The notes beneath the pieces are model-generated. The model saw only the letters and a program-made list of their open reading frames with translations, made no database searches and was not told the DNA's origin. Below, one piece after another: positions 1-64,000 of a stretch of 64,000 bases of DNA; the first letter of the stretch is position 1; each line of letters begins with the position of its first letter. The stretch covers positions 1 through 64,000 of the forward strand of contig BEHN01000006.1 of assembly GCA_002898535.1 (NCBI GenBank), read 5' to 3'. Both the position numbers and the translations under genes were made by a program. Source of the stretch: a bacterium HR11. Lineage in GTDB: Bacteria > Acidobacteriota > HRBIN11.

Positions 1-421
1 GGGTCCGGCGGCCGTGCAGTTGGCGCCGGAAGTCACGCGGGAGCCGGACCTGTTCGTCCTGGCCCCGGAGGACGTCCCGCGTGCTCACGGCAGTCCCTTG
101 AGGGTCCGGCCCGTCCTGGTCGTCGAGGTCACGAGTCCGTCGACGCGTACCATCGACCTGGTCGAGAAGGCCCGGGACTATGCCCAAGCCGGGATTCCCG
201 AGTACTGGGTCGTGGACGCCGACCGGGGCGAGGTCGTCGTCCATCGGCTCCGGGGGGACGCCTACGAGGCGACGGTCGTGACGGCGGGTCGGCTGGAGAG
301 TCGGGCCGTGCCGGGCTTCTGGCTGGACGTCGGGTGGGTCCTGCGGTGGCCCCTGCCGCCCGTCGCCGAGTGCCTGAGGCGGGTCCTGGCCTCTCATAAG
401 AAGCCCAAGAGGTCCCTATGA
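1..421 (+). CDS. Uma2 family endonuclease-like protein (5' end missing)
   Basis: The frame is already open at the window edge, so the N-terminus is missing. The visible part holds the Uma2 PD-(D/E)xK core: EPDLFVL, then VVEVTSPS and EKARDYAQAGIPEYW, which supply the acidic residues and lysine of the fold. Uma2 proteins are widespread in cyanobacteria, Chloroflexi and relatives. Their biological role is unproven, although the fold is that of a nuclease. The stop codon overlaps the start of the next Uma2 gene as ATGA, so the two are translationally coupled. From about position 140 to 375 the DNA is identical to the downstream copy, so this is one half of a recent tandem duplication or conversion. 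Confidence 0.85.
   Translation, partial: GPAAVQLAPEVTREPDLFVLAPEDVPRAHGSPLRVRPVLVVEVTSPSTRTIDLVEKARDYAQAGIPEYWVVDADRGEVVVHRLRGDAYEATVVTAGRLESRAVPGFWLDVGWVLRWPLPPVAECLRRVLASHKKPKRSL
2..375 (+). repeat. Direct repeat shared with 661-1034 (Uma2 tandem duplication)
   Basis: Positions 2-375 repeat at 661-1034 with an offset of 659 bp. Differences lie only in the first 140 bases, and I see none from about 140 to 375. A fully identical distal part beside a slightly diverged proximal part suggests gene conversion or a very recent duplication. Confidence 0.9.
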
Positions 422-1053
422 AGGTCCTGGTCGTCGATGAACGGAAGGAGGTCGTGCAAGAGCCGTACGTCGTCCGCCTGGGCGGCTGGACCCTGGAGCG
501 GTACCTCCAAGAGGCCCCGGAGCAGGCCCGGTGGGAATTCGCCTACGGGGAGGTCGTCGTGTACTCGCCGGCGTCGGCTGAACATCAAGACCGAGTCGGA
601 TTCCTGTACCGCCTTCTGGCTGGCTACTGTGAAATTAGGGGCTGGGGAAAAGTCCTGACGGGTCCGGCGGCCGTGCAGTTGGCGCCGGAAGTCACGAGGG
701 AACCGGACCTGTTCGTCCTGGCCCCGGAGGACGTGCCCCAGGCCCGGGGGAGTCCCTTGAGGGTCCGGCCCGTCCTGGTCGTCGAGGTCACGAGTCCCTC
801 GACGCGTACCATCGACCTGGTCGAGAAGGCCCGGGACTATGCCCAAGCCGGGATTCCCGAGTACTGGGTCGTGGACGCCGACCGGGGCGAGGTCGTCGTC
901 CATCGGCTCCGGGGGGACGCCTACGAGGCGACGGTCGTGACGGCGGGTCGGCTGGAGAGTCGGGCCGTGCCGGGCTTCTGGCTGGACGTCGGGTGGGTCC
1001 TGCGGTGGCCCCTGCCGCCCGTCGCCGAGTGCCTTCAGAGAGTGCTGGCATGA
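418..1053 (+). CDS. Uma2 family endonuclease-like protein
   Basis: This 211-residue protein is a full-length Uma2-type member. The N-terminal half, about residues 1-80, has the family's YLQEAPEQ... and EHQDRVGFLYRLL segments. The C-terminal half has EPDLFVLAPEDVP, VVEVTSPS and EKARDYAQAGIPEYW, the PD-(D/E)xK-type core. It starts at the ATG inside the upstream gene's ATGA stop/start overlap. The two Uma2 genes and the following HEPN/MNT pair are closely spaced on one strand. Function is inferred from fold only. These proteins are often annotated as Uma2 family endonucleases without a known substrate. Confidence 0.9.
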   Translation: MKVLVVDERKEVVQEPYVVRLGGWTLERYLQEAPEQARWEFAYGEVVVYSPASAEHQDRVGFLYRLLAGYCEIRGWGKVLTGPAAVQLAPEVTREPDLFVLAPEDVPQARGSPLRVRPVLVVEVTSPSTRTIDLVEKARDYAQAGIPEYWVVDADRGEVVVHRLRGDAYEATVVTAGRLESRAVPGFWLDVGWVLRWPLPPVAECLQRVLA

Positions 1054-1066
1054 CGGGATAGCGGGC

Positions 1067-1467
1067 ATGGGAAATCGGGAGGAGGCACGCCGCTGGCTGG
1101 ACCAGGCCCGGGCCGACCTGAAGACGGCCCGAGACTGTCTGAAAGACGGCGATTATTACGCCTCGGCCTTCTTTGCCCAACAGGCCTCCGAGAAGGCCCT
1201 GAAGGGATTCCTCTACGGGCAGGGATTTCGAGCCCTCATCACCCCTCGGTCGTCGAGCTCCTGGAGGAGGTGGCAAGGGGAGAGCCTTCGTTCCGGGACC
1301 TGATCGACCTGGGAAAGGAGCTGGACCGCCATTACATCGGGGCCCGGTATCCGAACTTTTACCCGGCCGGGGCTCCCTACCGTTACTACACGGAGGAGAT
1401 AGCGCGCCGATGCGTGCGCTACGCCGCGTCGATCTTGAGTGCCGTGAGGAAATTTATCAAAAGATAG
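1067..1467 (+). pseudogene. HEPN domain protein, frameshifted
   Basis: Two overlapping frames together make one pfam05168-type HEPN protein. Frame 1 (from ATG 1067) gives EEARRWLDQARADLKTA and ASAFFAQQASEKALKGFLYGQGFRAL, the helical HEPN start. The matching continuation, HPSVVELLEEVARGEP, then LDRHYIGARYPNFYPAG and YYTEEIARRCVRYAASIL, lies in another frame ending at 1467. The frame changes near 1222-1238. The continuation has the RYPN motif region usual in HEPN proteins paired with MNT nucleotidyltransferases. Either the gene is broken by a one-base indel or the sequence has an error there. In HEPN/MNT modules the HEPN protein is typically a toxin RNase and the MNT protein its antitoxin. A lost toxin with an intact antitoxin would be tolerable to the cell. 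Confidence 0.75.
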
Positions 1468-1817
1468 CGATCTACGTGGAACGCTTGACTCGGGTATGGA
1501 AGCCCCAGGCCGTCCTGCTCTTCGGGTCCTTCGCCCGGGACGACGTCCACGAGGGTTCGGACGTCGATATCGCCGTCATCGCCGACTTTCGGGAACCCTT
1601 CCTCGACCGGATCCGTCGGCTCCTGGACCTGAACGAGGGCTTGAGTCTACCCCTCGAGCCGGTCGGCTACACGCCCGAGGAGTTCCGAACGATGTGGCGG
1701 GTGGGCAACCGCTTCGTCCGGGAGGTCGCGGCTCACGGTCGGGTCCTCCACGGAGATCTGGCGGGGGTCTTCCCCGGCCGCCGACTCCGGGGGCGACGTG
1801 ACGACGGGACGGCGTGA
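1410..1817 (+). CDS. MNT-type nucleotidyltransferase (HEPN partner)
   Basis: The protein is a minimal nucleotidyltransferase of up to 135 residues. The signature GSFARDD followed by SDVDIAV fits the G-S-x(n)-D-x-D metal-binding motif of the family. It overlaps the 3' end of the HEPN gene, as usual for coupled HEPN/MNT modules, where the enzyme can AMPylate and neutralise its partner. The start is uncertain. ATG 1410 lies within HEPN, and GTG 1476 (VERLTRVW) would give a more typical short N-terminus. The last 30 or so residues are arginine-rich and run towards the next gene. Confidence 0.85.
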   Translation: MRALRRVDLECREEIYQKIAIYVERLTRVWKPQAVLLFGSFARDDVHEGSDVDIAVIADFREPFLDRIRRLLDLNEGLSLPLEPVGYTPEEFRTMWRVGNRFVREVAAHGRVLHGDLAGVFPGRRLRGRRDDGTA

Positions 1818-1848
1818 CGAAGCGGCTCGGGGTTCCTCAGGTCCGGGC

Positions 1849-3831
1849 ATGATGGAAACGGCCTCCAAGGTCGTCGGTCTGGTATCGGTCCTGACGGCCG
1901 TCACGGCGCTGAGCCTCCTGGCGAGGCCCGTCGTCCCGGCCATGCCCTTCCTGGTAGGCGTGGCCCTGGCCGGCGGATTCCTCCTGGGCCGCTTCCTTCG
2001 AGAGCGGAGCTTGGCGCCTTGGCTGGGCCTCCTGTACATGGTCCCCGGCCTGTTCTATACAGCCTTCCACGCGGCCTATTTCCCCTTGCTTCCCTGGCTG
2101 GCGGGGGTCCTGGGCCTATGCCTGGCGGGCCCGGACGTCCGGCGGTGGCATGTACCGACGGCCTGGAAGGCCCCGATCGCCCTGTGGGCTCTCACGGTCG
2201 CCCTGTCGTGGCCCGTCGTCGTCCTCCGGGAGCTGGACTTTGCGCCGGGCCTGACCCTACCCCTTCGTCTGGCGGGCAACGGCGTCGGCACGCCGCATAC
2301 GGTCACGGTCGGGATGGCCCTCTTCTTCCCGGCCCTGACCGTGACGGGTCTTCTCTGGACGGATGCCCTTTTTTACCACTTTGGACGCCGCCCGATGGCC
2401 GACTTCCGACGCTGGGTCCTGATGCCCCTGGGCGTTTCCTTTCTCCTGACGGTCCTCATCGCCGCCGTGCAGAGCTTCTGGGACGTGCGATTCATGAACC
2501 GACCCCGGTGGGTCGGCCTGCGGGCGGCCTCAGGAGGCCTTTTGGACCCCAATCCCCTGGGACTGCTCTCGGCCCTGGCCGGGCCGGCCTTGCTGGCGGC
2601 GGCTTTGCCGGTCCGGTCGTGGACGGGCCGGTTGGGCCTCCTGGCCGGGCTTGGGGCGTCGGGCTTCGGGATCCTGGCGTCCGGGTCTCGCACCGCGCTC
2701 CTGTTAGGGCTGACGGCCCTGGCCGGGTCGGTCGGCGTCGCCGGAGCGGCCGGTCGGCGGGCCGGGTGGCGGTGGGGCCTGGCCGGCCTCGTCGGCGTCA
2801 TCGGGGCGGCGAGTCTGCTTGGCGCCGCGTATCTCTTTCGGGGCACGCCGCTGTACCGGGCCATCGTCCGGCTTCCGGCGGTCCAAGACCTCGGGAACCT
2901 GTCCGAGGCCTTCCGAACACAACTCGCCGACCGGCTCCCCTTCTACCGTGTCACGGGCGCCATGCTCCGGGACGTGCCCCTGACGGGCATCGGGAGCGGG
3001 ACGTACTACGTCCTGGTCAGCGACTACGGCCTGCGGCTCCTGGGTGATCCCCTGCACTTCGACAACGCCCAGAACTGGTACCTCCATCAACTGGCCGAGC
3101 TGGGGCTTCTGGGCAGTCTCGGGTGGGTCCTCTGGATGGCCGTGTTCGTCCGGACCGTCTTAGGGCAGGCCGCACCGGCTGAAGTTCGCCGGTCGGCTGG
3201 GGTCCTGAAGGTCGTCCTCGTCCTCTTCGGGATCTCGTCCCTCGTCGGGGCGCACGCCCAGGACGGGGCCGTCCTGATGACCTTCTGGGTCCTGGCGTTT
3301 TGGGCCGCCCGGCTCGTGGGCCTCGAGGCCGAGACGACTCCCGGGTCGGCGACCTCGCGGAGGGTTTGGGTTGGGGTCATCGCCCTGGCCCTGCTCTATA
3401 CGGGCGCTCAGGCCTACGTCGGCCTGCATCATTTGCGACCGCCCTTCCGGGCCGCCGCCGTCGGATGGGGCTACACGTATGGATTCTACGGTCCGGAGCG
3501 GGACCCGCTCGGCGGGCCCTTCCGGTGGACCCGCCGGCGGGCCGTGACGGTCCTCCCCGTCCACGGACCCCGTCTCCGGCTTCGGATGTTCGTCCACCAC
3601 CCCGACGTGGAACACCGTCCCGTGAGCGTCGTCGTATGGATCGACGATCGGCGGGTCCTCGAGGCCATGCTCCGAGACCGTCAGGTCCATACCTGGGACG
3701 TCCCGCTCCCGACGGACCGGCCCCGCGTGGCTCTGACGATCGGCGTGAGCCGCACGTGGCGGCCGGCTGACTACGGGCTTCCCGACCGGCGGGTCCTCGG
3801 CGTCGGCGTCGCCGAATGGACCTTTCCGTAA
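1849..3831 (+). CDS. O-antigen ligase / Wzy_C family membrane protein
   Basis: The product (660 residues from ATG 1849) has about ten or more hydrophobic segments in its first 500 residues. A Wzy_C-like core contains ASGSRTALLLGL, then a long periplasmic loop and DNAQNWYLHQLAELGLLGSLGW. That arrangement matches the O-antigen ligase/polymerase superfamily (RFaL/WaaL/Wzy). The last 150 or so residues form a soluble, probably periplasmic domain (RLRMFVHHPDVEH..., VVVWIDDRRVLE) that I do not recognise. Family members join or polymerise lipid-linked glycans on the outer face of the inner membrane. No glycosyltransferase genes are nearby, so the substrate is unknown. GTG 1798 would add 17 residues overlapping the nucleotidyltransferase gene, so ATG 1849 is preferred. 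Confidence 0.75.
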   Translation: MMETASKVVGLVSVLTAVTALSLLARPVVPAMPFLVGVALAGGFLLGRFLRERSLAPWLGLLYMVPGLFYTAFHAAYFPLLPWLAGVLGLCLAGPDVRRWHVPTAWKAPIALWALTVALSWPVVVLRELDFAPGLTLPLRLAGNGVGTPHTVTVGMALFFPALTVTGLLWTDALFYHFGRRPMADFRRWVLMPLGVSFLLTVLIAAVQSFWDVRFMNRPRWVGLRAASGGLLDPNPLGLLSALAGPALLAAALPVRSWTGRLGLLAGLGASGFGILASGSRTALLLGLTALAGSVGVAGAAGRRAGWRWGLAGLVGVIGAASLLGAAYLFRGTPLYRAIVRLPAVQDLGNLSEAFRTQLADRLPFYRVTGAMLRDVPLTGIGSGTYYVLVSDYGLRLLGDPLHFDNAQNWYLHQLAELGLLGSLGWVLWMAVFVRTVLGQAAPAEVRRSAGVLKVVLVLFGISSLVGAHAQDGAVLMTFWVLAFWAARLVGLEAETTPGSATSRRVWVGVIALALLYTGAQAYVGLHHLRPPFRAAAVGWGYTYGFYGPERDPLGGPFRWTRRRAVTVLPVHGPRLRLRMFVHHPDVEHRPVSVVVWIDDRRVLEAMLRDRQVHTWDVPLPTDRPRVALTIGVSRTWRPADYGLPDRRVLGVGVAEWTFP

Positions 3832-3928
3832 ACAGCGCCTACGCCCGTGCCCCCTTGAGACTCCAAGGTCGTTAGGGACTGCGAAACCTTCGACCCTCCG
3901 GGCGGGTTGGGGTTTGCAGAAGTCCGGC

Positions 3929-4963
3929 TTATCTTCTGGCAGTCCGGACGACCCGGGCGATCCAGAGGAGGACGCCGATGCCGAGGACGAGGGTGATCAC
4001 GAACAGCCAGAAGCTCCCCCATTCGCCCCGGACGGGCACGCGGGCCAGGTCGACCCAGGCCCCGAGTTCGTGGAACTGCACGACCTGTCGGGCGACGGCG
4101 TTGGACCCGAGGACGAGGCCCTGACCGGCCAGGACGGCTCCGCCGGTCCAGGGGCCGGGTCGTCGAACGTAGGCCAGGGCCAGGAGGACCGTCAGGGGCA
4201 GGCTCCCGCCGGCCAGGAGCCACAGGGCTCGCGGGAGCTTGTCCGCCACCGTCGGGGCATAGCCGAGGCCGGCCAGCCCGTAGACCAGCCCGCCGAGGAC
4301 GTACAGGACCGGCACGAGCCGCCGGGCCGCCTGCCGATAGGCCGCCTCTCGCCGGAACCATTCGGCGTCCAGGACCAGAAAGGCCCCGACGGTCCCGAAA
4401 GCCATTCCCGTCATGAGGCCGAAGCGGCGAAGCGCCTCGGGGTCCCAGTGGAGATAACGCCCGTGGACGGCCCCGGCCGACGCCGTCGCCAGGAAAATGG
4501 CGGACCACTTTTCCGGCCGGGCCGTCAGCGTCAGGGCCGCCGAGAACGTCAGGCCGATCCACGTCAGCAGGACCGTCGCCACGGCGGCCGCCGCCACGGG
4601 CCAGCGTCCGAAAGCCGCCAGGTAGACGGCGTAGTAGGCCACGATGAGGAGCGGGATGACGAGGAACCAGAACCAGGCCTGCAGGATCGTCGCCGGATAA
4701 AAGAACTGGGGATACAGCGTCTGGATGAACAGAAGGGGCACGACGCCGGCATTGATCCCAAAGGCCATGAAGAAGGGCATCGCCCGAAAGAGCCGTCCGC
4801 CTACGGGAGACCCGAGCAGGTGCAGGACCAGAGCCGTCGGCAGGCCCGCCAGCCACAGGTTCATGAAGACCATGTGCAGGAAAAAACCAAAGACTTTCAA
4901 GGCGAACAGAATCCACGCCGGGACCGGCAGTCCCAGGGGGTCGGGACCGGGAATCGGAGCCAT
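3929..4963 (-). CDS. Polytopic membrane protein of unknown function
   Basis: This 344-residue protein has roughly nine or ten hydrophobic helices from end to end and no obvious soluble domain. Recognisable segments are LKVFGFFLHMVFMNLWLAGL, FMAFGINAGVVPLLFIQTLY and WFLVIPLLIVAYYAVYLAA. The histidine in the first helix and the GIN...PLLF...LYPQFFYP region resemble uncharacterised membrane proteins found near cytochrome genes in deltaproteobacteria and acidobacteria. That resemblance is from memory and no haem ligand set is proven. It stands alone on the minus strand, convergent with the O-antigen-ligase-like gene (97 bp between stops). Confidence 0.65.
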   Translation of the reverse strand: MAPIPGPDPLGLPVPAWILFALKVFGFFLHMVFMNLWLAGLPTALVLHLLGSPVGGRLFRAMPFFMAFGINAGVVPLLFIQTLYPQFFYPATILQAWFWFLVIPLLIVAYYAVYLAAFGRWPVAAAAVATVLLTWIGLTFSAALTLTARPEKWSAIFLATASAGAVHGRYLHWDPEALRRFGLMTGMAFGTVGAFLVLDAEWFRREAAYRQAARRLVPVLYVLGGLVYGLAGLGYAPTVADKLPRALWLLAGGSLPLTVLLALAYVRRPGPWTGGAVLAGQGLVLGSNAVARQVVQFHELGAWVDLARVPVRGEWGSFWLFVITLVLGIGVLLWIARVVRTARR

Positions 4964-4978
4964 CGGATACCTCCGAGT

Positions 4979-5104
4979 GCTCGGGGGTTCGGGAGTCCGG
5001 GAATTCGGCTAATAGATAGGCCGGTGGGCCATTTTCGTCCAAGTCCCGCTCGCCTGAGCGGGGTCATACCCCCTTATCCCGGCCCCGCTCGTCTAAGAGC
5101 GGGG
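4979..5104. repeat. Octamer repeat and two GACCCCGCTC-type palindromes in the 4964-5187 gap
   Basis: Positions 4983-5010 carry an 8-bp-period repeat (GGGTTCGG/GAGTCCGG/GAATTCGG). Two short palindromes follow: CCCGCTC-gcct-GAGCGGG at 5045-5062 and CCCCGCTC-gtctaa-GAGCGGGG at 5083-5104. The same palindrome type recurs at 10230, 46608, 52718 and 52784. No gene is seen in 4964-5187. Confidence 0.75.
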
Positions 5105-5187
5105 TCGCCATTCCCACGGGACAGCGTGACGATGACGGGACGGGGGCCAGGCACGACCCCGGGCTCTACGGACCCTTCGCCCATGGC

Positions 5188-5529
5188 TTACCGGACCCAC
5201 CGGCACTCGCCCTGCACACAGGCGCAGGCCCGACAGCCTAAGTCTCGGGTCGGCGTCGGGATGGCCTCACAGGTCGTGACGACCGACTCGGCGGCACACA
5301 CCTCCCGGCTACATCCGCTGACGACGCAGTCGGCGTCGTCCTGACAGGCATTCGCCACGTGGGTTCCCTCATATCGGTCGAAAAGGGCCTCCTGACCCGA
5401 GAGGCAGGGCTCCGCAGGCCGGACCGGCTTGCCGGCTTGGTCGCCCGTGATCGAACAAGGCGCCAGGCCGAGGCTCAGGCCCAGGAGGACGGCCCAGCCG
5501 GCGATGGCACGAAGGGTCTGCCAGACCAT
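5188..5529 (-). CDS. Secreted eight-cysteine-cluster protein
   Basis: The product is a 113-residue exported protein. Residues 1-25 are a signal sequence (LRAIAGWAVLLGLSLGLAPC). The Cys within LAPC could be a weak lipobox. The C-terminal half has a dense cysteine pattern: NACQDDADCVVSGCSREVC, TTCEA, LGCRACACVQGECRW. This fits the small eight-cysteine-cluster domain found in exported proteins of myxobacteria and related organisms, whose function is unknown. Disulfide bonding in the periplasm or at the surface is likely. The region directly upstream of its start is a repeat-rich element with a hairpin array, so its promoter, if local, lies within repeats. Confidence 0.7.
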   Translation of the reverse strand: MVWQTLRAIAGWAVLLGLSLGLAPCSITGDQAGKPVRPAEPCLSGQEALFDRYEGTHVANACQDDADCVVSGCSREVCAAESVVTTCEAIPTPTRDLGCRACACVQGECRWVR

Positions 5530-5545
5530 ATCGGAACTCCCGTCG

Positions 5546-6006
5546 GGCAGATGGGCATTTGGCAGATGGGCAGGTCGGCAGATGGGCAGGTCGGGAGACT
5601 GGCGTCTATCCTCAAAACACCGGCAGTCATGCCGGTGTTTTCCTTATAGAACCGGCAGTCACGCCGGTGTCCCCCTCCAGAGCCGGAGCCATCCCACCCC
5701 CCATCCTCCGAACGCCGGGAGTCATCCCGGCGCCCCCTGTCCCGGCGCCGCCCGTCAGGACGGCGTCCATCCCATCAGAACACCGGCAGTCACGCCGGTG
5801 TTATCTTTAGAGAACCGCCGGTTATGGCGGTGTCATCCTCGTAGAACCGGGAGTTATCCCGGTGTCAACCTCAGGGGCAGGGTCGGCGGATGGCAGGTCG
5901 GCAAATAGGGAGGTAGGGCCCCATTCGCTATTCGCCGTTCGCCCTTTATTTCGGGCGGCGGCCAAGGCCATCTCGATACCATCTTACGAGCTGAACGGCT
6001 CTGGTA
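5546..6006. mobile_element. Composite inverted-repeat element, left arm lost (E1)
   Basis: The right end (ATCTCGATACCA, then GAGCTGAACGGCTCTGGTA at about 5988-6006) matches the right arm of the complete element at 62717-62945, including the GCCCTTTATTTCGGGCGG stretch. The left part starts with GGCAGAT/GGGCAGG heptamers at 5546-5600, as in other cores, but the usual TAACAGAGCC end is missing. It abuts the start of the cysteine-cluster gene. The core carries the hairpin array listed separately. No ORF appears in it, so it would be non-autonomous. Confidence 0.65.
5608..5876. repeat. Array of about eight short hairpins with covarying stems
   Basis: Units of about 32-35 bp follow one another, each with an inverted repeat around an AGTCAT/AGTCAC/AGTTAT loop. 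Stem pairs include CACCGGC/GCCGGTG (5618-5637), ACCGGC/GCCGGT (5651-5668), CGCCGGG/CCCGGCG, CACCGGC/GCCGGTG, ACCGCC/GGCGGT and ACCGGG/CCCGGT. Spacers begin ATCCTC, CTTATAG or CTCGTAG. The arms change together while complementarity is kept. One or two units, such as that at about 5670-5700, are degenerate. A related four-unit array lies at 13800-13937. Confidence 0.8.
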
Positions 6007-6066
6007 TCCTGCATCCCGTTCCCGTATCCCGCGGGAGTTGCCCCGTCTGCCCATCTGCCCACCTAC
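6006..6066. repeat. Heptamer repeat (GTATCCT/GCATCCC, then TCTGCCC)
   Basis: Two 7-bp-period runs sit between element E1 and the mutS2 stop: TATCCTGCATCCCGTTCCCGT at the start and CTGCCCATCTGCCCACC at the end. Both heptamer types recur elsewhere in the window. Confidence 0.7.
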
Positions 6067-6067
6067 C

Positions 6068-8458
6068 TCATTGCCTCAGGAACACGATCGTCGCCCCCGG
6101 GCCGCCCTCCTGGGGCGGGGCCGGCTCGACGCGCTCGACCATCGGATGATGCCGCAGGTGCTCCAGGACGGCCTGCTTGAGCCGGCCCGGCCGGTAGCCA
6201 TGAATAACCCGCAAGCGTTGGAGACCCCGGCGGTAGGCTCGGTCCAGGGCCTGGTCCAGGCGGTCCAGGGCGTCCGGCACGTGGAGGCCCAGCAAATATA
6301 CCTCGCGATCGGCCGGGGACGCCGTCGCCAGCCGGTTCACGTCTTCCGGCGTCGGGACGACCGGTGGGGGCGAGCCGCCCGGAGTCGGCTCCAGCCACGC
6401 GAGGGGGACCTGAAGCCGCTTGTCTTGAACGCGCACGACCGCCACGGCCCGTTCGGAGTCCACAGCCTCCAGCGTGCCCGTCGTCGAAGCATTCCGAAGG
6501 CGGACGGCCATGCCGGGTGACCAGTCGGCCGGCCGTCCGGCCGCCAGGGTCGGCGGCGGTCGGAGGACGTCGGCCTCTTCCTGAAGGAACTGACGTCGGA
6601 CTGCTTGGAACCGTTCTCGAAGGGCCTGCCGGACGGCTGGGTCCTGGACCTCGTGGAAGAACGCCAGCCATTCCTGTTGACGTTCCTCCCACCACCGCTG
6701 GACCCGCTGTTTCCAGGCCTGCCACTCCTGCGTCAGGGCGGCCCGGCTCTGTTCCAGCTCTCGGAGGAGGGCTTGATAGCGCTGGGCCTGTTCCTGTCGT
6801 TCCCGTTCGAGGGCGGCCCGCTGTTCCTCGACGGCGTGCTGGGTCGCCTCGAGGCGGCGGACCAGCTCCATCCACTGTAGGTGAGAGGGGTCCAAAGCCC
6901 GATAGGCCGCTTCGAGGATGGCTTCCGGCAGGCCGTACCGGCGAGCGATGTCGAGGGCGTGGCTGGCGCCGAAGGCGTGCGGGATCAGACGGAACGTCGG
7001 TGCCAGCGTCTCCGGGGCGAACTCCATGGACGCCGTGATGACGTCGGCCTCTTGGAGGGCCATGAGCTTGATGGACGTCAGGTGGGTGACGACCAGGACC
7101 TTGCCGGGCTGATTCCGCAGGTGCTTCAAGACGGCCGTCCCGAGGGCCGCGCCCTCGGCCGGGTCGGTCCCCGTCCCGAGCTCGTCGATGAGGAACAGGC
7201 CCCGCCGGACGGGGGTCGTCAGCATGGGGATCAGACGCCGTACGTGGGACGCAAAGGTGCTTAAATTCTGCGTCAGGTCCTGCTGGTCGCCGATGTCGGC
7301 CATCACGTGGGAAAAGCACGGCAGGCGGGTCCCCGGACCGGCCGGGACGGGCAGGCCGGCCTGGGCCATCAGGACGACGAGGCCGACCGTCTTGAGGGCG
7401 ACGGTCTTGCCGCCGGCGTTGGGACCCGTGATGATGAGGACCTTCGCCCGTTCGTCCATCTCCAGGTCCAGGGGGACGACCGTCTGTCGGCGGGTCCGGG
7501 CCTGGATGGCCAACAAGGGGTGGCGCGCCCGGTCGAGGACGAGTCGGTCGGCGTCTTCCACGCGGGGGACCGCCGCCTCGTAGGCGTGGGCGTAAGCGGC
7601 CATCGCCAGGAGGGCGTCCAGGCGGGCCAGTCGTCGGAACAGCCGGGGCCAGTCCGAGACGGCCCGCAGGTCGTCCGTGAGCTGGCGGAGGACGCGCTGG
7701 ACCTCGGCTCGGCGTTCTTCTTCCAGGAGGACATACCGGTTGTTGAGTTCGACGATTTCCAGGGGTTCCAGATACACAGAGGCACCACTGCCGGACATCC
7801 CCAGGACGATGCCCGGGATTCGGTGCTGCTGGTCCGCCTTCACGAGGAGGACCCACCGGTGATCCCGCTGAGTGAGGATGGGCTCCTGGATGGCCGACGC
7901 ATAGTCGGGCTTCCCGATAAAGGCTTTGAGACGCTGTTCGATCTGCTCCCGGAGCTGACGCCAGGACCGCGAGATCCGCTGAAGCTCGGGCGTGGCCGTC
8001 TCGAGGACCTCGCCGCTGGGCGTCAGGACGGACCGGACGCGAGACCGGAACTCGGCCATCGTCGGGAGGCCGTCGAGCCAGCGGGCGACGTGGGGCATGT
8101 CGGACCGGTAGGGCCGAAAAGCTCTCACGAGGACGTCCACCTGGTCGAAGAAGGCGACGGCCGTCCAGAGCTCCTCGGGGGCCAGGCATGCTCCTTCCAG
8201 GCGGACCGTGCGGACGATGGCCCGCAAGTCAGGTAAGAACCGCAGAGACGGCCGGCCCGCCCGTTCATACGTCTTCAGGATTTCCTCGAGGACGACCTGC
8301 CGTCGGCGGATGCACCGCCGGTCGGCCAGGGGGCGAAGCCGCCGCAGGTACCGCCGTCCGTAGAAGCCGGCCCAGCCGGCGATGTGCCGGAGGACGGCCT
8401 GGTATTCAAGACTCCGATACGTCCAGTCCGGACACGCTAAGGCGCACTTCAAGGGCAA
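6068..8458 (-). CDS. mutS2: Endonuclease MutS2 with Smr domain
   Basis: MutS2 acts on branched DNA and, in several bacteria, rescues collided ribosomes. The visible domains in order are: N-terminal helical region (TYRSLEYQAVLRHIAGW), core/clamp with EPILTQRDHRWVLLVK, and ATPase with Walker A GPNAGGKT and Walker B-like LFLIDELGTGTDP. A long charged coiled-coil follows (AVEEQRAALERERQEQAQR), then a C-terminal Smr nuclease-like domain with VIHGYRPGRLKQAVLEHL. The length of 796 residues is normal. The start is unclear because no ATG or GTG lies at the right place. TTG 8458 or TTG 8452 just before KCALACPDW is most likely, placing it 44 nt after nuoG. The frame stays open upstream to 8575 inside nuoG. 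Confidence 0.93.
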   Translation of the reverse strand: MPLKCALACPDWTYRSLEYQAVLRHIAGWAGFYGRRYLRRLRPLADRRCIRRRQVVLEEILKTYERAGRPSLRFLPDLRAIVRTVRLEGACLAPEELWTAVAFFDQVDVLVRAFRPYRSDMPHVARWLDGLPTMAEFRSRVRSVLTPSGEVLETATPELQRISRSWRQLREQIEQRLKAFIGKPDYASAIQEPILTQRDHRWVLLVKADQQHRIPGIVLGMSGSGASVYLEPLEIVELNNRYVLLEEERRAEVQRVLRQLTDDLRAVSDWPRLFRRLARLDALLAMAAYAHAYEAAVPRVEDADRLVLDRARHPLLAIQARTRRQTVVPLDLEMDERAKVLIITGPNAGGKTVALKTVGLVVLMAQAGLPVPAGPGTRLPCFSHVMADIGDQQDLTQNLSTFASHVRRLIPMLTTPVRRGLFLIDELGTGTDPAEGAALGTAVLKHLRNQPGKVLVVTHLTSIKLMALQEADVITASMEFAPETLAPTFRLIPHAFGASHALDIARRYGLPEAILEAAYRALDPSHLQWMELVRRLEATQHAVEEQRAALERERQEQAQRYQALLRELEQSRAALTQEWQAWKQRVQRWWEERQQEWLAFFHEVQDPAVRQALRERFQAVRRQFLQEEADVLRPPPTLAAGRPADWSPGMAVRLRNASTTGTLEAVDSERAVAVVRVQDKRLQVPLAWLEPTPGGSPPPVVPTPEDVNRLATASPADREVYLLGLHVPDALDRLDQALDRAYRRGLQRLRVIHGYRPGRLKQAVLEHLRHHPMVERVEPAPPQEGGPGATIVFLRQ

Positions 8459-8501
8459 GACAGACGGCCATGGGTGTCGGGTGTTCGGGCCTGACCGAAC
8501 T

Positions 8502-10151
8502 CTAAGCCCCGGCGCCGACCGGCGCCGCCGCCCGCTCGACCTGCAGGGCGACGCCCCGGTCGCCGATGGTCGCATAGTCGAGACCCTGAAAGACCGGGAA
8601 TCGGCGGGCCATCTCCTGAAAGACGTCCTCGGCCCGAATGTAATTCCATCCCGGCAGACCCAACGCCCGGGCCACGTCCTGAAAGATGACCCAGTCGGGT
8701 CGGGCCTGCTTGTAAGGCCGGACGGCCGGCCAGAAACGCTGGATGCGATACTGGGCGTTCACGAAGGTCCCCTCCTTTTCGGCAAACGGCGCGGCAGGCA
8801 GGATCAAATGGGCGAGCGACGTGCTCTCCGTCCAGTTGACCGTCTGCAGGACGACCAGGGGCGTCTGCCGGACGACGGCCTGGAACAGCTCGGCGCCGTA
8901 GCACCGGACCGGATTTTGCCCGACGAGCCACAGAAGCCGGTACCGGCCCTGGGCGGCGTTCTCCAGGATGGCCCGGGCCGAGCCGTCGGTCCCGATGCCC
9001 AGGAGCCGGGCTCCGGCGGCGTTCGGGAATTTTTCGGCCCGGATCAGGAAGTCGTCGGCCTTCGGATTCCGGGTCGGCATCTCGTAATGGATGTCCCGGA
9101 CGCCGAGGGCCTCGGCGAAGAGCTTCCACCCGAGATAGAGCTCCTCCGTCGAGAGGTGGGGCGACAGCAGGACGGCGATCCCGGCGGGACCGACCTCCCG
9201 GAGCGTCGTCTCCACATGAGTCCGGATGAGCTCCAGGGCTTCCGACCACTCGATGGGCTGACGCCGGCCGTCCGTCTGCCGGTAGGGCCGGGGGATGCGG
9301 TCCCGGTCGATGTACTTGTAACCGTATCGGCCGTAGTCGCACATCCAGTAGCGATTCACGTCGGGATTGTAGCGGGGCTTCAGCCGGAAGACCCGCTGGC
9401 CCTGGGCGAGGTACGGCTTGTCCTCGTTCCAGTCGACGTAGATGTTGCAACCCGTGCTACAGCCGGGACAGATCGAGCGAGTCCGGTTCAGGAACCATAC
9501 GCGGGCCTTAAACCGGAAGTCCCGGTCCAGGAGGGCCCCGACGGGACAGACGTCCACGGTGCATCCCGAATAATCGTGGTCGAGTTGCTGGCCCGGGAAC
9601 ACGTCCAGGACCGTCCGGTTCCCCCGCTGGAAGAGGCCAAGTTGGGGCTTCTTGGCGACTTCCTCACAGACCCGGATACAGCGGGTGCACAGGATGCACC
9701 GCTCCTGGTCCAGGATCACGTAAGGCCCGATGGGCTTGGCCTTTTCCTTATGAAGTCGGGGGGCGAAGCGCCGCTTCCGGTAAAGCCCAAACTGCATGTA
9801 GTAGTCCTGGAGATAGCACTCGCCGGAGCGGTCGCACACGGGACAGTCGACGGGATGGTTCAAAAGCAGGAACTCCAGGACCGACCGGCGGGCCTCGACG
9901 ACGTCGTCCGTGTTCGTATAGACGACCATGCCGTCCTGGACGGGCGTCGCACAGGCCGGCACGAGCTTAGGGATCTTCTCGACCTTGACGAGACAAATCC
10001 GACAGTTGCCGACGATGCTCAAGCCCGGATGATAGCAGTACCGGGGAATCGGGATGCCGACCTGGTCCGTGACCTGAATGACCGTCAGGCCCTCGGTCGT
10101 CTCGATGACCCGGCCGTCGATAGTGATCGTGACCTTCTTGGGCGCGTCCAT
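8502..10151 (-). CDS. nuoG: NADH-quinone oxidoreductase subunit G-like (NuoG), short form
   Basis: The protein (549 residues from ATG 10151) has an N-terminal [2Fe-2S] ferredoxin domain with cysteines in RYCYHPG, GNCRICLVKV and VPACATPV. A His/Cys cluster site HPVDCPVCDRSGEC, a [4Fe-4S] site CILCTRCIRVC, and DVCPVGAL follow. A molybdopterin-oxidoreductase-like domain begins at CPGCSTGCNIYVDW. In complex I this subunit passes electrons from NuoEF along its Fe-S chain. It is shorter than enterobacterial NuoG, with a reduced C-terminal domain. No other nuo genes are in the window, so it is an orphan here. Alternatives are the diaphorase subunit of a hydrogenase or a formate dehydrogenase subunit. 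ATG 10175 would add eight residues. Confidence 0.85.
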   Translation of the reverse strand: MDAPKKVTITIDGRVIETTEGLTVIQVTDQVGIPIPRYCYHPGLSIVGNCRICLVKVEKIPKLVPACATPVQDGMVVYTNTDDVVEARRSVLEFLLLNHPVDCPVCDRSGECYLQDYYMQFGLYRKRRFAPRLHKEKAKPIGPYVILDQERCILCTRCIRVCEEVAKKPQLGLFQRGNRTVLDVFPGQQLDHDYSGCTVDVCPVGALLDRDFRFKARVWFLNRTRSICPGCSTGCNIYVDWNEDKPYLAQGQRVFRLKPRYNPDVNRYWMCDYGRYGYKYIDRDRIPRPYRQTDGRRQPIEWSEALELIRTHVETTLREVGPAGIAVLLSPHLSTEELYLGWKLFAEALGVRDIHYEMPTRNPKADDFLIRAEKFPNAAGARLLGIGTDGSARAILENAAQGRYRLLWLVGQNPVRCYGAELFQAVVRQTPLVVLQTVNWTESTSLAHLILPAAPFAEKEGTFVNAQYRIQRFWPAVRPYKQARPDWVIFQDVARALGLPGWNYIRAEDVFQEMARRFPVFQGLDYATIGDRGVALQVERAAAPVGAGA

Positions 10152-10165
10152 CTTCGGCCTCTCAG

Positions 10166-10247
10166 TGAACGGCAAATGGCGAACGGCGAACGGTCGGTGG
10201 TCTGGGGTTCATCGCCTGGATCTCGGGACCCCGCTCAGGCAAGCGGG
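10166..10247. repeat. GAACGGC heptamers and a CCCGCT/AGCGGG palindrome in the 10152-10444 gap
   Basis: Positions 10166-10200 are imperfect 7-bp repeats (GAACGGC/AAATGGC/GAACGGC/GAACGGT). The palindrome CCCGCT-caggca-AGCGGG follows at 10230-10247. The rest of the gap to 10444 contains no gene that I can see. A CATAAT box at 10402-10407 lies 38 bp before the sigma-factor gene without a convincing -35. Confidence 0.65.
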
Positions 10248-10444
10248 CCTGGCATGGAAAATGGCCTACCGGCCGAGCTCCCGGACGCCCGAATGCCCGA
10301 ACCGACGGATGGCTGAGGTCCGGGATCTGCGTTTAGTCTAAGCCCCGACCGGCCGATTCGCAATTTCCCAAGGGCCCTGGCGCGCGTCCGCCTTCCCGTG
10401 GCATAATACCCGCTACCTGATGCTTCTGTCCGGGAAGGCGCCCA

Positions 10445-11044
10445 ATGCCGATACCCCGCCACCCGCCCGACGTCGGGGTGCCGCCATCCCCCGAAGAGGC
10501 CCTGGAAGACCTGCAGGCCCACGAACCGGCGGCCGTCCAGCGATTCATCGAACTCTACCTTCCCCGCGTCTACCACCTGGCCTATCGGATGTGCCGCCAG
10601 CCGGACCTCGCCCGGGACGCCGCCCAGGAGGCCCTGACCATCGCCCTCCAGAAGATCCACCAGTTCCGAGGCGAAAGCCGTCTGATCACCTGGCTGTACC
10701 AGATCCTCTTCCACGAGTGCCTGCGGTCCCGTCGGGAATCGACCCGGTGGGCCACGATGGTGTCCCTGGACGAGCGACCCGACCTGGCCGCCCTCTCGAA
10801 GTTTCCCCTCTCGCCGGGGCCCGAGGAGCAGGCCCTCCAGGACGAGGAGCGACGCCTCTTCTGGACGGCCGTCGAACGGCTTCCCGAATCCCTGCGGTCC
10901 GTATACCTCTTGCGGGAAATCGAGGGTCTCTCGACTCAGGAGGTCGCCCGGGTCCTGGGCCTCTCGGAGTCCAACGTGAAGGTCCGCCTCCACCGGGCCC
11001 GCCGGCGGCTGAAGAATCTCTTAGCAAGGGCAGTAAGGCCATGA
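10445..11044 (+). CDS. RNA polymerase sigma factor, sigma-70/ECF family
   Basis: This 199-residue sigma factor has region 2 at about residues 28-95 (RFIELYLPRVYHLAYRMCR, DAAQEALTIALQKIHQFRG, ITWLYQILFHECL). Region 4 lies at about 135-195 (LPESLRSVYLLREIEGLSTQ, VARVLGLSESNVKVRLHRAR). That is the two-domain layout of ECF (RpoE-like) factors. It would direct polymerase to a dedicated promoter set. No anti-sigma gene is adjacent. Its 3' end is only 28 bp from the convergent HerA-like gene. The N-terminal 15 residues are proline-rich and not conserved in the family. Confidence 0.9.
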   Translation: MPIPRHPPDVGVPPSPEEALEDLQAHEPAAVQRFIELYLPRVYHLAYRMCRQPDLARDAAQEALTIALQKIHQFRGESRLITWLYQILFHECLRSRRESTRWATMVSLDERPDLAALSKFPLSPGPEEQALQDEERRLFWTAVERLPESLRSVYLLREIEGLSTQEVARVLGLSESNVKVRLHRARRRLKNLLARAVRP

Positions 11045-11071
11045 GGCAGTAAGGTGGCGCCGCCGCCCCCC

Positions 11072-12709
11072 TTACGCCGACTCCAGCGGGACCAGCCGGG
11101 GAAGCCCCTCCAGGTCCCGGGGACGGGCCCGACGGGGTTCGCCCGCCCCGTTCGAACGGTTGAAGGCCCACGCCTGCTCCCAGTCGGCCAGGACGCTGAT
11201 GACGGCGGCACTGGCGCCCCCCATCGTCGGACTCAGCCGGCCCGTCGAGATGAAGGGCCACTGGCCCTGAAACCCCGGCGGCGGCAGGGTCTCGTAGACG
11301 GCCAGGCCGTCCCCGCCCAGGATCGCCCGCAGGGCCTCCGGGTCGCTCCCCAGGCCGAGACCCGGGCCGATGAAGAAGTGGGCCAGGTTCCGGACGACCT
11401 CCTTGTCCGTGTCGGCGACCGACTGGGAAATCAGGAGGAACCCGACGCCGGCCTTCCGGAGCTCCCGGACGGCCCGCCGGACGACGTCGCCCAGGGGCCC
11501 CGGCTGGGTCTCCTGGGGGACGACCCAGTGGGCCTCGTCGATGACGACCAGGACGTTGGCCGGCTCCCCCCGGGCCCAGGCGGCCAGGGCCTGCGTCCGC
11601 AAGGCCGCCAGCAGATGCGCCGCCAGGAGGACGTCCTCGGGTCGGGCCGGGTCCAGCCGCAGGGTCCAGAACTCAGACCGGGCGAGCGAGGACAGGAACT
11701 CGCTCACGGCGATGCGGCCCGGCGTCTTCCGAAAGAGCCCAGCGACCTCCTCGAAAGCCTGCCGGATTCCCCTTAGCGTCACGAGGCCCGGCCGACAGAG
11801 GACGTCCTCGATCTCGGCCCGCCGGTCGGGGTCGGCGTAGATGTGCCGCAAGGCCCGCCGGAGGGTCGTCACAAAGGCCTCCCAGGACTCGAGCGACGAG
11901 AGACCCGCCCCCATCCCGGCCAGGGCCCGGACGGCCGCCTCCTCCTTTTCGGCCGTCTTGAACCCCAGGTCCCGCAAGACCCCCCGGAGGCGCAAGACGT
12001 CCAGGAGGAGCGCCGGGTCGTCGAACTGGAAGTCCCGCAGGGTCAGCGTACGCCGATGCCACCCCAGGGCGGCGCAGACCCGCTCGAAGGGATAGCCCCG
12101 GATGCGGTCGGCCGACCATTCGCCCTGGGGGTCCAACACGAGGACCCCCCGCAGGCCCCGGACCATCAGGGCAAACACGAGGGCCGCCGACAGGACCGTC
12201 TTGCCCGAGCCGGACCGGCCGAAGACCCCGACGTGAACGGCCTCGCCAAAGCCCCGGGCGTCAAAGGGTCGGGCCAGGACCGGCTCGGGCACGCCGTCGT
12301 ATTCTCCGAGGACCCACCAGCCGGCCCGGCCCATGCGGGCCAGGGTCGCCCGGTCGGCCCGGTAAAAGAGCGTCCCCGACGGCAGGGGCTGGGGAAGCCG
12401 CTCGGGATGACCCCCCCGGAGGCAGTAGCAGTAGCGGACCTCCAGGGTGAAGATGTCCCGGCCGAGGGGCAGGCCGGCCCCGTCCTCGGCGGCTCGGTGG
12501 GCCAGCTTCTCCTGGACGCCGTACGCAAACAGGTAGGGATTCTCGCCGACGGCCGACACGACCCGGGCGAGGACCTCGACGTCGGCCCATCGGGCGTACA
12601 GCATCGACCCCAGGGGCGGGAAGGTCGCCCCGGCGACGTGCTTGAGGACGGCCCCCGTGAAGGTCGAGCGCCCCCACAGGACGGCGACGGGCCTCGACGT
12701 GCCGCTCAT
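11072..12709 (-). CDS. HerA-like ATP-binding protein (DUF87-type)
   Basis: The protein (545 residues) is a HerA/FtsK-superfamily ATPase. Walker A is GVFGRSGSGKT at about residue 165, followed by VLVLDPQGEWS. Walker B is NVLVVIDEAHWVVP. A late segment, ELRKAGVGFLLISQS, fits the sensor/arginine-finger region. Such pumps translocate DNA or drive membrane-linked processes, and HerA itself works with NurA nuclease in end resection. No NurA-like gene is adjacent, so its role is open. ATG 12709 is chosen because GGGAGAAG lies just upstream and a good promoter sits at 12738-12765. The longer frame to 12760 would run through that promoter. Confidence 0.85.
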   Translation of the reverse strand: MSGTSRPVAVLWGRSTFTGAVLKHVAGATFPPLGSMLYARWADVEVLARVVSAVGENPYLFAYGVQEKLAHRAAEDGAGLPLGRDIFTLEVRYCYCLRGGHPERLPQPLPSGTLFYRADRATLARMGRAGWWVLGEYDGVPEPVLARPFDARGFGEAVHVGVFGRSGSGKTVLSAALVFALMVRGLRGVLVLDPQGEWSADRIRGYPFERVCAALGWHRRTLTLRDFQFDDPALLLDVLRLRGVLRDLGFKTAEKEEAAVRALAGMGAGLSSLESWEAFVTTLRRALRHIYADPDRRAEIEDVLCRPGLVTLRGIRQAFEEVAGLFRKTPGRIAVSEFLSSLARSEFWTLRLDPARPEDVLLAAHLLAALRTQALAAWARGEPANVLVVIDEAHWVVPQETQPGPLGDVVRRAVRELRKAGVGFLLISQSVADTDKEVVRNLAHFFIGPGLGLGSDPEALRAILGGDGLAVYETLPPPGFQGQWPFISTGRLSPTMGGASAAVISVLADWEQAWAFNRSNGAGEPRRARPRDLEGLPRLVPLESA

Positions 12710-12737
12710 GACCGTTCTTCTCCCAATTTGCGGCCTT

Positions 12738-12765
12738 ATTTTACTGAACTTTTCTACCATGTCAA
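12738..12765 (-). promoter_or_regulatory. Sigma-70-type promoter for the HerA-like gene
   Basis: On the minus strand TTGACA (12765-12760) and TAAAAT (12743-12738) are separated by 16 bp and lie about 30 bp before the ATG at 12709. This is a near-consensus housekeeping promoter in an otherwise GC-rich region. Confidence 0.65.
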
Positions 12766-12782
12766 GTTGTAGGGGGGAGCTC

Positions 12783-13049
12783 CTTTAAACCTACAATATC
12801 TTGAATCCAATCCCGGACCCGGAAGGCTGGATGGACTCGTCGGTCGACCATGCGGCCGCCGGCTTCCCCCGAAGGGTCGGAAAGGCTGAATCCCTACAGC
12901 CTGTTTCAAAACTCACGCCGAGGCGCAGAGGACGCAGAGGAGGCGGGTTTTTCTTCGATTTTTCTCTGCGTTCTCGGCGTCTCAGCGGTGGAATGGAGTT
13001 TTTGAAATACACTCTACGGGTTTTCACGGGCCCAACGGCTCTGTCACGC
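12783..13049. mobile_element. Degenerate inverted-repeat element (E2) split by a smaller insertion
   Basis: Positions 12864-12893 (CCCCCGAAGGGTCGGAAAGGCTGAATCC) match the inner B arm of the large element family, although they are quoted in the element's usual reading direction. The outer end CGGGTTTTCACGGGCCCAACGG-CTCTGTCA lies at 13017-13047. A 116-bp insertion interrupts the arm at 12898-13013. The left end is not recognisable. The gap 12766-13107 holds no gene. Confidence 0.6.
12894..13017. mobile_element. Small MITE-like insertion with CTAC target duplication
   Basis: CTAC occurs at 12894-12897 and again at 13014-13017, directly flanking a 116-bp sequence. Its ends are imperfect inverted repeats, TGTTTCAAAACTC against GAGTTTTTGAAATACA. 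Inside is a second palindrome, CGCCGAGGCGCAGAG against CTCTGCGTTCTCGGCG. Removing it restores a continuous B arm of the host element. It has no ORF. Confidence 0.7.
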
Positions 13050-13107
13050 CAGACTCCATCCTGGGCCAGTACGGCCTGACGGTCCTATGGTAGAAGGTTC
13101 CGCAGAG

Positions 13108-13611
13108 TCAGTCGTCCGGGGACGGGTCCAGGGCGGCGTACAGGCCGCCGACGACGGACCCGCCGAGGAGGACGAGGCCCAGGGCATAGACCAGGTTCCC
13201 CAAAGCCTGGTCCCAGTCCAGCAGGTGAAGCCGCCCGAGGAGGTAATTCCAGTCGTGACCCTCGCCCAGGAGGGGCAAGACTTGCGCCCGAGCGTCCTTG
13301 ACGTACACCGAGACGTTGAAGCAGTTCTGGGCGACCCAGAAGAGGGCGACGGCGGCCGAATAGACCTGTCGGTGCAGATAGAAGTAGACCGTGACGCTGA
13401 CCGGGACGAGGACCTGCATGAGCGTCCCGCCCAGGACCCCGATGAATTCACCGAAAGCCCCGAAAATTACATGGCCCGCCTCATGAAAGACGAGGTCGAC
13501 GCCGTCGAGGAACCCGAAGTCGGCGGGGTCCCGGGCACAGACGATGCCGTAAATGCCCACCAAGACGATCCCACCGACCCGCAAGACCCGCCGAGCCGTC
13601 CACCGGTCCAT
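13108..13611 (-). CDS. HEAGH-motif membrane protein (M50-like fold possible)
   Basis: This 167-residue protein has about four hydrophobic helices: VLRVGGIVLVGIYGIV, the segment after FHEAGH, LFWVAQNCFNVSVYV and LGNLVYALGLVLLGG. HEAGHVIF at about residue 43 is an HExxH zinc-protease motif placed in a membrane segment, as in M50 site-2-type families. A later conserved segment, YVKDARAQVLPLLGEGHDW, carries a second Asp/His-rich stretch. I recognise it as a conserved uncharacterised family, and proteolytic activity is not established. GAGGGGAGA just before ATG 13611 is a good ribosome-binding site. Confidence 0.65.
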   Translation of the reverse strand: MDRWTARRVLRVGGIVLVGIYGIVCARDPADFGFLDGVDLVFHEAGHVIFGAFGEFIGVLGGTLMQVLVPVSVTVYFYLHRQVYSAAVALFWVAQNCFNVSVYVKDARAQVLPLLGEGHDWNYLLGRLHLLDWDQALGNLVYALGLVLLGGSVVGGLYAALDPSPDD

Positions 13612-13666
13612 TCTCCCCTCTGCCCATAAGGATTTAGTCCTGCCGGTAGGCGTATGTCTGAGATTC

Positions 13667-14018
13667 TAACAGAGCCGTTCGGTTCGTGAGGATGGCGTCA
13701 GAACCATCTTGCTCATCCCCCGGAAAGCACGATTTTTCAAGCATTCGGCAGATGGGCCGTCGGCAGGTCGGCCGATGGGCCGGTCGAGAGACGGGCGTCT
13801 ATCCTCGGAACACCGGCCGTCATGCCGGTGGCTTCCGGAGAGAGCCCCCCGTCCTGCGGGCGTCCTCCCCATGCACCGCCCGTCCTGGCCGGGCCGATCC
13901 CATCTGAACACCGCCAGGGATGGCGGTGTCATCCTTAACAAGCTTGAAACATCGAGATGGCCGGGCCACCGTTTTCCCGGATGGGAACAGCGCTTCTCCC
14001 AACCGAACAGCTCTGCTA
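13667..14018. mobile_element. Inverted-repeat element E3 with hairpin-array core
   Basis: The left end is TAACAGAGCCGTTCGG at 13667, followed by an A-type arm that ends TTTTTCAAGCATTCGG. The right end is CAACCGAACAGCTCTGCTA, ending at 14018, preceded by a diverged arm beginning AAGCTTGAAACATC. The core has GGCAGAT/GGGCCGT repeats and a four-unit hairpin array. At about 352 bp it is the longest copy. It fills the gap between the HEAGH gene and the kinase gene and has no ORF of its own. Confidence 0.8.
13800..13937. repeat. Four-unit hairpin array inside E3
   Basis: Each unit is about 32-35 bp. Clear stems are CACCGGC/GCCGGTG and CACCGCC/GGCGGTG, with two weaker units between. The units share the spacers ATCCTC and CCATC(T/A)GAACACC with the larger array at 5608-5876. 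Both arrays follow the same GACTGGCGTCTATCCTC-like lead-in (here GACGGGCGTCTATCCTC). Confidence 0.75.
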
Positions 14019-14137
14019 AGGCAGGGAAGCCTAATATCCAAGACTCTCAGGGTCAAGATCCGATAAAAAGACGGTATCACTATTTGCAGAACCAGTCTCA
14101 TCCATCCGACGGGACCGGGATCGGACCCTCGATATCC

Positions 14138-14392
14138 GACCCCAGACCATGGACCCCGGACCATAGACCATGGACCCCCTGGGCCCAAGCCGTCCACCCG
14201 CCCTGACGGCTTGGCAGGGTCGGGACGGGTCGGTATGATTTTGGGGGTCGGGTGTGAGGGATTCGGAAGTTTCGGGTTGCGAATTCCGAATGGAAGGTGG
14301 GATCTGCGATATAGGCCGGAGTGCCGAAGTATGCCCCGATCGCTCGATTTTCGATTCGCAATCCGCAATTCACGATTCGCAATATTTCTGCA
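14138..14392. repeat. Heptamer repeats upstream of the kinase gene
   Basis: Positions 14140-14186 are GACCATG/GACCCCG/GACCATA heptamers. Positions 14350-14390 are ATTCGCA/ATCCGCA/ATTCACG heptamers. Both run at 7-bp period with substitutions. No gene is seen in the gap 14019-14415. An in-frame extension of the kinase through the second run (from GTG 14254) looks spurious. Confidence 0.7.
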
Positions 14393-14415
14393 CCCGACAC
14401 GGCATCGGCAGGGTC

Positions 14416-17361
14416 ATGGCGTGGGGACTCTTCGGAAAGTCGGACCCTCGGAGTGAAGCCCGGCGGGCTCTCAAGGCCGGGGACTTCCGTACGGCCGGCG
14501 ACCGCTTCCGGATGATCGGTGCCTACGACGAGGCCCTCCAGGCCTATCTCCAGGGCAGTCTGTTCGTCGAAGCGGCCATGTTATGCGAGGAGATCGGCCA
14601 GTGGGAGCGGGCCGGCGACTTCTGGGTCCAGGCCCGGCGGTACCGGGAAGCCGGGGAAGCGTATCTAAAGGCGGACCTCCTGAACGAGGCCCGGCAGGCC
14701 TTCGAGAAGGCCCAGGACTACGGCCGGGCCAAAGAGCTGGCCCTGCGGCTGAACCAGTGGGACCGGGCCGGTGAGTACGCCGAGAAGATCCGCCAGTGGG
14801 GGGAAGCGGCCCAGTATTACTACCGGGCCGAGATGTTCGAGAAGGCGGCCCTCATGGCCGAACGGGCCCTGGCGGTCCTGGAGGCCGAGCGCAAGGAGCG
14901 GGAGTACCTGCCCGAATGGCGGCGGGAGTACCAGGCCATTTGTCGGCTCGCCGCCCAGGCCTATGCCCGGACCCAGCAACTCCATCGGGCGGCCGAGCTC
15001 TACGAGGCCGTCGGCGAATTCAAGAAGGCCCGGGAGGCGTACCTCGCCTGCGGGGATGCCGTCAAGGCCCTCGAGATGTCGGTCCGGCTGGAGGACTACG
15101 TGACCGGCCGGTCCATCATCGAGCGCTACCCCGAGGCCCGGGTCGCCCTCCGGCTGTGCGGGGACGTTTACTTCCACCTGGGCGAATTCGCCGAGGCGGC
15201 CAAGTACTACATGGCGGCCGGCCAACCCCTCCAGGCCGCTCAGGCCTTTGACCAGATGGGCCGGTACGTCGATGCGGGCTTTCTCTACGAGCAGGCCGGC
15301 GAGTGGGAGGCGGCCGTCGAGCTGTACGTCCGGGCCCAGGCCTGGGACCGGGCGGCGGCCGTGTATGCCAAGATGGGGAGTCCTCTTCAGGCGGCCGCCT
15401 ACTACGAGAAGGCCGGCCGTCTGGAGGCGGCCGTCGACCTGTATGTCCAGGGCCAGCGGTACGCCGACGCCGGCCGGCTTCTTCATCAACTCGGTCGGAC
15501 CGACGAGGCCATCGCCCTCCTTCAGAAGGTCGACCGTCAGGACCCCGCCTACGTCCAGGGCGTAGCCCTCTTGTGCCGCCTCTGGATCGAAAAGGGAATG
15601 GCCAGTCTCGCCCTTCGGCGGGTCGAGGAGCTGATCGCCGCCAAGGACCTCGACGCCGACATGGTCGAGCTGTACTACCTCCAGGGTCGGGCCCTGGAGG
15701 CCCTGGGCCGCTTCCAGGAGGCCCTGGCCGTCTACGAGTCGGTCGTCGCCCAGGACATGCATTACGCCGACACGCAGGAGCGGATCCGGCGGCTGACGAC
15801 GGCGCCGACCCCGGCGGTGCCGGACGCCCAGACTCACGCCCTCGACCCCCGCTGGGACGTCTTGGGCGTCCTCGTTTCGGCGCCCCACATGACGCTCCTC
15901 AAGGTCGTCGACAAACGGCGCAACTCGCCGGCCCTGGTCCAGCGGATTCAGGCCCCGGGCCTGGTCCTTTCAGAGGCGGCGGCCCGGCTCCAGGGCCTCC
16001 GGAACCTGCGGCATCGCTTTCTGGCCCTCCCGTATGACGTGGCCGCGGACGGCGGCGCCCTGCTCGTCAGCGTCGAATACGCCGAAGGCGTCAGCCTGCG
16101 GGACTGGCTCCAGACGCCCCGGTCCGTCGCCGAGGTCCAGGAGGTCGCCCTGCAGGTCGCCCAGGCCCTGGCCTTCTGCCACCGCTCGCAGGTCGTCTTC
16201 GGGGCCCTTCTACCGGAGCACGTCCTGGTCGCCCCGGACCGGTCCGTCAAGCTGGTCCCCTGGGACGTCTATCTCTCGGCCTTGCCGGCCGAGACGCCTT
16301 ACGCATCGCCGGAGTACCGCACCCGCCAGGCTCTGAGCCCGGCCAGCGACGTGTACGCCTTCGGGGTCCTCCTCCATGAGCTCCTCCTGCGCCGTCTCCC
16401 GACGTGGCCCCTCGACCTGACCGACGCCGGCGTCCCGACCCCCCTGGCCCGCATCCTGACGGCCTGCCTCCAGGCGGACCTCGCCCGCCGGGTCGCCTCG
16501 ATGGACGGCGTCGTCGAGGCCCTGGCGACCATCGACATCTACGAGGGCGCCGTCATCGACGACCGTTATGAGATCTTGAAGGAACTCGGCCGGGGCGGGA
16601 TGGCTCGCGTGTACCTCGCCCACGATCGCGTCCTGGGCGAGAAGGTCGCCCTGAAGGTCTGGCACTCGGACTTGATGGCGACGGCCGCCATGTCCCATCG
16701 GCTCCTTCGGGAGGTCAAGCTCGCCCGGTCGATCCTGCATCCGAACGTCGTGCGGCTGTTCGAGCTGGGGACTTACCGGGGAGCCCGATACGTCACGATG
16801 GAATACGTCCCCGGCGCCTCTCTGGACGCCATCGTCCGTCGGACGGGCCCCATCCCGCCGCGGCTGTGGTGGAAACTGGCCGTCCAGATCGTCGAGGGCC
16901 TGAAGGCCGCCCACGACGTCGGCGTCATCCATCGGGACCTGAAGCCCCAGAACGTCATGGTCACCCAGGACGGCCGGGTCAAGATCCTGGACTTCGGCAT
17001 CGCCGGCGTCTTGGACAGTTCGGACCACACGCAGACCCAGAGCATCGTCGGGTCCCCCAAATATATGGCCCCCGAACAGATTCAGGGTCAGCGTCTGGAC
17101 GTCCGGACGGACCTGTACGCCCTGGGGGCCATCTTCTACTTCATGCTGACCGGCCGGGAGGCTTTTTCGGGTGAGACCGTCCAGGCGATCCTGACCAAGC
17201 AGTTGACCGAGATGCCCCCGCCCCTCCGGCACTGGGTCCCGAACGTACCGGAGTTCCTGAACGACTGGGTCCTGAAGCTCTTGGCCAAGCGGATGGAGGA
17301 CCGGCCCCCGAACTGTGCGGCCGTCCTCGAATTTCTGTACCGTATCAAGGACCGCCTCTGA
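14416..17361 (+). CDS. TPR-repeat, pseudokinase and Ser/Thr protein kinase fusion
   Basis: The protein (981 residues from ATG 14416) has three parts. Residues of about 10-470 are tandem helical TPR/SEL-like repeats (DEALQAYLQGSLFVEAAML, RAAELYEAVGEFKKAREAYL, EAIALLQKV). About 478-708 is a kinase-like domain that has lost its catalytic residues: QVVFGALLPEHVLV stands where HRDxKxxN should be and VPWDVYLS where DFG should be. About 717-975 is an apparently active kinase: GRGGMARVYLA, lysine in VALKVW, IHRDLKPQN, LDFGIAG and YMAPEQI. No transmembrane helix is visible, so it is cytoplasmic. The pseudokinase could regulate the active domain and the repeats could bind partners; both are inference. 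The start follows codon bias and avoids the repeat-encoded leader. The thioesterase gene follows by 98 bp. Confidence 0.92.
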   Translation: MAWGLFGKSDPRSEARRALKAGDFRTAGDRFRMIGAYDEALQAYLQGSLFVEAAMLCEEIGQWERAGDFWVQARRYREAGEAYLKADLLNEARQAFEKAQDYGRAKELALRLNQWDRAGEYAEKIRQWGEAAQYYYRAEMFEKAALMAERALAVLEAERKEREYLPEWRREYQAICRLAAQAYARTQQLHRAAELYEAVGEFKKAREAYLACGDAVKALEMSVRLEDYVTGRSIIERYPEARVALRLCGDVYFHLGEFAEAAKYYMAAGQPLQAAQAFDQMGRYVDAGFLYEQAGEWEAAVELYVRAQAWDRAAAVYAKMGSPLQAAAYYEKAGRLEAAVDLYVQGQRYADAGRLLHQLGRTDEAIALLQKVDRQDPAYVQGVALLCRLWIEKGMASLALRRVEELIAAKDLDADMVELYYLQGRALEALGRFQEALAVYESVVAQDMHYADTQERIRRLTTAPTPAVPDAQTHALDPRWDVLGVLVSAPHMTLLKVVDKRRNSPALVQRIQAPGLVLSEAAARLQGLRNLRHRFLALPYDVAADGGALLVSVEYAEGVSLRDWLQTPRSVAEVQEVALQVAQALAFCHRSQVVFGALLPEHVLVAPDRSVKLVPWDVYLSALPAETPYASPEYRTRQALSPASDVYAFGVLLHELLLRRLPTWPLDLTDAGVPTPLARILTACLQADLARRVASMDGVVEALATIDIYEGAVIDDRYEILKELGRGGMARVYLAHDRVLGEKVALKVWHSDLMATAAMSHRLLREVKLARSILHPNVVRLFELGTYRGARYVTMEYVPGASLDAIVRRTGPIPPRLWWKLAVQIVEGLKAAHDVGVIHRDLKPQNVMVTQDGRVKILDFGIAGVLDSSDHTQTQSIVGSPKYMAPEQIQGQRLDVRTDLYALGAIFYFMLTGREAFSGETVQAILTKQLTEMPPPLRHWVPNVPEFLNDWVLKLLAKRMEDRPPNCAAVLEFLYRIKDRL

Positions 17362-17459
17362 GGGCTCGCCCCTGGAGCGGCGCCGGGTCCCAGGCCCAGG
17401 GTCGTCCCGATGAACCCGGGACCCGAGACCCGGTCCCTGGGACTTCCTGCGGAGGTCCG

Positions 17460-17912
17460 ATGGAAGGCAAGCCCGTCGCCGAATCGTTCACGGAAATGGT
17501 CGAGATCGCCTTCCCCAACGACGCCAATCCCCTCGGGACCGTCTTCGGGGGTCGGGTCCTCCAGCTCATCGACGTCGCCGGGTCGGTCGCCGCCATGCGG
17601 CACGCCCGACGGCCGGTCGTGACGGCCCGGATCGACAGCGTCGACTTTCGGGCGCCCATCCGGGTCGGGGAATTCATCGTCCTCCAGGCGTGGGTCAACT
17701 TCACGGGCCGGACTTCGATGGAAGTCCAGGTCGAGGTCTACGCCGAGGCCCCGACGACGGGGGCGCGCCGGCACTGCTGTACGGCCCTCCTGACCTACGT
17801 GGCCCTCGACGAGGCGGGTCGTCCGACGCCGGTCCCGCCGGTCCTCCCTCAGACGGAGGCCGAGCGCCAGCGCTACGAGGCCGCCCGGGCCCGGCGGGCC
17901 GCCCGACTGTGA
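17460..17912 (+). CDS. Acyl-CoA thioesterase, hotdog fold
   Basis: This 150-residue single-hotdog thioesterase has the family core NDANPLGTVFGGRVLQLIDV, with Asp and Gly positions typical of YciA/BFIT-type acyl-CoA hydrolases. ARIDSVDFRAPIRVGE and TSMEVQVEVYAE follow. It would hydrolyse acyl-CoA to free acid and CoA in the cytosol; chain-length preference cannot be read. GGAGGT lies four bases before ATG 17460. The DUF502 gene follows after 17 bp, so the two are probably co-transcribed. The C-terminal 20 residues are arginine- and alanine-rich. Confidence 0.88.
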   Translation: MEGKPVAESFTEMVEIAFPNDANPLGTVFGGRVLQLIDVAGSVAAMRHARRPVVTARIDSVDFRAPIRVGEFIVLQAWVNFTGRTSMEVQVEVYAEAPTTGARRHCCTALLTYVALDEAGRPTPVPPVLPQTEAERQRYEAARARRAARL

Positions 17913-17929
17913 CCGAAGGAGTCGGAGGT

Positions 17930-18652
17930 ATGACCCATCGTCTGTGGATCCGTTTTCGGCGGACCTTCCTGACGGGTCTGGTCGTCCTGACGCCCCTGCT
18001 CGTCACGGTATGGGTCCTGTATTTGTTCACGGAACGGTTGGACCGTCTCTTCCAGCCCCTGGTCGAGGCCCTCTTGGGGCATCGGATCCCGGGCCTCGGG
18101 GTCGGCATCGCCCTCGTCCTCATCTTGGCGACCGGCGTCATCGCCCCCTACTACTTGGGTCGGCGGCTTCAGCAGGGCATCGACCGCCTCATGATGCAAC
18201 TGCCGGTCGTCCGGGTCATCTACGGGACGTCCCGCAAAATCCTGGAGACTCTCCAAGCGACCCGGGCGATGGCCTTCCAGCGGGCCGTCCTGGTGCCCTA
18301 CCCCCAGCCCGGGAGCTACGTCATCGGGTTCGTCACGGCGCCGGTCCCGCCGGCCGTCCGTCGGCTCCTGCGAAGCGCTCCGTCGGTCGGGCCGGACCCG
18401 GGGCCGGAGGATGCCGGATGGAGCGCCGAGAGCGACGCCGACTGGGTCTACGTCTTCATTCCCAACACGCCGAACCCGACAGGCGGACGGATGCTCATCC
18501 TCCCCCGGCGCGCCGTGATCCCCTTGGACTTGCCTTCCAACGAAGCCTTGCGGCTGGTCATGTCCGGCGGCCTCCTGGCCATCGCTGAGGGCCGGCCTGA
18601 GACAGGCTCGCCGGAGACAGTGCCGCCCGGGATGCTGACGCCGAAGGCTTGA
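17930..18652 (+). CDS. DUF502 family membrane protein
   Basis: The 240-residue protein matches DUF502. An N-terminal RTFLTGLVVLTPLLVTVWVL helix is followed by a loop, a second helix (VGIALVLILATGVIAPYYLG), then IYGTSRKILETL and the soluble domain GSYVIGFVTA with VFIPNTPNPTGG near the end. The PNTPNPTGG motif is diagnostic for the family. Function is unknown in bacteria; plant homologues are COV-like proteins. AAGGAG lies ten bases before ATG 17930. The gene sits directly behind the thioesterase gene. The tail after the family domain is proline-rich. Confidence 0.9.
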   Translation: MTHRLWIRFRRTFLTGLVVLTPLLVTVWVLYLFTERLDRLFQPLVEALLGHRIPGLGVGIALVLILATGVIAPYYLGRRLQQGIDRLMMQLPVVRVIYGTSRKILETLQATRAMAFQRAVLVPYPQPGSYVIGFVTAPVPPAVRRLLRSAPSVGPDPGPEDAGWSAESDADWVYVFIPNTPNPTGGRMLILPRRAVIPLDLPSNEALRLVMSGGLLAIAEGRPETGSPETVPPGMLTPKA

Positions 18653-18666
18653 CGCGGCCCTCCGGT

Positions 18667-18880
18667 ATGGGCAGGTAGGCAGATGGGCAGGTGGGCAGGT
18701 AGGCAGGTGGGCAGGTGGGACCGTGGAATCACTCCGACGGGACGGCTTTTCCCGTCCCTGGCCCATCGGCCCAAGGGCGAACGGTGAATCGCGAACAACG
18801 AATCGCGCGGAATAGCGCACGGCAGGTCGAGAAAGGCATGGTCGCGATTCGCCGTTCGCCACTCGCCATTCGCCATCCGG
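18667..18880. repeat. GGCAGGT and ATTCGCC heptamer repeats upstream of coaX
   Basis: Positions 18667-18720 are GGGCAGG/TAGGCAG/ATGGGCA heptamers, the same unit as in the large element cores. Positions 18776-18810 and 18840-18880 are GCGAACG/GTGAATC and ATTCGCC/GTTCGCC heptamers in opposite senses, so the gap could fold into a long hairpin. No gene is seen in the gap 18653-18892. Confidence 0.75.
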
Positions 18881-18892
18881 AGTCATACGGCC

Positions 18893-19675
18893 ATGGAGCG
18901 GGACGAACTCATGGTCATCGACATCGGCAATACCCAGACGAGCGTCGGGTTCTGGCAGGCGGGCGCCATCGTCGACGCCTACCGCTTCCAGTCGGACCGG
19001 GACCGCACGGCCGACGAGTGGGGCCTGTGGTTCCGGTGGGTCCTCCACTGGAACCGGGGCGGCCCCGACCGTCTCCGGGGGGTCGCCCTCGCCAGCGTCG
19101 TCCCTCCGATGACGGACCGGGTCGTCCAGGCCTGCCAAAAGTACCTGGGCCATACGCCGTTTGTCGTCGAGCCGGGCATCCGGACCGGGATGCCCATCCT
19201 CTACGAGGACCCGAAGGCCGTCGGGGCCGACCGCATCGCCAACGCCGTGGCGGCCTTCCGGGAGCTCGGCGGCCCCTGCGTCGTCATCGACCTCGGGACG
19301 GCGACGACCTTCGACATCGTCAGCGAGCGGGGCGAGTACCTCGGCGGCGTCATCGCCCCGGGCATCGAGATCTCGGCCGACGCCCTCTTCCAGCGGGCCG
19401 CCCGCCTGCCCCGGGTCGAGGTCCGGCGCCCGCCGGGCGTCATCGGCCGGAACACGCCCCATGCCATGCAGGCCGGCCTCTTTTACGGCTACGCCGGCCT
19501 GATCGAGCGGATCGCTCGGGAGATCCAGGCCGTCCTGGGCGAGAAAACTCAGTTCATCGCCACCGGCGGCCTGGCCCCCCTGCTGGCCGACACGAGCCCT
19601 TACATGCAGAGAATCGACCTCCTCCTGACCCTCCGGGGCATTGCCTACCTGTATGAAATGAATCAGACCGAATAG
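18893..19675 (+). CDS. coaX: Type III pantothenate kinase
   Basis: CoaX phosphorylates pantothenate, the first step of CoA synthesis. The 260-residue protein has the ASKHA-fold motifs: phosphate-1 VIDIGNTQTSVGF, GADRIANAVAA, phosphate-2 VIDLGTATTFDIV and GGVIAPGIEIS, and a late FIATGGLAPLLA segment. The length is normal. ATG 18893 is used. ATG 18911 (MVIDIGNT) would also fit family N-termini and cannot be excluded. Its upstream region is heptamer repeats, so a local promoter was not recognised. purH converges from the other side. Confidence 0.95.
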   Translation: MERDELMVIDIGNTQTSVGFWQAGAIVDAYRFQSDRDRTADEWGLWFRWVLHWNRGGPDRLRGVALASVVPPMTDRVVQACQKYLGHTPFVVEPGIRTGMPILYEDPKAVGADRIANAVAAFRELGGPCVVIDLGTATTFDIVSERGEYLGGVIAPGIEISADALFQRAARLPRVEVRRPPGVIGRNTPHAMQAGLFYGYAGLIERIAREIQAVLGEKTQFIATGGLAPLLADTSPYMQRIDLLLTLRGIAYLYEMNQTE

Positions 19676-19743
19676 CGCTTCCAGGCCTCGGGGCTTAGAG
19701 GGGCCGGAGACGGGTCTAAGGAGCGGGGCGTGAAAGTGGGGGC

Positions 19744-21297
19744 CTAATGGCGGAAGTGGCGGCGGCCCGTTACAACCATCGCCATCCCGTGTTCGTCGGC
19801 CGCCTGGATGACCTCGTCGTCCCGGATAGAGCCGCCGGGCTGGATGACGGCCGTGACGCCCGCCCGGGCCAATTCGTCGACGCCGTCCCGGAAGGGGAAG
19901 AAAGCATCCGACGCCGCCACGGCCCCCCGCAGGTCGGCCGCCGGCGCCTTCTGGACGGCGACCCGGACGGCATCGACGCGGCTGACCTGACCTCCGCCGA
20001 TGCCGACCGTCCGAAGGTCTCGGGCCAAGACGATGGCATTGCTCTTGACGTGCTTGGCGACCCGCCAGGCGAAGGCCAGGTCCCGCCATTCGGCCTCCGA
20101 CGGGGCTCGCTTCGTGACGACCCGCCACGCCTGGGGTTCCTCGACGGGCCAGTCGCCGTCCTGGACGAGGACGCCGCCCAAGACCGACCGGACCTCGACG
20201 GATCGGTCCGGCCGCCAGGGCCCGGCCAGCTCCAGGACCCGCAGGTTCTTCTTCCGGGCGAGGACCCGGAGGGCCTCGTCCGTGTAGCCGGGGGCGATGA
20301 CGCACTCCATGAAGGTCTCGACGATGGCCTCGGCGGCCGCCTCGTCGACGACGGCCCCGACGCCGGCGATGCCTCCGAAGGCGGCCACGGCGTCGGCGTC
20401 TCGGGCCCGGACGTAGGCGTCCCGGGCCGTGGCGGCGACGGCCACGCCGGACGGCGTGTTGTGCTTGATGACGACGGCGACGACGCCCTCGGCTTCTCCC
20501 TCGAAGTCGGCGACGACCCGGACGGCGGCGTCCAGGTCGAGGATGTTGTTGTACGAAAGTTCTTTCCCCTGGAGCTGGTGGGCCCGATGGAGGGCGACGG
20601 GAGCTTCGGGCCGGAGGGCGTACCAGTAGCCCCGCTGATGGGGATTTTCGCCGTAGCGCAAGGCCCGCTCCCGGACGAGGGCCAGGGGCCACAGGGGCGG
20701 CCCCTCCGGGTCGAGGTCCTGATAGAAGCGGGCCGTGACGACGGCGTCGTAAACGGCCGTGTAGGCAAAGGCCTTGGCGGCCATCGCCTTCCGGAAGGAC
20801 GCCGGCGGGGGCCATGGGCCCTGCCGGAGAAGGTCGATCAGGACCGGATAGTCGGTCGGGTCGACGAGGACCGTCACCCACGGCCAGTTCTTGGCGGCCG
20901 CCCGGATGAGGGCCACGCCGCCGATGTCGACCCACTCCATGAGCCCTTCGAGGGAAAGCCCCTGCCGGGCCCGTTCTTCAAAGGGGTAGAGGTTGACGAC
21001 GACGAGGTCGATGGGGGCCAGGCCGTACTGCCGGAGCTGGGCCTCGTCCTCAGGGCGGTCCCGGCGGGCGAGGATGCCTGCAAAGACGGCCGGATGAAGC
21101 GTCTTGACCCGGCCGCCCAGGACCTCCGGGAAGCCGGTCACGTCCTCGACGGGCCGGACGTCGACGTCCTGGTCCTGCAGGAGCCGAGCCGTCCCGCCCG
21201 TGGCGAGGATCTCGAAGCGGTGGTCGGCCAGCGCCCGGGCCAGGTCGGTCAGGCCCGTCTTGTCGTACACGCTGATGAGGGCTCGACGGGATTCCAT
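19744..21297 (-). CDS. purH: Bifunctional AICAR formyltransferase / IMP cyclohydrolase
   Basis: PurH makes the last two steps of IMP synthesis. The N-terminal IMP cyclohydrolase starts [19 protein letters not shown] and has [26 protein letters not shown] and [10 protein letters not shown]. The AICAR transformylase part has the catalytic Lys/His in [12 protein letters not shown], a variant of the usual [32 protein letters not shown] and the C-terminal RHFRH also match. The length of 517 residues is typical. ATG 21297 is chosen because the eight upstream codons belong to a heptamer repeat. It lies downstream of the Omp85 gene on the same strand. Confidence 0.95.
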
Positions 21298-21309
21298 GAT
21301 CAGGCCGGA

Positions 21310-21363
21310 TGCGGGGTACAAGCTACAAGATACAAGACGCAGGACACAGGATGCAAGATGGAT
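21310..21363. repeat. GATGCAA/TACAAG heptamer repeat
   Basis: The 7-bp units GTACAAG, CTACAAG, ATACAAG, ACGCAGG, ACACAGG and ATGCAAG run across the purH upstream region. Related GATGCAA units recur at 45731-45893 and 63557-63580. Confidence 0.75.
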
Positions 21364-21394
21364 GCAAACCCGATGGGCGTACTATCCAGTCGTG

Positions 21395-24133
21395 TCAGAA
21401 CTCCTGCCCGACGGTCACGAACCAGTGGAAGCGCTTTTCCCCGGGCCGTGGGTCCAGGAGCCAGGCCAAGTCCACGCCGATAGGCCCGAAGGGGGCGATG
21501 TAGCGAAGGCCGACCCCCCCGGCCTTCCGGAGGTCCGACCAGCGGAGGCTCGGATTTTCGAGGAACACGTTGCCGACGTCGAGGAACAGCACGAGGCCCC
21601 AGGTCGGCCGCAGGTTCCAGCGCTGTTCGACCGTCGTCAGCCACAGGGCGTTCCCGCCCAAAGGCGGCCCCAGCGCGTTGAAGTCAAAGCCCCGATGCGT
21701 GCGGCTTCCGCCGGCAAAGAACCGCTGGCTCGGCGGGAGCAGGACCCGCTGGTCGGGCGGGAGCCGGGCCGGTGCCTCGAAGCGACGGCTCCAGCCGGCC
21801 CGCTGGGCGACGGCCAGGACCCAGCCCGACGTCAGGGGGACGTAGACGCTCCATTGGCCCGCCAGCTTCACGAACGTCACGTCGGACCCCCAACGCCGCA
21901 GGCTGAGCTCCCCGGTCAGACTCAAGAATTGCCCACGGGTGGCATTCAAGACCGAATCCCGGGTGTCCCGGAGCCATCCCAGCGAGAGTTTCGTCAACCG
22001 CAGGTTTTCGAATTCCCGGGCGATCAGCTCGACCTCCTCGGGACTCAGGGTCCGGGCCAGGTTCTCCAGGCGGGTCTCGCCGACCTCCCACTGGCCCGTC
22101 AGGAGGGACCGGGGTCCGTACCGATAGACCCCTTGGAGCAGGCCCCGGGTCTGGAAGAGGTCAAAATTCGGCTGACGCTGGAAGCCCGTCTCGCCGGCGA
22201 CCTGCCACTCGACGGGCAGGCCCCCGACGAAGCGGCCCCCGAAGGAGCCCAGGACCCGCCAGTTGACGAAGCTGAAGCGGAACAGGGCGTACAGCCGGTA
22301 GCCCCGGCCCAGGAAATTGTTGTACTGAGCGTTCAGGATGCCCCGGACCCGGTCATTTTCCTGATACCCCAGGCCGTAGCTGAAGCGGGCCGGCCGGGCC
22401 TCCCGGACGATGACCAGCAAGTCCTGTCGGTCCCCCATCTGTTGGGGAAGTGGCAGAGGGATCTCGACCCGTTCGAAGAGGCCGAGGTCGTATAAGCGGT
22501 TCTGAAAGGCTTCCAACCGGTCCGCCTGCAGGACGTCCCCCTCGCGAAACGGCAGGAGACGGTACAGGACGCCTGCCTGCGTGTAGTACAGGCCCCGGAA
22601 GATGACCCGGTCGACGTAAGTCGGCTCGCCCTCCAGGACGTAGAAGTCGACCCGCACGGCATCCGGCCGGCCCGGGACGGACTCCACGCGGGGCTCGACC
22701 TGAACCCGGAAATAGCCCGCTTGGTAGTATTTCTGTCGAATCGCCTGAAGGCTCAGGTCCAGCAGACGCGGCTCCAGGGCCTGGCCCCGCCGCAGGGGGA
22801 TATAGGCCGCCAGCTCCTCATCGCTCCATACCGAGTTCCCCCAGAAGTCGATGTCCTGGACGTATCGCCGCGGGCCGATGCTACAGAGGACCCGCAGACG
22901 AACGTCGCCCGGATTGCCGTACTCGGGGACGACCTGGAATTCGACCGGCTGGTAGCCCCGCGCCTGAAGGCTGACCTGGAAGCGGCGAAGCCATGCCTGG
23001 AACTGGTCGTAGACCCAGGGCGACCCGGGACCCCAGGGTTGGACTTCCGGCTGGAGCTCGTCCGGCAGGCCCTCCCACCGGATCGACGTGATGCGGGCCA
23101 TCGGCCCGGGCTCGACCCGGAACACGACGGCGACCGCCGCCGGCGTTTGGGTCCGGACCTCCCACGTCACCCGGGCCTGCGGGTAGGCATGCGCCTGGAG
23201 GGTCCGCTGGAGCATACCCCCCAGGGTCTCCAGCAGGTCGTCGGACCAGGCCCGGGCGTCCCCGACCCAGTCGAGCCACGCCTGGACCGGCGGGACCTCC
23301 GGCGGCCAGCCCACGACCTCGACCCGCATGCGGGGTCCGCACTGCCCGTCCAGGCGAACGACACCGTCCGACCACGTGGCCTCCAAGTAAGCCGTCCAGT
23401 ACCCCTCCTGACGAACCCGCTGGACGACCCGCTGGATGGCCGACTGAAGGGCCGGGTTCCATCGTTCCGCCTTGTGCAAGAGGGTCTCGACAGGGCCGCG
23501 CAGGGTCGGACAAACGGGACCGGCCGACCAAGCCCAACGCCGAATCCGCCGGGGCGTGCCCTCGTCGACGTAGACCCGCAAGACGCCGGACCGCCGTCGG
23601 GCATCGACCTCCTCAAAATGGGCATGCACGTCCGGCGACTCAAAACCGGCTTCCTCATAAAAGCGCCGAATGTCCTCCTTCCAGCGTTCGACCTGGGCCG
23701 GGTCGTAAGGGAGGCCGAGGGCAAAGTCTGTCATATGCCGCTGTAAGCGGCGAGGGGAAAACGTTCGGCTCGTGACGTAATAGAATCGCACGTCCTCGAT
23801 ACGGGACGGCGTCACACAAGTCATCGTCAGGTCCACGGCTGAAGAGCCCGCCCCTGCGCCGCTCGATCCCTGCGAGAGGCCCCCGACAGGCGATACCCGC
23901 GCCGTGACCTGCTCGCACAGACCGGTCAGGTACACGTTCTGCAGAGACGCCGCCAGGGTTTCGTCCGTCAGGACTTCCCCGGGGCGGACCGCCAGCAGAC
24001 GGTCCAAGTCATAGGCCGGCCGGGGACCCTCAAAGGTCCACCGCACCTGACGGACGACCTGGGCGACGGCCCCGCCGGCCGTCACGAGCCAGACGACGAC
24101 TCCCAGTCCCAGCAGTCGGTTACGTCGCCGCAC
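21395..24133 (-). CDS. Omp85 family outer membrane protein (BamA/TamA type)
   Basis: Starting at GTG 24133 the protein has 912 residues. A signal peptide (RRRNRLLGLGVVVWLVTAG...AVAQ) comes first. A series of POTRA domains begins at VRQVRWTFEGPRPAYDLDRL and includes YVQDIDFWGN and YVDRVIFRG. A C-terminal beta-barrel has FARGSRTHRGF-like FAGGSRTHRGFDFN, FLDVGNVF, GVGLRYIAPFGPIGVDLAW and a terminal phenylalanine in FHWFVTVGQEF. Omp85 proteins insert beta-barrels (BamA) or autotransporters (TamA). The large size and several POTRAs allow either, and no other bam gene is nearby. GTG 24133 is chosen for its GGAG site and because the longer frame runs into repeat element E4. Confidence 0.9.
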   Translation of the reverse strand: MRRRNRLLGLGVVVWLVTAGGAVAQVVRQVRWTFEGPRPAYDLDRLLAVRPGEVLTDETLAASLQNVYLTGLCEQVTARVSPVGGLSQGSSGAGAGSSAVDLTMTCVTPSRIEDVRFYYVTSRTFSPRRLQRHMTDFALGLPYDPAQVERWKEDIRRFYEEAGFESPDVHAHFEEVDARRRSGVLRVYVDEGTPRRIRRWAWSAGPVCPTLRGPVETLLHKAERWNPALQSAIQRVVQRVRQEGYWTAYLEATWSDGVVRLDGQCGPRMRVEVVGWPPEVPPVQAWLDWVGDARAWSDDLLETLGGMLQRTLQAHAYPQARVTWEVRTQTPAAVAVVFRVEPGPMARITSIRWEGLPDELQPEVQPWGPGSPWVYDQFQAWLRRFQVSLQARGYQPVEFQVVPEYGNPGDVRLRVLCSIGPRRYVQDIDFWGNSVWSDEELAAYIPLRRGQALEPRLLDLSLQAIRQKYYQAGYFRVQVEPRVESVPGRPDAVRVDFYVLEGEPTYVDRVIFRGLYYTQAGVLYRLLPFREGDVLQADRLEAFQNRLYDLGLFERVEIPLPLPQQMGDRQDLLVIVREARPARFSYGLGYQENDRVRGILNAQYNNFLGRGYRLYALFRFSFVNWRVLGSFGGRFVGGLPVEWQVAGETGFQRQPNFDLFQTRGLLQGVYRYGPRSLLTGQWEVGETRLENLARTLSPEEVELIAREFENLRLTKLSLGWLRDTRDSVLNATRGQFLSLTGELSLRRWGSDVTFVKLAGQWSVYVPLTSGWVLAVAQRAGWSRRFEAPARLPPDQRVLLPPSQRFFAGGSRTHRGFDFNALGPPLGGNALWLTTVEQRWNLRPTWGLVLFLDVGNVFLENPSLRWSDLRKAGGVGLRYIAPFGPIGVDLAWLLDPRPGEKRFHWFVTVGQEF

Positions 24134-24205
24134 TCGACGGCTCCGTGCGGAAAAGGTCCCAGGCCCCGGGCGCCGGGCCCCGGCGAGGACCCCTGACTCC
24201 AGACT

Positions 24206-24425
24206 CAGCAGAGCGGTCGACCCCGTGAGAATGGCGACGGATCGACCTTCTCCATCGCCCGGAAAGTACGATGTTTCAAGCCCGGCGAGTAGCGAATGGC
24301 GAACGGCGCGTCCGGCATGGCCTCTTTGCCGTTCACCACTCGTCACCGGCTTGAAAAATCGTCCTTCTCGAGGGGTCGGCCGGGCTGAGTCTCCGGGGAT
24401 CCTCAGGGGACCAACCGCTCTGCTA
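24206..24425. mobile_element. Inverted-repeat element E4 (diverged)
   Basis: The left end CAGCAGAGCGGTCG starts at 24206, with an A-type arm (CCGTGAGAATGGCGACGG, GTACGATGTTTCAAGC). The right arm is GCTTGAAAAATCGTCC...GAGGGGTCGG, ending ACCAACCGCTCTGCTA at 24425. The core has ATTCGCC/GCGAATG heptamers instead of GGCAGAT units. It lies between glycerate kinase and the Omp85 gene. Confidence 0.75.
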
Positions 24426-24459
24426 CGAATCCTGGGACCCGATGGCCGGCACCCGGGAC

Positions 24460-25809
24460 CTACGTTTTTTCACTGCCCACGATCAGGACGAGCAGGTCCA
24501 TCACGTTCGTGTAGGTCGGTCCGGTCTTCAGGAGGCCCCCGACCTGTGCCAGGTAGTGATACGTGTCGTTGTCGGCCAGAAAAGGCTCGGGATGAATCCC
24601 CGCCCGCCGGGCCCGGTGGACGCGCCAGGGGTCGACGAGCCCGCCGGCGGCGTCCGTCGGGCCGTCGGTCCCGTCGGTCCCGGCGCTCAAGAATACGACA
24701 GCCTCGTCTTCTTGCAGAAGGGCCCCCACGCGGGTCGCCAGCTCTTGGTTGCGGCCGCCCCGACCCGAGCCCCGCACCTGGACGGTCGTCTCGCCGCCCA
24801 TCAGGACGCAGGCCGGCGGTCGGACGGGCTGGCCATACGTCTGCACCTGGCGGGCCACGGCCCGGACCCATCGGGCGACCTCGATGACGGAACCCTCGAG
24901 GAAGCTCGTCAGGACCGTCACGTGGTAGCCCCGGTCCCGGGCCGCCCGGGCCGCCGCTTGGAGGGCCGTCTGATTGTCCGCCACGATCCACACATGAGAA
25001 CGGGCGAACAGGGGGTCGCCCGGCTTGGGCGTCTCGGGCCGCCGCCCGGCCTGACCCTCCGTCAGGTACGTCCGCACGGTGTCCGGGATGCAGTCCCAGA
25101 CCTGAAGACGTCGGAGGACCTCGACGGCGTCCGCATACGTAGAGGGGTCCGGCACGGTCGGACCCGACCCGATGACGGTCAGGTCGTTCCCCACGACGTC
25201 GCTGACGACGAGCGTCCACACGGGCACCGACGGCGGGACCCACCGCAGGAGCTGGCCGCCCTTGACGCGGGACAGGTGCTTGCGGACGGCGTTCATTTCG
25301 TGAATCGTCGCCCCCGCCCGCAGGAGACGGTCCGTCACGACCTGCACGTCCGCCAGGGTCACGCCCTCGACGGGAAGCTCCAGGAGGGCCGAGGCCCCGC
25401 CGCTGAGGAGGACGAACACGCCGTCGCCGGTCTGAACGGCGGCCAACTGTCGACGGATGGCCTCAGCCGCCGCCAGGGAGCGGTCGTCCGGGATGGGATG
25501 CCCCGCTTCCAAGACCTGAATCCGTCGAAGGTCGACGCCGTGGCCCTCCTTCGTGACGACGACGCCCCCGGCGATACGGTCGCCCAGGACCGCCTCCAGG
25601 GCCTGGGCCATCCGGGCCGACGCCTTCCCGGCCCCGACGACCCACACCCGTCCAGGGAGCGGCCACGTCTGGGATCCGACCTGGAGGCCGTCCCGCCGAA
25701 GACTCACCCACCGCGGCAGACAAGTCAGGGGATCGACGGCCTGCACGGCCGCCTGAAAGCAACGGACGGCGTCTCGCCGCCAGCGTTCGATCAAAGCCCT
25801 TCGGACCAT
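24460..25809 (-). CDS. Glycerate 2-kinase (GckA/MOFRL family)
   Basis: This 449-residue protein has the two-domain GckA/TtuD architecture. The N-terminal DUF4147 domain contains WVVGAGKASARMAQALE, VVTKEGHG, LEAGHPIPDDRSL, VLLSGGASALLELP and NAVRKHLSRVKGGQL. The C-terminal MOFRL domain contains LMGGETTVQVRGSGRGGRNQELA and FLSAGTDGTDGPTDAAGG. Family enzymes phosphorylate glycerate at position 2, linking serine-cycle or sugar-acid breakdown to glycolysis. Some older annotations call them hydroxypyruvate reductases. The gene stands alone on the minus strand, with repeat element E4 downstream. Confidence 0.92.
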   Translation of the reverse strand: MVRRALIERWRRDAVRCFQAAVQAVDPLTCLPRWVSLRRDGLQVGSQTWPLPGRVWVVGAGKASARMAQALEAVLGDRIAGGVVVTKEGHGVDLRRIQVLEAGHPIPDDRSLAAAEAIRRQLAAVQTGDGVFVLLSGGASALLELPVEGVTLADVQVVTDRLLRAGATIHEMNAVRKHLSRVKGGQLLRWVPPSVPVWTLVVSDVVGNDLTVIGSGPTVPDPSTYADAVEVLRRLQVWDCIPDTVRTYLTEGQAGRRPETPKPGDPLFARSHVWIVADNQTALQAAARAARDRGYHVTVLTSFLEGSVIEVARWVRAVARQVQTYGQPVRPPACVLMGGETTVQVRGSGRGGRNQELATRVGALLQEDEAVVFLSAGTDGTDGPTDAAGGLVDPWRVHRARRAGIHPEPFLADNDTYHYLAQVGGLLKTGPTYTNVMDLLVLIVGSEKT

Positions 25810-26075
25810 GACCCATCCAGGTGCCGGGGGCCGGCCTCATCCCGCCCCTCGGTTAGCATCTATGAAAGCGCCGGGCGTGTCCAGTCCCGGAGGGTCCGGA
25901 TGAGAACCGACGCCCTCGACCCGGTTCAGCCGGAAACATCGATTCGCCGTCTCGGCGGCAAGAGGATGCCCCATCGGGGAGTCGGGTCAGCTCCCGCAGG
26001 TCCCGGACCTGGCCCCCCCGTCCAGGACGACCAGGACCGAGTAATGCAACAATACGTGGGGGCGTTCCGCCATGG

Positions 26076-26102
26076 TAGGGGCGACCCAGCGGGTCGCTCC
26101 TA
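26076..26102. repeat. REP-like palindrome TAGGGGCGACCC/GGGTCGCTCCTA
   Basis: An almost perfect 12-bp inverted repeat lies at 26076-26102. This type (GTAGGGGCGACCC...) is a familiar dispersed palindrome in several phyla and sits about 0.7 kb from a REP-associated transposase remnant. The rest of 25810-26142 holds no clear gene. Confidence 0.7.
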
Positions 26103-26142
26103 TCATGATGGACATGGACCATCGTCCCTACGCCGGCAACAA

Positions 26143-26274
26143 ATGGGGCGGAAATACCTGCGCGCCCCCGATATCTTCTTTACCATCCTGGAAAAGGGCC
26201 GACGTTATCATGTATTTTTATACGATAAGGAACCCGTCATCGTGGAAGACGTGACGGACAAGCTGGAGGACTGA
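26143..26274 (+). CDS. Short conserved-looking protein upstream of MNT gene
   Basis: A 43-residue frame begins at ATG 26143 (GRKYLRAPDIFFTILEKGRR) and ends DVTDKLED three bases before the MNT start. The sequence looks protein-like, and the MNT gene's GGAGG site lies within its end. I do not recognise the family. It may be the tail of a larger gene truncated on the left, since the different composition here suggests an acquired island. Evidence is limited to spacing and amino-acid composition. Confidence 0.4.
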   Translation: MGRKYLRAPDIFFTILEKGRRYHVFLYDKEPVIVEDVTDKLED

Positions 26275-26277
26275 ACC

Positions 26278-26568
26278 ATGTCCCTTGACCGGTTGTTGAA
26301 AGAGAAACGCTCGGAGATCTTGCGCATCTGCGCCAAATATGGAGCCCACAACGTGCGGGTCTTTGGCTCCGTCGCGCGCGGCGAGGCGGACGAAACGAGC
26401 GACCTGGACTTGATCGTGACCTTCGAGCCGGGACGCACCCTCCTGGACCATGCCGCGCTGGTGCTGGAGCTGGAAAAACGACTCGGATGCCGCGTCGATG
26501 TGATCAGTGAGCGGGGGATGAAGCCGCGGATTCGAGAACGCGTGCTGAAGGAGGCACGCCCCCTATGA
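26278..26568 (+). CDS. MNT-type nucleotidyltransferase (antitoxin-like)
   Basis: This 96-residue protein is a minimal nucleotidyltransferase. VRVFGSVARGEADETSDLDLIV carries the GS...DxD motif, followed by LLDHAALVLELEKRLGCRVD and a C-terminal RIRERVLKEARPL, typical of the MNT partner of DUF86-type HEPN proteins. GGAGG lies 11 bases before the ATG. Its stop overlaps the start of the next frame as ATGA, the normal coupling for these modules. That downstream HEPN gene is reduced to a stub. Codon use is less GC-biased than in neighbouring genes, which suggests transfer. Confidence 0.88.
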   Translation: MSLDRLLKEKRSEILRICAKYGAHNVRVFGSVARGEADETSDLDLIVTFEPGRTLLDHAALVLELEKRLGCRVDVISERGMKPRIRERVLKEARPL

Positions 26569-26603
26569 GAGACCCGGCGGAGCGCCTGAAGGACATTTGC
26601 TAA
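26565..26603 (+). pseudogene. HEPN (DUF86) gene stub
   Basis: The ATGA overlap starts a frame MRDPAERLKDIC followed by a stop. MRDPxERLxDI is the usual beginning of DUF86 HEPN toxins partnered with MNT proteins. Only 12 codons remain, and no continuation is found in other frames before 26622. This points to deletion of the toxin body. Confidence 0.65.
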
Positions 26604-26622
26604 GACGCCTGGAGGGCGGGAA

Positions 26623-26811
26623 ATGCGCTGGATGACCTTTGCGGCGATCCGGGACCGAATCGTGAACAACCCGGGCTTTCAGACGCTGGATGAGGTCCGC
26701 AGGGCCGGCTACCGGATCGTTAAAGAACGCAACGGCGACCGCTATTTCCCCGCCAGACCTGCGGTGGCCCAGCTGGTGAAGGACCGCCTGGTCAAGGCGA
26801 GGAGCGTGTAG
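26623..26811 (+). CDS. Small protein of unknown function
   Basis: This 62-residue frame (MTFAAIRDRIVNNPGFQTLD, then RRAGYRIVKERNGDRYFPAR) ends two bases before the transposase remnant starts. It is basic, without membrane segments or motifs I recognise. It lies in the same accessory island and has a similar codon bias to its neighbours. It could be a genuine small gene or a fragment left by the deletion that removed the HEPN toxin. Confidence 0.4.
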   Translation: MRWMTFAAIRDRIVNNPGFQTLDEVRRAGYRIVKERNGDRYFPARPAVAQLVKDRLVKARSV

Positions 26812-26813
26812 CC

Positions 26814-27200
26814 ATGCCCTACGACCCGGAAAAGCACCATCGGCGCAGTATTCGCCTGAAGGGATACGATTACACGCAGCCAGGGGCGTATTTTGTGACC
26901 ATCGTCACCCAGAACCGCGTGTGTCTGTTCGGCGAGGTCGTCGATGGGACAATGCGGTTGAACGACGCGGGACGGATGGTACAGGCGGTATGGAACGATT
27001 TGCCCCGTTATTATCCGGGCGTTGCCATTGATGCATTCGTCGTCATGCCGAACCACATTCACGGTATCATCATCCTGGTAGGGGCAGGCCCCTGTGCCTG
27101 CCCAAATATAGGCCCCCGTGCCTGCCCAATTGCGGGGCAACCACGGGGGGTTGCCCCTACGGTTTCATTGGGGCAACCACAGGGGGTTGCCCTTGCATTT
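26814..27200 (+). pseudogene. REP-associated tyrosine transposase (RAYT), N-terminal fragment
   Basis: The first 90 or so residues match RAYT/Y1 transposases: IRLKGYDYTQPGAYFVTIVT, FGEVVDGTMRLNDAGRMV, and the metal-binding HUH motif in MPNHIHGIII. After this the frame runs into REP-like palindromes and then, still open, into a helicase fragment. The segment that carries the catalytic tyrosine is gone, so it cannot be an active transposase. RAYTs mobilise REP palindromes, and REP-like sequences lie beside it here (26076 and 27082-27192). Confidence 0.8.
27082..27192. repeat. Cluster of REP-like palindromes
   Basis: Four palindromic units follow one another: GGGCAGG/CCTGCCC (27082-27103), a half unit at 27111-27127, GGGGCAACC/GGTTGCCCC (27134-27157) and GGGGCAACC/GGTTGCCC (27170-27192). 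They are of the widespread GTAGGGGCAGGCCCC type. They join the RAYT fragment to the helicase fragment. Confidence 0.8.
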
Positions 27201-27221
27201 TCAACCGAGGGGGAGGTGTGG

Positions 27222-28070
27222 ATGGGCATTCCCGATCTTGTTGACAACCGCAAATACAAACTGGCTGACGTCTTGCGGAATGTACTGGCCCAGAGCCAGG
27301 GCCCACGGCTGGATGTGGTCACCGCCTATTTCAACCTGAAAGGACTGGAGGTCTTGGAACCGGAAATCTACCGGCTGATCGAACTGCGGTTGCTCCTTGG
27401 CAAGGAACAGGAACAACGCTTCGTGGTAGGGAAGCGGCTCCTGGCCGAACTCGAGGACGCCACGGCACGCGCCGAGGTCACAGCGACCGAAATCCAGCGC
27501 TGGCGGGACTTCCTGGCCCGGGACGCCGTGGCCATCCGGCGGTATGTGAGGACCTTCCTGCACGGCAAAGCCTACATCGTCCACGGCGTGCCCGCCCTGG
27601 GCGCCGTGGGCATCGTCGGCTCTTCCAACTTCACCGGCGGGGGGCTGACCACGAACCGGGAACTCAACGCCGTCCTGAAGCAGTCCTCGGCGGTTCGGGA
27701 GCTACAGGACTGGTTCGAGGCCCACTGGGCGGAAGCCGAGGATTACAAGGCCGAGCTCCTGGCACTTCTTGAAAACTTTACCCGTGTTTACACTCCCTAC
27801 GAAATCTACATCAAGGTTGTCTACGAGGCTCTGCGCGACCAGCTGGATCAGGACCTCGGCGAGAGGGACGCAAAACCCTCGCCCATCGCCCTGGCGGACT
27901 TCCAGCATGACGGCTATCTGGCGGCGAAGGAAATCCTGGAGAACTACGGCGGCGTCCTCATCGCCGATTCCGTGGGGCTGGGCAAGACCTACCTGGCCCT
28001 GCGGCTTTTGGACGATTACGCCTACCGGGAGCGGCAGACGGCCCTCATCGTCTGCCCGGCGGCGATCAAA
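27222..28070 (+). pseudogene. PLD-domain SNF2-type helicase, 3'-truncated
   Basis: From ATG 27222 (GGGGAGG nine bases upstream) the frame encodes a phospholipase-D-like domain. ITS half-motif HGKAYIVHGVP is followed by GIVGSSNFTGGGLTTNRELN. A helicase start follows, with DGYLAAKEILENYGGVLIAD and Walker A SVGLGKTYLAL. Homology stops near 28070, just after LIVCPAAIK (motif Ia). Helicase motifs II-VI are missing. The open frame then continues meaninglessly to 28496, antisense to mobA. PLD-helicase proteins of this kind are common in defence islands and restriction-like systems. It is a remnant. No gene is seen in 28071-28204. Confidence 0.8.
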
Positions 28071-28204
28071 TGTAAGGGTTATCCCGACCGGCCCGACGGC
28101 CCAAGACCGTGGCTCGTCCCTTCGTTACTTCCCGCGATCACCTCCACGTCCCGGATCGGACCGATAATCTTGAACGTCGGCCACTCCCATCCCGGGCCTG
28201 GACT

Positions 28205-28831
28205 TCATCGGGACGGCGTGCGGAGGACGTGGCCCCGTCGGAGCCAGTACCGCCGCCAGAACCGCAGGTCGGCCGGCGTGTCCAGGTCCTGCCACCAGGG
28301 AACGTCCGCCGACGGAAAGGCCGCCGGGTCCAGGGCTTCACATCGGACGGCCGGCCACCACCGCTGGAAGGAGGCCGGCGGCCGGGGCCGCAGGGCCGTC
28401 GGGTGGACCCAGCCGACCGGGATGAACCACCGGCCGACCCGGAACACGTGGGCATCCCACGGGCACGCCGGTCCCCCACAACGTCGGGCGACGTGAGCCA
28501 GGACGTCCGCTGGGAGCCAGGGCACGTCGGCGCTCAGGAACCACGCGTCCCGCCGCCATCGCCGCAGGGCCGCGTCGAGGGCCCGGGCCGGGCCGAGACC
28601 GGCCGCCGGGTCCAACCACTGGGGCCCGGGCCACACGCCAGCGGGCACGGGGCCGCCCAGGAGGACCGGGCGCCAGTCCTGCCAGCGGTCGAAGATCACC
28701 CGCAGGAGGGGCCGCCCGTCGATATGAAGAAACCGTTTATCGACGCCGAGCCGACGGCTTCGGCCGCCGGCCAGGACGAAGACCCCCACGTCTCGGTCGA
28801 CGCCGGCCCCGGGCGGCACGTTACCGGCCAT
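28205..28831 (-). CDS. Molybdenum cofactor guanylyltransferase-like protein (MobA)
   Basis: This 208-residue protein has the nucleotidyltransferase start [19 protein letters not shown], the MobA LAGGxSxRxGxDK motif. [18 protein letters not shown] then corresponds to the metal-binding D-x-P region. MobA attaches GMP to molybdopterin for bis-MGD enzymes. fdhD, a formate dehydrogenase maturation gene, is about 11 kb away in this window, which fits but proves nothing. Its ATG overlaps the end of the HNH gene by 11 bases, so the two are coupled. A related sugar-phosphate or CTP transferase is the alternative. Confidence 0.75.
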
Positions 28832-29375
28832 GCATTTCCTCGAAGTAGATGTACTTCCGCCATTTCTCGTCCAGCAGGCCCAGCCAGCGAAGGTAGAAGA
28901 AGAGTTGCTTCTTGGGGATCCGACGGGGGTCCAGCCGGAGTTGCAGGCCCGCTTCCTCGGGCAGGCGGTTGGCCTTGTACGTGTTGCAGTCCGGGCAGGC
29001 GATGGCCAGGTTGTCCCACCGGCTGGAACCGCCCCGGGAGCGGGGCACGATGTGGTCCCAGGTGACCTCCTCGGGCCGGAGCGGCCGCTCGCAGTACTGG
29101 CAACGCAGACGGGGATAGTGCTGGAGGAGACGGCGGTAGAAGTAACTCCGCTGGGCATGGTGGGGGACGTACCGCCGCAGGCGGATCACGGACGGCACGG
29201 CATAGGAACGGGACGGCGTCCGGATCTCTCCGGCGCCGACTTCCTCGATGGTCGCCCGTTCCTTCCAGACCAAGACTAAGGCCCGCCGGACGCTGGTCAC
29301 GTGGATGGGTTCATAGGAGAGGTTCAGGACCAGCACGGGCCGCCGCCAGACCGGTTGACGATCGAGGATAGACAC
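28821..29375 (-). CDS. HNH endonuclease
   Basis: This 184-residue protein belongs to a common chromosomal HNH family with an N-terminal [20 protein letters not shown] segment. The zinc-finger pair is CQYCERPL and [10 protein letters not shown], and the catalytic HNH core is [21 protein letters not shown]. These stand-alone HNH proteins are widespread and have no assigned substrate. Tyrosine-rich residues in [12 protein letters not shown] match the family. The gene precedes mobA with an 11-base overlap. Upstream lies inverted-repeat element E5. Confidence 0.9.
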
Positions 29376-29469
29376 GCCTGTCGCCGAGACACTTGGATTT
29401 CCGGCGTCGGGTCCAGGGAGCCGATAGGTTCCAGCCCCCAGACCCCGACGACCCGGCTCTAAGAGTTCC

Positions 29470-29732
29470 TAACAGAGCTTTCGGTTCGTGAGAATGGCGT
29501 CGGAACCACCTTTCCCATCCCCCGGGAAGCACGGTTTTTCAAGCATCCGGCCGATGGGCAGGTCGGCAGATAGGCAGATAGAAGCCGGGTGGGCAAGGAT
29601 CAGCCCCAGGGCTTTTGGGACCATCTGCCCATCTGCCGAACTGCCTATCTGCCAAAGCTTGAAAATCGTCCTCCCCGAAGGGTCGAAAAAGCCGAATTCA
29701 TGCGGGTTTTTACGAACCGAACGACTCTGCTA
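29470..29732. mobile_element. Inverted-repeat element E5
   Basis: It starts TAACAGAGCTTTCGG with an A arm (TTCGTGAGAATGGCGTCGG, GGGAAGCACGGTTTTTCAAGC in separate parts). It ends with a B arm (CTTGAAAATCGTCC, CGAAGGGTCG, ACGAACCGAACGACTCTGCTA). The core is GGCAGAT-type repeats around GAAGCCGGGTGGGCAAGG and its partner ATCTGCCCATCTGCCG. The core is almost identical to E9 and, inverted, to E11. There is no ORF. Confidence 0.85.
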
Positions 29733-29751
29733 ACAAGACCCTCTCCCCCGG

Positions 29752-29912
29752 CCCCTCTCCCGCAGGGAGAGGGGTGTCCTGGTAAGGACTCTAAATACCC
29801 GACCTCATCGATAGCGTTCTATGAAATAGGATGGTGCCCACGGCCGTGTCGGTCAAGTCCTGGGATTCGGGAGTTCGGCCATTCAGCCGTCGGGGATTCG
29901 GGAGTTGGGCCG
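29752..29912. repeat. CCCCTCTCCC/GGGAGAGGGG palindrome and octamer repeat
   Basis: The palindrome CCCCTCTCCC-gca-GGGAGAGGGG lies at 29752-29774. An imperfect 8-bp repeat (TTCGGGAG/TTCGGCCA/TTCAGCC) lies at 29868-29912. The gap 29733-29944 holds no gene. Confidence 0.7.
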
Positions 29913-29944
29913 TTCTATCGTCCTGACGGTATGGTTTGGCAGGC

Positions 29945-29972
29945 TTGACGTTTTGTTTCAGTCAACTATACT
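29945..29972 (+). promoter_or_regulatory. Promoter with palindromic operator candidate for tetR-RND operon
   Basis: TTGACG (29945-29950) and TATACT (29967-29972) are spaced 16 bp, a good sigma-70 promoter. The inverted repeat TTGAC-N11-GTCAA (29945-29949 and 29961-29965) overlaps both boxes. AAGGAG at 29973-29978 lies 24 bases before ATG 30003. A TetR-family regulator encoded immediately downstream makes autorepression here likely. Operator function is inferred from position and symmetry. Confidence 0.65.
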
Positions 29973-30002
29973 AAGGAGTCTAATTCGGGAAGGGGCGGTC
30001 TG

Positions 30003-30746
30003 ATGAATCGAGCCCTGGAGGGGGCGACGATGAAGCTGAGTCGTGCCTTTTTCCGGTTTTGGGTCCAGGAGGACCGGTCCGATGCGGCGGCCGACATCAA
30101 TGAATGGCGCCGGTGGATCCGCAAGTACGCCATCCTGGAAGCGGCCCGTCGGATCTTGAATCGCCATGGGTTGGAGGGCCTGACGGTCGACGCCATCGCC
30201 CGGGAGGCCGGCATCACGAAGGCGACGGTCTATGCCTACTTTACGGGCCGGGACGAACTCCTGTTCGAGACGGTGCGTTACGTCATGAAGCGGTTTCGCT
30301 ATGGCTGGCTCCGGGCCGTCCGGCGGGGTCGGACGACCCGGCAGAAGCTCTTACGGACCTTCAGGTATTACCTCCATCACGTCGAGGTGAATCGTTCCGT
30401 CTTCGAGGTCCTGTATCGGGGCCTGCTCTTTACGACAGAGGCGTCCCGGTCGGCCTGCAAGACGATGATTCACGAGGAACTGAATCGCTACCACGGCCTC
30501 TTGAAAGAGCTCGTCGGGCAGGGTAGCACCGAGGGTTGGCTCCGGCCGGTCCCGCCCGACGAAGCGGCTTTCTTCATTCTCCACGTCCTGCATGGGGCCG
30601 TCATGCGGCGAATTCACGGCGGCGTGGACCTGTCTGTGCGGGATCACGCCCGTATGATTTTGAACTTTTGCCTCCGGGGCCTGATGAATCCATCCGCTCG
30701 TTCAGTCCCCGGCCCTCGCGTGTCGGTCCGGGAGGAACGGCGATGA
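30003..30746 (+). CDS. TetR/AcrR family transcriptional regulator
   Basis: This 247-residue regulator has an N-terminal helix-turn-helix at about residues 45-90: AILEAARRILNRHGLEGLTV, DAIAREAGITKATVYAYFTG and RDELLFETV. A helical ligand-binding domain ends GAVMRRIHGGVDLS. There is a longer than usual N-terminal tail, and ATG 30030 (MKLSRAFFRF) would remove nine residues. Its TGA overlaps the ATG of the first efflux adaptor (ATGA), so regulator and pumps form one operon. It probably represses its own promoter at 29945-29972 until an efflux substrate binds. Confidence 0.9.
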   Translation: MNRALEGATMKLSRAFFRFWVQEDRSDAAADINEWRRWIRKYAILEAARRILNRHGLEGLTVDAIAREAGITKATVYAYFTGRDELLFETVRYVMKRFRYGWLRAVRRGRTTRQKLLRTFRYYLHHVEVNRSVFEVLYRGLLFTTEASRSACKTMIHEELNRYHGLLKELVGQGSTEGWLRPVPPDEAAFFILHVLHGAVMRRIHGGVDLSVRDHARMILNFCLRGLMNPSARSVPGPRVSVREERR

Positions 30747-31966
30747 ACCGATTTCGGATTTCGGGTTGGGGATCGCGAATTGGGAATGGGAACTTGCAGA
30801 CGGAGACATCCCCCAGACCCCATGGGCATCCCCGCAATCCGCAATTTGCAGTCCGCAATTGTATCTTGATTTTCCTACTCATCGGGCTCGTCGGCCTCTG
30901 GGGGTGTAGCCGGGCCGAGCGGTCGGCGCAGGCGACCGATGCGGCCCAGGCGGCGCCCGTCGTCGTCGCCCCGGTCGAGTCCAAGACCGTCGCCGTGGAG
31001 TATCCGACGGTCGGGACCGTAGAGGCTTACTCGACGGTCGTCGTCCGCTCGATGGTCGCCGGGGAGATCAAGGAGGTCCACTTTCGGGAGGGCGATTACG
31101 TCCGCCGGGGCGACCTGCTGTTTACCATCGACCCCGAGCCTTACCGGACGGCCCTGGCCCAGGCGGAGGCGAAGCTGAGTCAGGACCGGGTCCTGGCCCA
31201 GAACGCCGAGCGGGAGGAGGCCCGCTATGCGAATCTCCTCCGGCAGGGGATCGTGACGCAGGAGCAGTACGACCAGGTCCGGTCCAATGCGGAGGCCCTG
31301 CGGGCGGCCGTGCAAGCCGACGAGGCGGCCGTGGCGTACGCCCGGCTTCAGCTCGAGTACTGCTTCATTCGGTCGCCCATCACGGGCCGGGCGGGGGCCC
31401 TCCTGGTCCACGCCGGCAACGTCATCAAGGCCAACGACCGGGACCTGGTCGTCATTCATCAGGTCGAGCCGGTCTACGTGACCTTCACCGTACCCCAGCA
31501 GTACTTGCCGGACATCCAGACGCGTGACGTCCGGGACCCCGTGCCCGTCGTCGTGACCCTGCCGGAGCACCCGGAAAAGCGCTTTGAAGGCCGCCTGGCC
31601 TTTATCGACAACGCCGTCGACCCGGCGACGGGGACGATCCGGCTGAAAGCGCGATTGGAAAATGCGTCCCGGGAGCTCTGGCCGGGCCAGCTCGTCAACG
31701 TCGCCCTGACGCTGAAGGTCCTACGGGACGCCGTCGTCGTGCCGGACCGGGCCGTGCAGGCCGGTCAAGTCGGGACGTACGTGTACGTCGTCCGGCCGGA
31801 CCAGACGGCGGAGCTCCGGCCGATCGTCGTCGCCCATCGTCTGGAGCGGGAGGTCGTCGTCGCTCGGGGGCTTCGGCCCGGCGAGCAGGTCGTCGTCGAC
31901 GGCCAGGTCCGGCTGACGGACGGGGCGAAGGTGCAGGTGCAGAATCGTGAAGGAGTGACGGAGTGA
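30743..31966 (+). CDS. RND efflux periplasmic adaptor lipoprotein 1
   Basis: The adaptor (407 residues) links an RND pump to an outer membrane channel. A hydrophobic stretch ending in lipobox LVGLWGC lies at about residues 42-55. A lipoyl half-motif, AGEIKEVHFREGDYVRRGDL, and a helical hairpin (QAEAKLSQDRVLAQNAEREE) follow. The second lipoyl half is SPITGRAGALLVHAGNVIKA, and beta-barrel strands run to VDGQVRLTDGAKV. It overlaps tetR as ATGA and precedes a pump gene by 79 bp. Oddly, the first 40 or so residues are encoded by heptamer repeats, so the true start may be the in-frame TTG near 30867, close to the signal helix. Confidence 0.88.
   Translation: MNRFRISGWGSRIGNGNLQTETSPRPHGHPRNPQFAVRNCILIFLLIGLVGLWGCSRAERSAQATDAAQAAPVVVAPVESKTVAVEYPTVGTVEAYSTVVVRSMVAGEIKEVHFREGDYVRRGDLLFTIDPEPYRTALAQAEAKLSQDRVLAQNAEREEARYANLLRQGIVTQEQYDQVRSNAEALRAAVQADEAAVAYARLQLEYCFIRSPITGRAGALLVHAGNVIKANDRDLVVIHQVEPVYVTFTVPQQYLPDIQTRDVRDPVPVVVTLPEHPEKRFEGRLAFIDNAVDPATGTIRLKARLENASRELWPGQLVNVALTLKVLRDAVVVPDRAVQAGQVGTYVYVVRPDQTAELRPIVVAHRLEREVVVARGLRPGEQVVVDGQVRLTDGAKVQVQNREGVTE
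30755..30868 (+). repeat. Heptamer-like repeats within the adaptor reading frame
   Basis: GATTTCG/GGTTGGG/GATCGCG/AATTGGG and, later, CCGCAAT/CCGCAAT/TTGCAGT/CCGCAAT units cover most of 30755-30868. They are the same kind as intergenic repeats at 14350-14390. They lie between the ATG coupled to tetR and the lipoprotein signal. Confidence 0.65.
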
Positions 31967-32045
31967 CGACGTAACGGCGTGTACGGAGCGCAAGCCGCAG
32001 GCCCGTCCAGGACCGAGAAGTGAAGGGACGAGCGGAGGGTCGGTC

Positions 32046-35000
32046 ATGAACCTGTCGGCGCCCTTTATTCGGCGCCCCGTCATGACGACGCTCGTGATGG
32101 CGAGCGGTCTCATCTTCGGGGCGATGGCTTTCCGGCTCCTGCCGGTCAGCAACCTGCCGAACGTGGACTTTCCGACGATTTCGGTCTCGGCCAGCTTACC
32201 GGGGGCGAGTCCCGAGACGATGGCCTCGGCCGTGGCGACGCCCCTGGAGCGGCAGTTCTCGACGATCGCCGGCCTCGAGTCGATGACCTCGACGAGCGGT
32301 CAGGGCTTCACGCAGATCACGCTCCAGTTCTCCCTGGACCGGGACATCGACGCCGCCGCCCAGGACGTCCAGGCGGCCATCGCCAAGACGCTTCCCCTTC
32401 TGCCCCGGGACATGCCGGCCCCGCCGTCCTACCAGAAGGTGAACCCGGCCGACCAGCCGGTCCTGTACATCGCGTTGACGTCGCCGAGCCTGCCGATGTC
32501 GGCGCTCCACGAGTACGGGGAGACCCTGATGGCTCAGCGCATCTCGATGGTCAGCGGGGTCGCCCAGGTCCTGGTCTACGGGGCCCAGAAGTACGCCGTC
32601 CGCATTCAACTCGACCCGAACGCCCTGGCCGCTCGGGGCCTCGGCATCGACGAGGTCGCCGGCGCCGTCCGGCAGGCCAACGTGAACCTGCCGACGGGCA
32701 TCCTGTACGGTCCCTTTCATGCCTTCACGGTTCAGGCCAGCGGCCAACTGACGTCGGCGGACGTCTACCGGCCCATCGTCGTGGCGTATCGGAACGGGGC
32801 GCCCGTGCGGCTGAACGAGCTCGGGCGGGTCGTCGACAGCGTCGAGAACGACAAGACGGCCGCCTGGTTTTACACGAAGGACTCGGCCGAGCGGTCCATC
32901 ATCCTGGCCGTTCAGCGCCAGCCGGGGACGAACACCGTCGAGGTCGTCCGCCGGGTCCGGGCGCTCCTGCCCACGTTTCGTCAGCAACTCCCGGCGTCCG
33001 TCTCGATGCAGGTCCTGTACGACCGCTCGGTCTCGATCCAGGCGTCCGTCCGGGACGTCGAGTTCACGCTGGTCCTGACCCTTTTCCTGGTCGTCTCTGT
33101 CATCTTCCTGTTTTTACGGAACCTGCGGGCGACGGTCATCCCCAGCCTGGCCATCCCGATGTCGGTCGTCGGGACGTTCGCCGTCATGTACTTGCTGGGT
33201 TACAGCCTGGACAACCTGTCGCTGATGGCCCTGACGCTCTCCATCGGGTTCGTCGTCGACGACGCCATCGTCATGCTGGAGAACATCGTACGGCACATGG
33301 AGCAGGGCAAGAGCGCCTGGGCGGCCGCCCTGAAGGGGGCCGAGGAGATCGGCTTCACGATCGTGTCGATGACGCTGTCGCTGGCGGCCGTCTTCATCCC
33401 GGTCCTGTTCATGGGCGGCATCGTCGGGCGATTGTTCCGAGAGTTTGCCGTGACGATCGGGGTCGCCATCCTGCTGTCGGGAGTCGTATCGCTGTCGCTG
33501 ACGCCGATGCTGTGCAGTCTGTTCCTGCGGCCGCCGTCCTCACACGGTCGGCTGTACCGGGCGTCCGAGCGGGCCTTTGAGGTTTTTCGAGATTGGTACG
33601 GCCGGTCCCTCGAGTGGGTCCTCGGTCATCGACGGGCCGTGATGGCCTTCCTGGGGGCGACCCTGGTCGCCACGGTGTACCTCTTTTGGGTCATCCCGAA
33701 GGGGTTCCTCCCGACGGAGGACGCTGGCCAGATCGTGGTCTTCACCGAGGCACCCGAGGGGACGGCCTTTGAGTCGATGGTCCAGCGGCAGAGGGTCGTC
33801 GCCGACATCGTCCGGTCCAATCCTTACGTAGACGCCTTTATGTCCAGCGTCGGGGCCCGGGGGAGCTTAACAGGCCCGAATCAGGGCATCCTGTTTATCA
33901 GCCTGAAGCCCCGGGGCCAGCGGCCGGACATCGAGACGGTCGCCGCCGAACTCCGTCGTCAACTGGCCCATGTTACGGGCATGCGGGTCTACGTCCAGGT
34001 GCCGCCGCCCATCCGGATCGGGGGTCGGCTGACGAAGAGCCTGTACCAGTACACGCTCCAGTCGCCGAATACGGAGGAGCTGTACCGATACGCCCCCATC
34101 CTGGTCGAGCGTATCCGGCGTCTGCCCGGCTTTCTGGACGTCACGACGGACATGCAGATCGCCAACCCCCAGGTGTACGTCGAGATCGACCGGGACCGGG
34201 CGGCCCGGCTGGGTGTGACGCCCTTCCAGATCGAGGACGCCCTGTACACGGCCTACGGACCCCGACAGGTCTCGACGATCTATGCGCCGAACAACCAGTA
34301 CTCGGTCCTGATGGAGCTCCTACCCGAATATCAGAACGACCCGTCCAAGCTGAACATGCTGTACATCCGCTCGAGTCAGGGCACGCTGGTCCCCCTGAGC
34401 GCCGTGGCCCGCCTGGGGACGGACGTCGGACCCCTGACGGTCAACCACACGGGCCAGCTCCCGTCGGTCACGATTTCCTTCAACCTGGCCCCGGGCTATG
34501 CCCTGGGGGACGCCGTGAACGCCATCGAGCGGGTCGCCCGGGAGGTCCTGCCCTCGACCGTCGTGACGAGCTTCCAGGGGATGGCCCAGGCATTTCAGGC
34601 GTCCCTGGCGGGTCTGGGCCTCCTGCTGGTCACGACCGTCCTGGTCATCTATATCGTCTTAGGCATCCTCTACGAAAACTTCATCCATCCCATCACGATC
34701 CTCACGGCCCTGCCCTTCGCCGGCGTCGGGGCCCTGGTGACCCTGCTCCTGTTCGGCAAGGAGCTCTCCATCTACGCCTTCGTCGGGATCATCATGCTGG
34801 TCGGCCTCGTCAAGAAGAACGGCATCATCATGGTCGACTTTGCCATCGAGGCCCGGCGGGCCGGAAAGTCTCCGGAAGATGCCATCGTCGAGGCCTGCCG
34901 GATTCGCTTCCGGCCCATCATGATGACGACGATGGCGGCCCTGATGGGGGCCCTCCCCATCGCCCTCGGGATCGGGGCCGGCGCCGAGGCCCGTCAGCCC

Positions 35001-35201
35001 CTGGGCCTGGCCGTCGTCGGGGGCCTCCTGTTCTCCCAGACGCTGACCCTGTACGTGACGCCCGTCTTCTACGTCTACATGGAGGCCTTCCAGGCATGGT
35101 TGGCTCGACGGGTGCGGCTACCGCGGCCGGCCCTGGAGCCGACGCCGTCGGCCGTCCTGCCCCTGGCCAACGGTCAGCCGGAGGAGGGGAGCCGCGAGTA
35201 G
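32046..35201 (+). CDS. RND multidrug efflux transporter 1 (MdtB/C-like HAE1)
   Basis: The protein has 1051 residues, normal for hydrophobe/amphiphile RND pumps. Family landmarks are the start FIRRPVMTTLVMASGLIFGA, PNVDFPTISVSASLPGASPE, and LPLLPRDMPAPPSYQKVNPA, which resembles MdtB/MdtC/MuxBC. Transmembrane helix 4 has the proton-relay pair in GFVVDDAIVMLENI. The repeated second half ends with GIIMLVGLVKKNGIIMVDFA and MTTMAALMGALPIALG. It would export drugs or bile-salt-like amphiphiles across the envelope using proton flow. A second adaptor/pump pair follows after 34 bp. No outer membrane factor is encoded in the cluster. Confidence 0.93.
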   Translation: MNLSAPFIRRPVMTTLVMASGLIFGAMAFRLLPVSNLPNVDFPTISVSASLPGASPETMASAVATPLERQFSTIAGLESMTSTSGQGFTQITLQFSLDRDIDAAAQDVQAAIAKTLPLLPRDMPAPPSYQKVNPADQPVLYIALTSPSLPMSALHEYGETLMAQRISMVSGVAQVLVYGAQKYAVRIQLDPNALAARGLGIDEVAGAVRQANVNLPTGILYGPFHAFTVQASGQLTSADVYRPIVVAYRNGAPVRLNELGRVVDSVENDKTAAWFYTKDSAERSIILAVQRQPGTNTVEVVRRVRALLPTFRQQLPASVSMQVLYDRSVSIQASVRDVEFTLVLTLFLVVSVIFLFLRNLRATVIPSLAIPMSVVGTFAVMYLLGYSLDNLSLMALTLSIGFVVDDAIVMLENIVRHMEQGKSAWAAALKGAEEIGFTIVSMTLSLAAVFIPVLFMGGIVGRLFREFAVTIGVAILLSGVVSLSLTPMLCSLFLRPPSSHGRLYRASERAFEVFRDWYGRSLEWVLGHRRAVMAFLGATLVATVYLFWVIPKGFLPTEDAGQIVVFTEAPEGTAFESMVQRQRVVADIVRSNPYVDAFMSSVGARGSLTGPNQGILFISLKPRGQRPDIETVAAELRRQLAHVTGMRVYVQVPPPIRIGGRLTKSLYQYTLQSPNTEELYRYAPILVERIRRLPGFLDVTTDMQIANPQVYVEIDRDRAARLGVTPFQIEDALYTAYGPRQVSTIYAPNNQYSVLMELLPEYQNDPSKLNMLYIRSSQGTLVPLSAVARLGTDVGPLTVNHTGQLPSVTISFNLAPGYALGDAVNAIERVAREVLPSTVVTSFQGMAQAFQASLAGLGLLLVTTVLVIYIVLGILYENFIHPITILTALPFAGVGALVTLLLFGKELSIYAFVGIIMLVGLVKKNGIIMVDFAIEARRAGKSPEDAIVEACRIRFRPIMMTTMAALMGALPIALGIGAGAEARQPLGLAVVGGLLFSQTLTLYVTPVFYVYMEAFQAWLARRVRLPRPALEPTPSAVLPLANGQPEEGSRE

Positions 35202-35235
35202 GTCGGTAGAGGCCTCGGTCATCGGAGGAGGACTC

Positions 35236-36357
35236 ATGCGGCGTGGGTATATGATCGGGGGTATCTTTCTGACGGCAGTCGTCTTGGCCGGCCTGGTCGG
35301 ATTTATGGCCCGGTCGGCCCGGTCGCCCGCTTCGAAGGCGGCCCCGGCCGACCCGGCGGTCCGGTCGGCCGTGAACGTGACGGTCGTCCCGGCCGAGCTA
35401 CGGGCGTGGCCCCGGATCGTCGAGGCCGTCGGGACGGTCGCCGCCTGGGAGCAGACGGAAGTCGCCGCCCAGGTCGACGGCCCCGTGACGGAGGTCCGGA
35501 AGGACGTCGGGGACGCCGTCCGGGCCGGCGAGGTCCTGGCGAAGATCGACGAGCGGGAGTACGAGCTCCGCTATCGGCAGGCGGAGGCCGACGCCGAGCA
35601 GGCCGCCCGGGACCTCGAGCGGGCCGAGCAGATGGCCCGGCAGGGCCTCATCCCGCCCCAGCAACTCGAGATGGCCCGGGTCCGGGCCCAGGTCGCCCGG
35701 GCGAACGCCGACGTGGCCCGCAAGAAGTACGAGGACACGTCCGTCCGGGCGCCCTACGCCGGGGAGGTCATCCAGCGGCTCGTGTCGCCGGGCGACTACG
35801 TGCGCACGGGCCAGCCCCTGTTCGTCCTCGTGGACGCCCGCCGTCTTCGGCTCAAGCTTCCCGTCCCCGAGATGGACTACGCCCGGATTCAGCCGGGCCA
35901 GGCCGTCGAGGTCCGGTTCGACGCCCTGCCCGGCCAGACCGTGACGGGCCGGGTCTATCGGGTGACGCCGGCCATCGACCCGGCGAGCCGCACGGTCCTC
36001 GTCGAGGTCCTCGTCGAGAACGCGGACGGCCGGGTCCGGCCCGGGATGTTCGCCCACGCCCGGCTGAACCTGGGGATGGAGGCCCCGATGGTAACGCTCC
36101 CGGTCTCGGCCCTCCAGGCCGTCCCCGGCGGCGTTCAGAAGGTGTACGTCGTCGAGGGGGACACGGTCCGGGAGCGGCAGGTCGAGGTCGCCTTCTACGT
36201 CGGGGACCGGGTCGTCCTGCGTTCGGGCGTCCGGCCCGGCGAGCGGGTCGTCGCCCCGGTCCCCCCGACGATATGGGACGGCATGGCCGTTCGCATCGTG
36301 TCGGCCCCGCCGGAAGACGCTCTACGCACGAGCCCGAAGCCGGAGGTTCGGCCATGA
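35236..36357 (+). CDS. RND efflux periplasmic adaptor 2
   Basis: This 373-residue HlyD/AcrA-type adaptor has one N-terminal helix (GGIFLTAVVLAGLVGFMA) and no lipobox. The lipoyl domain is PVTEVRKDVGDAVRAGEVLA and APYAGEVIQRLVSPGDYV. The coiled-coil hairpin ADAEQAARDLERAEQMARQG and barrel regions follow. It is start-coupled with the second pump: its TGA overlaps the pump ATG at 36354. Two adaptors in one operon, one lipidated and one membrane-anchored, suggest two separable pump complexes. Confidence 0.92.
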   Translation: MRRGYMIGGIFLTAVVLAGLVGFMARSARSPASKAAPADPAVRSAVNVTVVPAELRAWPRIVEAVGTVAAWEQTEVAAQVDGPVTEVRKDVGDAVRAGEVLAKIDEREYELRYRQAEADAEQAARDLERAEQMARQGLIPPQQLEMARVRAQVARANADVARKKYEDTSVRAPYAGEVIQRLVSPGDYVRTGQPLFVLVDARRLRLKLPVPEMDYARIQPGQAVEVRFDALPGQTVTGRVYRVTPAIDPASRTVLVEVLVENADGRVRPGMFAHARLNLGMEAPMVTLPVSALQAVPGGVQKVYVVEGDTVRERQVEVAFYVGDRVVLRSGVRPGERVVAPVPPTIWDGMAVRIVSAPPEDALRTSPKPEVRP

Positions 36358-39300
36358 ACCACTCGAACGCCCCGAGTCGGGAACGCGGGGGCGTGGCACT
36401 GTTCGTGTACCGCCCGGTCCTGGCGACGATGATCGTCGCCTTCCTGGTCACGCTGGGCTGGGTCTCCTTCCGGGGCCTGCCCGTCGACCTCTTTCCGAAC
36501 ATCGAGGTGCCCGTCGTGACGGTGACGACGGCCCTGCCGGGGGCGAGCCCCGAGGAGGTCGAGTCGACGGTCACGAAGCCCTTAGAAGAGGCCATCAACA
36601 CGGCCAGCGGCATCGACGAGCTCCGGTCCTTCAGCCAGGAGGGCCTTTCGACCATCGTCGTGTCCTTCGTCCTGGAAAAGGACGCCGACGAGGCCGTCCA
36701 GGACGTCCGGGACAAGGTCAACAGCGTGCTGTCCCAGCTCCCGACGGGGACGAAGCCGCCGGTCATTTCCAAGCTGGACTTCGACGCCGTGCCCGTCCTC
36801 TACATCGTCGTGTCCTCCCGGCGGGACCTGCGGGAGACGACCGAGATCGCCCGGAAACTCCTGAAGGAGCCCTTGGAAACGGTCCCCGGCGTCGGGTCCG
36901 TCGTCCTCTTCGGCGGCCGGGAGCGGGCCCTTCAGGTCGACCTCATCGCCGAACGGCTCCGGGCCCTGGACCTGCCCGTCGTGGCCGTCTGGAACGCCAT
37001 TCAGGCCCAGAACCTGGAGTACCCCGGCGGACGCCTGACGGCCGGGGACCGGGAGACCGGCGTCCGCCTGCAGGCCCGGGTCCGAAACGCCGAGGACCTG
37101 GCGAACCTGGTCATCGCCGAACGGAACGGGGCCATCGTGCGCCTGAAGGACGTCGCCGTCGTCCGGGACGGCTTCAAGGAGCCCCGCCAGCTGAGCCGCC
37201 TCTGGGTGCGCGGTCGGGTCGATACGCCGGAGGAGAGCGTCACCCTCATCGTCTTCAAGCAGGCCCGGACGAACACCGTCCGGGTCATCGAGGCCGTGAA
37301 GGCCCGCCTCGAGGAGCTCCGGAAGGCCCTGCCGCCGGACGTGCAGACCCACATCTTAGGCGATCAGTCGCGATTTATCCGAGCATCGATTCGGGAACTC
37401 CAGCTCCACTTGGCCCTGGGGGCCATCCTGGCGAGCCTGGTCGTCTTTGTGTTCCTGCGGAATTGGCAGGCCACGCTGATCAGCGCCCTGGCGATCCCGA
37501 CGAGCCTGATCGCCACGTTCATCTTCATCCGGGCGGCCGGGTACTCCTTGAACACGATGACCCTGCTGGGCTTGACAGTCGCCGTCGGGATCGTCATCGA
37601 CGACGCCATCGTCGTCATCGAGAACGTCTTCCGGCACATGGAGGAATACGGCGTCTCGGCGTTCCAGGCGGCCGTCCAGGGATTCCGGGAGATCGCCCTG
37701 GCCGTGACGGCGACGACCTTCTCGCTGGTCATCATCTTCTTACCCATTGCTTTCCTGAAGGGCCGGGCCGGCCTGTTCCTGCGACAGTTCGGCTGGACCA
37801 GCGCCGTGGCCGTCCTGTTTTCGCTTCTGGTCGCCTACGTCCTGACGCCGATGCTGAGCTCCCGGCTCCTGCGGCCTCAGAAGGTCCGCTCGAAGACGAC
37901 CGGCTTCTACCGCTGGATCGAGGCGGGCTACGTGGGGGTCCTCCGGTGGGCGCTCCGCCACCGGTGGGCCGTCGTCCTCATCGCCGTCCTGTGCGTCCTG
38001 AGTACGGGCCCCATCGTCCGCTTCATGGGGAAGGAGTTCATCGCCAGCGACGATACGGGGGAATTCACCGTGTCCATCGAGGCGCCCAGCGGGTCCTCCC
38101 TGGAGGCGACGGACCGTCTTCTGTTGAGCGTCTTTGAACGGGTCCGGGCCATCCCCGAGGTCCAGGCGATGGTCCTGCGGGTCGGCGACATCACGACGGG
38201 AAGCGAGGCCGTCCACCAGGGGAACGTCTACGTCCAGCTTGTGGATTACCGCCAGCGGAAGCGGAGCCAGTTCGACGTCATGCGGGAGATCCGGCAAATC
38301 CTGCGGGAGTTCCCCGAGCTCCGGGCCCAGGTCACGGAGGCGGCCCTCATCGGGGGTGCCGGTGGCTGGCAGTTTCCCGTCAACGTCGTCCTGACGGGGC
38401 CGGACCTCGACGTCCTGGAGAGTCTGGCCCGGCACGTCATGAGCCGCATGCGGGCGACGCCGGGCTTTGCCAGCGTGGACTCCTCGATCCCGAACCGGCT
38501 CCCCGAGTTTCAGGTCCGGGTCCTGTATGACCGGGCCCAGACCCTCGGCGTACGGGCCCAGGACGTGGCCTTGAGCCTTCGCCTTCTCTTAGGCGGGGAT
38601 GAGGTCTCGAGTTTCCGGGAGGGCGTGGACCGCTACGGTATCTGGCTCCGGCTCCGGCCCGAGGACCGTCGGCGCCTGGACGACGTCCTGACGCTCCCCG
38701 TCCCGTCCCTCCGGGGAACGAATGTGGAGCTTCGCAACGTGGCGCACGTCGATTTCGGCGTCGCCCCGGCGGCCATCCAGCACTGGAACCGGTCCCGGGT
38801 CGTCAACGTCCTGGCGACCCTGGACGGCCTCGACCTGGGACGGGCCCTGGACGTCGTCCGGCAGGCTTTCGCCGAGGTCCGTCCCTCGGCGGCCTACGAG
38901 CTCCACGTACTGGGACGGGGCAAGATTATGGCCGAGACCTTTGCCAACTTTCTGACGGCCTTTGGCCTGGCCTTCGTCTTCATGTACATCATCCTGGCCG
39001 CTCAGTTCGAGCACTTCTTACATCCGGTCACGATCCTCCTGTCGATTCCCCTGACCCTGCCGTTTGCCCTCCTGTCGCTGTGGCTGTGGGGCGAGAACCT
39101 GGGCCTGTACGGCCTGATGGGGACGTTCCTCCTGGCCGGCGTCGTCAAGAAAAACGGCATCCTGCAGGTCGACTACACGAACCGCCTGCGGGCCCAGGGC
39201 CTCAGCCGGTGGGACGCCCTGATCGAGGCGAACCGCACGCGGCTCCGGCCCATCCTGATGACGACCTTCACGCTGGTCATGGGGATGGTCCCCATCGCCC

Positions 39301-39506
39301 TCGGACGGGGCGTCGGGGCGGCAAGCCGGGCGTCGCTGGCGAAGGCCATCGTCGGGGGCCAGCTCCTGAGCCTGCTCATCACGCTCCTCATCGTGCCCGT
39401 CGGGTACAGCCTGTTCGACGACCTGACGGGCTGGGTCCGGCGGCGGGTCCTGCGGGTCGCCCCGGCCGAGGCCGTGACGCCGGCCCCCTCGGGCGGCGCA
39501 GAGTGA
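36354..39506 (+). CDS. RND multidrug efflux transporter 2
   Basis: The protein has 1050 residues. It begins ALFVYRPVLATMIVAFLVTL and PVDLFPNIEVPVVTVTTALP, the usual HAE1 start. It has SFSQEGLSTIVVSFVLEKDA, the relay helix GIVIDDAIVVIENVFRHMEE, and late motifs LAGVVKKNGILQVDYTNRLR and LVMGMVPIALGRG. The second pump is not close to the first, since sequence and adaptor pairing differ. ATG 36354 overlaps the adaptor stop. The gene ends 16 bp before the fdhD stop on the other strand. Substrate range cannot be read from sequence. Confidence 0.93.
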   Translation: MNHSNAPSRERGGVALFVYRPVLATMIVAFLVTLGWVSFRGLPVDLFPNIEVPVVTVTTALPGASPEEVESTVTKPLEEAINTASGIDELRSFSQEGLSTIVVSFVLEKDADEAVQDVRDKVNSVLSQLPTGTKPPVISKLDFDAVPVLYIVVSSRRDLRETTEIARKLLKEPLETVPGVGSVVLFGGRERALQVDLIAERLRALDLPVVAVWNAIQAQNLEYPGGRLTAGDRETGVRLQARVRNAEDLANLVIAERNGAIVRLKDVAVVRDGFKEPRQLSRLWVRGRVDTPEESVTLIVFKQARTNTVRVIEAVKARLEELRKALPPDVQTHILGDQSRFIRASIRELQLHLALGAILASLVVFVFLRNWQATLISALAIPTSLIATFIFIRAAGYSLNTMTLLGLTVAVGIVIDDAIVVIENVFRHMEEYGVSAFQAAVQGFREIALAVTATTFSLVIIFLPIAFLKGRAGLFLRQFGWTSAVAVLFSLLVAYVLTPMLSSRLLRPQKVRSKTTGFYRWIEAGYVGVLRWALRHRWAVVLIAVLCVLSTGPIVRFMGKEFIASDDTGEFTVSIEAPSGSSLEATDRLLLSVFERVRAIPEVQAMVLRVGDITTGSEAVHQGNVYVQLVDYRQRKRSQFDVMREIRQILREFPELRAQVTEAALIGGAGGWQFPVNVVLTGPDLDVLESLARHVMSRMRATPGFASVDSSIPNRLPEFQVRVLYDRAQTLGVRAQDVALSLRLLLGGDEVSSFREGVDRYGIWLRLRPEDRRRLDDVLTLPVPSLRGTNVELRNVAHVDFGVAPAAIQHWNRSRVVNVLATLDGLDLGRALDVVRQAFAEVRPSAAYELHVLGRGKIMAETFANFLTAFGLAFVFMYIILAAQFEHFLHPVTILLSIPLTLPFALLSLWLWGENLGLYGLMGTFLLAGVVKKNGILQVDYTNRLRAQGLSRWDALIEANRTRLRPILMTTFTLVMGMVPIALGRGVGAASRASLAKAIVGGQLLSLLITLLIVPVGYSLFDDLTGWVRRRVLRVAPAEAVTPAPSGGAE

Positions 39507-39522
39507 CGACGACCGGGCCCTT

Positions 39523-40380
39523 TCACTCCGCCCCGGACCGAATCCGTTCGGCCCCGCTGTAAACGTTGAAGCGGCCTTCCCGCAGGAAGCCGATGAGGGT
39601 CATCCCGAATTCTCGGGCCACGTCGACGGCCAGACTGCTGGGGGCGCCGACGGCGGCCAAGACGGGGATGCCCGCCATGAGGGCCTTCTGGACGAGCTCG
39701 AAGCTCGCCCGGCCGCTGACGAGGACGACCGTGTTCGAGGCCGGTAAGCGACCCTCCAGGAGCAGGGCCCCGACGAGCTTGTCCATGGCGTTGTGGCGGC
39801 CGACGTCCTCCCGAAGCAGGATCAGACGGCCGTCCCGGTCAAACAGGGCGGACGCATGGAGACCCCCCGTCCGGGCAAAGATGCGTTGGGCCGACTCAAG
39901 GGCCTCGGGGAGGCGCCGAAAGAAGTCCGGAGATAGCCGGAAGTCGCCCACCGGGGGGCGGGGGCATACGACCCGGATGAACTCCAGGGCGGCCTTGCCA
40001 CAGACGCCGCAACTGGAATTCGTATACACGTGCCGGCTGAGGCGCTCGGGGTCGAAGGGGACGCCGGCCTCCAGGTATACGTTGACGACGTTGTACTGCT
40101 GGGGCTCGGCGGGGTCCGTGCAATAGGCGATCCGGGCGATGGCCCGGCGGTCGGGGACGACGCCTTCCGTGTAGAGAAATCCGGCGGCCAGCTCGAAGTC
40201 GTGGCCCGGCGTGCGGAGCGTCACGGCGACCCGATGGCAGACCCACCGGCCCGCCGAGGGCGTCAGGACCCGAATCTCCAGGGGCTCCTCGGTCGCCAGC
40301 TCATCGTCCCGGTACCGCCGGCGGCCGTTCCGGACCTCCAGGACGGGGACACGGGTCGTGCTACCGGGCCGTTCGGTCAT
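39523..40380 (-). CDS. fdhD: Formate dehydrogenase accessory sulfurtransferase FdhD
   Basis: FdhD inserts sulfur into the molybdenum cofactor of formate dehydrogenases, using IscS-derived sulfur. The 285-residue protein has the active-site cysteine motif TNSSCGVCG, an N-terminal LATEEPLEIRV and TLRTPGHDFELAAGFLYTEG, and late REDVGRHNAMDKLVGALLL and SGRASFELVQKALMAGIP. Length and motifs are standard. No formate dehydrogenase structural gene is in the window. It is convergent with the second pump gene and lies next to repeat element E6. Confidence 0.95.
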   Translation of the reverse strand: MTERPGSTTRVPVLEVRNGRRRYRDDELATEEPLEIRVLTPSAGRWVCHRVAVTLRTPGHDFELAAGFLYTEGVVPDRRAIARIAYCTDPAEPQQYNVVNVYLEAGVPFDPERLSRHVYTNSSCGVCGKAALEFIRVVCPRPPVGDFRLSPDFFRRLPEALESAQRIFARTGGLHASALFDRDGRLILLREDVGRHNAMDKLVGALLLEGRLPASNTVVLVSGRASFELVQKALMAGIPVLAAVGAPSSLAVDVAREFGMTLIGFLREGRFNVYSGAERIRSGAE

Positions 40381-40426
40381 GCGGGTCCTCCGGGGGTTCC
40401 CCTATTCTCCAGGGCCACCACCCCCT

Positions 40427-40646
40427 TAACAGAGCCGTTCAGCCCGTGAGAATCCGAATGGAGTCGACTTTTTCGAGTCTCCGAGAAAGACGATTTTTCA
40501 AGCACTGGGCAGGTGGGCAGTCGGCAGGTCGGCCGACCGGCCTATCGGCCGACTTGCCCATCTGCCGAATGTTTGAAAAACCGTGCTTCCCGGGCAATGG
40601 GAAAGGCCGATCTGACGCCACTTCCACGAACTGAACGGCTCTGTTA
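40427..40646. mobile_element. Inverted-repeat element E6 (B-A orientation)
   Basis: It begins TAACAGAGCCGTTCAG with a B-type arm (GAGTCTCCGAGAAAGACG). It ends with an A-type arm (CGTGCTTCCCGGGCAATGGG) and GAACTGAACGGCTCTGTTA at 40646. The core is GGCAGGT/GGGCAG repeats. It lies between fdhD and the next small element. Confidence 0.85.
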
Positions 40647-40759
40647 ACAGAGAACTCGTCTCAAAAGTCCCTGATCGCAGTGAGAGAAGAGCTCTGGATC
40701 AAGGCCCTCACTCTACCCTCTCCCCCAGGGAGAGGGTTTTGAGATGAGTTCTCTGTTAA
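40643..40759. mobile_element. 113-bp inverted-repeat element between E6 and E7
   Basis: TTAACAGAGAACTCGTCTC (40643 on) pairs with GAGATGAGTTCTCTGTTAA (ending 40759) with one mismatch over 23 bp. The ends share TTAACAGAG with the large elements but the interior differs. It contains the palindrome CCCTCTCCC/GGGAGAGGG at 40716-40736. It exactly fills the space between E6 and E7 and overlaps their terminal bases. Confidence 0.75.
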
Positions 40760-41015
40760 CAGAACCGTTCGGATCGGGAAAATCCTCATGAATTCAGCTT
40801 TTCCGATACTCTGAGAAGGACGATTTTTCAAGCATTCGGCCGATGGGCCGGTCGGCCGTCGGCCGATAGGGCCACGGGACGGGAAAAGCCGTTCTCGAGG
40901 CCCCAAGCCCCTCGGGATCCCGCATCTCGCATCCCGTATCCTTGAAACATCGTGCTTCCCGGGCGGTGGGAAAGGTCGATTTGACGCCATTCTCACGGAC
41001 CGAACGGCTCTGTTA
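40757..41015. mobile_element. Inverted-repeat element E7 (B-A orientation)
   Basis: It runs from TAACAGAACCGTTCGG through a B arm (GAATTCAGCTTTTCCGATAC) and a core with GGCCGAT units. CCCGCAT/CTCGCAT/CCCGTAT heptamers and an A arm (CGTGCTTCCCGGGCGGTGGG) follow. It ends GACCGAACGGCTCTGTTA at 41015. The last TTA is the reversed stop codon of the PaREP1-like gene. Confidence 0.85.
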
Positions 41016-41408
41016 ATGAAGATAGCTATCGAGTTTGGCCAAGAGTCCTTGGATGGCGACGAAAATCTGCCGTACTTCTTCAGGGTCGAAGAATGATTCA
41101 TAAAAATTGATGTGTAGACTTTCAGCCTCTCGGAAGGCCCGGTAGAGAGCCTCATCCGCGTTTTGAAGGGCAGCCCTCTTGATGAACTCGCGAACTTCCC
41201 GATGACTCCGGAGCTCCGCCTGGCTACGGAGCCGAGCCAACGCCTTGACCCGCTCCACGACACTGCCCCAGGCCAGTTCCGAGGCCCTTTCCAACTGACC
41301 CGCCTGGAGCAACTCCAGAGCCTGCCGCCAGTAATGGTCAGACCGCCGAATGTAATCCTCGACTTCCGATGGCCGAGCCGTCATGACGAGCTCCATCTCG
41401 ATGTTCAA
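41013..41408 (-). CDS. PaREP1/HEPN-like protein
   Basis: The 131-residue, all-helical protein has VEDYIRRSDHYWRQALELLQ, QLERASELAWGSVVERVKAL and a C-terminal EAESLHINFYESFFDPEEV. This resembles the PaREP1 family known from archaea and thermophiles, which is related to HEPN domains. The function is unknown. It overlaps the preceding gene by ATGA and forms a two-gene unit. Its stop codon lies in the end of repeat element E7, so an insertion may have set its C-terminus. ATG 41384 is an alternative start. Confidence 0.6.
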   Translation of the reverse strand: MNIEMELVMTARPSEVEDYIRRSDHYWRQALELLQAGQLERASELAWGSVVERVKALARLRSQAELRSHREVREFIKRAALQNADEALYRAFREAESLHINFYESFFDPEEVRQIFVAIQGLLAKLDSYLH

Positions 41409-41623
41409 GGCGGGGCGGAAGGTTCGTCCATTGTCCTGTAACTGACGATTTGTCCCTCGTCATCGACTTCGAATTGCATAACTTTCATTCCAACAACCAT
41501 CTCTATGACCCACCGGCCATCGGCCCTTTCTGCTCGGCGGGGGAAAACAAACAGGGACCAGCCCATTCGCTCCAAAAATTGGCGCACGACTTCCGACGCC
41601 TCGCCAGCACTGCGGACTGCCAT
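41405..41623 (-). CDS. Small conserved-looking partner of the PaREP1-like gene
   Basis: This 72-residue protein starts at ATG 41623 behind GGAGGG. It has segments VVRQFLERMGWSLFVFPRRA and DGRWVIEMVVGMKVMQFEVD, a mixed alpha/beta pattern without membrane helices. I do not recognise the family. The ATGA overlap with the PaREP1-like gene shows coupling, so the pair might be a toxin-antitoxin-like or regulatory unit; that is inference. An in-frame ATG 41674 exists upstream but has no clear ribosome site. Confidence 0.6.
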   Translation of the reverse strand: MAVRSAGEASEVVRQFLERMGWSLFVFPRRAERADGRWVIEMVVGMKVMQFEVDDEGQIVSYRTMDEPSAPP

Positions 41624-41685
41624 TGTACCCTCCGAGATTCGGGGATAGCGATCGAGATAGGTTAGCCACCCCACCGAATGGCAAG

Positions 41686-41750
41686 CGGGGCTTTTCCCAT
41701 TCGCCGTATGCTATTTACTGTTCGCCATTCACCGTCTGCTATGCTCAAAA
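41686..41750. repeat. ATTCGCC-type heptamer repeat in the 41624-41869 gap
   Basis: CCATTCG/CCGTATG/CTATTTA/CTGTTCG/CCATTCA/CCGTCTG/CTATGCT run at 7-bp period from about 41696. No gene is seen in the gap. A transcript leaving the 41405-41623 gene upstream would cross it. Confidence 0.65.
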
Positions 41751-41869
41751 CCCAAAACTCAGCGCCCCGGCCCTCGGCGATGAGTTTCGTCGGGCACTCT
41801 ACATTATAGGTCATGGGGCCTCTTCCGGGGCAAAGCGTAAAGCGCATAGAGTACTTGCTCTTGGCCACT

Positions 41870-43219
41870 TTACGACCGGACGACGCCCATCGTCAGGACG
41901 GCCGCCAAGACGACTAAGACGGCATTCAGCTCGTAGGCCGTCGCCAGGCCCCGGGACCGCAAGGTATGCCCCAGGAAGGATTCCAAAAAATTGGCGACCG
42001 CCACGGCGACGATCATCCAAGGCACCCAGGCGACCGGGAGGCCCCAGAGCCCGGCGCCCAAGCCGACGAGGCCGGCCCCGGCGGCCAAGCCGGCGGCCGT
42101 CCCGACGACGGAAACGGCCCCCGGCGTGCCGACCGGGACCGAACGACCGGCCCACCAGAGGAAGGCCGCGCCGCCGAGGCCCTTCCCGACCTCGCTGGCG
42201 ACCGTATCCATCAGACCGGCCGCGTAGGCCGCCACGAGGCCGGCGGCGATCCAGGCCCGATGGTCGGACGGGGCCAGGGCCCACCAGACCGTTAGGAGGG
42301 CCGGCAGGCCCGCCTTGGCGACGGCGCTCCGCCAGTCCCGGGGCGACTCGGCCAGGCCCCGGGCCGCCTTCACGTCCCGCGCCCATCGGGTCGCCAGGCT
42401 TCCGCCGACGAAGAGGGCCAGCAGGAGCAAGTAGGCCCGCCATCCGCCGGCCAGGAACGTCACGACCCCGACGACCCAACCGGACCAGAACCCCGAGGCG
42501 CTGACCCAGCCGAGGCTCCAGGCCGTGCCGCCGATGACCCAGTTGAGGCCCAGGGCCAAAAGGACCTGGGCGACCGAGGGCGTCCAGGCGAGGTCGTCCC
42601 AAGGGACGTGGTAGGCCATATAGAGCAAGGCCCCGGCGCTCAGGGGGATCGTCAGGTTGTCGTTCAGCCGCAGGTCCAGGGCCTCCAGGACGGCCGTCAG
42701 GAGGCTCACGGCCAGGGGGGTCCACAGGAAGAAGGCCGCCTCGTCCCGCAGGGGCAGGCCCGTCGGGACCCGGCCGCCGGTCGTCCACATCAGCAGGGCC
42801 CAGCTCCCCAGAAAGGCCCCCCCGACGTAGGCCAGACTGCCTTCGACGGTCTTCCTGGGGTTCCACGGCCATCGAACCCGCCCGACCCAGGGTCCCGTCA
42901 GGCCGGCCAGGCCGTCCCCGAAGGCCATCATCGCCCAGGCGGCGGCGACGACGTAGGGATGGGTCCCAAAGACCAGGATCAGCAAGAGGACCGACAGCGG
43001 GTAGGCGATAATCCCGATGGGGACCCGGCCCAGGGTCTGTTCATCGGACCGATAGAGGTAGCGACCCCACAACCTCGGCAGAAGCCATACGTTATGGGCC
43101 AAGGCGGCCAGGGCACACAGGGCCGCCTGCCAGGGCGTCAGGTACCGAAGCAGGAGCGCGAAAAGGCCCATCGCCATGTGGACCAGCTTGCGTATGACGT
43201 CTCGACGATGCTCTTGCAT
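41870..43219 (-). CDS. VTE5-like kinase and DUF92 (VTE6-like) fusion
   Basis: This 449-residue membrane protein joins two families. Residues of about 1-190 resemble CTP-dependent dolichol/phytol kinases (VHMAMGLFALLLRYLTPW, MMAFGDGLAGLTG, RKTVEGSLA). Residues of about 200-445 resemble DUF92/VTE6 (GGTAWSLGWVSASGFWSGW, GLMDTVASEVGKGLGG, AVSVVGTAAGLAAG and NFLESFLGHTL). VTE5 and VTE6 phosphorylate phytol successively in plants, and bacterial fusions probably phosphorylate an isoprenoid alcohol. About twelve hydrophobic segments are visible. ATG 43219 is chosen because the longer frame to 43288 is encoded by octamer repeats. Era follows upstream on the same strand. Confidence 0.8.
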   Translation of the reverse strand: MQEHRRDVIRKLVHMAMGLFALLLRYLTPWQAALCALAALAHNVWLLPRLWGRYLYRSDEQTLGRVPIGIIAYPLSVLLLILVFGTHPYVVAAAWAMMAFGDGLAGLTGPWVGRVRWPWNPRKTVEGSLAYVGGAFLGSWALLMWTTGGRVPTGLPLRDEAAFFLWTPLAVSLLTAVLEALDLRLNDNLTIPLSAGALLYMAYHVPWDDLAWTPSVAQVLLALGLNWVIGGTAWSLGWVSASGFWSGWVVGVVTFLAGGWRAYLLLLALFVGGSLATRWARDVKAARGLAESPRDWRSAVAKAGLPALLTVWWALAPSDHRAWIAAGLVAAYAAGLMDTVASEVGKGLGGAAFLWWAGRSVPVGTPGAVSVVGTAAGLAAGAGLVGLGAGLWGLPVAWVPWMIVAVAVANFLESFLGHTLRSRGLATAYELNAVLVVLAAVLTMGVVRS

Positions 43220-43345
43220 GGGCGTTTCGGGATTCGGCCGTCCGGGAGTTCGGGAATTCGGGAGCTCGGCCGTTCGGAAAAGCCGCATCTCCGCCCCGGC
43301 CGGCCCCCAATGCCCGAGTTCCCGAACTCCCGAATTCCCGAATGG
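43220..43345. repeat. TTCGGGAG octamer repeats, inverted
   Basis: CCGGGAGTT/CGGGAATT/CGGGAGCT runs at 8-bp period at about 43238-43276. Its inverse, GAGTTCCCGAACTCCCGAAT in parts, lies at about 43314-43344, with a palindrome-capable spacer between. The array fills the gap between the era stop and the VTE5/6-like start. Confidence 0.75.
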
Positions 43346-43346
43346 C

Positions 43347-44291
43347 TCACTCCCACCGAATCCCCAGCAGGTCCAGGTCCGACGGCCGCTGACGCCACTT
43401 CTCCCGGACCCGGACCTGGAGGTCCAGGTACACGTGCTGGCCCAGGAGGGCCTCGATTTCCTGCCGGGCGCGGGTCCCGATGCGCTTCAGCATCTGGCCG
43501 CCCTGACCGATGAGGATCCCCTTCTGGGAGTCCTTCTCGACCCAGATGTCGGCATACACGACCAGGACGTGGCCCTTGTCCTCGACCTTCTGGACGTGGA
43601 CGGCCGTACAGTAAGGGACTTCCTGGCGGGTGTACTGGAAGATCTTCTCCCGAATCAGCTCGGCGATGAGAAAGCTTTCGTCGGCGTCCGTCCACTGGCC
43701 CGGCGGAAACAGGGGCGGGCTCTCGGGGAGGTACTTCAGGATCGTGCGGACGAGTTCCTCGACGTTCGTGCCCCGGAGGGCCGAGACGGGTACGATCTCC
43801 TTGAAATCCATCAACTGCCGATACCGGTCGATGACGGGCAGGACCTCCTGCTTGGGGACCCGGTCGATCTTGTTGATGATGAGGAAGACGGGCGTCTCGG
43901 CTTGGACTTCCCGGAGGAGGTTCAGGATGGGCTCGTACGGCCGATAAGCCTCCCGCTCGACGTCGATGACCCAGCCGATGAGGTCCACGTTGCGAAGGCA
44001 GGCGTAGGCGATCTGGACCATCCGCTTGTTCAGCTCAAAATGGGGCTCGTGGATGCCCGGCGTGTCCCAGAAGACGATCTGGCCCTCCGGGCGGGTCAGG
44101 ACGCCCGTGATGCGGGTCCGGGTCGTCTGAGGCTTGGGCGACACGATGGCGACCTTCCGGCCCAGGATGCGATTCAGGAGGGTCGACTTGCCGACGTTGG
44201 TCTGACCGACGAGGGAGACGATCCCGGCCCGAAAGCCGGGCGGCGGGGTCCACGTCTCCGGTACCGGGGGCTGAGATACCGCCTTCTTCAT
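43347..44291 (-). CDS. era: GTPase Era
   Basis: Era is the essential GTPase that checks 16S rRNA maturation and 30S assembly. The 314-residue protein has G1 GQTNVGKST, effector/G2 TTRTRITGV, G3 WDTPGIHEP, G4 NKID in FLIINKIDRVP and G5 VSALRG. The C-terminal KH domain has the GxxG loop in KGILIGQGGQMLKRIG. Length is normal apart from a 20-residue N-terminal tail. ATG 44291 follows GGAAGGAGAT at good spacing; the longer open frame to 44711 is spurious. It is co-directional with pncB (62 bp) and the VTE5/6-like gene. Confidence 0.96.
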   Translation of the reverse strand: MKKAVSQPPVPETWTPPPGFRAGIVSLVGQTNVGKSTLLNRILGRKVAIVSPKPQTTRTRITGVLTRPEGQIVFWDTPGIHEPHFELNKRMVQIAYACLRNVDLIGWVIDVEREAYRPYEPILNLLREVQAETPVFLIINKIDRVPKQEVLPVIDRYRQLMDFKEIVPVSALRGTNVEELVRTILKYLPESPPLFPPGQWTDADESFLIAELIREKIFQYTRQEVPYCTAVHVQKVEDKGHVLVVYADIWVEKDSQKGILIGQGGQMLKRIGTRARQEIEALLGQHVYLDLQVRVREKWRQRPSDLDLLGIRWE

Positions 44292-44353
44292 TACGGGATC
44301 TCCTTCCTGATTCGGCCATTCGGCCGAATCGCCGAACGGCGGATCGGGCATCC

Positions 44354-45715
44354 CTACGGACCGCCGCCCCGGAGCCGCTCGACCAGCTCGGTCAGGCCGG
44401 GACTCAGGTGGACCGGATAGACGGCCGGGTCCCGGAGCCGTCGGTACGGCTCGGGAAGCCGCTCCAGTTGGTCCCGCACGTACCGCTGGGTCTCGGTCAG
44501 AGACGGCAGTTCGGCGACCCAGGCGCCCTTCTCGATGTACGTCCGCAGGAGGGGCGTCCCGCCCTCGACGGGCTCGTCCTCCAGGGCGATGACGTCGTGG
44601 CTCCACAGGCCGTCCGGCCCGGCAAAGCGGTAGACCTGCTTGCGGCCCGGGAGCGTCTGCTTGCCGGGGCTCGTCTTCATCCGGGGATGCCGGGTCCGGC
44701 CCGACCGCCACTCGACGAGCTTGTAGTTGCCCGTCATGGCCGGGGCGTCCTTGGACGTCACCAGGTCGGTCCCGACGCCGAAGAGGTCGGCCGGGACGCC
44801 GGCCGTCAGGAGCTCGTCGATGATGTACTCGTTGAGGTCACCGCTGAGGACGATCTTCACATCCCGGAGGCCGGCCTCGTCGAGAATTCGACGGACTTCC
44901 CGGGTCAGGTCGGCCAGGTCCCCGCTGTCGATCCGGACGGCCCGGAAGGGGGCTCCCAGCCGGACGGCCTTGCGAGCGCCCTCGAGGGTATCGAAGGTGT
45001 CGATCAACAAAATCGTATGCTCGGGGAAGAGCCGCTGGAAGTGGCGGAAGGCCTCTTCCTCCGAGGCATGGGCCAGGACCCACGAGTGGGCCATCGTCCC
45101 CGAGACGGGAATCCCGAAGGCGAAGCCGGCCTGAAGATTTGACGTCCCGACGCACCCGCCGACGTAGGCCGCCCGGGCGGCCCAGAAGCCGGCCTCCGGG
45201 CTGTGGGCCCGCCGGAGACCGAACTCGACGACGCCCCGGCCCCGGGCCGCCTGGACGACGCGGGCGGCCTTCGTGGCGACCATCGTCTGAAAGTTGATGA
45301 CGGCCAGGATGAAGCTCTCTAAGATCTGGGCCTCCGGCAGGGGCGCCGTCACGGCCAGGACGGGCTCGTGCGGGAACACGAGGGTCCCCTCCGGGACGGC
45401 CCGCACACGGCCGGTAAACTGAAAGTGCCGCAGGTAGTCCCAGAAACCCTCCGGCAGGCGGGCAAAGTTGGGTACGGACCGGAGGTAGGCGATGGCCGCA
45501 TCGTCGAAGCGGAGATTCGTGATGTAATGGAGGGCCGTCTCGATGCCGCAGGCGACCAGGAAACCCCGGTGCGGGGGCATGTGACGGAAGCTCATCTCGA
45601 AGGTCGCCGGAAAGAACATCTCGGCTTCCCAGTAACCGGCGGCCATCGAGATCTCATAGAGGTCGACGGCCAGACACCAGTGCGGGTCGACCCAAGGGGA
45701 CTTCCAGTCACGCAT
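44354..45715 (-). CDS. pncB: Nicotinate phosphoribosyltransferase
   Basis: The enzyme joins nicotinate to PRPP in NAD salvage. The 453-residue protein has DLYEISMAAGYWEAEMFFPA and FEMSFRHMPPHRGFLVACGI, typical of the family N-terminus. EFGLRRAHSPEAG, GTSNLQAGFAFGIPVSGTMA with the catalytic-region histidine in TMAHSW, LIDTFDTLEGARKAV, and IDSGDLADLTREVRRILDEA follow. ATG 45715 is used because the upstream frame is a heptamer repeat. It is upstream of era on the same strand, and cotranscription is likely. Confidence 0.94.
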   Translation of the reverse strand: MRDWKSPWVDPHWCLAVDLYEISMAAGYWEAEMFFPATFEMSFRHMPPHRGFLVACGIETALHYITNLRFDDAAIAYLRSVPNFARLPEGFWDYLRHFQFTGRVRAVPEGTLVFPHEPVLAVTAPLPEAQILESFILAVINFQTMVATKAARVVQAARGRGVVEFGLRRAHSPEAGFWAARAAYVGGCVGTSNLQAGFAFGIPVSGTMAHSWVLAHASEEEAFRHFQRLFPEHTILLIDTFDTLEGARKAVRLGAPFRAVRIDSGDLADLTREVRRILDEAGLRDVKIVLSGDLNEYIIDELLTAGVPADLFGVGTDLVTSKDAPAMTGNYKLVEWRSGRTRHPRMKTSPGKQTLPGRKQVYRFAGPDGLWSHDVIALEDEPVEGGTPLLRTYIEKGAWVAELPSLTETQRYVRDQLERLPEPYRRLRDPAVYPVHLSPGLTELVERLRGGGP

Positions 45716-45730
45716 CGGCGATGCCTTCCT

Positions 45731-45893
45731 GGATGCAAGATACAGGATGCAAAATGCAGGATGCAAGATGCAGGATGGGGTTGCGGAATCGGGTTTCCGG
45801 TCCCGGGACCGAAGACCGGATTCCGCCATTCCATCTTGCATCCTGTATCCCGCTCCTGTACCCTGCATCCCGGATATCCTCCCATGCCGGAGG
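45731..45893. repeat. GATGCAA heptamer repeats, inverted around a spacer
   Basis: GATGCAA/GATACAG/GATGCAA/AATGCAG/GATGCAA/GATGCAG runs at 45732-45778. After a spacer come complementary units ATCTTGC/ATCCTGT/ATCCCGC...CTGCATC at 45835-45878. The spacer itself contains the inverted pair ATCGGGTTTCCGGTCCCGG and its partner. A long stem-loop of about 150 bp can form between the pncB and coiled-coil genes. Confidence 0.85.
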
Positions 45894-45900
45894 TCCCGGT

Positions 45901-46485
45901 ATGATGACCGAATGGCCGGACTGGCAGGAAATCAGCGAGCAGGCCCGCCGCGAATGGGAAAAGATCGAGGAAGACATCCGTCAGCGGGTGCAGTCCAAGT
46001 TCCAGCAGAGGCAACTCCTTCGCGAGGAGGCCGAAGACTTGGCCCTCCTGGAGGTCCCGCCCCCAATCCACCCCAACTGGATCCGACCCTTCTTCTTTCG
46101 GCCCATTTTACAGACAGACACGCTGTTTTACACACGCGGGGACTACAATATCCATCCAGACGTCCTGTTCCAATCGACCCGCCCGTGGTTGGCCCGTCTG
46201 CGTTCCATGTTCCGGAAGGTCGTCCGGTTCTTCCTGAACATCGATGCCCTGGTCGGTCAACAGGCTCGGTTCAACGACCAGCAGGTTGAACTCAACGACC
46301 GTCTGGTTCACCATACCCGCCTGCTTCACGAGCTGGTCCATCGGCTGGTCGCCGAGCTGACCCGGCTGAACCTCCAGCACCAGGAGCTGGCTCATCGGGT
46401 CCAGTGGCTGGAGGAGCAACTCGAATGGTACCGTCAGCGTCACCGGGCCCTCGAGAGCTGGCTCCGGGCGGACCGGCCCGGATGA
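45901..46485 (+). CDS. Coiled-coil protein of unknown function
   Basis: From ATG 45901 the protein has 194 residues. Residues of about 5-50 are a charged helix (EISEQARREWEKIEEDIRQR). A hydrophobic linker, PNWIRPFFFRPILQTDTLFY, lies in the middle. About 115-190 is a long heptad-like helix (RFNDQQVELNDRLVHHTRLL, HQELAHRVQWLEEQLEWY). No signal or catalytic motif is visible. Some methyltransferase and glycosyltransferase proteins carry similar coiled-coil leaders, so it may be a stand-alone version of such a segment. The gene is divergent from pncB across an inverted heptamer array. Confidence 0.6.
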   Translation: MMTEWPDWQEISEQARREWEKIEEDIRQRVQSKFQQRQLLREEAEDLALLEVPPPIHPNWIRPFFFRPILQTDTLFYTRGDYNIHPDVLFQSTRPWLARLRSMFRKVVRFFLNIDALVGQQARFNDQQVELNDRLVHHTRLLHELVHRLVAELTRLNLQHQELAHRVQWLEEQLEWYRQRHRALESWLRADRPG

Positions 46486-46495
46486 ACGGGTGGAA

Positions 46496-46631
46496 GTCGG
46501 CAAGTCGCGAATGGCGAATAGCGAGCGGCGAATGGTCTGGAGCCTGTCGGCCGGGGCCCTTATTCAACCCCGTCCCGCCGTCACGACGTCTTAGAATTTA
46601 GAAGGGCGACCCCGCGCGCCCGAGCGGGGTC
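46496..46631. repeat. GCGAATG heptamers and GACCCCGC palindrome in the 46486-46696 gap
   Basis: GTCGCGAATGGCGAATAGCG units lie at about 46503-46535 with 7-bp period. GACCCCGC-gcgcccga-GCGGGGTC lies at 46608-46631. No gene is seen in the gap. Confidence 0.7.
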
Positions 46632-46696
46632 GGGATGCAAACGGCCCATCGGCCAAATACCCGAGCCGTCGCTCATCCCGGGGAGGATACGGACCG

Positions 46697-47950
46697 ATGT
46701 CTCGGCCCGTCGAGTCGGACTATCGTCTGTGGTCTCAGAGTCTCTACCGCCGTCTCTACCAGGCCCTGACGACCATCGCCAAGCTGGAGGACACGGAGGC
46801 CATCGTCCGGTACGTCATGAACGCCCTCGTCGAGGATGCGGCCCCGCCGTACGCCATCATCACGGGGGCCCGGGCCTACCGGCGGGTCAATACCGTCTAC
46901 CGGTTATTTGCCAAGGCGGGTCAGGCCGGCCCCGTGCCCATCGGGTTTGAGGTCCCGGCGGACTACCCGCCCGTTCAGAAGGCGATCCGCCGCGGTTGGG
47001 TCCTCATGCGGGCGACGGACCCCGACTTCGACCCCCGCATCGAGGACGTCGTGGGCGTCCAGACGTATGCGGCCATCGCCCTGGGGCCCCACAAGGAGTT
47101 CCTCGTCTCCTTTACACTCCATGAGCCGGTCCCCGACGAGGAGATCATTTACGCCCTGGCGGCGATCCGGCAGGTCGCCGACATGGTCCTGCGGCATCGG
47201 GAGCTCCATGCCTTCATCGAGCAGGCCCGGGAGATCCAGCAGTCGCTCCTGCCCCGGGAGGCGCCCGACTTTCCGGGCTACGAGTTTGCCTTCCTGTCCC
47301 GGCCGGCCGAGAGCGTCGGGGGCGACGTGTACGACTTCATCCCCGTCTCCCGGGCGATCCTGGGGGTCCTGATCGCCGACGCCATCGGCCACGGCCTCCC
47401 GGCGGCCCTCCAGGCCCGGGACGTCGTCGTCGGCGTCCGGATGGGCGTCGAGGAGGACCTCAAGATCGTCCGGATGATGGAGAAGCTATCGGCCGTCCTG
47501 CGACACGTCAGTATGGGGAGCCGCTTCACGCCCGTGTTTTACGCCGAGATCGAATGGAACGGCAACGTCATTTACGTGAACGCCGGTCACGTCCCGCCGT
47601 TCATCCTGCGGGCCGACGCCGGCGCCTCGGTCCAGTTCCTGACGGTCGGGGGACCCGTCCTGGGCCTCCCGATGGAGGTCGCCTACCAGCGGTCGTTCGA
47701 GCGACTCCGACCCGGGGACTTGCTCGTCCTGTACACAGACGGCATCACGGAGACGACCAACGTGACCGGTGAAGAATTTGGGGTCCAGCGACTCGTCGAG
47801 ATCGTCCGCCGACATCGGACGGACCCGCTTCCGACCATCCTGACGCAGGTCTTCGCGGCCGTCGACGAATTTCGGGACGGCCTCCCCCAGGAGGACGACC
47901 AGACGCTGATCCTCGTCCGGAAAGTTGACAGGGGGGCGGTTCCTGATTAG
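46697..47950 (+). CDS. GAF-like domain and SpoIIE-type PP2C phosphatase
   Basis: The protein has 417 residues. Its first 165 look like a GAF-type sensory domain (YQALTTIAKLEDTEAIVRYV, RGWVLMRATDPDFD). A linker helix, AFIEQAREIQQSLLPRE, is the usual entry to SpoIIE/RsbU phosphatases. The PP2C part has ESVGGDVYDFIPVS, LIADAIGHGLPAALQA, YVNAGHVPPFIL and LVLYTDGITETTN with the metal-binding aspartates. Such enzymes dephosphorylate anti-sigma antagonists. No RsbV/RsbW gene is adjacent. Its end overlaps the promoter of the ATP synthase cluster. Confidence 0.9.
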   Translation: MSRPVESDYRLWSQSLYRRLYQALTTIAKLEDTEAIVRYVMNALVEDAAPPYAIITGARAYRRVNTVYRLFAKAGQAGPVPIGFEVPADYPPVQKAIRRGWVLMRATDPDFDPRIEDVVGVQTYAAIALGPHKEFLVSFTLHEPVPDEEIIYALAAIRQVADMVLRHRELHAFIEQAREIQQSLLPREAPDFPGYEFAFLSRPAESVGGDVYDFIPVSRAILGVLIADAIGHGLPAALQARDVVVGVRMGVEEDLKIVRMMEKLSAVLRHVSMGSRFTPVFYAEIEWNGNVIYVNAGHVPPFILRADAGASVQFLTVGGPVLGLPMEVAYQRSFERLRPGDLLVLYTDGITETTNVTGEEFGVQRLVEIVRRHRTDPLPTILTQVFAAVDEFRDGLPQEDDQTLILVRKVDRGAVPD

Positions 47951-47953
47951 CAT
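47925..47953 (+). promoter_or_regulatory. Candidate promoter of the ATP synthase cluster
   Basis: TTGACA at 47925-47930 with TAGCAT at 47948-47953 (17-bp spacing) overlaps the stop of the PP2C gene and lies about 100 bp before the first atp gene. The -35 is perfect and the -10 is four of six. Confidence 0.5.
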
Positions 47954-48055
47954 TATAGGCCCCCGCGCGGGGACATCTGCCGCACCGCATCCGCCGACAT
48001 GGACCGGCTTCGGCCGGACCTCGCGGCTGGCTACCCTGGCTTACGAGGCATCTCC

Positions 48056-48619
48056 ATGAGCAGTGGGTTGTTCTGTCTGGGGATGAGTTTGGCTCAACGG
48101 GCGACCGAGGTGGCATCCGGTGAAGCGTCGGGCGGGGGGTCCTTCCTGAGCGTCAACGGACTCGTCTTGGCCGTAGCCGTTCTGGTCGCCTTCCTATGGG
48201 GCGTCTTACGACGGGTGTACTTTCAGCCCCTCCGCCGCGTCTTGGAAGAGCGGTACCGCCTGACGCTGGGTCGCCTTCAGGAAGCCCAGGAAATCTTGAA
48301 GCAAGTCGAGCGGGAGCAAGCCCGTTACGAAGCGGCCATCCGGGAGGTTCGCCAGTATGCAAATCAACGGATGGCCGAGGCGCGGGCCGCCGCTGAAGCC
48401 CAGCGGGCGACCTTGATCGAGCAGGCCCGCCAGGAGACGCGGGCCCGGATCGAGGAGGCCCGGGCCCACCTGCAACGCCAGGCTGAACAGGCCAAGCAGG
48501 CGCTTCAACTGGAGATCGACCGATGGGCTCTGGAGGTCGTCCAGCGGATCCTCCAGCGCCCCCTGGTGCTTTCGCCAGACCAAGTCGAGCAAATCCGAGA
48601 CGAGGTCTTACGGACGTAA
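48056..48619 (+). CDS. ATP synthase b'-type subunit
   Basis: The 187-residue protein has an N-terminal membrane helix (FLSVNGLVLAVAVLVAFLWG). A long charged helix follows (EERYRLTLGRLQEAQEILKQ, MAEARAAAEAQRATLIEQAR), the standard b-subunit layout of the F0 peripheral stalk. It is followed by a second b-type gene, so this is probably the b' partner of a b/b' heterodimer. The order b'-b-delta-alpha-gamma supports this. ATG 48056 is used; ATG 48083 is possible. Homology of b subunits is weak, so the assignment rests on architecture and context. Confidence 0.8.
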   Translation: MSSGLFCLGMSLAQRATEVASGEASGGGSFLSVNGLVLAVAVLVAFLWGVLRRVYFQPLRRVLEERYRLTLGRLQEAQEILKQVEREQARYEAAIREVRQYANQRMAEARAAAEAQRATLIEQARQETRARIEEARAHLQRQAEQAKQALQLEIDRWALEVVQRILQRPLVLSPDQVEQIRDEVLRT

Positions 48620-48688
48620 GCCGTCGTCCCGGGCCGATAGGTCGGAGGGGGCGGGACGAGCCTTACAGGGTCGAAGGAGGCTAAGACG

Positions 48689-49318
48689 GTGATGGGACAC
48701 GGAACGCCATGGAGCCGACGGGTCTGGGGCTTTTGGTTCGTCCTGAGCCTCTGTCTCCTATCCAGTTCGGTGATGGCCCGGCCGGACGAGGCCCCGGCCG
48801 AGGCAGGTCCCCATTTAGGGGTCCTGCACTATGCGGGTCGGGTCATTAACTTCGGCTGCCTGGCTTTCATCCTGTACTATCTCGTCGTTCGGGTCGGCCG
48901 TCTACCGGATGCCCTCCAGACCCAACGGGAAGAGCTCCTCCGGGAGATGGAAGAGGCCCGCCAGCAAAAAGAGGCCGCCGAGGCCAAGTGGCAGGAGGTC
49001 CAAGCCCGTCTACAGGGTCTGTCCGACGAACTGGAACGTATGCGTCAGGCGGCCGAGGCCGATGCCCGGCAGGAGGCCGAGCGTATCTTGGCTGAGGCGA
49101 CAGCCGAGGTCGAGCGCCTGAAGCGCTTGGCCGAGGAGGAAATTCGCCGAGCGGCGGCCTTCGCCCGGGCGGAGGTCCAGGCTTACGTGGCCACGACCGT
49201 GGCCCGGATGGTCGAAGGCCTCCTGAGGGCCCACCTGACGCCTGAGGACCATGTCCGCCTGATCGAGGCGTCGCTGGGAAAACTGGCCGAGACGTTCGAT
49301 TCGGGCCGACGTGGATAG
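48689..49318 (+). CDS. atpF: ATP synthase subunit b
   Basis: The 209-residue protein begins with a signal-like hydrophobic segment (WGFWFVLSLCLLSSSVMA). It then has a membrane helix (VINFGCLAFILYYLVVRVG) and a long coiled-coil (LLREMEEARQQKEAAEAKWQ, EAERILAEATAEVERLKRLA). It ends RAHLTPEDHVRLIEASLGKL, close to the usual C-terminal region of b. The extra N-terminal segment resembles the cleaved leader of some bacterial and plastid b proteins. It lies between the b'-type and delta genes and should connect F1 to F0. Confidence 0.85.
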   Translation: MMGHGTPWSRRVWGFWFVLSLCLLSSSVMARPDEAPAEAGPHLGVLHYAGRVINFGCLAFILYYLVVRVGRLPDALQTQREELLREMEEARQQKEAAEAKWQEVQARLQGLSDELERMRQAAEADARQEAERILAEATAEVERLKRLAEEEIRRAAAFARAEVQAYVATTVARMVEGLLRAHLTPEDHVRLIEASLGKLAETFDSGRRG

Positions 49319-49439
49319 GACCGGCTACCCATCGTCTGATGGGGGCGGTGGGCGATGGCAAGAGACACGAGACTCGCAATCCGTCCTCCGAAAACCCTTT
49401 CCGATACCCGGCACCGAGGGCCTGACACCGAATTTTGAG

Positions 49440-49997
49440 ATGACAGCCATGCTCCGAGAAGGCATCGCTCGGCGGTATGCCCGGGCCCTGCTGGACGTCG
49501 TCTGGCCCCGGGACCTCTACGAACGAATTCACCAAGAGCTGAAGGACCTGGAAGTCCTGTTTCGGGAGCTTCCGGACCTGGTCCGGTCTCTCGAACAGCC
49601 GGGTCGGCCGATGGCAGAAAAGCGACGCATCATCGAGGAACTCGGCCGGCGGCTGGACCTGCATCCCCTGACGGTCCGGTTCCTGGAGCTGGTCGCCGAG
49701 AACCGACGGCTTCGAGATTGGTCGGCTATCCTGCGCCTCTTGGAACGTCTGTACCAGGAGGCCCAGGGCATCCAGCCCCTCCAGGTCATCACGGCCGTTC
49801 CCCTGGACGACCGTCTGCGTCGACAGGTCCGTCAGGCCCTGGAGGACCTGACAGGCCGCCGGGTCGTCATGGAGGAGCGGGTCGACCCCCGCATCCTGGG
49901 GGGCTTCATCGTCCGCATCGGTTCGGTATACTATGACGGAAGCGTCGTCGCCCAGATCCGCCAGATTCGGGACCAGCTGATGGGTACGGAGACGTGA
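49440..49997 (+). CDS. atpH: ATP synthase delta subunit
   Basis: This 185-residue OSCP/delta protein caps the F1 head and holds the b stalk. IARRYARALLDVVWPRDLYE is the family start. LRRQVRQALEDLTGRRVVME and DPRILGGFIVRIGSVYYDGS match the C-terminal signature of delta subunits. ATG 49440 gives MTAMLREG, and ATG 49449 is equally possible. The 121-bp gap before it contains no clear gene. It is followed by a repeat-filled 165-bp gap before atpA, unusual within an atp operon. Confidence 0.9.
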   Translation: MTAMLREGIARRYARALLDVVWPRDLYERIHQELKDLEVLFRELPDLVRSLEQPGRPMAEKRRIIEELGRRLDLHPLTVRFLELVAENRRLRDWSAILRLLERLYQEAQGIQPLQVITAVPLDDRLRRQVRQALEDLTGRRVVMEERVDPRILGGFIVRIGSVYYDGSVVAQIRQIRDQLMGTET

Positions 49998-50155
49998 GGT
50001 GCGGGAATTCGGGAGGTCGGCAGTTCGGCATTTGGGCAGATGGGCAGGTCGGAGGCCGTCATTCCCGACGGCCGGGCGACCCTTACCGGGACGGATGATG
50101 TCCCGCCATCTGCCGGACTGCCGAATTCCCGAACTCCCGAAGGGCCAGATGAGGG
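49998..50155. repeat. Inverted octamer and heptamer repeats between atpH and atpA
   Basis: GGGAATTC/GGGAGGTC/GGCAGTTC/GGCATTTG and GGGCAGATGGGCAGG lie on the left. CTGCCGGACTGCCGAATTCC and CGAACTCCCGAAGGG lie on the right, so the whole 150 bp can fold as one imperfect hairpin. It sits inside the ATP synthase cluster. Confidence 0.8.
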
Positions 50156-50162
50156 GGACGTT

Positions 50163-51692
50163 ATGGCGACCACGATTCGACCCGATGAGATCGCGACCGT
50201 CTTGCGTCGACGGCTCGAAGAGCTGGAGACCCGCATCGACCTCTCGGAGACCGGGACGGTCCTGAGCGTCGGGGACGGCATCGCTACGATCTATGGCCTC
50301 GAGAAGGTCATGTACGGCGAGATGCTCGTGTTCCCGCACGACGTATACGGGATCGCCATGAACCTGGAGGAAGACACGGTCGGGGCCGTCCTGTTGGGGG
50401 ACTTCACGAAGATCCGGTCCGGCGACGAAGTCCGACGGACCCGGCGGATCATCAGCGTGCCCGTCGGGGAGGCCCTGATCGGACGGGTCGTGAATGCCCT
50501 CGGGGAGCCCATCGACGGGAAGGGCCCCATCGAGGCCAAGCAGTACAACCCCGTCGAGCGACTCGCCCCGGGCGTCGTCGACCGGCGACCGGTCCACCAG
50601 CCCCTCCAGACGGGGATCATCGCCATCGACGCCATGATCCCCATCGGCCGGGGCCAGCGGGAGCTCATCATCGGAGACCGCCAGACGGGAAAGACGGCCA
50701 TCCTGCTCGACACGATCATCAATCAGAAGGGGCAGGACGTCATCTGCGTCTACGTGGCCATCGGCCAGAAGCAGTCGACCATCGCTCAGGTCGTCAAGAC
50801 CCTCGAAGACTACGGGGCGATGGATTACACGATCGTCGTCGCCGCTTCGGCCAGCGAGCCGGCCCCGATGCTCTACCTGGCACCTTACACGGGCTGTGCC
50901 ATCGGGGAGTACTTCCGGGACACGGGCCGCCACGCCCTCGTCTGCTACGACGACCTGTCCAAGCACGCCGTGGCCTACCGCGAGATCTCCCTTCTGCTCC
51001 GGCGGCCACCCGGCCGGGAGGCCTACCCCGGTGACATCTTCTACCTCCACTCCCGGCTCCTCGAACGGGCCGCCAAGCTTAGCGACGAAAACGGGGGCGG
51101 CTCCCTGACGGCCCTGCCCGTCATCGAGACCCAGGCCGGCGACGTCTCGGGCTACATCCCGACCAACGTCATCTCGATCACCGACGGCCAGATCTACCTC
51201 GAGTCGGAGCTCTTCTACGCCGGCATCCGACCGGCCATCAACGTCGGTATCTCCGTCTCCCGAGTCGGCGGCGCCGCCCAGGTGAAGGCCATGAAGCAGG
51301 TCGCCGGCTTCCTCCGCCTGGAGCTCGCCCAGTACCGGGAGCTGGCCGCCTTCGCCCAGTTCGGCTCCGAGCTCGACCCGGCGACCCAGCGGCAGTTGGC
51401 CCGCGGCGAGCGCCTGACCGAAATCCTGAAACAGCCGCAGTTCCAACCGGTGTCTGTCGAGAAGCAGATCGCCATCATCTTTGCCGGGACCGAGGGCTAC
51501 CTGGACGACCTGCCCGTCTCCGAGTGCGGCCCCTTCAAGTACGCCCTGTTCGAGTACATCGACAAGTACAACCCGCCGGCCATTCGGGCCCTCCGGGAGA
51601 AGCTGGAGATCACCGACGACGTCCGGCGCCAGCTCCACGAGATGCTGAAAGAGTTCAAGGAAAAGTTCGTCGCCGAACGGAATCTGCGGTAG
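50163..51692 (+). CDS. atpA: ATP synthase subunit alpha
   Basis: The alpha subunit is the non-catalytic nucleotide-binding part of F1. The 509-residue protein has [20 protein letters not shown], a P-loop in [72 protein letters not shown] and [20 protein letters not shown]. Every conserved block is present at normal length. ATG 50163 follows the repeat array and GGGGGACG. atpG follows after 105 bp, but atpD and atpC are not in the window. Confidence 0.97.
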
Positions 51693-51694
51693 GG

Positions 51695-51785
51695 TGATGC
51701 GGGATACGGGATAATCGATGAAGACCCGGAGATCCCCATCGTCTCAGACAGGTCCATGGTCTGTGGTCTATGGTCTGTGGTCTAA
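51695..51785. repeat. GATACGG and GGTCTGT heptamers between atpA and atpG
   Basis: GATGCGG/GATACGG/GATAATC occupies 51698-51718. GGTCCAT/GGTCTGT/GGTCTAT/GGTCTGT/GGTCTAA occupies 51750-51785. Both are 7-bp repeats. Confidence 0.8.
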
Positions 51786-51797
51786 GGATAGACGGCC

Positions 51798-52673
51798 ATG
51801 CCTGCTTTGATCGCCCTCCGACGGAAAATTCGAAGCGTCCGCTCGACCCGGCGGATCACGAACGCCATGAAGATCATCGCCGCCACCCGGGTCCGTCGGG
51901 CTCAGGAGGCCCTATGGCAATTGCGGCCCTACGCCTGGCGGATGCAGGACGTCCTCCGGTCCCTGGCGAGCCGGGTCCGGCCGGAACTCCATCCCCTCCT
52001 CCGGTGGCCGGAGGCCGAACGGCGGGTCGACCTCCTGGTCGTCACGGCCGACCGGGGCCTGTGCGGGGCTTTCAACCACAATATCGTCCGGGAGGCCCTC
52101 CGGTTCCTCCACGGCTTTCCGCCCGACACGGAACTCCGGCTCTGGTGTATCGGCCGGAAGGGTCACGACTTCTTCCGCAAGCGGCGGTGGCCCATCGCTT
52201 ACGCCTACCGGGACGTCTTCCGGCGGATCGACTATGGGGTCGCCCAGACGATCGCCCGCCAGCTCGTCGAGGAGTTCGTCTCGGACCGGATTCACGCCGC
52301 CTACGTCGTGTACAACGAGTACAAGTCGGCCCTCGTCCAGCGGGTCGTCGTCGAGCGCCTCCTGCCCCTGCAACGGATGGAATTCTCGCCCGTCGAGCCG
52401 CCCGTCGAGTACATCTACGAGCCCGAGCCGGAGCGGATCTTCGAGGCCCTCCTCCCCAAGCACGTCGTCATCCAGGTCTACCGCATTCTGCTGGAATCCC
52501 AGGCCGCCGAGCAGTCGGCCCGGATGGTCGCCATGGACATGGCGACGAAAAACGCCGATAAGGTCATCTACAAGCTGACCCTCCTGCTCAACAAGACGCG
52601 GCAGGCCTCCATCACGAAGGAGATCCTGGAGATCATCAGCGGGGCGGAGGCCCTCCGGAAGGCCCGGGCATAA
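51798..52673 (+). CDS. atpG: ATP synthase gamma subunit
   Basis: Gamma is the rotary shaft of F1. The 291-residue protein has the N-terminal ALRRKIRSVRSTRRITNAMK and IIAATRVRRAQEAL, a middle VTADRGLCGAFNHNI, VVYNEYKSALVQRVVVERLL, and the C-terminal MVAMDMATKNADKVIYKLTL with RQASITKEILEIISGAEAL. Length and motifs are standard. In most operons atpD and atpC follow. Here a different transport gene begins after 168 bp of palindromes, so beta and epsilon must lie elsewhere in the genome. Confidence 0.96.
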   Translation: MPALIALRRKIRSVRSTRRITNAMKIIAATRVRRAQEALWQLRPYAWRMQDVLRSLASRVRPELHPLLRWPEAERRVDLLVVTADRGLCGAFNHNIVREALRFLHGFPPDTELRLWCIGRKGHDFFRKRRWPIAYAYRDVFRRIDYGVAQTIARQLVEEFVSDRIHAAYVVYNEYKSALVQRVVVERLLPLQRMEFSPVEPPVEYIYEPEPERIFEALLPKHVVIQVYRILLESQAAEQSARMVAMDMATKNADKVIYKLTLLLNKTRQASITKEILEIISGAEALRKARA

Positions 52674-52717
52674 ACGTCGGGACGGGCTTCGAGGCCCGGG
52701 TCCACGGTCCCCCGGGG

Positions 52718-52830
52718 GACCCCACCCTCTGGCGAGCGGGGTCGGGACCGTATGGTACAATCCAATCCGCAATCCCCCTGGGACCCCGCTCGGGCGAGCG
52801 GGGCTGGGATCCTGCATCTTGTATCCAGCG
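52718..52830. repeat. Two GACCCCGCTC-type palindromes and a heptamer run
   Basis: A degenerate palindrome lies at 52718-52743. CCCCGCTC-gggc-GAGCGGGG lies at 52784-52803. GATCCTG/CATCTTG/TATCCAG heptamers follow at 52808-52828. They fill the gap between atpG and the ABC gene. Confidence 0.7.
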
Positions 52831-52841
52831 GGGGACGGGCC

Positions 52842-53579
52842 ATGGCGGACCGGTCAGACACGCCGCCGATTCGGGCCGTCGGGCTTTCGAAGACCTATAC
52901 CCTGGGACGCGTCCAGGTCCCGGCCGTCCGGGACGTCCACCTGACGGTCCCGGCGGGCCGCCTCGTCGTCATCATGGGCCCGTCGGGGAGCGGCAAGACG
53001 ACCCTCCTGTCGATGCTGGGGTGCATCCTGCGGCCGACGGCGGGAGAGCTTTACATCGCCGGCCAGCGGGTCGAGCGCTGGGACGAGGCCTATCTGCCGT
53101 ACATCCGGCGGCAATACATCGGCTTCATCTTCCAGCAGTTCAACCTCCTGCGGGCCCTGACGGCCCTGGAGAACGTCGAGATCGCCCTGCACCTGCGGGG
53201 CATCCGAGGCCGGGTCGCTCGGGCGCGAGCCGCCGAGGCCCTGGCCCAGGTCGGCTTGGCCGACCGCTTGCACTTCTATCCGAAGGACCTGAGCGGCGGC
53301 GAGCAACAGCGGGTCGCCATCGCTCGGGCCATCGTGGCCGAACCCCTCATCTTGCTGGCCGACGAGCCGACGGCGAACTTAGATTCTGTCACGGGCCACC
53401 ACGTCGTCGAGCACCTGCGGGCGGTGACCTACGAGCGTCGGATGGCGACCGTCGTCGTCACCCACGACCACCGGATCATGGCCCTGGCCGACGAGGTCTA
53501 CTACATGGAGGACGGATGTCTGAGACGGGCCGAAAAATCCGCCTTGTCGCTCTCGGTGTCGTCGTTGCCCTCCTCCTGA
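52842..53579 (+). CDS. ABC transporter ATP-binding protein (MacB/LolD/DevA type)
   Basis: This 245-residue ATPase has Walker [11 protein letters not shown]-loop in [12 protein letters not shown], signature [15 protein letters not shown], Walker [13 protein letters not shown] and the switch His in VVVTHDHR. It matches the MacB/LolD/DevA group, whose partners are FtsX-type permeases and membrane-fusion proteins. The next gene, an adaptor, starts inside its 3' end at 53516 (64-base overlap), but no permease gene follows. ATG 52842 is used, and the frame extends upstream through repeats without good signals. Confidence 0.92.
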
Positions 53580-54736
53580 TGGCCGGCCTCTGGATGGCCG
53601 GGACCCATACGCGGAACGGGACTTACGTCGTCCGCCGCCAGTGGATCACCGACGAAGCTTACGGGACGGGCGAAGTCCGGGCCGGTCGGATGATCGACCT
53701 GTACGCCGAAGTTCCGGGCGTCCTGCGGGCCCTTCACGTCCGGGAGGGCCAGACGTTCCGGGCCGGCGACGTCCTCGCCGAGATCGACGATACGACGTAC
53801 CGGGCCCAGCTGGAGGAGGCGGAGGCGGCCCTGCGTCAGGCCGAGGCCCGGCTCCAGGAGCTGGAACACGGCGCCCGGCCTGAAGAAATCCAGCGTCGGC
53901 AAGCCGAGATGGAGGCGGCCCGGGCGGCCCTGGAGCTGGCCGAGTCCGAGTGGCGCCGGAGCGAGGACCTCTGGCGGGCGGGCATCCTGTCGCGTCAGGC
54001 ATACGACGAGGCCCGTACCCGATGGGAGCAGGCTCGACGACAGTATGAGGCGGCTCAGGCCGCTTACGAGGAGACCGTCCGAGGTCCCCGTCCCGAAGTC
54101 CTCCGACAGGCGCAGGCGGCCGTCGCCCAGGCCCAGGCCCGCCTGGCGTACCTCCAAGAGATCCTGGCCAAGACCCGTCTCCGGGCCCCCTGGGACGGCC
54201 AGGTCCTCCGGGTGTGGGCCTACGAAGGGGATGCCCTCCACCCCGAGGCGCTGCGCCCCATCCTGCGGATCGCCGACACCGAGCGATTCGTCGAGGTCGA
54301 GGTCGATTACACGGACGCCTTTCGCGTGGCCCCCGGTCAGCCGGCCGTCTTCTTCCCGGAGAACCATCCCGAGCAGGCCCGGCGCGGCCGGGTCGCCTGG
54401 CTCTATCCGACGTTCGGTAAGAAGCAGGTCTTCACCGAGAATCCTCAGGAAATGACGGACCGAAAGGTCCGCACGGTCCGCATCCGGCCGGACGAGCCCC
54501 TGGACTGGCCCATCGGAATGACCGTCGAGGCCCGCATCCAGACGTTTCAGGGCGAGGCCCTGGCCGTGCCCCGGGAGTGGGTCCGTTCCGAGGCCGGGAC
54601 GTACTCGGTCTGGCGGGTCGGCCGGGCCGGGACCGAACGGGTCGCCGTCCGGCCTGCCTATGTGGGCCACCGCTGGGTCGTCGTGGCCTCGGGCTTGGCA
54701 GAGGGCGACCGCCTCGTCCCGCCGCCCATCGATTAG
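53516..54736 (+). CDS. HlyD-type efflux adaptor (membrane fusion protein)
   Basis: This 406-residue protein has an N-terminal helix ([20 protein letters not shown]), a lipoyl part (VPGVLRALHVREGQTFRAGD), and a long coiled-coil hairpin (LRQAEARLQELEHGARPEEI). RAPWDGQVLRVWAYEGDALH and a barrel domain ending VVASGLAEGDRLV follow. It resembles DevB/MacA-type adaptors that bridge an ABC pump to an outer membrane channel. It overlaps the ATPase gene by 64 bases. With no FtsX-type permease beside them, the pair must work with a permease coded elsewhere, or the operon has lost it. Confidence 0.9.
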   Translation: MSETGRKIRLVALGVVVALLLMAGLWMAGTHTRNGTYVVRRQWITDEAYGTGEVRAGRMIDLYAEVPGVLRALHVREGQTFRAGDVLAEIDDTTYRAQLEEAEAALRQAEARLQELEHGARPEEIQRRQAEMEAARAALELAESEWRRSEDLWRAGILSRQAYDEARTRWEQARRQYEAAQAAYEETVRGPRPEVLRQAQAAVAQAQARLAYLQEILAKTRLRAPWDGQVLRVWAYEGDALHPEALRPILRIADTERFVEVEVDYTDAFRVAPGQPAVFFPENHPEQARRGRVAWLYPTFGKKQVFTENPQEMTDRKVRTVRIRPDEPLDWPIGMTVEARIQTFQGEALAVPREWVRSEAGTYSVWRVGRAGTERVAVRPAYVGHRWVVVASGLAEGDRLVPPPID

Positions 54737-54784
54737 ACGAAAGGAACCTGTGCCGCTTCCGACCCTTAGCACGGAATCACAGCC

Positions 54785-54897
54785 GGTCTGTCGGCCCATC
54801 TGCCGACCTGCCCGCACGTCCAAGACGATTGCTTGTAAAATCGCCTTTTCGAAGCGTCGAGCCGATCGGGGTTCTCACAGGCTGACGGCCCTGTCAA
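54785..54897. mobile_element. Element remnant E8
   Basis: The B-type arm GCTTGTAAAATCGCC...CGAAGCGTCGAGCCG, ending GGCTGACGGCCCTGTCAA, is recognisable to 54897. GGCCCATCTGCCGACCTGCC core units lie to its left. The left arm is lost or too diverged. The surrounding 54737-55002 holds no gene. Confidence 0.55.
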
Positions 54898-55002
54898 CCC
54901 GTCATCGGGTTTGCCTGTCCGCAGGACCTCATGGAAAATGAGGAAGAGACCTGCAGGTCCCTTTCGAAACAGAAGCCCGGCCCCGATCGGCGGAGGCGAC
55001 CT

Positions 55003-55935
55003 ATGGGGATTCCCGTGGAGGTCTATGAGGCCCTGGAAGACGCCTTGGGAAAAGAACCGGCCCGTAAGCTGGTCCACGGCCTGGAGACCGCCGTCGAGGC
55101 GACCGTAACGGTCAAGCTGTCGGCCCTGCGAGACGAGCTGTTCGACCGCCTGGTCACGAAGGAAGTCTTTCTGACCCAAATGGAGGCCTTGCGGGCCGAG
55201 TTTCGGGCCGAGCTGGCCGAGGTCTACCGGCGGATCGACCGGCAATCGGCCGAATTCCGAGCCGAGTTGGCCGAGGTCCACCGGCGGATCGAACAGCAGT
55301 CGGCCGAATTCCAGGCCCGGCTGGCTGAGGTCCAGGGACAGATCGGACAACAGGCGGCCGAGTTTCGGGCTGAGCTGGCCGAGGTCCACCGGCGGATCGA
55401 CCAACAGTCGGCCGAATTCCAGGCCCGGCTGGCCGAGGTCCACCATCGGATCGAACAGCTGTCGGCCGAATTCCAGGCCCAGTTGGCCGAGGTCCGCCGT
55501 CGGATCGACCAACAGTCGGTCGAATTCCAGGCCCGGCTGGCCGAGGTCCAGGGGCAGATCGGACAACTCCGGACCGAATCGCAAGCTCGGACGGATCAGG
55601 TCCAGTCCAGCCTCCAGGCTCAGATCGACCGCCTGCGGTCCGACTTCCAAGCCCGGACCGACCAACTCCAGTCCAGCCTCCAGGCTCAGATCGACCGCCT
55701 GCGGTCTGACTTCCAAGCTCGGACCGACCAGCTCCAGTCCAGCCTCCAGGCCCAGATCGACCGCCTGCGGTCTGACTTCCAAGCTCGGACTGACCAGCTC
55801 CAGTCCAGCCTCCAGGCTCAGATCGACCGCCTGAATCAGAAGATGAACTTTACTTTGATCCTTTTACTGATCCTCCTGACGGTCATGAATCCGACCTTTA
55901 CGGACCTGGTCAAGTCGCTCCTGGGCCTCCGATGA
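55003..55935 (+). CDS. Repetitive coiled-coil protein with C-terminal membrane helix
   Basis: The protein (310 residues from ATG 55003, behind GGAGG) starts IPVEVYEALEDALGKEPARK. Two repeat types follow: an 18-residue unit (QSAEFRAELAEVHRRIE and variants, about six to seven copies) and a 22-residue unit (AQIDRLRSDFQARTDQLQSS, about four copies). It ends with a membrane segment, MNFTLILLLILLTVMNPTF. The design resembles DUF1640/CCDC90-type coiled-coil proteins anchored by a tail helix. The 22-residue units fit an undecad (11-residue) helix repeat. The repeat number probably varies between strains. The function is unknown. Confidence 0.7.
   Translation: MGIPVEVYEALEDALGKEPARKLVHGLETAVEATVTVKLSALRDELFDRLVTKEVFLTQMEALRAEFRAELAEVYRRIDRQSAEFRAELAEVHRRIEQQSAEFQARLAEVQGQIGQQAAEFRAELAEVHRRIDQQSAEFQARLAEVHHRIEQLSAEFQAQLAEVRRRIDQQSVEFQARLAEVQGQIGQLRTESQARTDQVQSSLQAQIDRLRSDFQARTDQLQSSLQAQIDRLRSDFQARTDQLQSSLQAQIDRLRSDFQARTDQLQSSLQAQIDRLNQKMNFTLILLLILLTVMNPTFTDLVKSLLGLR
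55601..55832 (+). repeat. 66-bp coding tandem repeat, about 3.5 copies
   Basis: A 66-bp unit starting CAGTCCAGCCTCCAGG recurs at about 55602, 55668, 55734 and 55800 with few changes. It codes for the 22-residue coiled-coil unit and is a likely site for copy-number change. Confidence 0.85.
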
Positions 55936-55980
55936 GGGGGCTTCTTCTTCCCCTCCCCCAGAGGGCTCAGAACGGCGGCC

Positions 55981-56009
55981 TTGGGCAGGGACGCCGGTCT
56001 GTCTATAAT
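55981..56009 (+). promoter_or_regulatory. Candidate promoter of dnaE
   Basis: TTGGGC (55981-55986) and a perfect TATAAT (56004-56009) are spaced 17 bp, 24 bp upstream of the dnaE ATG at 56033. Confidence 0.6.
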
Positions 56010-56032
56010 CAAACCCGGGATGGCGGGACGAC

Positions 56033-59000
56033 ATGGACCGTTTCGTCCACCTGCATGTCCATTCAGACTACAGCTTCCAAGACGGCCTGTGCCCGATTCC
56101 CCTCCTGGTCCGGCGGGTCGCCGAGATGGGCCAGCCGGCCGTCGCCCTGACGGACCACGGGAACCTCCACGGGATGATCGAGTTCTTGGAGGCCTGTGAG
56201 CAAGCCGGAATCCGGGGCATTCCGGGCTGTGAGTTTTACGTCGCCCCGGGAGACCGGCGGGAACGAGCGCCCGGAGCCGGCGAAGGCCGGGAGCCGAAGT
56301 ACTTCCACCTGACCGTCCTGGCCCAAGACGAGACGGGCTGGCGGAATCTGCTCCTTCTCTCTTCGCTGGCCTTCCTGGAGGGTTTCTACCATCGGCCCCG
56401 CATCGACAAGGCTTTGCTTCAGGCTCACGCCCGGGGCCTCATCGGCCTCAGCGGATGCCTCCAGGGGGAGATCGCTCAGTGTCTCCTCCAGGGCGGCTCG
56501 ATGGAAGAGGCCGTCCGTCTTGTGGAGTCGTACCAGTCCATCTTCGGGCGGGACAACTTCTTCCTTGAGATTCAGTTCCACGGCTTAGAGGACGACCTCT
56601 ACCTGAATGCGCGGCTGTTGGAGCTGGCCCGCCGGACGGGGGTGCCCCTCGTCATCACGAATGACGCCCACTACATCCGCCGTTCGGACCACGAACTTCA
56701 GGAAATTCGTATTCGCATCCAGACGAACACGCCGGTCCCCGAGCCCGTCCCCCTGGGGTTCAAGACGCCGGAGTTCTACCTGAAGAGCCGGCTGGAGATG
56801 GCCGAGACCTTTCACCAAATGGTCGAGCAGTACCACGTACCGATGACGCCGGCCGAGATCGAAGGTGCCCTCGACATGACCCTGGCGATCGCCGAGCGCT
56901 GTCAGGTCCGTCTGCCGCCCAAGGCTTACAAGCTTCCCCACTTTCCGGTCCCGCCCGGCGAGACGGTCGACACGTACTTTGAGAAGGAGGTCCGCCGCCG
57001 CTTCGAGACGGAGCGTCTCCCCTACCTGCGGGAGCAGGCCTCGGCCGGCCAGCTTCGACGGCCTTTGGAACGGTACTTCGAGCGACTGGATTACGAAATC
57101 GAAATGATCCGTCGGATGGGCTTTGCGGGGTACTTCCTGATCGTGGCCGACTTCATCGGATGGGCCAAGGCCCAGGGCATCCCTGTCGGGCCCGGCCGGG
57201 GGTCTGTGGCCGGGAGCCTGGTCGCCTACGCCCTGGGCATCACGGAGATCGACCCCCTGCAGTACGACTTGCTGTTTGAGCGTTTCCTGAACCCGGACCG
57301 CATCACGCTCCCCGACATCGACGTGGACTTCTGCGCCCAGCGGCGAGACCAGGTCATCGCCTACGTCCGCCAGAAGTACGGCGCCGACAGCGTCGCCCAG
57401 ATCATCACCTTCCAGACGATGGCCGCTCGAGGGGCCATCCGGGACGTCGGCCGGGTCCTGCGGATCGACCTCGGCCGGGTCGACCGCATCGCCAAGATGG
57501 TCCCGATGGGGCCGGGCGTCACGCTGGCGCGGGTCTTAGAAACCGACCCGGAGCTTCGCCGACTGGCCGAGCGGGGCGCCCCCGAGGAACAGAAGCTTCT
57601 GCGCTACGCCCGGGCCCTCGAGGGGATCGCCAAGAACTCGGGGACCCACGCGGCGGGCATCGTCATCGCCCCGGGGCGGCTCCTGGACTACGTGCCGCTT
57701 TGCCGCTCCAAGGAAGGCGACGTCGTGACCCAGTTCGACATGAACGGCCTCGAGCGCCTGGGCCTCCTCAAGATGGACTTCCTGGGCCTCATGAACCTGA
57801 CGATCATCGACGACTGCCTGCGGCGGATCGAGCGGCGGACGGGCCGGCGGATCGACATCCACCGCATCCCCCTGGACGACCCCCAGGTCATGGACCTCTT
57901 CTGCGAGGGCCGGACGAACGGGATCTTCCAGTTCGAGAGTAGCGGCATGAAGGACCTCCTCCGGCGCTTCAAGCCGCGGCGCTTCGAGGACCTCATCGCC
58001 CTGAACGCCCTCTTCCGGCCGGGCCCCATGCAGATGCTCGACGACTTCATCGAGCGCCGTCACGGCCGAAAGCCCATCGAGTACGAACTGCCCGAGCTCG
58101 AACCGATCTTGGCCGAGACGTACGGCGTCATCGTGTACCAGGAACAAGCCATGCAGATCGCCGCCGGGGTCGCCGGCTTCACGATGGCCGAGGCCGACAA
58201 CATGCGCCGGGCGATGGCCAAGAAGAAAAGGGACGAAATGGACCGCCTCCGGCCCCGCTTCGTCGAGGGCGCCGTCGCCCGGGGCGTGCCCCGGGAGAAG
58301 GCCGAGCGGCTCTTCGAGACCCTCGAGAAGTTCGCCGAATACGCCTTCAACAAGTCCCACAGTTGCGCCTACGCCTTGATCGCCTATCAGACGGCCTACC
58401 TGAAGGTCTACTACCCTGTCTATTACATGGCGGCCCTCCTGAGCAACCGCATGCACCACCAGGACGAACTCACGCTGTACCTTCGGGAGTGTCGGGAGAT
58501 GGGCCTTCGGGTCCTGCCGCCCAGCATCAACGAGAGCGAGGCCGACTTCACGATTATCGACGACCGGACGATCCGATTCGGCCTGGCCGGCATCAAGGGC
58601 GTCGGGCCGGCCGTCGTCCAGGCCATCCTGGAGGCCCGTCAGCGGGCGGGCCGCTTCGTGTCCTTCCTCCACTTCGTCGAGTCGGTCGACGCCCGGGCCG
58701 TCAACCGTCGGTCCATCGAGGCCCTCATCAAGGCCGGCGCCCTCGACGAGTTCGGCTATACGCGGCGGGCCTTGATGGAGGCCCTCGACGGCATCCTCGA
58801 CCGGGCGGCCCGGCAGGCCATCGTCGGCCGGGCTCGGGCCGTCCCCCTGGCGGGCCTGCCCGGCCTGCCGGGCGTCGCCACGACCCCCGTCGTGAACCAC
58901 GACATCCCGTCGAAACCCGAGTGGGACGACGTCCAGAAGCTCCAGTACGAACGGGAGGCCCTCGGCGTCTACCTGACGGGCCACCCCTGCGAACGCTACG

Positions 59001-59554
59001 AGGCCGAGCTCGCCCACTACCGCAAGCAGAACGTCGAACAGCTCGACGTCGCCCTCGACGGAAAGACCGTCCGACTGGCCGGTATCCTGACGTCCGTCGA
59101 CATCCGGAAGAGCAAGCGGGGCGTTCGCTACGCTATGCTCCGCATGGAAGACCTGACCGGCGGCATCGACGTCTGGGTCCCGCCCCAGACGCTGGAGACC
59201 CTGGAAGACGTCCTGCGGGAGGACCTACCCGTCGTCCTGGACGGCGTCTTGGAAGCCGACGAAGGCACCCGCCGGGTCATGGCCCAAGAGGTCTGGACCC
59301 TGGCCCAGGCCCGGGAGCGGCTCGCCCAGCGGCTCCGGATCGCCGTCCGCCTCGTCGGAGCGCCGCCCTCGGCCCCAGATCGCCTGGCCGCCCTCTTCCA
59401 AGAGTACACCGGGACCACGGTCGTCGAGCTGGAACTCCGCAAGCCTGGTAAGTTTACCGCCGTCGTCCGACTCCCCCATCGTGTCCGGGTCCACGAGGAC
59501 CTGCTCCGCCAGCTCCGGGACCTCTTCGGCCCCGACAGCGTCCAGGTCGTTTGA
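56033..59554 (+). CDS. dnaE: DNA polymerase III subunit alpha
   Basis: DnaE is the replicative polymerase catalytic subunit. The 1173-residue protein has an N-terminal PHP domain (HLHVHSDYSFQDG, ALTDHGNLHGM, NDAHYIRRSD), with the metal-binding histidines kept. The palm motif PDIDVDFCAQRRDQVIAYVR supplies catalytic aspartates; GPGRGSVAGSLVAYALGITE and KMDFLGLMNLTIIDDCLRRI are also present. A C-terminal OB-fold reads VRLAGILTSVDIRKSKRGVR. Its length is standard for DnaE1. The PHP residues suggest it may retain proofreading-type metal chemistry, which is inference. It has its own promoter. Confidence 0.97.
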   Translation: MDRFVHLHVHSDYSFQDGLCPIPLLVRRVAEMGQPAVALTDHGNLHGMIEFLEACEQAGIRGIPGCEFYVAPGDRRERAPGAGEGREPKYFHLTVLAQDETGWRNLLLLSSLAFLEGFYHRPRIDKALLQAHARGLIGLSGCLQGEIAQCLLQGGSMEEAVRLVESYQSIFGRDNFFLEIQFHGLEDDLYLNARLLELARRTGVPLVITNDAHYIRRSDHELQEIRIRIQTNTPVPEPVPLGFKTPEFYLKSRLEMAETFHQMVEQYHVPMTPAEIEGALDMTLAIAERCQVRLPPKAYKLPHFPVPPGETVDTYFEKEVRRRFETERLPYLREQASAGQLRRPLERYFERLDYEIEMIRRMGFAGYFLIVADFIGWAKAQGIPVGPGRGSVAGSLVAYALGITEIDPLQYDLLFERFLNPDRITLPDIDVDFCAQRRDQVIAYVRQKYGADSVAQIITFQTMAARGAIRDVGRVLRIDLGRVDRIAKMVPMGPGVTLARVLETDPELRRLAERGAPEEQKLLRYARALEGIAKNSGTHAAGIVIAPGRLLDYVPLCRSKEGDVVTQFDMNGLERLGLLKMDFLGLMNLTIIDDCLRRIERRTGRRIDIHRIPLDDPQVMDLFCEGRTNGIFQFESSGMKDLLRRFKPRRFEDLIALNALFRPGPMQMLDDFIERRHGRKPIEYELPELEPILAETYGVIVYQEQAMQIAAGVAGFTMAEADNMRRAMAKKKRDEMDRLRPRFVEGAVARGVPREKAERLFETLEKFAEYAFNKSHSCAYALIAYQTAYLKVYYPVYYMAALLSNRMHHQDELTLYLRECREMGLRVLPPSINESEADFTIIDDRTIRFGLAGIKGVGPAVVQAILEARQRAGRFVSFLHFVESVDARAVNRRSIEALIKAGALDEFGYTRRALMEALDGILDRAARQAIVGRARAVPLAGLPGLPGVATTPVVNHDIPSKPEWDDVQKLQYEREALGVYLTGHPCERYEAELAHYRKQNVEQLDVALDGKTVRLAGILTSVDIRKSKRGVRYAMLRMEDLTGGIDVWVPPQTLETLEDVLREDLPVVLDGVLEADEGTRRVMAQEVWTLAQARERLAQRLRIAVRLVGAPPSAPDRLAALFQEYTGTTVVELELRKPGKFTAVVRLPHRVRVHEDLLRQLRDLFGPDSVQVV

Positions 59555-59711
59555 CCGAACGGTTCACCTCGATGAAAGGGGCTGGGGTGGCGGATGGGAG
59601 GCCCCTCGGAGATACGGTCTTACAAGCGGCGGGACGGGGCCTGAAAAGAGGCTGTCGCCCGGGCGGAAGGGTCTGGACCGGCGTCGTCACGACGTCCCGG
59701 ATAAGCCCGGG

Positions 59712-60266
59712 TCATGAGAATAGCTCGACCAGGGGGACCCGGAATCCCGGTAAGACGTCTTCTCCGTCGAGGCTCTCCGGCTCTCGCAGGAGACGGGCCG
59801 AACCATCCGCTCGATAGACCGTCACCGTCCTGACCTGGGGCGCGACGACCCAGACCAAGCGGGCACCGGCCTCCAGGTAATCCCGGATCTTCTGTTGAAC
59901 GTCCAAAGGGTTGTCCGTCGGAGAAAGGACCTCGACGGCCAAGTCGGGCGCACCTCGGAAAAAGCCTACCGGGACTTGACCTTCCGGCAATCTCGAGCTG
60001 GAGACAAACGCTACATCGGGGGCCCGCACCCGGTCGGGGTCCTGGGGGAGATTCAGCACAAAGCCCACATCTCCTACGAGTACCTCGCCGCCCCCGTGCC
60101 GTTCTACGTACTCCGCCAGATAACGGGCCATCTTCAAAGTGACCTTCCCATGAACGCCCCCGACCGGTGCCATCTCGATGACCTCCCCGTCGACCAGTTC
60201 CCGCCGGACGTCCCCTTCGCCCAGTCGCCAAAGGTCCTGCGCCGTGAGGCGAGTCTTAGTGACCAT
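59712..60266 (-). CDS. Uma2 family endonuclease-like protein
   Basis: This 184-residue protein has the family start LTAQDLWRLGEGDVRRELVD and GEVIEMAPVGGVHGKVTLKM. The nuclease core RAPDVAFVSSSRLPEG, DLAVEVLSPTD and QKIRDYLEAGARLVWVVAPQ follows. It is distinct from the tandem pair at the window start, with only family-level similarity. It is a stand-alone gene on the minus strand, convergent with dnaE (157 bp apart, no clear terminator seen). Confidence 0.92.
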   Translation of the reverse strand: MVTKTRLTAQDLWRLGEGDVRRELVDGEVIEMAPVGGVHGKVTLKMARYLAEYVERHGGGEVLVGDVGFVLNLPQDPDRVRAPDVAFVSSSRLPEGQVPVGFFRGAPDLAVEVLSPTDNPLDVQQKIRDYLEAGARLVWVVAPQVRTVTVYRADGSARLLREPESLDGEDVLPGFRVPLVELFS

Positions 60267-60413
60267 GATGTGCTACCCCATGGAACGATCTCACCTTCAT
60301 TATACCCCGGGCCGTCCACGCTCGAGTCCTCGTACGTTTGGGCCTGGGCTATGAATCTCCCCTTCATGGGAAAGCCGCCGTCCCCGTCCACCAGTCGCCG
60401 AACGGCCGGGTCC

Positions 60414-60875
60414 TCACCCCTCCGGGCATTCCAGCTGGAGGACGGTCTCGACGGCGATCGGCTCGAAGGCGACCGTGCGCCGCTCCGCGTGGTCGTCGGC
60501 GAAGATGAACTCGATCTCCGTCCACGGGTGGTCACAGCACTTGGCCGACTCGCCTTCGTCCCGTAAGGCCTGGACCTGACGGACGAACTCTTCTACGACA
60601 GAGGCCCCGACCCGTCGGACGACCTCCCGGCACGGGCATCGGTCCTCAAACCCAGCCCGGGGTTCACACACGTAGTGGACCCAGTAGTCCCCGTCCGTCG
60701 TCCTCACGATGGTCACGTCCTTACGGTACTGAACGCCCATGATAGACTCCCCTTCGACGTGGACCCGCCCCGACCGAAGGGTCGAGGCCGCCTCCGAACA
60801 AGCGAAACCCAGAACCCCCAGGACGCTCCCGACCCAGAGACCCACGCCGATGAGGACCTCCCAACTCAGCCTCAT
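60414..60875 (-). CDS. Secreted protein of unknown function
   Basis: This 153-residue protein has a signal-like N-terminus (VLIGVGLWVGSVLGVLGFAC). The Cys in LGFAC could be lipidated, though the lipobox is imperfect. The mature part has several cysteines (YVCEPRAGFEDRCPCREV, AKCCDHPW) and a mixed sequence, DVTIVRTTDGDYWVHYVC and TEIEFIFADDHAERRTV. I do not recognise the family. It is the last gene before a repeat-rich stretch and has no obvious operon partner. The region 60267-60413 holds nothing clear. Confidence 0.65.
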   Translation of the reverse strand: MRLSWEVLIGVGLWVGSVLGVLGFACSEAASTLRSGRVHVEGESIMGVQYRKDVTIVRTTDGDYWVHYVCEPRAGFEDRCPCREVVRRVGASVVEEFVRQVQALRDEGESAKCCDHPWTEIEFIFADDHAERRTVAFEPIAVETVLQLECPEG

Positions 60876-60955
60876 GGACGCCCTCCGAACTTTTTCCGCC
60901 CCCGCGCCTCCACCTTGGGGCGGCTCGCCCGCCTCTCTCCCTGCACGAGGAGGCT

Positions 60956-61008
60956 CTCTCCCCGTGGGAGAGGACCCCTCACCCTACCCTCTCCCACAGG
61001 GAGAAGGG
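60956..61008. repeat. CTCTCCC/GGGAGAG palindromes
   Basis: CTCTCCCCGTGGGAGAG lies at about 60956-60972. CCCTCTCCC-acag-GGAGAAGGG lies at 60987-61008. The type also occurs at 29752, 40716 and inside namZ at 61545-61566. Confidence 0.75.
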
Positions 61009-61115
61009 CTTTGTCAGGGGTTCTTCGTGAGAGGTGAGGGCGACCGCCGGGTCGCCTCTCAGAGTACTGGATATGACTCCAGAGTCGCAAGATGGACGTA
61101 CGAAGATGTCCCTTA

Positions 61116-61377
61116 TTAGAGCCGTTCGGTTCGTGAGAATGGCGTCAGAACAACCTTTCCCAACGCCCGGGAAGCACGGTTTTTCAAGCATCCGGCAGAT
61201 GGGCAGGTCGGCAGATAGGCAGATAGAAGCCGGGTGGGCAAGGATCAGCCCCGGGGCTTTTGGGACCATCTGCCCATCTGCCGAACTGCCTATCTGCCAA
61301 AGCTTGAAAACCGTCCTTCCCGAAGGGTCGGAAAAGCCGAATCCATGCGGATTTTCACCAACCGAACGGCTCTGTTA
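61116..61377. mobile_element. Inverted-repeat element E9
   Basis: It begins TAGAGCCGTTCGGTTCGTGA with an A arm, and ends with a B arm and CCAACCGAACGGCTCTGTTA at 61377. The core (GGCAGATAGGCAGATAGAAG, then GGGTGGGCAAGGATCAGCCC) is nearly base-for-base that of E5 and, reversed, of E11. It ends 18 bp before the namZ stop. Confidence 0.9.
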
Positions 61378-61394
61378 GAGGGCATTCCGACCAC

Positions 61395-62717
61395 TTACGG
61401 GGGGTAGAGCCAGAAGGCGCGGCTACGGGACCGCCAGCGGCGGGCTTGGCGGTCGTACCGGTAGAGTAAGGTCCACAGGAGGGCGAACGGGTCGGCGGAC
61501 CCGGCTTCGATAGATGGCCGACCGGCCGTCTCCCCACGCCGGCCCTCTCCCCGACGGGGCGAGAGGACTGAAGAAGTCGGGGCCGTCCTCTGAGCGACGA
61601 CCAGGCGATCTCCGGACGGCCGGCTCGGGACGTCCGGGAGGACCTCGATGGTTTCTCGGATGGCTGACGTCCCGCACAGGAGGTCGAAGGCCAGACGGTC
61701 TGAGACAAATTCATATGGCTCGGTCCGCCATCGGAAGGTCTCAGGGTACATCCACCGAAGCGTGGCGACGACGGCGACGCCCGTCCGGAAGGGCCGAAAC
61801 CGTCGGACGTCCGTCACATGGACGAAGGCGCCCCCGCAGACCTGACCCGCATACTTATGAAACTGGGGTCGGAAGGCCGTCGGCTGGAATCGCACGCCCG
61901 GCAGGCCGAGGTCATTGAGGGCCTTCGCCAGCTCCAAGGGATGGACCCAGGGCGCCCCGAACTGCTCAAAGGGGCGAGTCGTCCCCCGGCCCTCCGAGAC
62001 GTTCGTCCCCTCGAGCAGACACATCCCGGGATACACGAGGGCCGTCGTCCACTGGGGCATGTTGGGGGAAGGGTTCACCCAGCGGCGGCCCGTGTCGGGC
62101 CACAAGAACCGGCGCCGCCAGCCCCGAAGCCGCACGACGTGGAGGTCGACCGCCAAGCCCCGCTCGGTCACATACAGGCGGGCGAACTCGCCGACCGTCA
62201 GGCCGTGCCGGACGGGGACGGCATGAGTGCCGACGAACGACCGGTAGGCCGGCTCGAGGACGGGACCCTCGACGACCATCCCCCCGAGGGGGTTCGGTCG
62301 GTCGAGGACGACGACCCGGCAGTCAGTCCCGGCGACGGCGTCGAGGACGTGGGCGAGCGTCGAGATGAACGTGTAGTAGCGGCTTCCGACGTCCTGCATG
62401 TCGAAGACGACGGCGTCTACGTCCCGAAGCCATGCTTCCGGCGGTCGGAGGCGGCCGACCTGATACAGGCTGTAGACGGGCCGGCCGACCCAGGGGTCAG
62501 GGACGTCGCCGACGGTCTCCATGTCCTGGAAGACGCCCCAGAAGCCGTGTTCGGCGCCCCAGAGGGCGACGAGCCGCCAGCCGTCTTCGGCCCGGAGATA
62601 GTCGAGGGCCATCCGACCGTGACGGTCGACGGCGGCCGGATGGCTGAGGAGGGCCACGCGGCGGCCCCGGATCAGGGGTTCCCACCGGTCCGGACGTTCC
62701 AGGCCGACGAGCAACAT
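61395..62717 (-). CDS. namZ: Exo-beta-N-acetylmuramidase NamZ (DUF1343 family)
   Basis: NamZ-type proteins remove N-acetylmuramic acid from peptidoglycan fragments. The 440-residue protein has RRVALLSHPAAVDRHGRMAL, WGAEHGFWGVFQDMETVGDV, GRPVYSLYQVGRLRP, VVFDMQDVGSRYYTFISTL, VVLDRPNPLGGMVVEGPVLE, WVNPSPNMPQWTTALVYPGM and LLEGTNVSEGRGTTRPFEQF, all family marks. There is no signal peptide. A low-complexity insert (SSVLSPRRGEGRRGETAGRP) near residue 390 is encoded by a palindromic CTCTCCCC repeat. ATG 62717 lies directly at the end of element E10, so no normal ribosome site precedes it. Confidence 0.9.
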   Translation of the reverse strand: MLLVGLERPDRWEPLIRGRRVALLSHPAAVDRHGRMALDYLRAEDGWRLVALWGAEHGFWGVFQDMETVGDVPDPWVGRPVYSLYQVGRLRPPEAWLRDVDAVVFDMQDVGSRYYTFISTLAHVLDAVAGTDCRVVVLDRPNPLGGMVVEGPVLEPAYRSFVGTHAVPVRHGLTVGEFARLYVTERGLAVDLHVVRLRGWRRRFLWPDTGRRWVNPSPNMPQWTTALVYPGMCLLEGTNVSEGRGTTRPFEQFGAPWVHPLELAKALNDLGLPGVRFQPTAFRPQFHKYAGQVCGGAFVHVTDVRRFRPFRTGVAVVATLRWMYPETFRWRTEPYEFVSDRLAFDLLCGTSAIRETIEVLPDVPSRPSGDRLVVAQRTAPTSSVLSPRRGEGRRGETAGRPSIEAGSADPFALLWTLLYRYDRQARRWRSRSRAFWLYPP

Positions 62718-62945
62718 AACAAAGTCGTTCGGTTCGTGAGAATCCTGATGGATTCGGCTTTTCCGACCCTTCGAGAAAGACGATTTTTCAAGCATTCGGC
62801 CGATGGGCCGTCGGCAGGTCGGCAGTCGGCAAATAGGCAGATGGGCAGGTCGGCAGGATAGGCCCCCATTCGCCATTCGCCCTTGGTTTCGGGCGGTGGG
62901 AAAGGCCGTCTCGATACCATTCTCACGAGCTGAACGGCTATGATA
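62717..62945. mobile_element. Inverted-repeat element E10 (B-A orientation)
   Basis: It begins TAACAAAGTCGTTCGG with a B arm (GATTCGGCTTTTCCGACCCT) and has GGCAGAT heptamers and ATTCGCC units in the core. It ends with an A arm and GAGCTGAACGGCTATGATA at about 62945. Its right half matches the truncated E1. The left end overlaps the first base of the namZ start codon. Confidence 0.85.
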
Positions 62946-62971
62946 AGGGGAATCCAAGGGATGCGGTTCGT

Positions 62972-63000
62972 TCGACACGGTAGCGGGGAGCGCCTATAAT
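62972..63000 (+). promoter_or_regulatory. Promoter of the tRNA-Ser gene
   Basis: TCGACA (62972-62977) and a perfect TATAAT (62995-63000) are spaced 17 bp, 16 bp before the tRNA 5' end. Confidence 0.65.
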
Positions 63001-63016
63001 TTCAAGCGGACCCGCC

Positions 63017-63108
63017 GGAGAGGTGTCCGAGCGGTCGAAGGAGCACGGCTGGAAACCGTGTACCCGCCGCAAGGCGGGTCGTGGGTTCAAATCCCACCCT
63101 CTCCGCCA
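63017..63108 (+). tRNA. tRNA-Ser (anticodon GGA)
   Basis: Acceptor stem GGAGAGG pairs with CCTCTCC, then discriminator G and encoded CCA at 63106-63108. The anticodon GGA lies at 63051-63053 in the stem CACGG/CCGTG. A long variable arm (ACCCGCC/GGCGGGT) marks it as a class II serine tRNA. The T arm contains GTGGGTTCAAATCCCAC. The tRNA-Ser, SRP RNA and dnaX order is common in bacteria. Confidence 0.97.
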
Positions 63109-63120
63109 CGGCGTCGGCCC

Positions 63121-63225
63121 GGGGGTATGGGTCCCGTGCGATGGCGGCCCGCGAACCCCGCCAGGCCCGGAAGGGAGCAACGGTAAGCGGTGTCCGGCAT
63201 GCGCCGCGGGGGCGCCTGTACCCCC
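63121..63225 (+). ncRNA. ffs: Signal recognition particle RNA (4.5S type)
   Basis: The conserved SRP core lies at about 63150-63195: CGAACC, CAGGCCCGGAAGGGAGCA and ACGGTAAGCG match the helix 8 GGAA tetraloop and Ffh-binding internal loops. The outer stem pairs GGGGGTA (63121) with TACCCCC (ending 63225). It is about 105 nt long, in the range of small bacterial SRP RNAs. It starts 13 bp after tRNA-Ser, so the two are likely co-transcribed. Exact ends are estimated from pairing. Confidence 0.9.
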
Positions 63226-63255
63226 TTGCCGGCGTCGGTGGGTGGGTCCCGGACT

Positions 63256-63519
63256 AAACAGAGCCGTTCGGTTGGTGAAAACCCGCATGGATTCGGCTTT
63301 TCCGACCCTTCGGGGAGGACGGTTTTCAAGCTTTGGCAGATAGGCAGTTCGGCAGATGGGCAGATGGTCCCAAAAGCCCTGGGGCTGATCCTTGCCCACC
63401 CGGCTTCTATCTGCCTATCTGCCGACCTGCCCATCGGCCGGATGCTTGAAAAACCGTGCTTCCCGGGGGATGGGAAAGGTTATCCTGACGCCATTCTCAC
63501 GAACCGAACGGCTCTGTTA
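63256..63519. mobile_element. Inverted-repeat element E11 (B-A orientation)
   Basis: It begins AAACAGAGCCGTTCGG with a B arm (GATTCGGCTTTTCCGACCCT) and ends with an A arm and GAACCGAACGGCTCTGTTA at 63519. The core is the reverse complement of the E5/E9 core with very few changes. It separates SRP RNA from dnaX. Confidence 0.9.
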
Positions 63520-63535
63520 AGACTGCTTCTACTTA

Positions 63536-63580
63536 CTATTCGCCATTCGCCGTAGAATCTCGTATCCCGTATCTTGCATC
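63536..63580. repeat. ATTCGCC and GTATCCC heptamers before dnaX
   Basis: TATTCGC/CATTCGC and then TCGTATC/CCGTATC/TTGCATC occupy 63536-63580 at 7-bp period. Confidence 0.7.
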
Positions 63581-63598
63581 CCCTCAGGAGTTCGGGCC

Positions 63599-64000
63599 TT
63601 GGCGAGCGTTCCGACCACGATGTCGCTGGCGCTCCGATGGCGGCCCCAGTCCTTTGACCAGGTCATCGGCCAGCGGCATGTCGTTCAGACGCTCAAGCAC
63701 GCCGTCGAGAAGGGCCGGGTCGCCCAGTGTTACCTCTTCTCGGGTCCTCGGGGAGCCGGTAAGACGAGCCTGGCCCGCATCCTGGCCAAGTCGCTGAACT
63801 GCGAGCGGGGCCCGACGGTTCAGCCCTGCCAGACGTGCGTCGCCTGCGTCGAGATCGCCCAGGGCCGTTCGCCTGACGTCTTGGAGATCGACGGGGCCTC
63901 CAACCGGGGAATCAACGAGATCCGCAACCTCCAGGAGATCCTGCGCTACCGCCCTCTCCGCGGCCGTTACAAGGTCGTCATCATCGACGAAGTTCACATG
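63599..64000 (+). CDS. dnaX: DNA polymerase III subunit gamma/tau (3' end missing)
   Basis: The frame runs off the window. TTG 63599 is the likely start, with AGGAG at 63586-63590 and an 8-base spacer; ATG 63620 (SLALRWRPQSFD) is the alternative. The visible 134 residues are the clamp-loader ATPase start: RWRPQSFDQVIGQRHVVQTL, Walker A FSGPRGAGKTSLARILAKSL, and zinc-binding cysteines in LNC, QPCQTCVAC. DVLEIDGASNRGINEIRNLQ and the Walker B VVIIDEVHM at the window edge follow. It loads the sliding clamp. Whether tau is made by frameshifting cannot be seen. Confidence 0.95.
   Translation, partial: MASVPTTMSLALRWRPQSFDQVIGQRHVVQTLKHAVEKGRVAQCYLFSGPRGAGKTSLARILAKSLNCERGPTVQPCQTCVACVEIAQGRSPDVLEIDGASNRGINEIRNLQEILRYRPLRGRYKVVIIDEVHM

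Follow-up and report, generated by a model that had tools for sequence, protein, structure and literature searches.

A predicted pseudokinase precedes an active-type Hanks kinase in a helical-repeat protein family of Acidobacteriota

In the eukaryotic JAK proteins, the pseudokinase domain JH2 regulates the kinase domain JH1. Signaling by JAKs and by GCN2 centers on such pseudokinase-kinase pairs. In GCN2, the pseudokinase (YKD) activates the adjoining kinase (KD) via αE and αI contacts (PMC4014428). The bacterial examples that we found described are defense proteins, namely PglW, from type 2 BREX, and certain DndF proteins, which have been published as a NERD domain followed by a pseudokinase and an active kinase (PMC12839542); two kinase domains were likewise described for PglW elsewhere (PMC4365076). 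The bacterial pseudokinase families were reviewed in 2025 without mention of tandem kinases, TPR or Acidobacteria (PMC12599244). In the planctomycete and myxobacterial TPR-kinases, the TPRs are mostly C-terminal and often predicted to be periplasmic, and no pseudokinase is discussed (PMC11032199).

The protein considered here is encoded in a 64,000-nucleotide stretch of DNA from the Acidobacteriota bacterium HR11, hereafter called the window. Its gene is a single intact open reading frame with no internal stops, and the 981-residue product consists of a helical array (residues 11–461) followed by a predicted pseudokinase and a Hanks kinase (Table 1). The ATG at position 14416 is common to the orthologues L009 (96%) and L010 (91%), and 5′ of this codon the L010 sequence departs from that of the window, except in the immediate ribosome-binding stretch. 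Pfam assigns helical repeats to residues ∼1–460, a partial but significant Pkinase match to the middle of the protein, and a full Pkinase match to residues 718–965. No transmembrane helix is apparent in the window protein, which is probably a soluble, cytosolic signaling kinase. A sequence-only reading of this DNA had proposed a single polypeptide made up of helical repeats, then a pseudokinase, then an active kinase, and this proposal is borne out by sequence profiles, structure prediction, 41 relatives and selection.

Table 1. Coordinates of the gene and of its predicted protein modules within the window
Feature	Position in window	Strand	Basis
Solenoid-pseudokinase-kinase gene, complete, 981 aa	14416..17361	+	ORF and full-length relatives
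α-Solenoid, 13-residue period, residues 11–369, ∼27 short helices, consensus AAxxYxxAGxxxx	14446..15522	+	AlphaFold2 helices, autocorrelation, invariant Ala spacing
TPR-like helices, residues 379–461	15550..15798	+	Pfam TPR_2/TPR_8 at 418–447; longer modeled helices
Solenoid-pseudokinase linker, residues 463–474, low confidence, variable length	15802..15837	+	pLDDT < 50; R456–R479 span
Predicted pseudokinase domain, residues 478–708	15847..16539	+	Pfam, profile comparison, AlphaFold2, Foldseek
β3 Lys site, Q509; C-spine Ala site, Leu507	15940..15942	+	Family alignment
HRD site, FGA, residues 595–597	16198..16206	+	Family alignment
DFG site, PWD, residues 615–617	16258..16266	+	Family alignment
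Pseudokinase-kinase junction, residues 705–715	16528..16560	+	Residue spans measured in 41 relatives
Active-type Hanks Ser/Thr kinase, residues 716–968	16561..17319	+	Pfam, catalytic motifs, Foldseek to PknB

The C-terminal kinase domain carries all catalytic motifs of the Hanks-type Ser/Thr kinases, including the glycine loop GRGGMARV, K747, H839-R840-D841, N846 and D859-F860-G861. When isolated, it matches PF00069 with an E-value of 2.7e-54 and the model NF033483 with an E-value of 1.5e-91, and Foldseek aligns it to PknB with a TMt of up to 0.93 at ∼33 to 35% identity. The catalytic residues are kept across the family (K, H, R, D and N in 41/41 sequences, DFG in 40/40). By its sequence, the second domain is a catalytically complete Hanks kinase that looks active.

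The domain that precedes it has a kinase fold as well. The isolated middle segment gives a partial match to Pfam Pkinase (E-value 2.7e-15), and an alignment of the first domain against the second with hhalign, using 14 relatives, yields a probability of 100% and an E-value of 1.8e-62 over 249 columns. The earlier reading had staked its case on structure prediction returning a kinase-like fold here, which is what was found. AlphaFold2 models residues 474 to 712 as a kinase fold (pLDDT 90.5, pTM 0.90), and the top PDB match of this model in Foldseek is Stk1/PknB from S. aureus (E-value 4e-17, TM 0.80). As that reading had also noted, the HRD and DFG residues are missing. The HRD site reads F595-G596-A597 and the DFG site P615-W616-D617, such that alanine and proline occupy the positions of the two catalytic aspartates; in addition, the β3 lysine is replaced by glutamine (K509Q), and the position of the catalytic-loop asparagine is H602. 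The flanking features that had been singled out are indeed present, with YASPEY (residues 629–634) forming the APE motif and SDVYAFGVLLHELLL (from residue 644) the αF aspartate region. What the first domains retain across the family is the kinase scaffold, comprising the PE of APE, the αF Asp, L-x-H, G-x-x-L and the αH/I Arg, and the window protein retains the APE Glu, αF Asp and αH/I Arg among these. The activation segment is shortened and variable in the pseudokinase (15 to 28 residues), compared with mostly 28 to 31 residues in the kinase. Both sequence and model therefore confirm the first domain as a predicted pseudokinase, that is, a kinase fold devoid of its catalytic residues. Because a glutamine stands at the β3 Lys site, a leucine occupies the adenine-pocket Ala site, and the glycine loop is lost in the pseudokinases of the window's genus, ATP binding is probably absent in this genus.

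The helical arm had been described as a long TPR-like array. Helical repeats are present and TPR-like helices do occur at residues ∼379 to 461, but the array is mostly something else. Between residues ∼11 and 369, or 9 and 372 by autocorrelation, the sequence has a strict 13-residue period (autocorrelation z of 8.7 at lag 13, with lags 26 and 39 high too), and lag 34 is absent among the top autocorrelation lags. The AlphaFold2 model shows helices of ∼10 residues separated by 3-residue loops, and invariant alanines recur at 13-residue intervals in 14 relatives. Helices of canonical TPR length are confined to the final segment, where the TPR_2 and TPR_8 matches are significant; Pfam TPR, Clathrin and IFT models fit the 13-residue helix array only partially. 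Among solved structures, the array matches engineered TPRs, O-GlcNAc transferase and IFT121 in sequence. The periodicity and the model thus indicate an arm that is mainly a 13-residue single-helix repeat rather than a classical 34-residue TPR, and this solenoid is a candidate sensor arm.

The sequence-only reading had likened the protein to JAK-type tandems and called such fusions seldom discussed in bacteria. Seldom discussed they are, but JAK is not the sole analogue, given GCN2 (PMC4014428), and bacterial cases have been published in PglW and DndF (PMC12839542). Like JAK/TYK2, the window protein has a pseudokinase placed immediately N-terminal of the active kinase (as JH2 to JH1) and, ahead of it, a putative protein-binding arm, and its pseudokinase profile matches the TYK2 structure 4oli. 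In contrast to JAKs, which are tyrosine kinases, its kinase is bacterial, Ser/Thr-specific by type and PknB-like, and Pfam finds neither FERM nor SH2; as an architecture, it is not homologous to JAK. GCN2 offers the nearest worked-out analogy. Like the window protein, it carries a pseudokinase next to a Ser/Thr kinase domain and N-terminal of it; the pseudokinase profile matches the GCN2 structure 8t7t. GCN2 differs in being eukaryotic and in having HisRS-like and RWD domains, which the window protein lacks. With PknB/Stk1 the likeness lies in the second domain, but the PASTA domains are absent and NF033483 scores 351.7 bits against a cutoff of 450, with the kinase part alone matching. The bacterial pseudokinases ActPs1–3, GLW, CP1, DYD and DLHK likewise have degraded VAIK, HRD and DFG motifs, but their family motifs are different (for example, GLW replacing HRD, and the link of CP1 to COG3899) (PMC12599244). 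The planctomycete and myxobacterial TPR-kinases and PknG resemble the window protein in combining a kinase with helical repeats.

Among bacterial proteins, PglW and some DndF proteins share with the window protein the order of pseudokinase then kinase. In L181, a PglW encoded in genome G063 of the same phylum, the first domain reads HRT and NWH at the HRD and DFG sites, in agreement with the published description of a pseudokinase, and the second reads HRD and DFS. The window protein differs in lacking NERD, as judged by Pfam, and the C-terminal wHTH/iSTAND half. Its identification as PglW was rejected, as NF033442 gives 90.6 bits against a cutoff of 990 and NERD is missing. A common origin with the PglW pseudokinase was likewise not retained: the tree nests PglW inside the family pseudokinases on a branch of ∼3 changes per site, a separate placement is not rejected (p-AU 0.353), and the nesting is a probable case of long-branch attraction. 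Among open-licence papers we found no description of the tandem family in Acidobacteriota. What is new is the pseudokinase-kinase family and not the principle, as the bacterial order is already known in PglW and DndF.

To map the family, 396 Acidobacteriota genomes were searched with a profile built from 14 full-length relatives, and by our count the tandem protein is present in 41 of them (about a tenth), distributed over 11 family-level groups. Intact genes score ∼690 to 1381 bits and a kinase-only class scores ∼385 bits or less. Between the two classes fall contig-end fragments, a gene split over two contigs (G109), and a partial match in group f73 (G245, 594 bits). Three genomes of group f38 (G220:C7:36454-38595, G340:C77:20158-22362 and G065:C52:87596-89734) have matches of ∼437 bits in open frames of 800 to 850 amino acids; these matches span profile positions ∼7 to 713, from the solenoid to the end of the pseudokinase, with the second kinase outside the match. 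When the five genomes of the class were scored in depth, each had exactly one full-length copy. At threshold, the tandem was found in none of 331 Myxococcota, 343 Planctomycetota and 349 Pseudomonadota genomes when the best two candidates per genome were considered without an in-phylum positive control, so absence from these ∼1,020 genomes reflects a limited search and is not proof of absence. Listed kinase-domain matches to the profile number 136 in genome G004 (group f3) and 9 in the window's genome. Separately, two-kinase open reading frames occur in a Myxococcales MAG (L027:5554-8742, + strand), with HRD and DFG in both domains, and in a Deltaproteobacteria MAG (L022:5857-8715, + strand); these are kinase-kinase tandems beyond the Acidobacteriota.

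Domain trees cluster by host family, which is consistent with vertical inheritance. A tree of 95 kinase domains contains a branch with an SH-aLRT of 100 that has all 33 first domains on the same side, a result consistent with a single origin of the first domains, though long-branch attraction is possible because they evolve fast. Ratios of dN/dS between close relatives are 0.11 to 0.26 for the pseudokinase and 0.03 to 0.14 for the kinase. At the sequence level, the pseudokinase is thus clearly under purifying selection, albeit constrained less tightly than the kinase; in most of the pairs it has diverged more quickly than the kinase, and outside the window's genus its identity to the window's pseudokinase is ∼18 to 27%. 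The spacing between the two domains is fixed by comparison. Residues 701 to 717 make up a span of 17 residues in 41/41 sequences, and the stretch from R692 to R717 is 25 residues in 38 of the 41 and 24 in the other three, whereas the solenoid-pseudokinase span (R456–R479) ranges from 15 to 69 residues among relatives. A mechanically coupled pair would need such a constant junction, although some of it corresponds to the lead-in strand usual in many bacterial kinases.

Catalytic residues have been lost from the first domains to different extents. The HRD Asp is missing from 40/41, the β3 Lys from 38/40 and the DFG Asp from 23/41, counted as sequences and not as independent events since the 41 rows include a few near-identical pairs. 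The sole exception for the HRD Asp is L169 of group f40 (L169:1099-5367, − strand), in which the first kinase is apparently intact (glycine loop, VAVK, HRD and DFG) and the frame of the second kinase is broken just past DFG, possibly by an assembly error. First domains of group f19 have only two changes, HRN in place of HRD and Arg in place of Lys; they retain the glycine loop, the catalytic-loop Asn, the small C-spine Ala and DFG, and by these residues may still bind ATP. All members of group f6 except one keep DFG. More has been lost in f5, f31, f73, f13, f2/f3 and the window's genus, and in most of these a bulky residue fills the adenine-pocket Ala site. Because the first kinase of L169 is intact, we infer that the ancestral first domain may have been active. 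Tentatively, and at less than even odds, these sequences could represent a previously unreported, vertically inherited Acidobacteriota family of cis-regulated pseudokinase-kinases in which graded stages of pseudokinase birth are preserved, from the intact tandem of f40 through the nucleotide-competent HRN/DFG form of f19 and the DFG-only form of f6 to the fully dead, pocket-blocked form of the window's genus. If this is true, first catalysis and later ATP binding would have vanished, with the allosteric role unchanged throughout. A single-copy soluble family with ∼41 natural variants, running from an intact to a fully dead first domain, could serve as a bacterial model of dead-kinase control, and would allow one to ask directly if ATP binding is necessary for an allosteric pseudokinase and by what route a dead copy comes to control a live one.

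By analogy with JAK and GCN2, we favor a mechanism, to which we give a probability of about 0.6, wherein the solenoid engages a partner and the pseudokinase controls the kinase next to it by allostery. The N-terminal helical solenoid would bind a protein partner, and binding would alter the packing of the pseudokinase on the kinase. The signal would pass from the αI helix of the pseudokinase through the short junction to the N-lobe of the kinase, which would thereby be switched on or off, as by JH2 acting on JH1 in JAKs or YKD on KD in GCN2. Regulation in cis is supported by the near-universal loss of catalytic residues in the first domain versus their full retention in the second, and by the invariant 17-residue junction despite low pseudokinase identity and a variable solenoid linker. 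The full-length AlphaFold2 model has a pTM of 0.44 and hence does not predict the relative orientation of the domains, such that contact between pseudokinase and kinase stays putative. Against regulation in cis, no neighbor shared across families points to a partner, and related solenoid-kinases exist that have no pseudokinase. These include L100 of group f17, which groups with f73 kinases at an SH-aLRT of 99, and the Acanthopleuribacter-type proteins L012–L018; solenoid and kinase can therefore work as a pair without the module, which is dispensable.

The same observations bear on other roles for the first domain. It could recruit a substrate or dimerize, like MviN and EssB, and so bring targets to the kinase without altering its activity; several functionally studied bacterial pseudokinases are scaffolds or dimerization modules (PMC12599244), and the fast divergence of the pseudokinase in most pairs suits lineage-specific partners. 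The fixed junction in 41/41, however, suggests a set geometry with the kinase, for which a freely docking module has no need, and we consider this role unlikely while giving it appreciable weight. Fast divergence, together with the complete absence of the domain from some relatives, would also fit an evolutionary leftover, in which a tandem duplicate lost its activity and became an inert spacer. This we judge improbable, as dN/dS values of 0.11 to 0.26 indicate clear purifying selection and a confidently predicted fold (pLDDT 90.5) has been kept in 11 family-level groups. An enzyme of altered chemistry (AMPylation, glutamylation or HRD-free phosphotransfer), as in SelO, SidJ and reported HRN kinases, would fit f19, with its two changes alongside a kept glycine loop, C-spine Ala, catalytic-loop Asn and DFG, and L169, whose first domain is fully intact; activity has been reported for the HRN domains of HER3 and JAK2 (PMC7586955). 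The window's genus lacks all three catalytic residues, the glycine loop and the small adenine-pocket residue, which makes such chemistry very improbable. Allosteric control in cis by the pseudokinase remains our preferred reading.

Gene neighborhoods vary with the lineage. The thioesterase, DUF502, CoaX and PurH genes are common to the window's genus and not to the other families compared; as the sequence-only reading had said of the thioesterase and DUF502, they do not explain a target, nor do they contradict one. A conserved operon partner was rejected, since no neighbor is kept across the families compared. Membership in a defense system was rejected as well, because the PADLOC matches reflect generic kinase similarity. 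BREX genes were not noticed in those stretches around family members that were examined. The tandem kinase of groups f5 and f31 (L125:6000-12998, L126, L127, L128 and L129) is followed by genes for a PhoH-PIN protein, an NtrY-like histidine kinase, an NtrC-like σ54 activator and a Ras-like small GTPase. Elsewhere in the window, positions 63017 to 63224 hold a tRNA-Ser(GGA) with a small SRP RNA directly after it.
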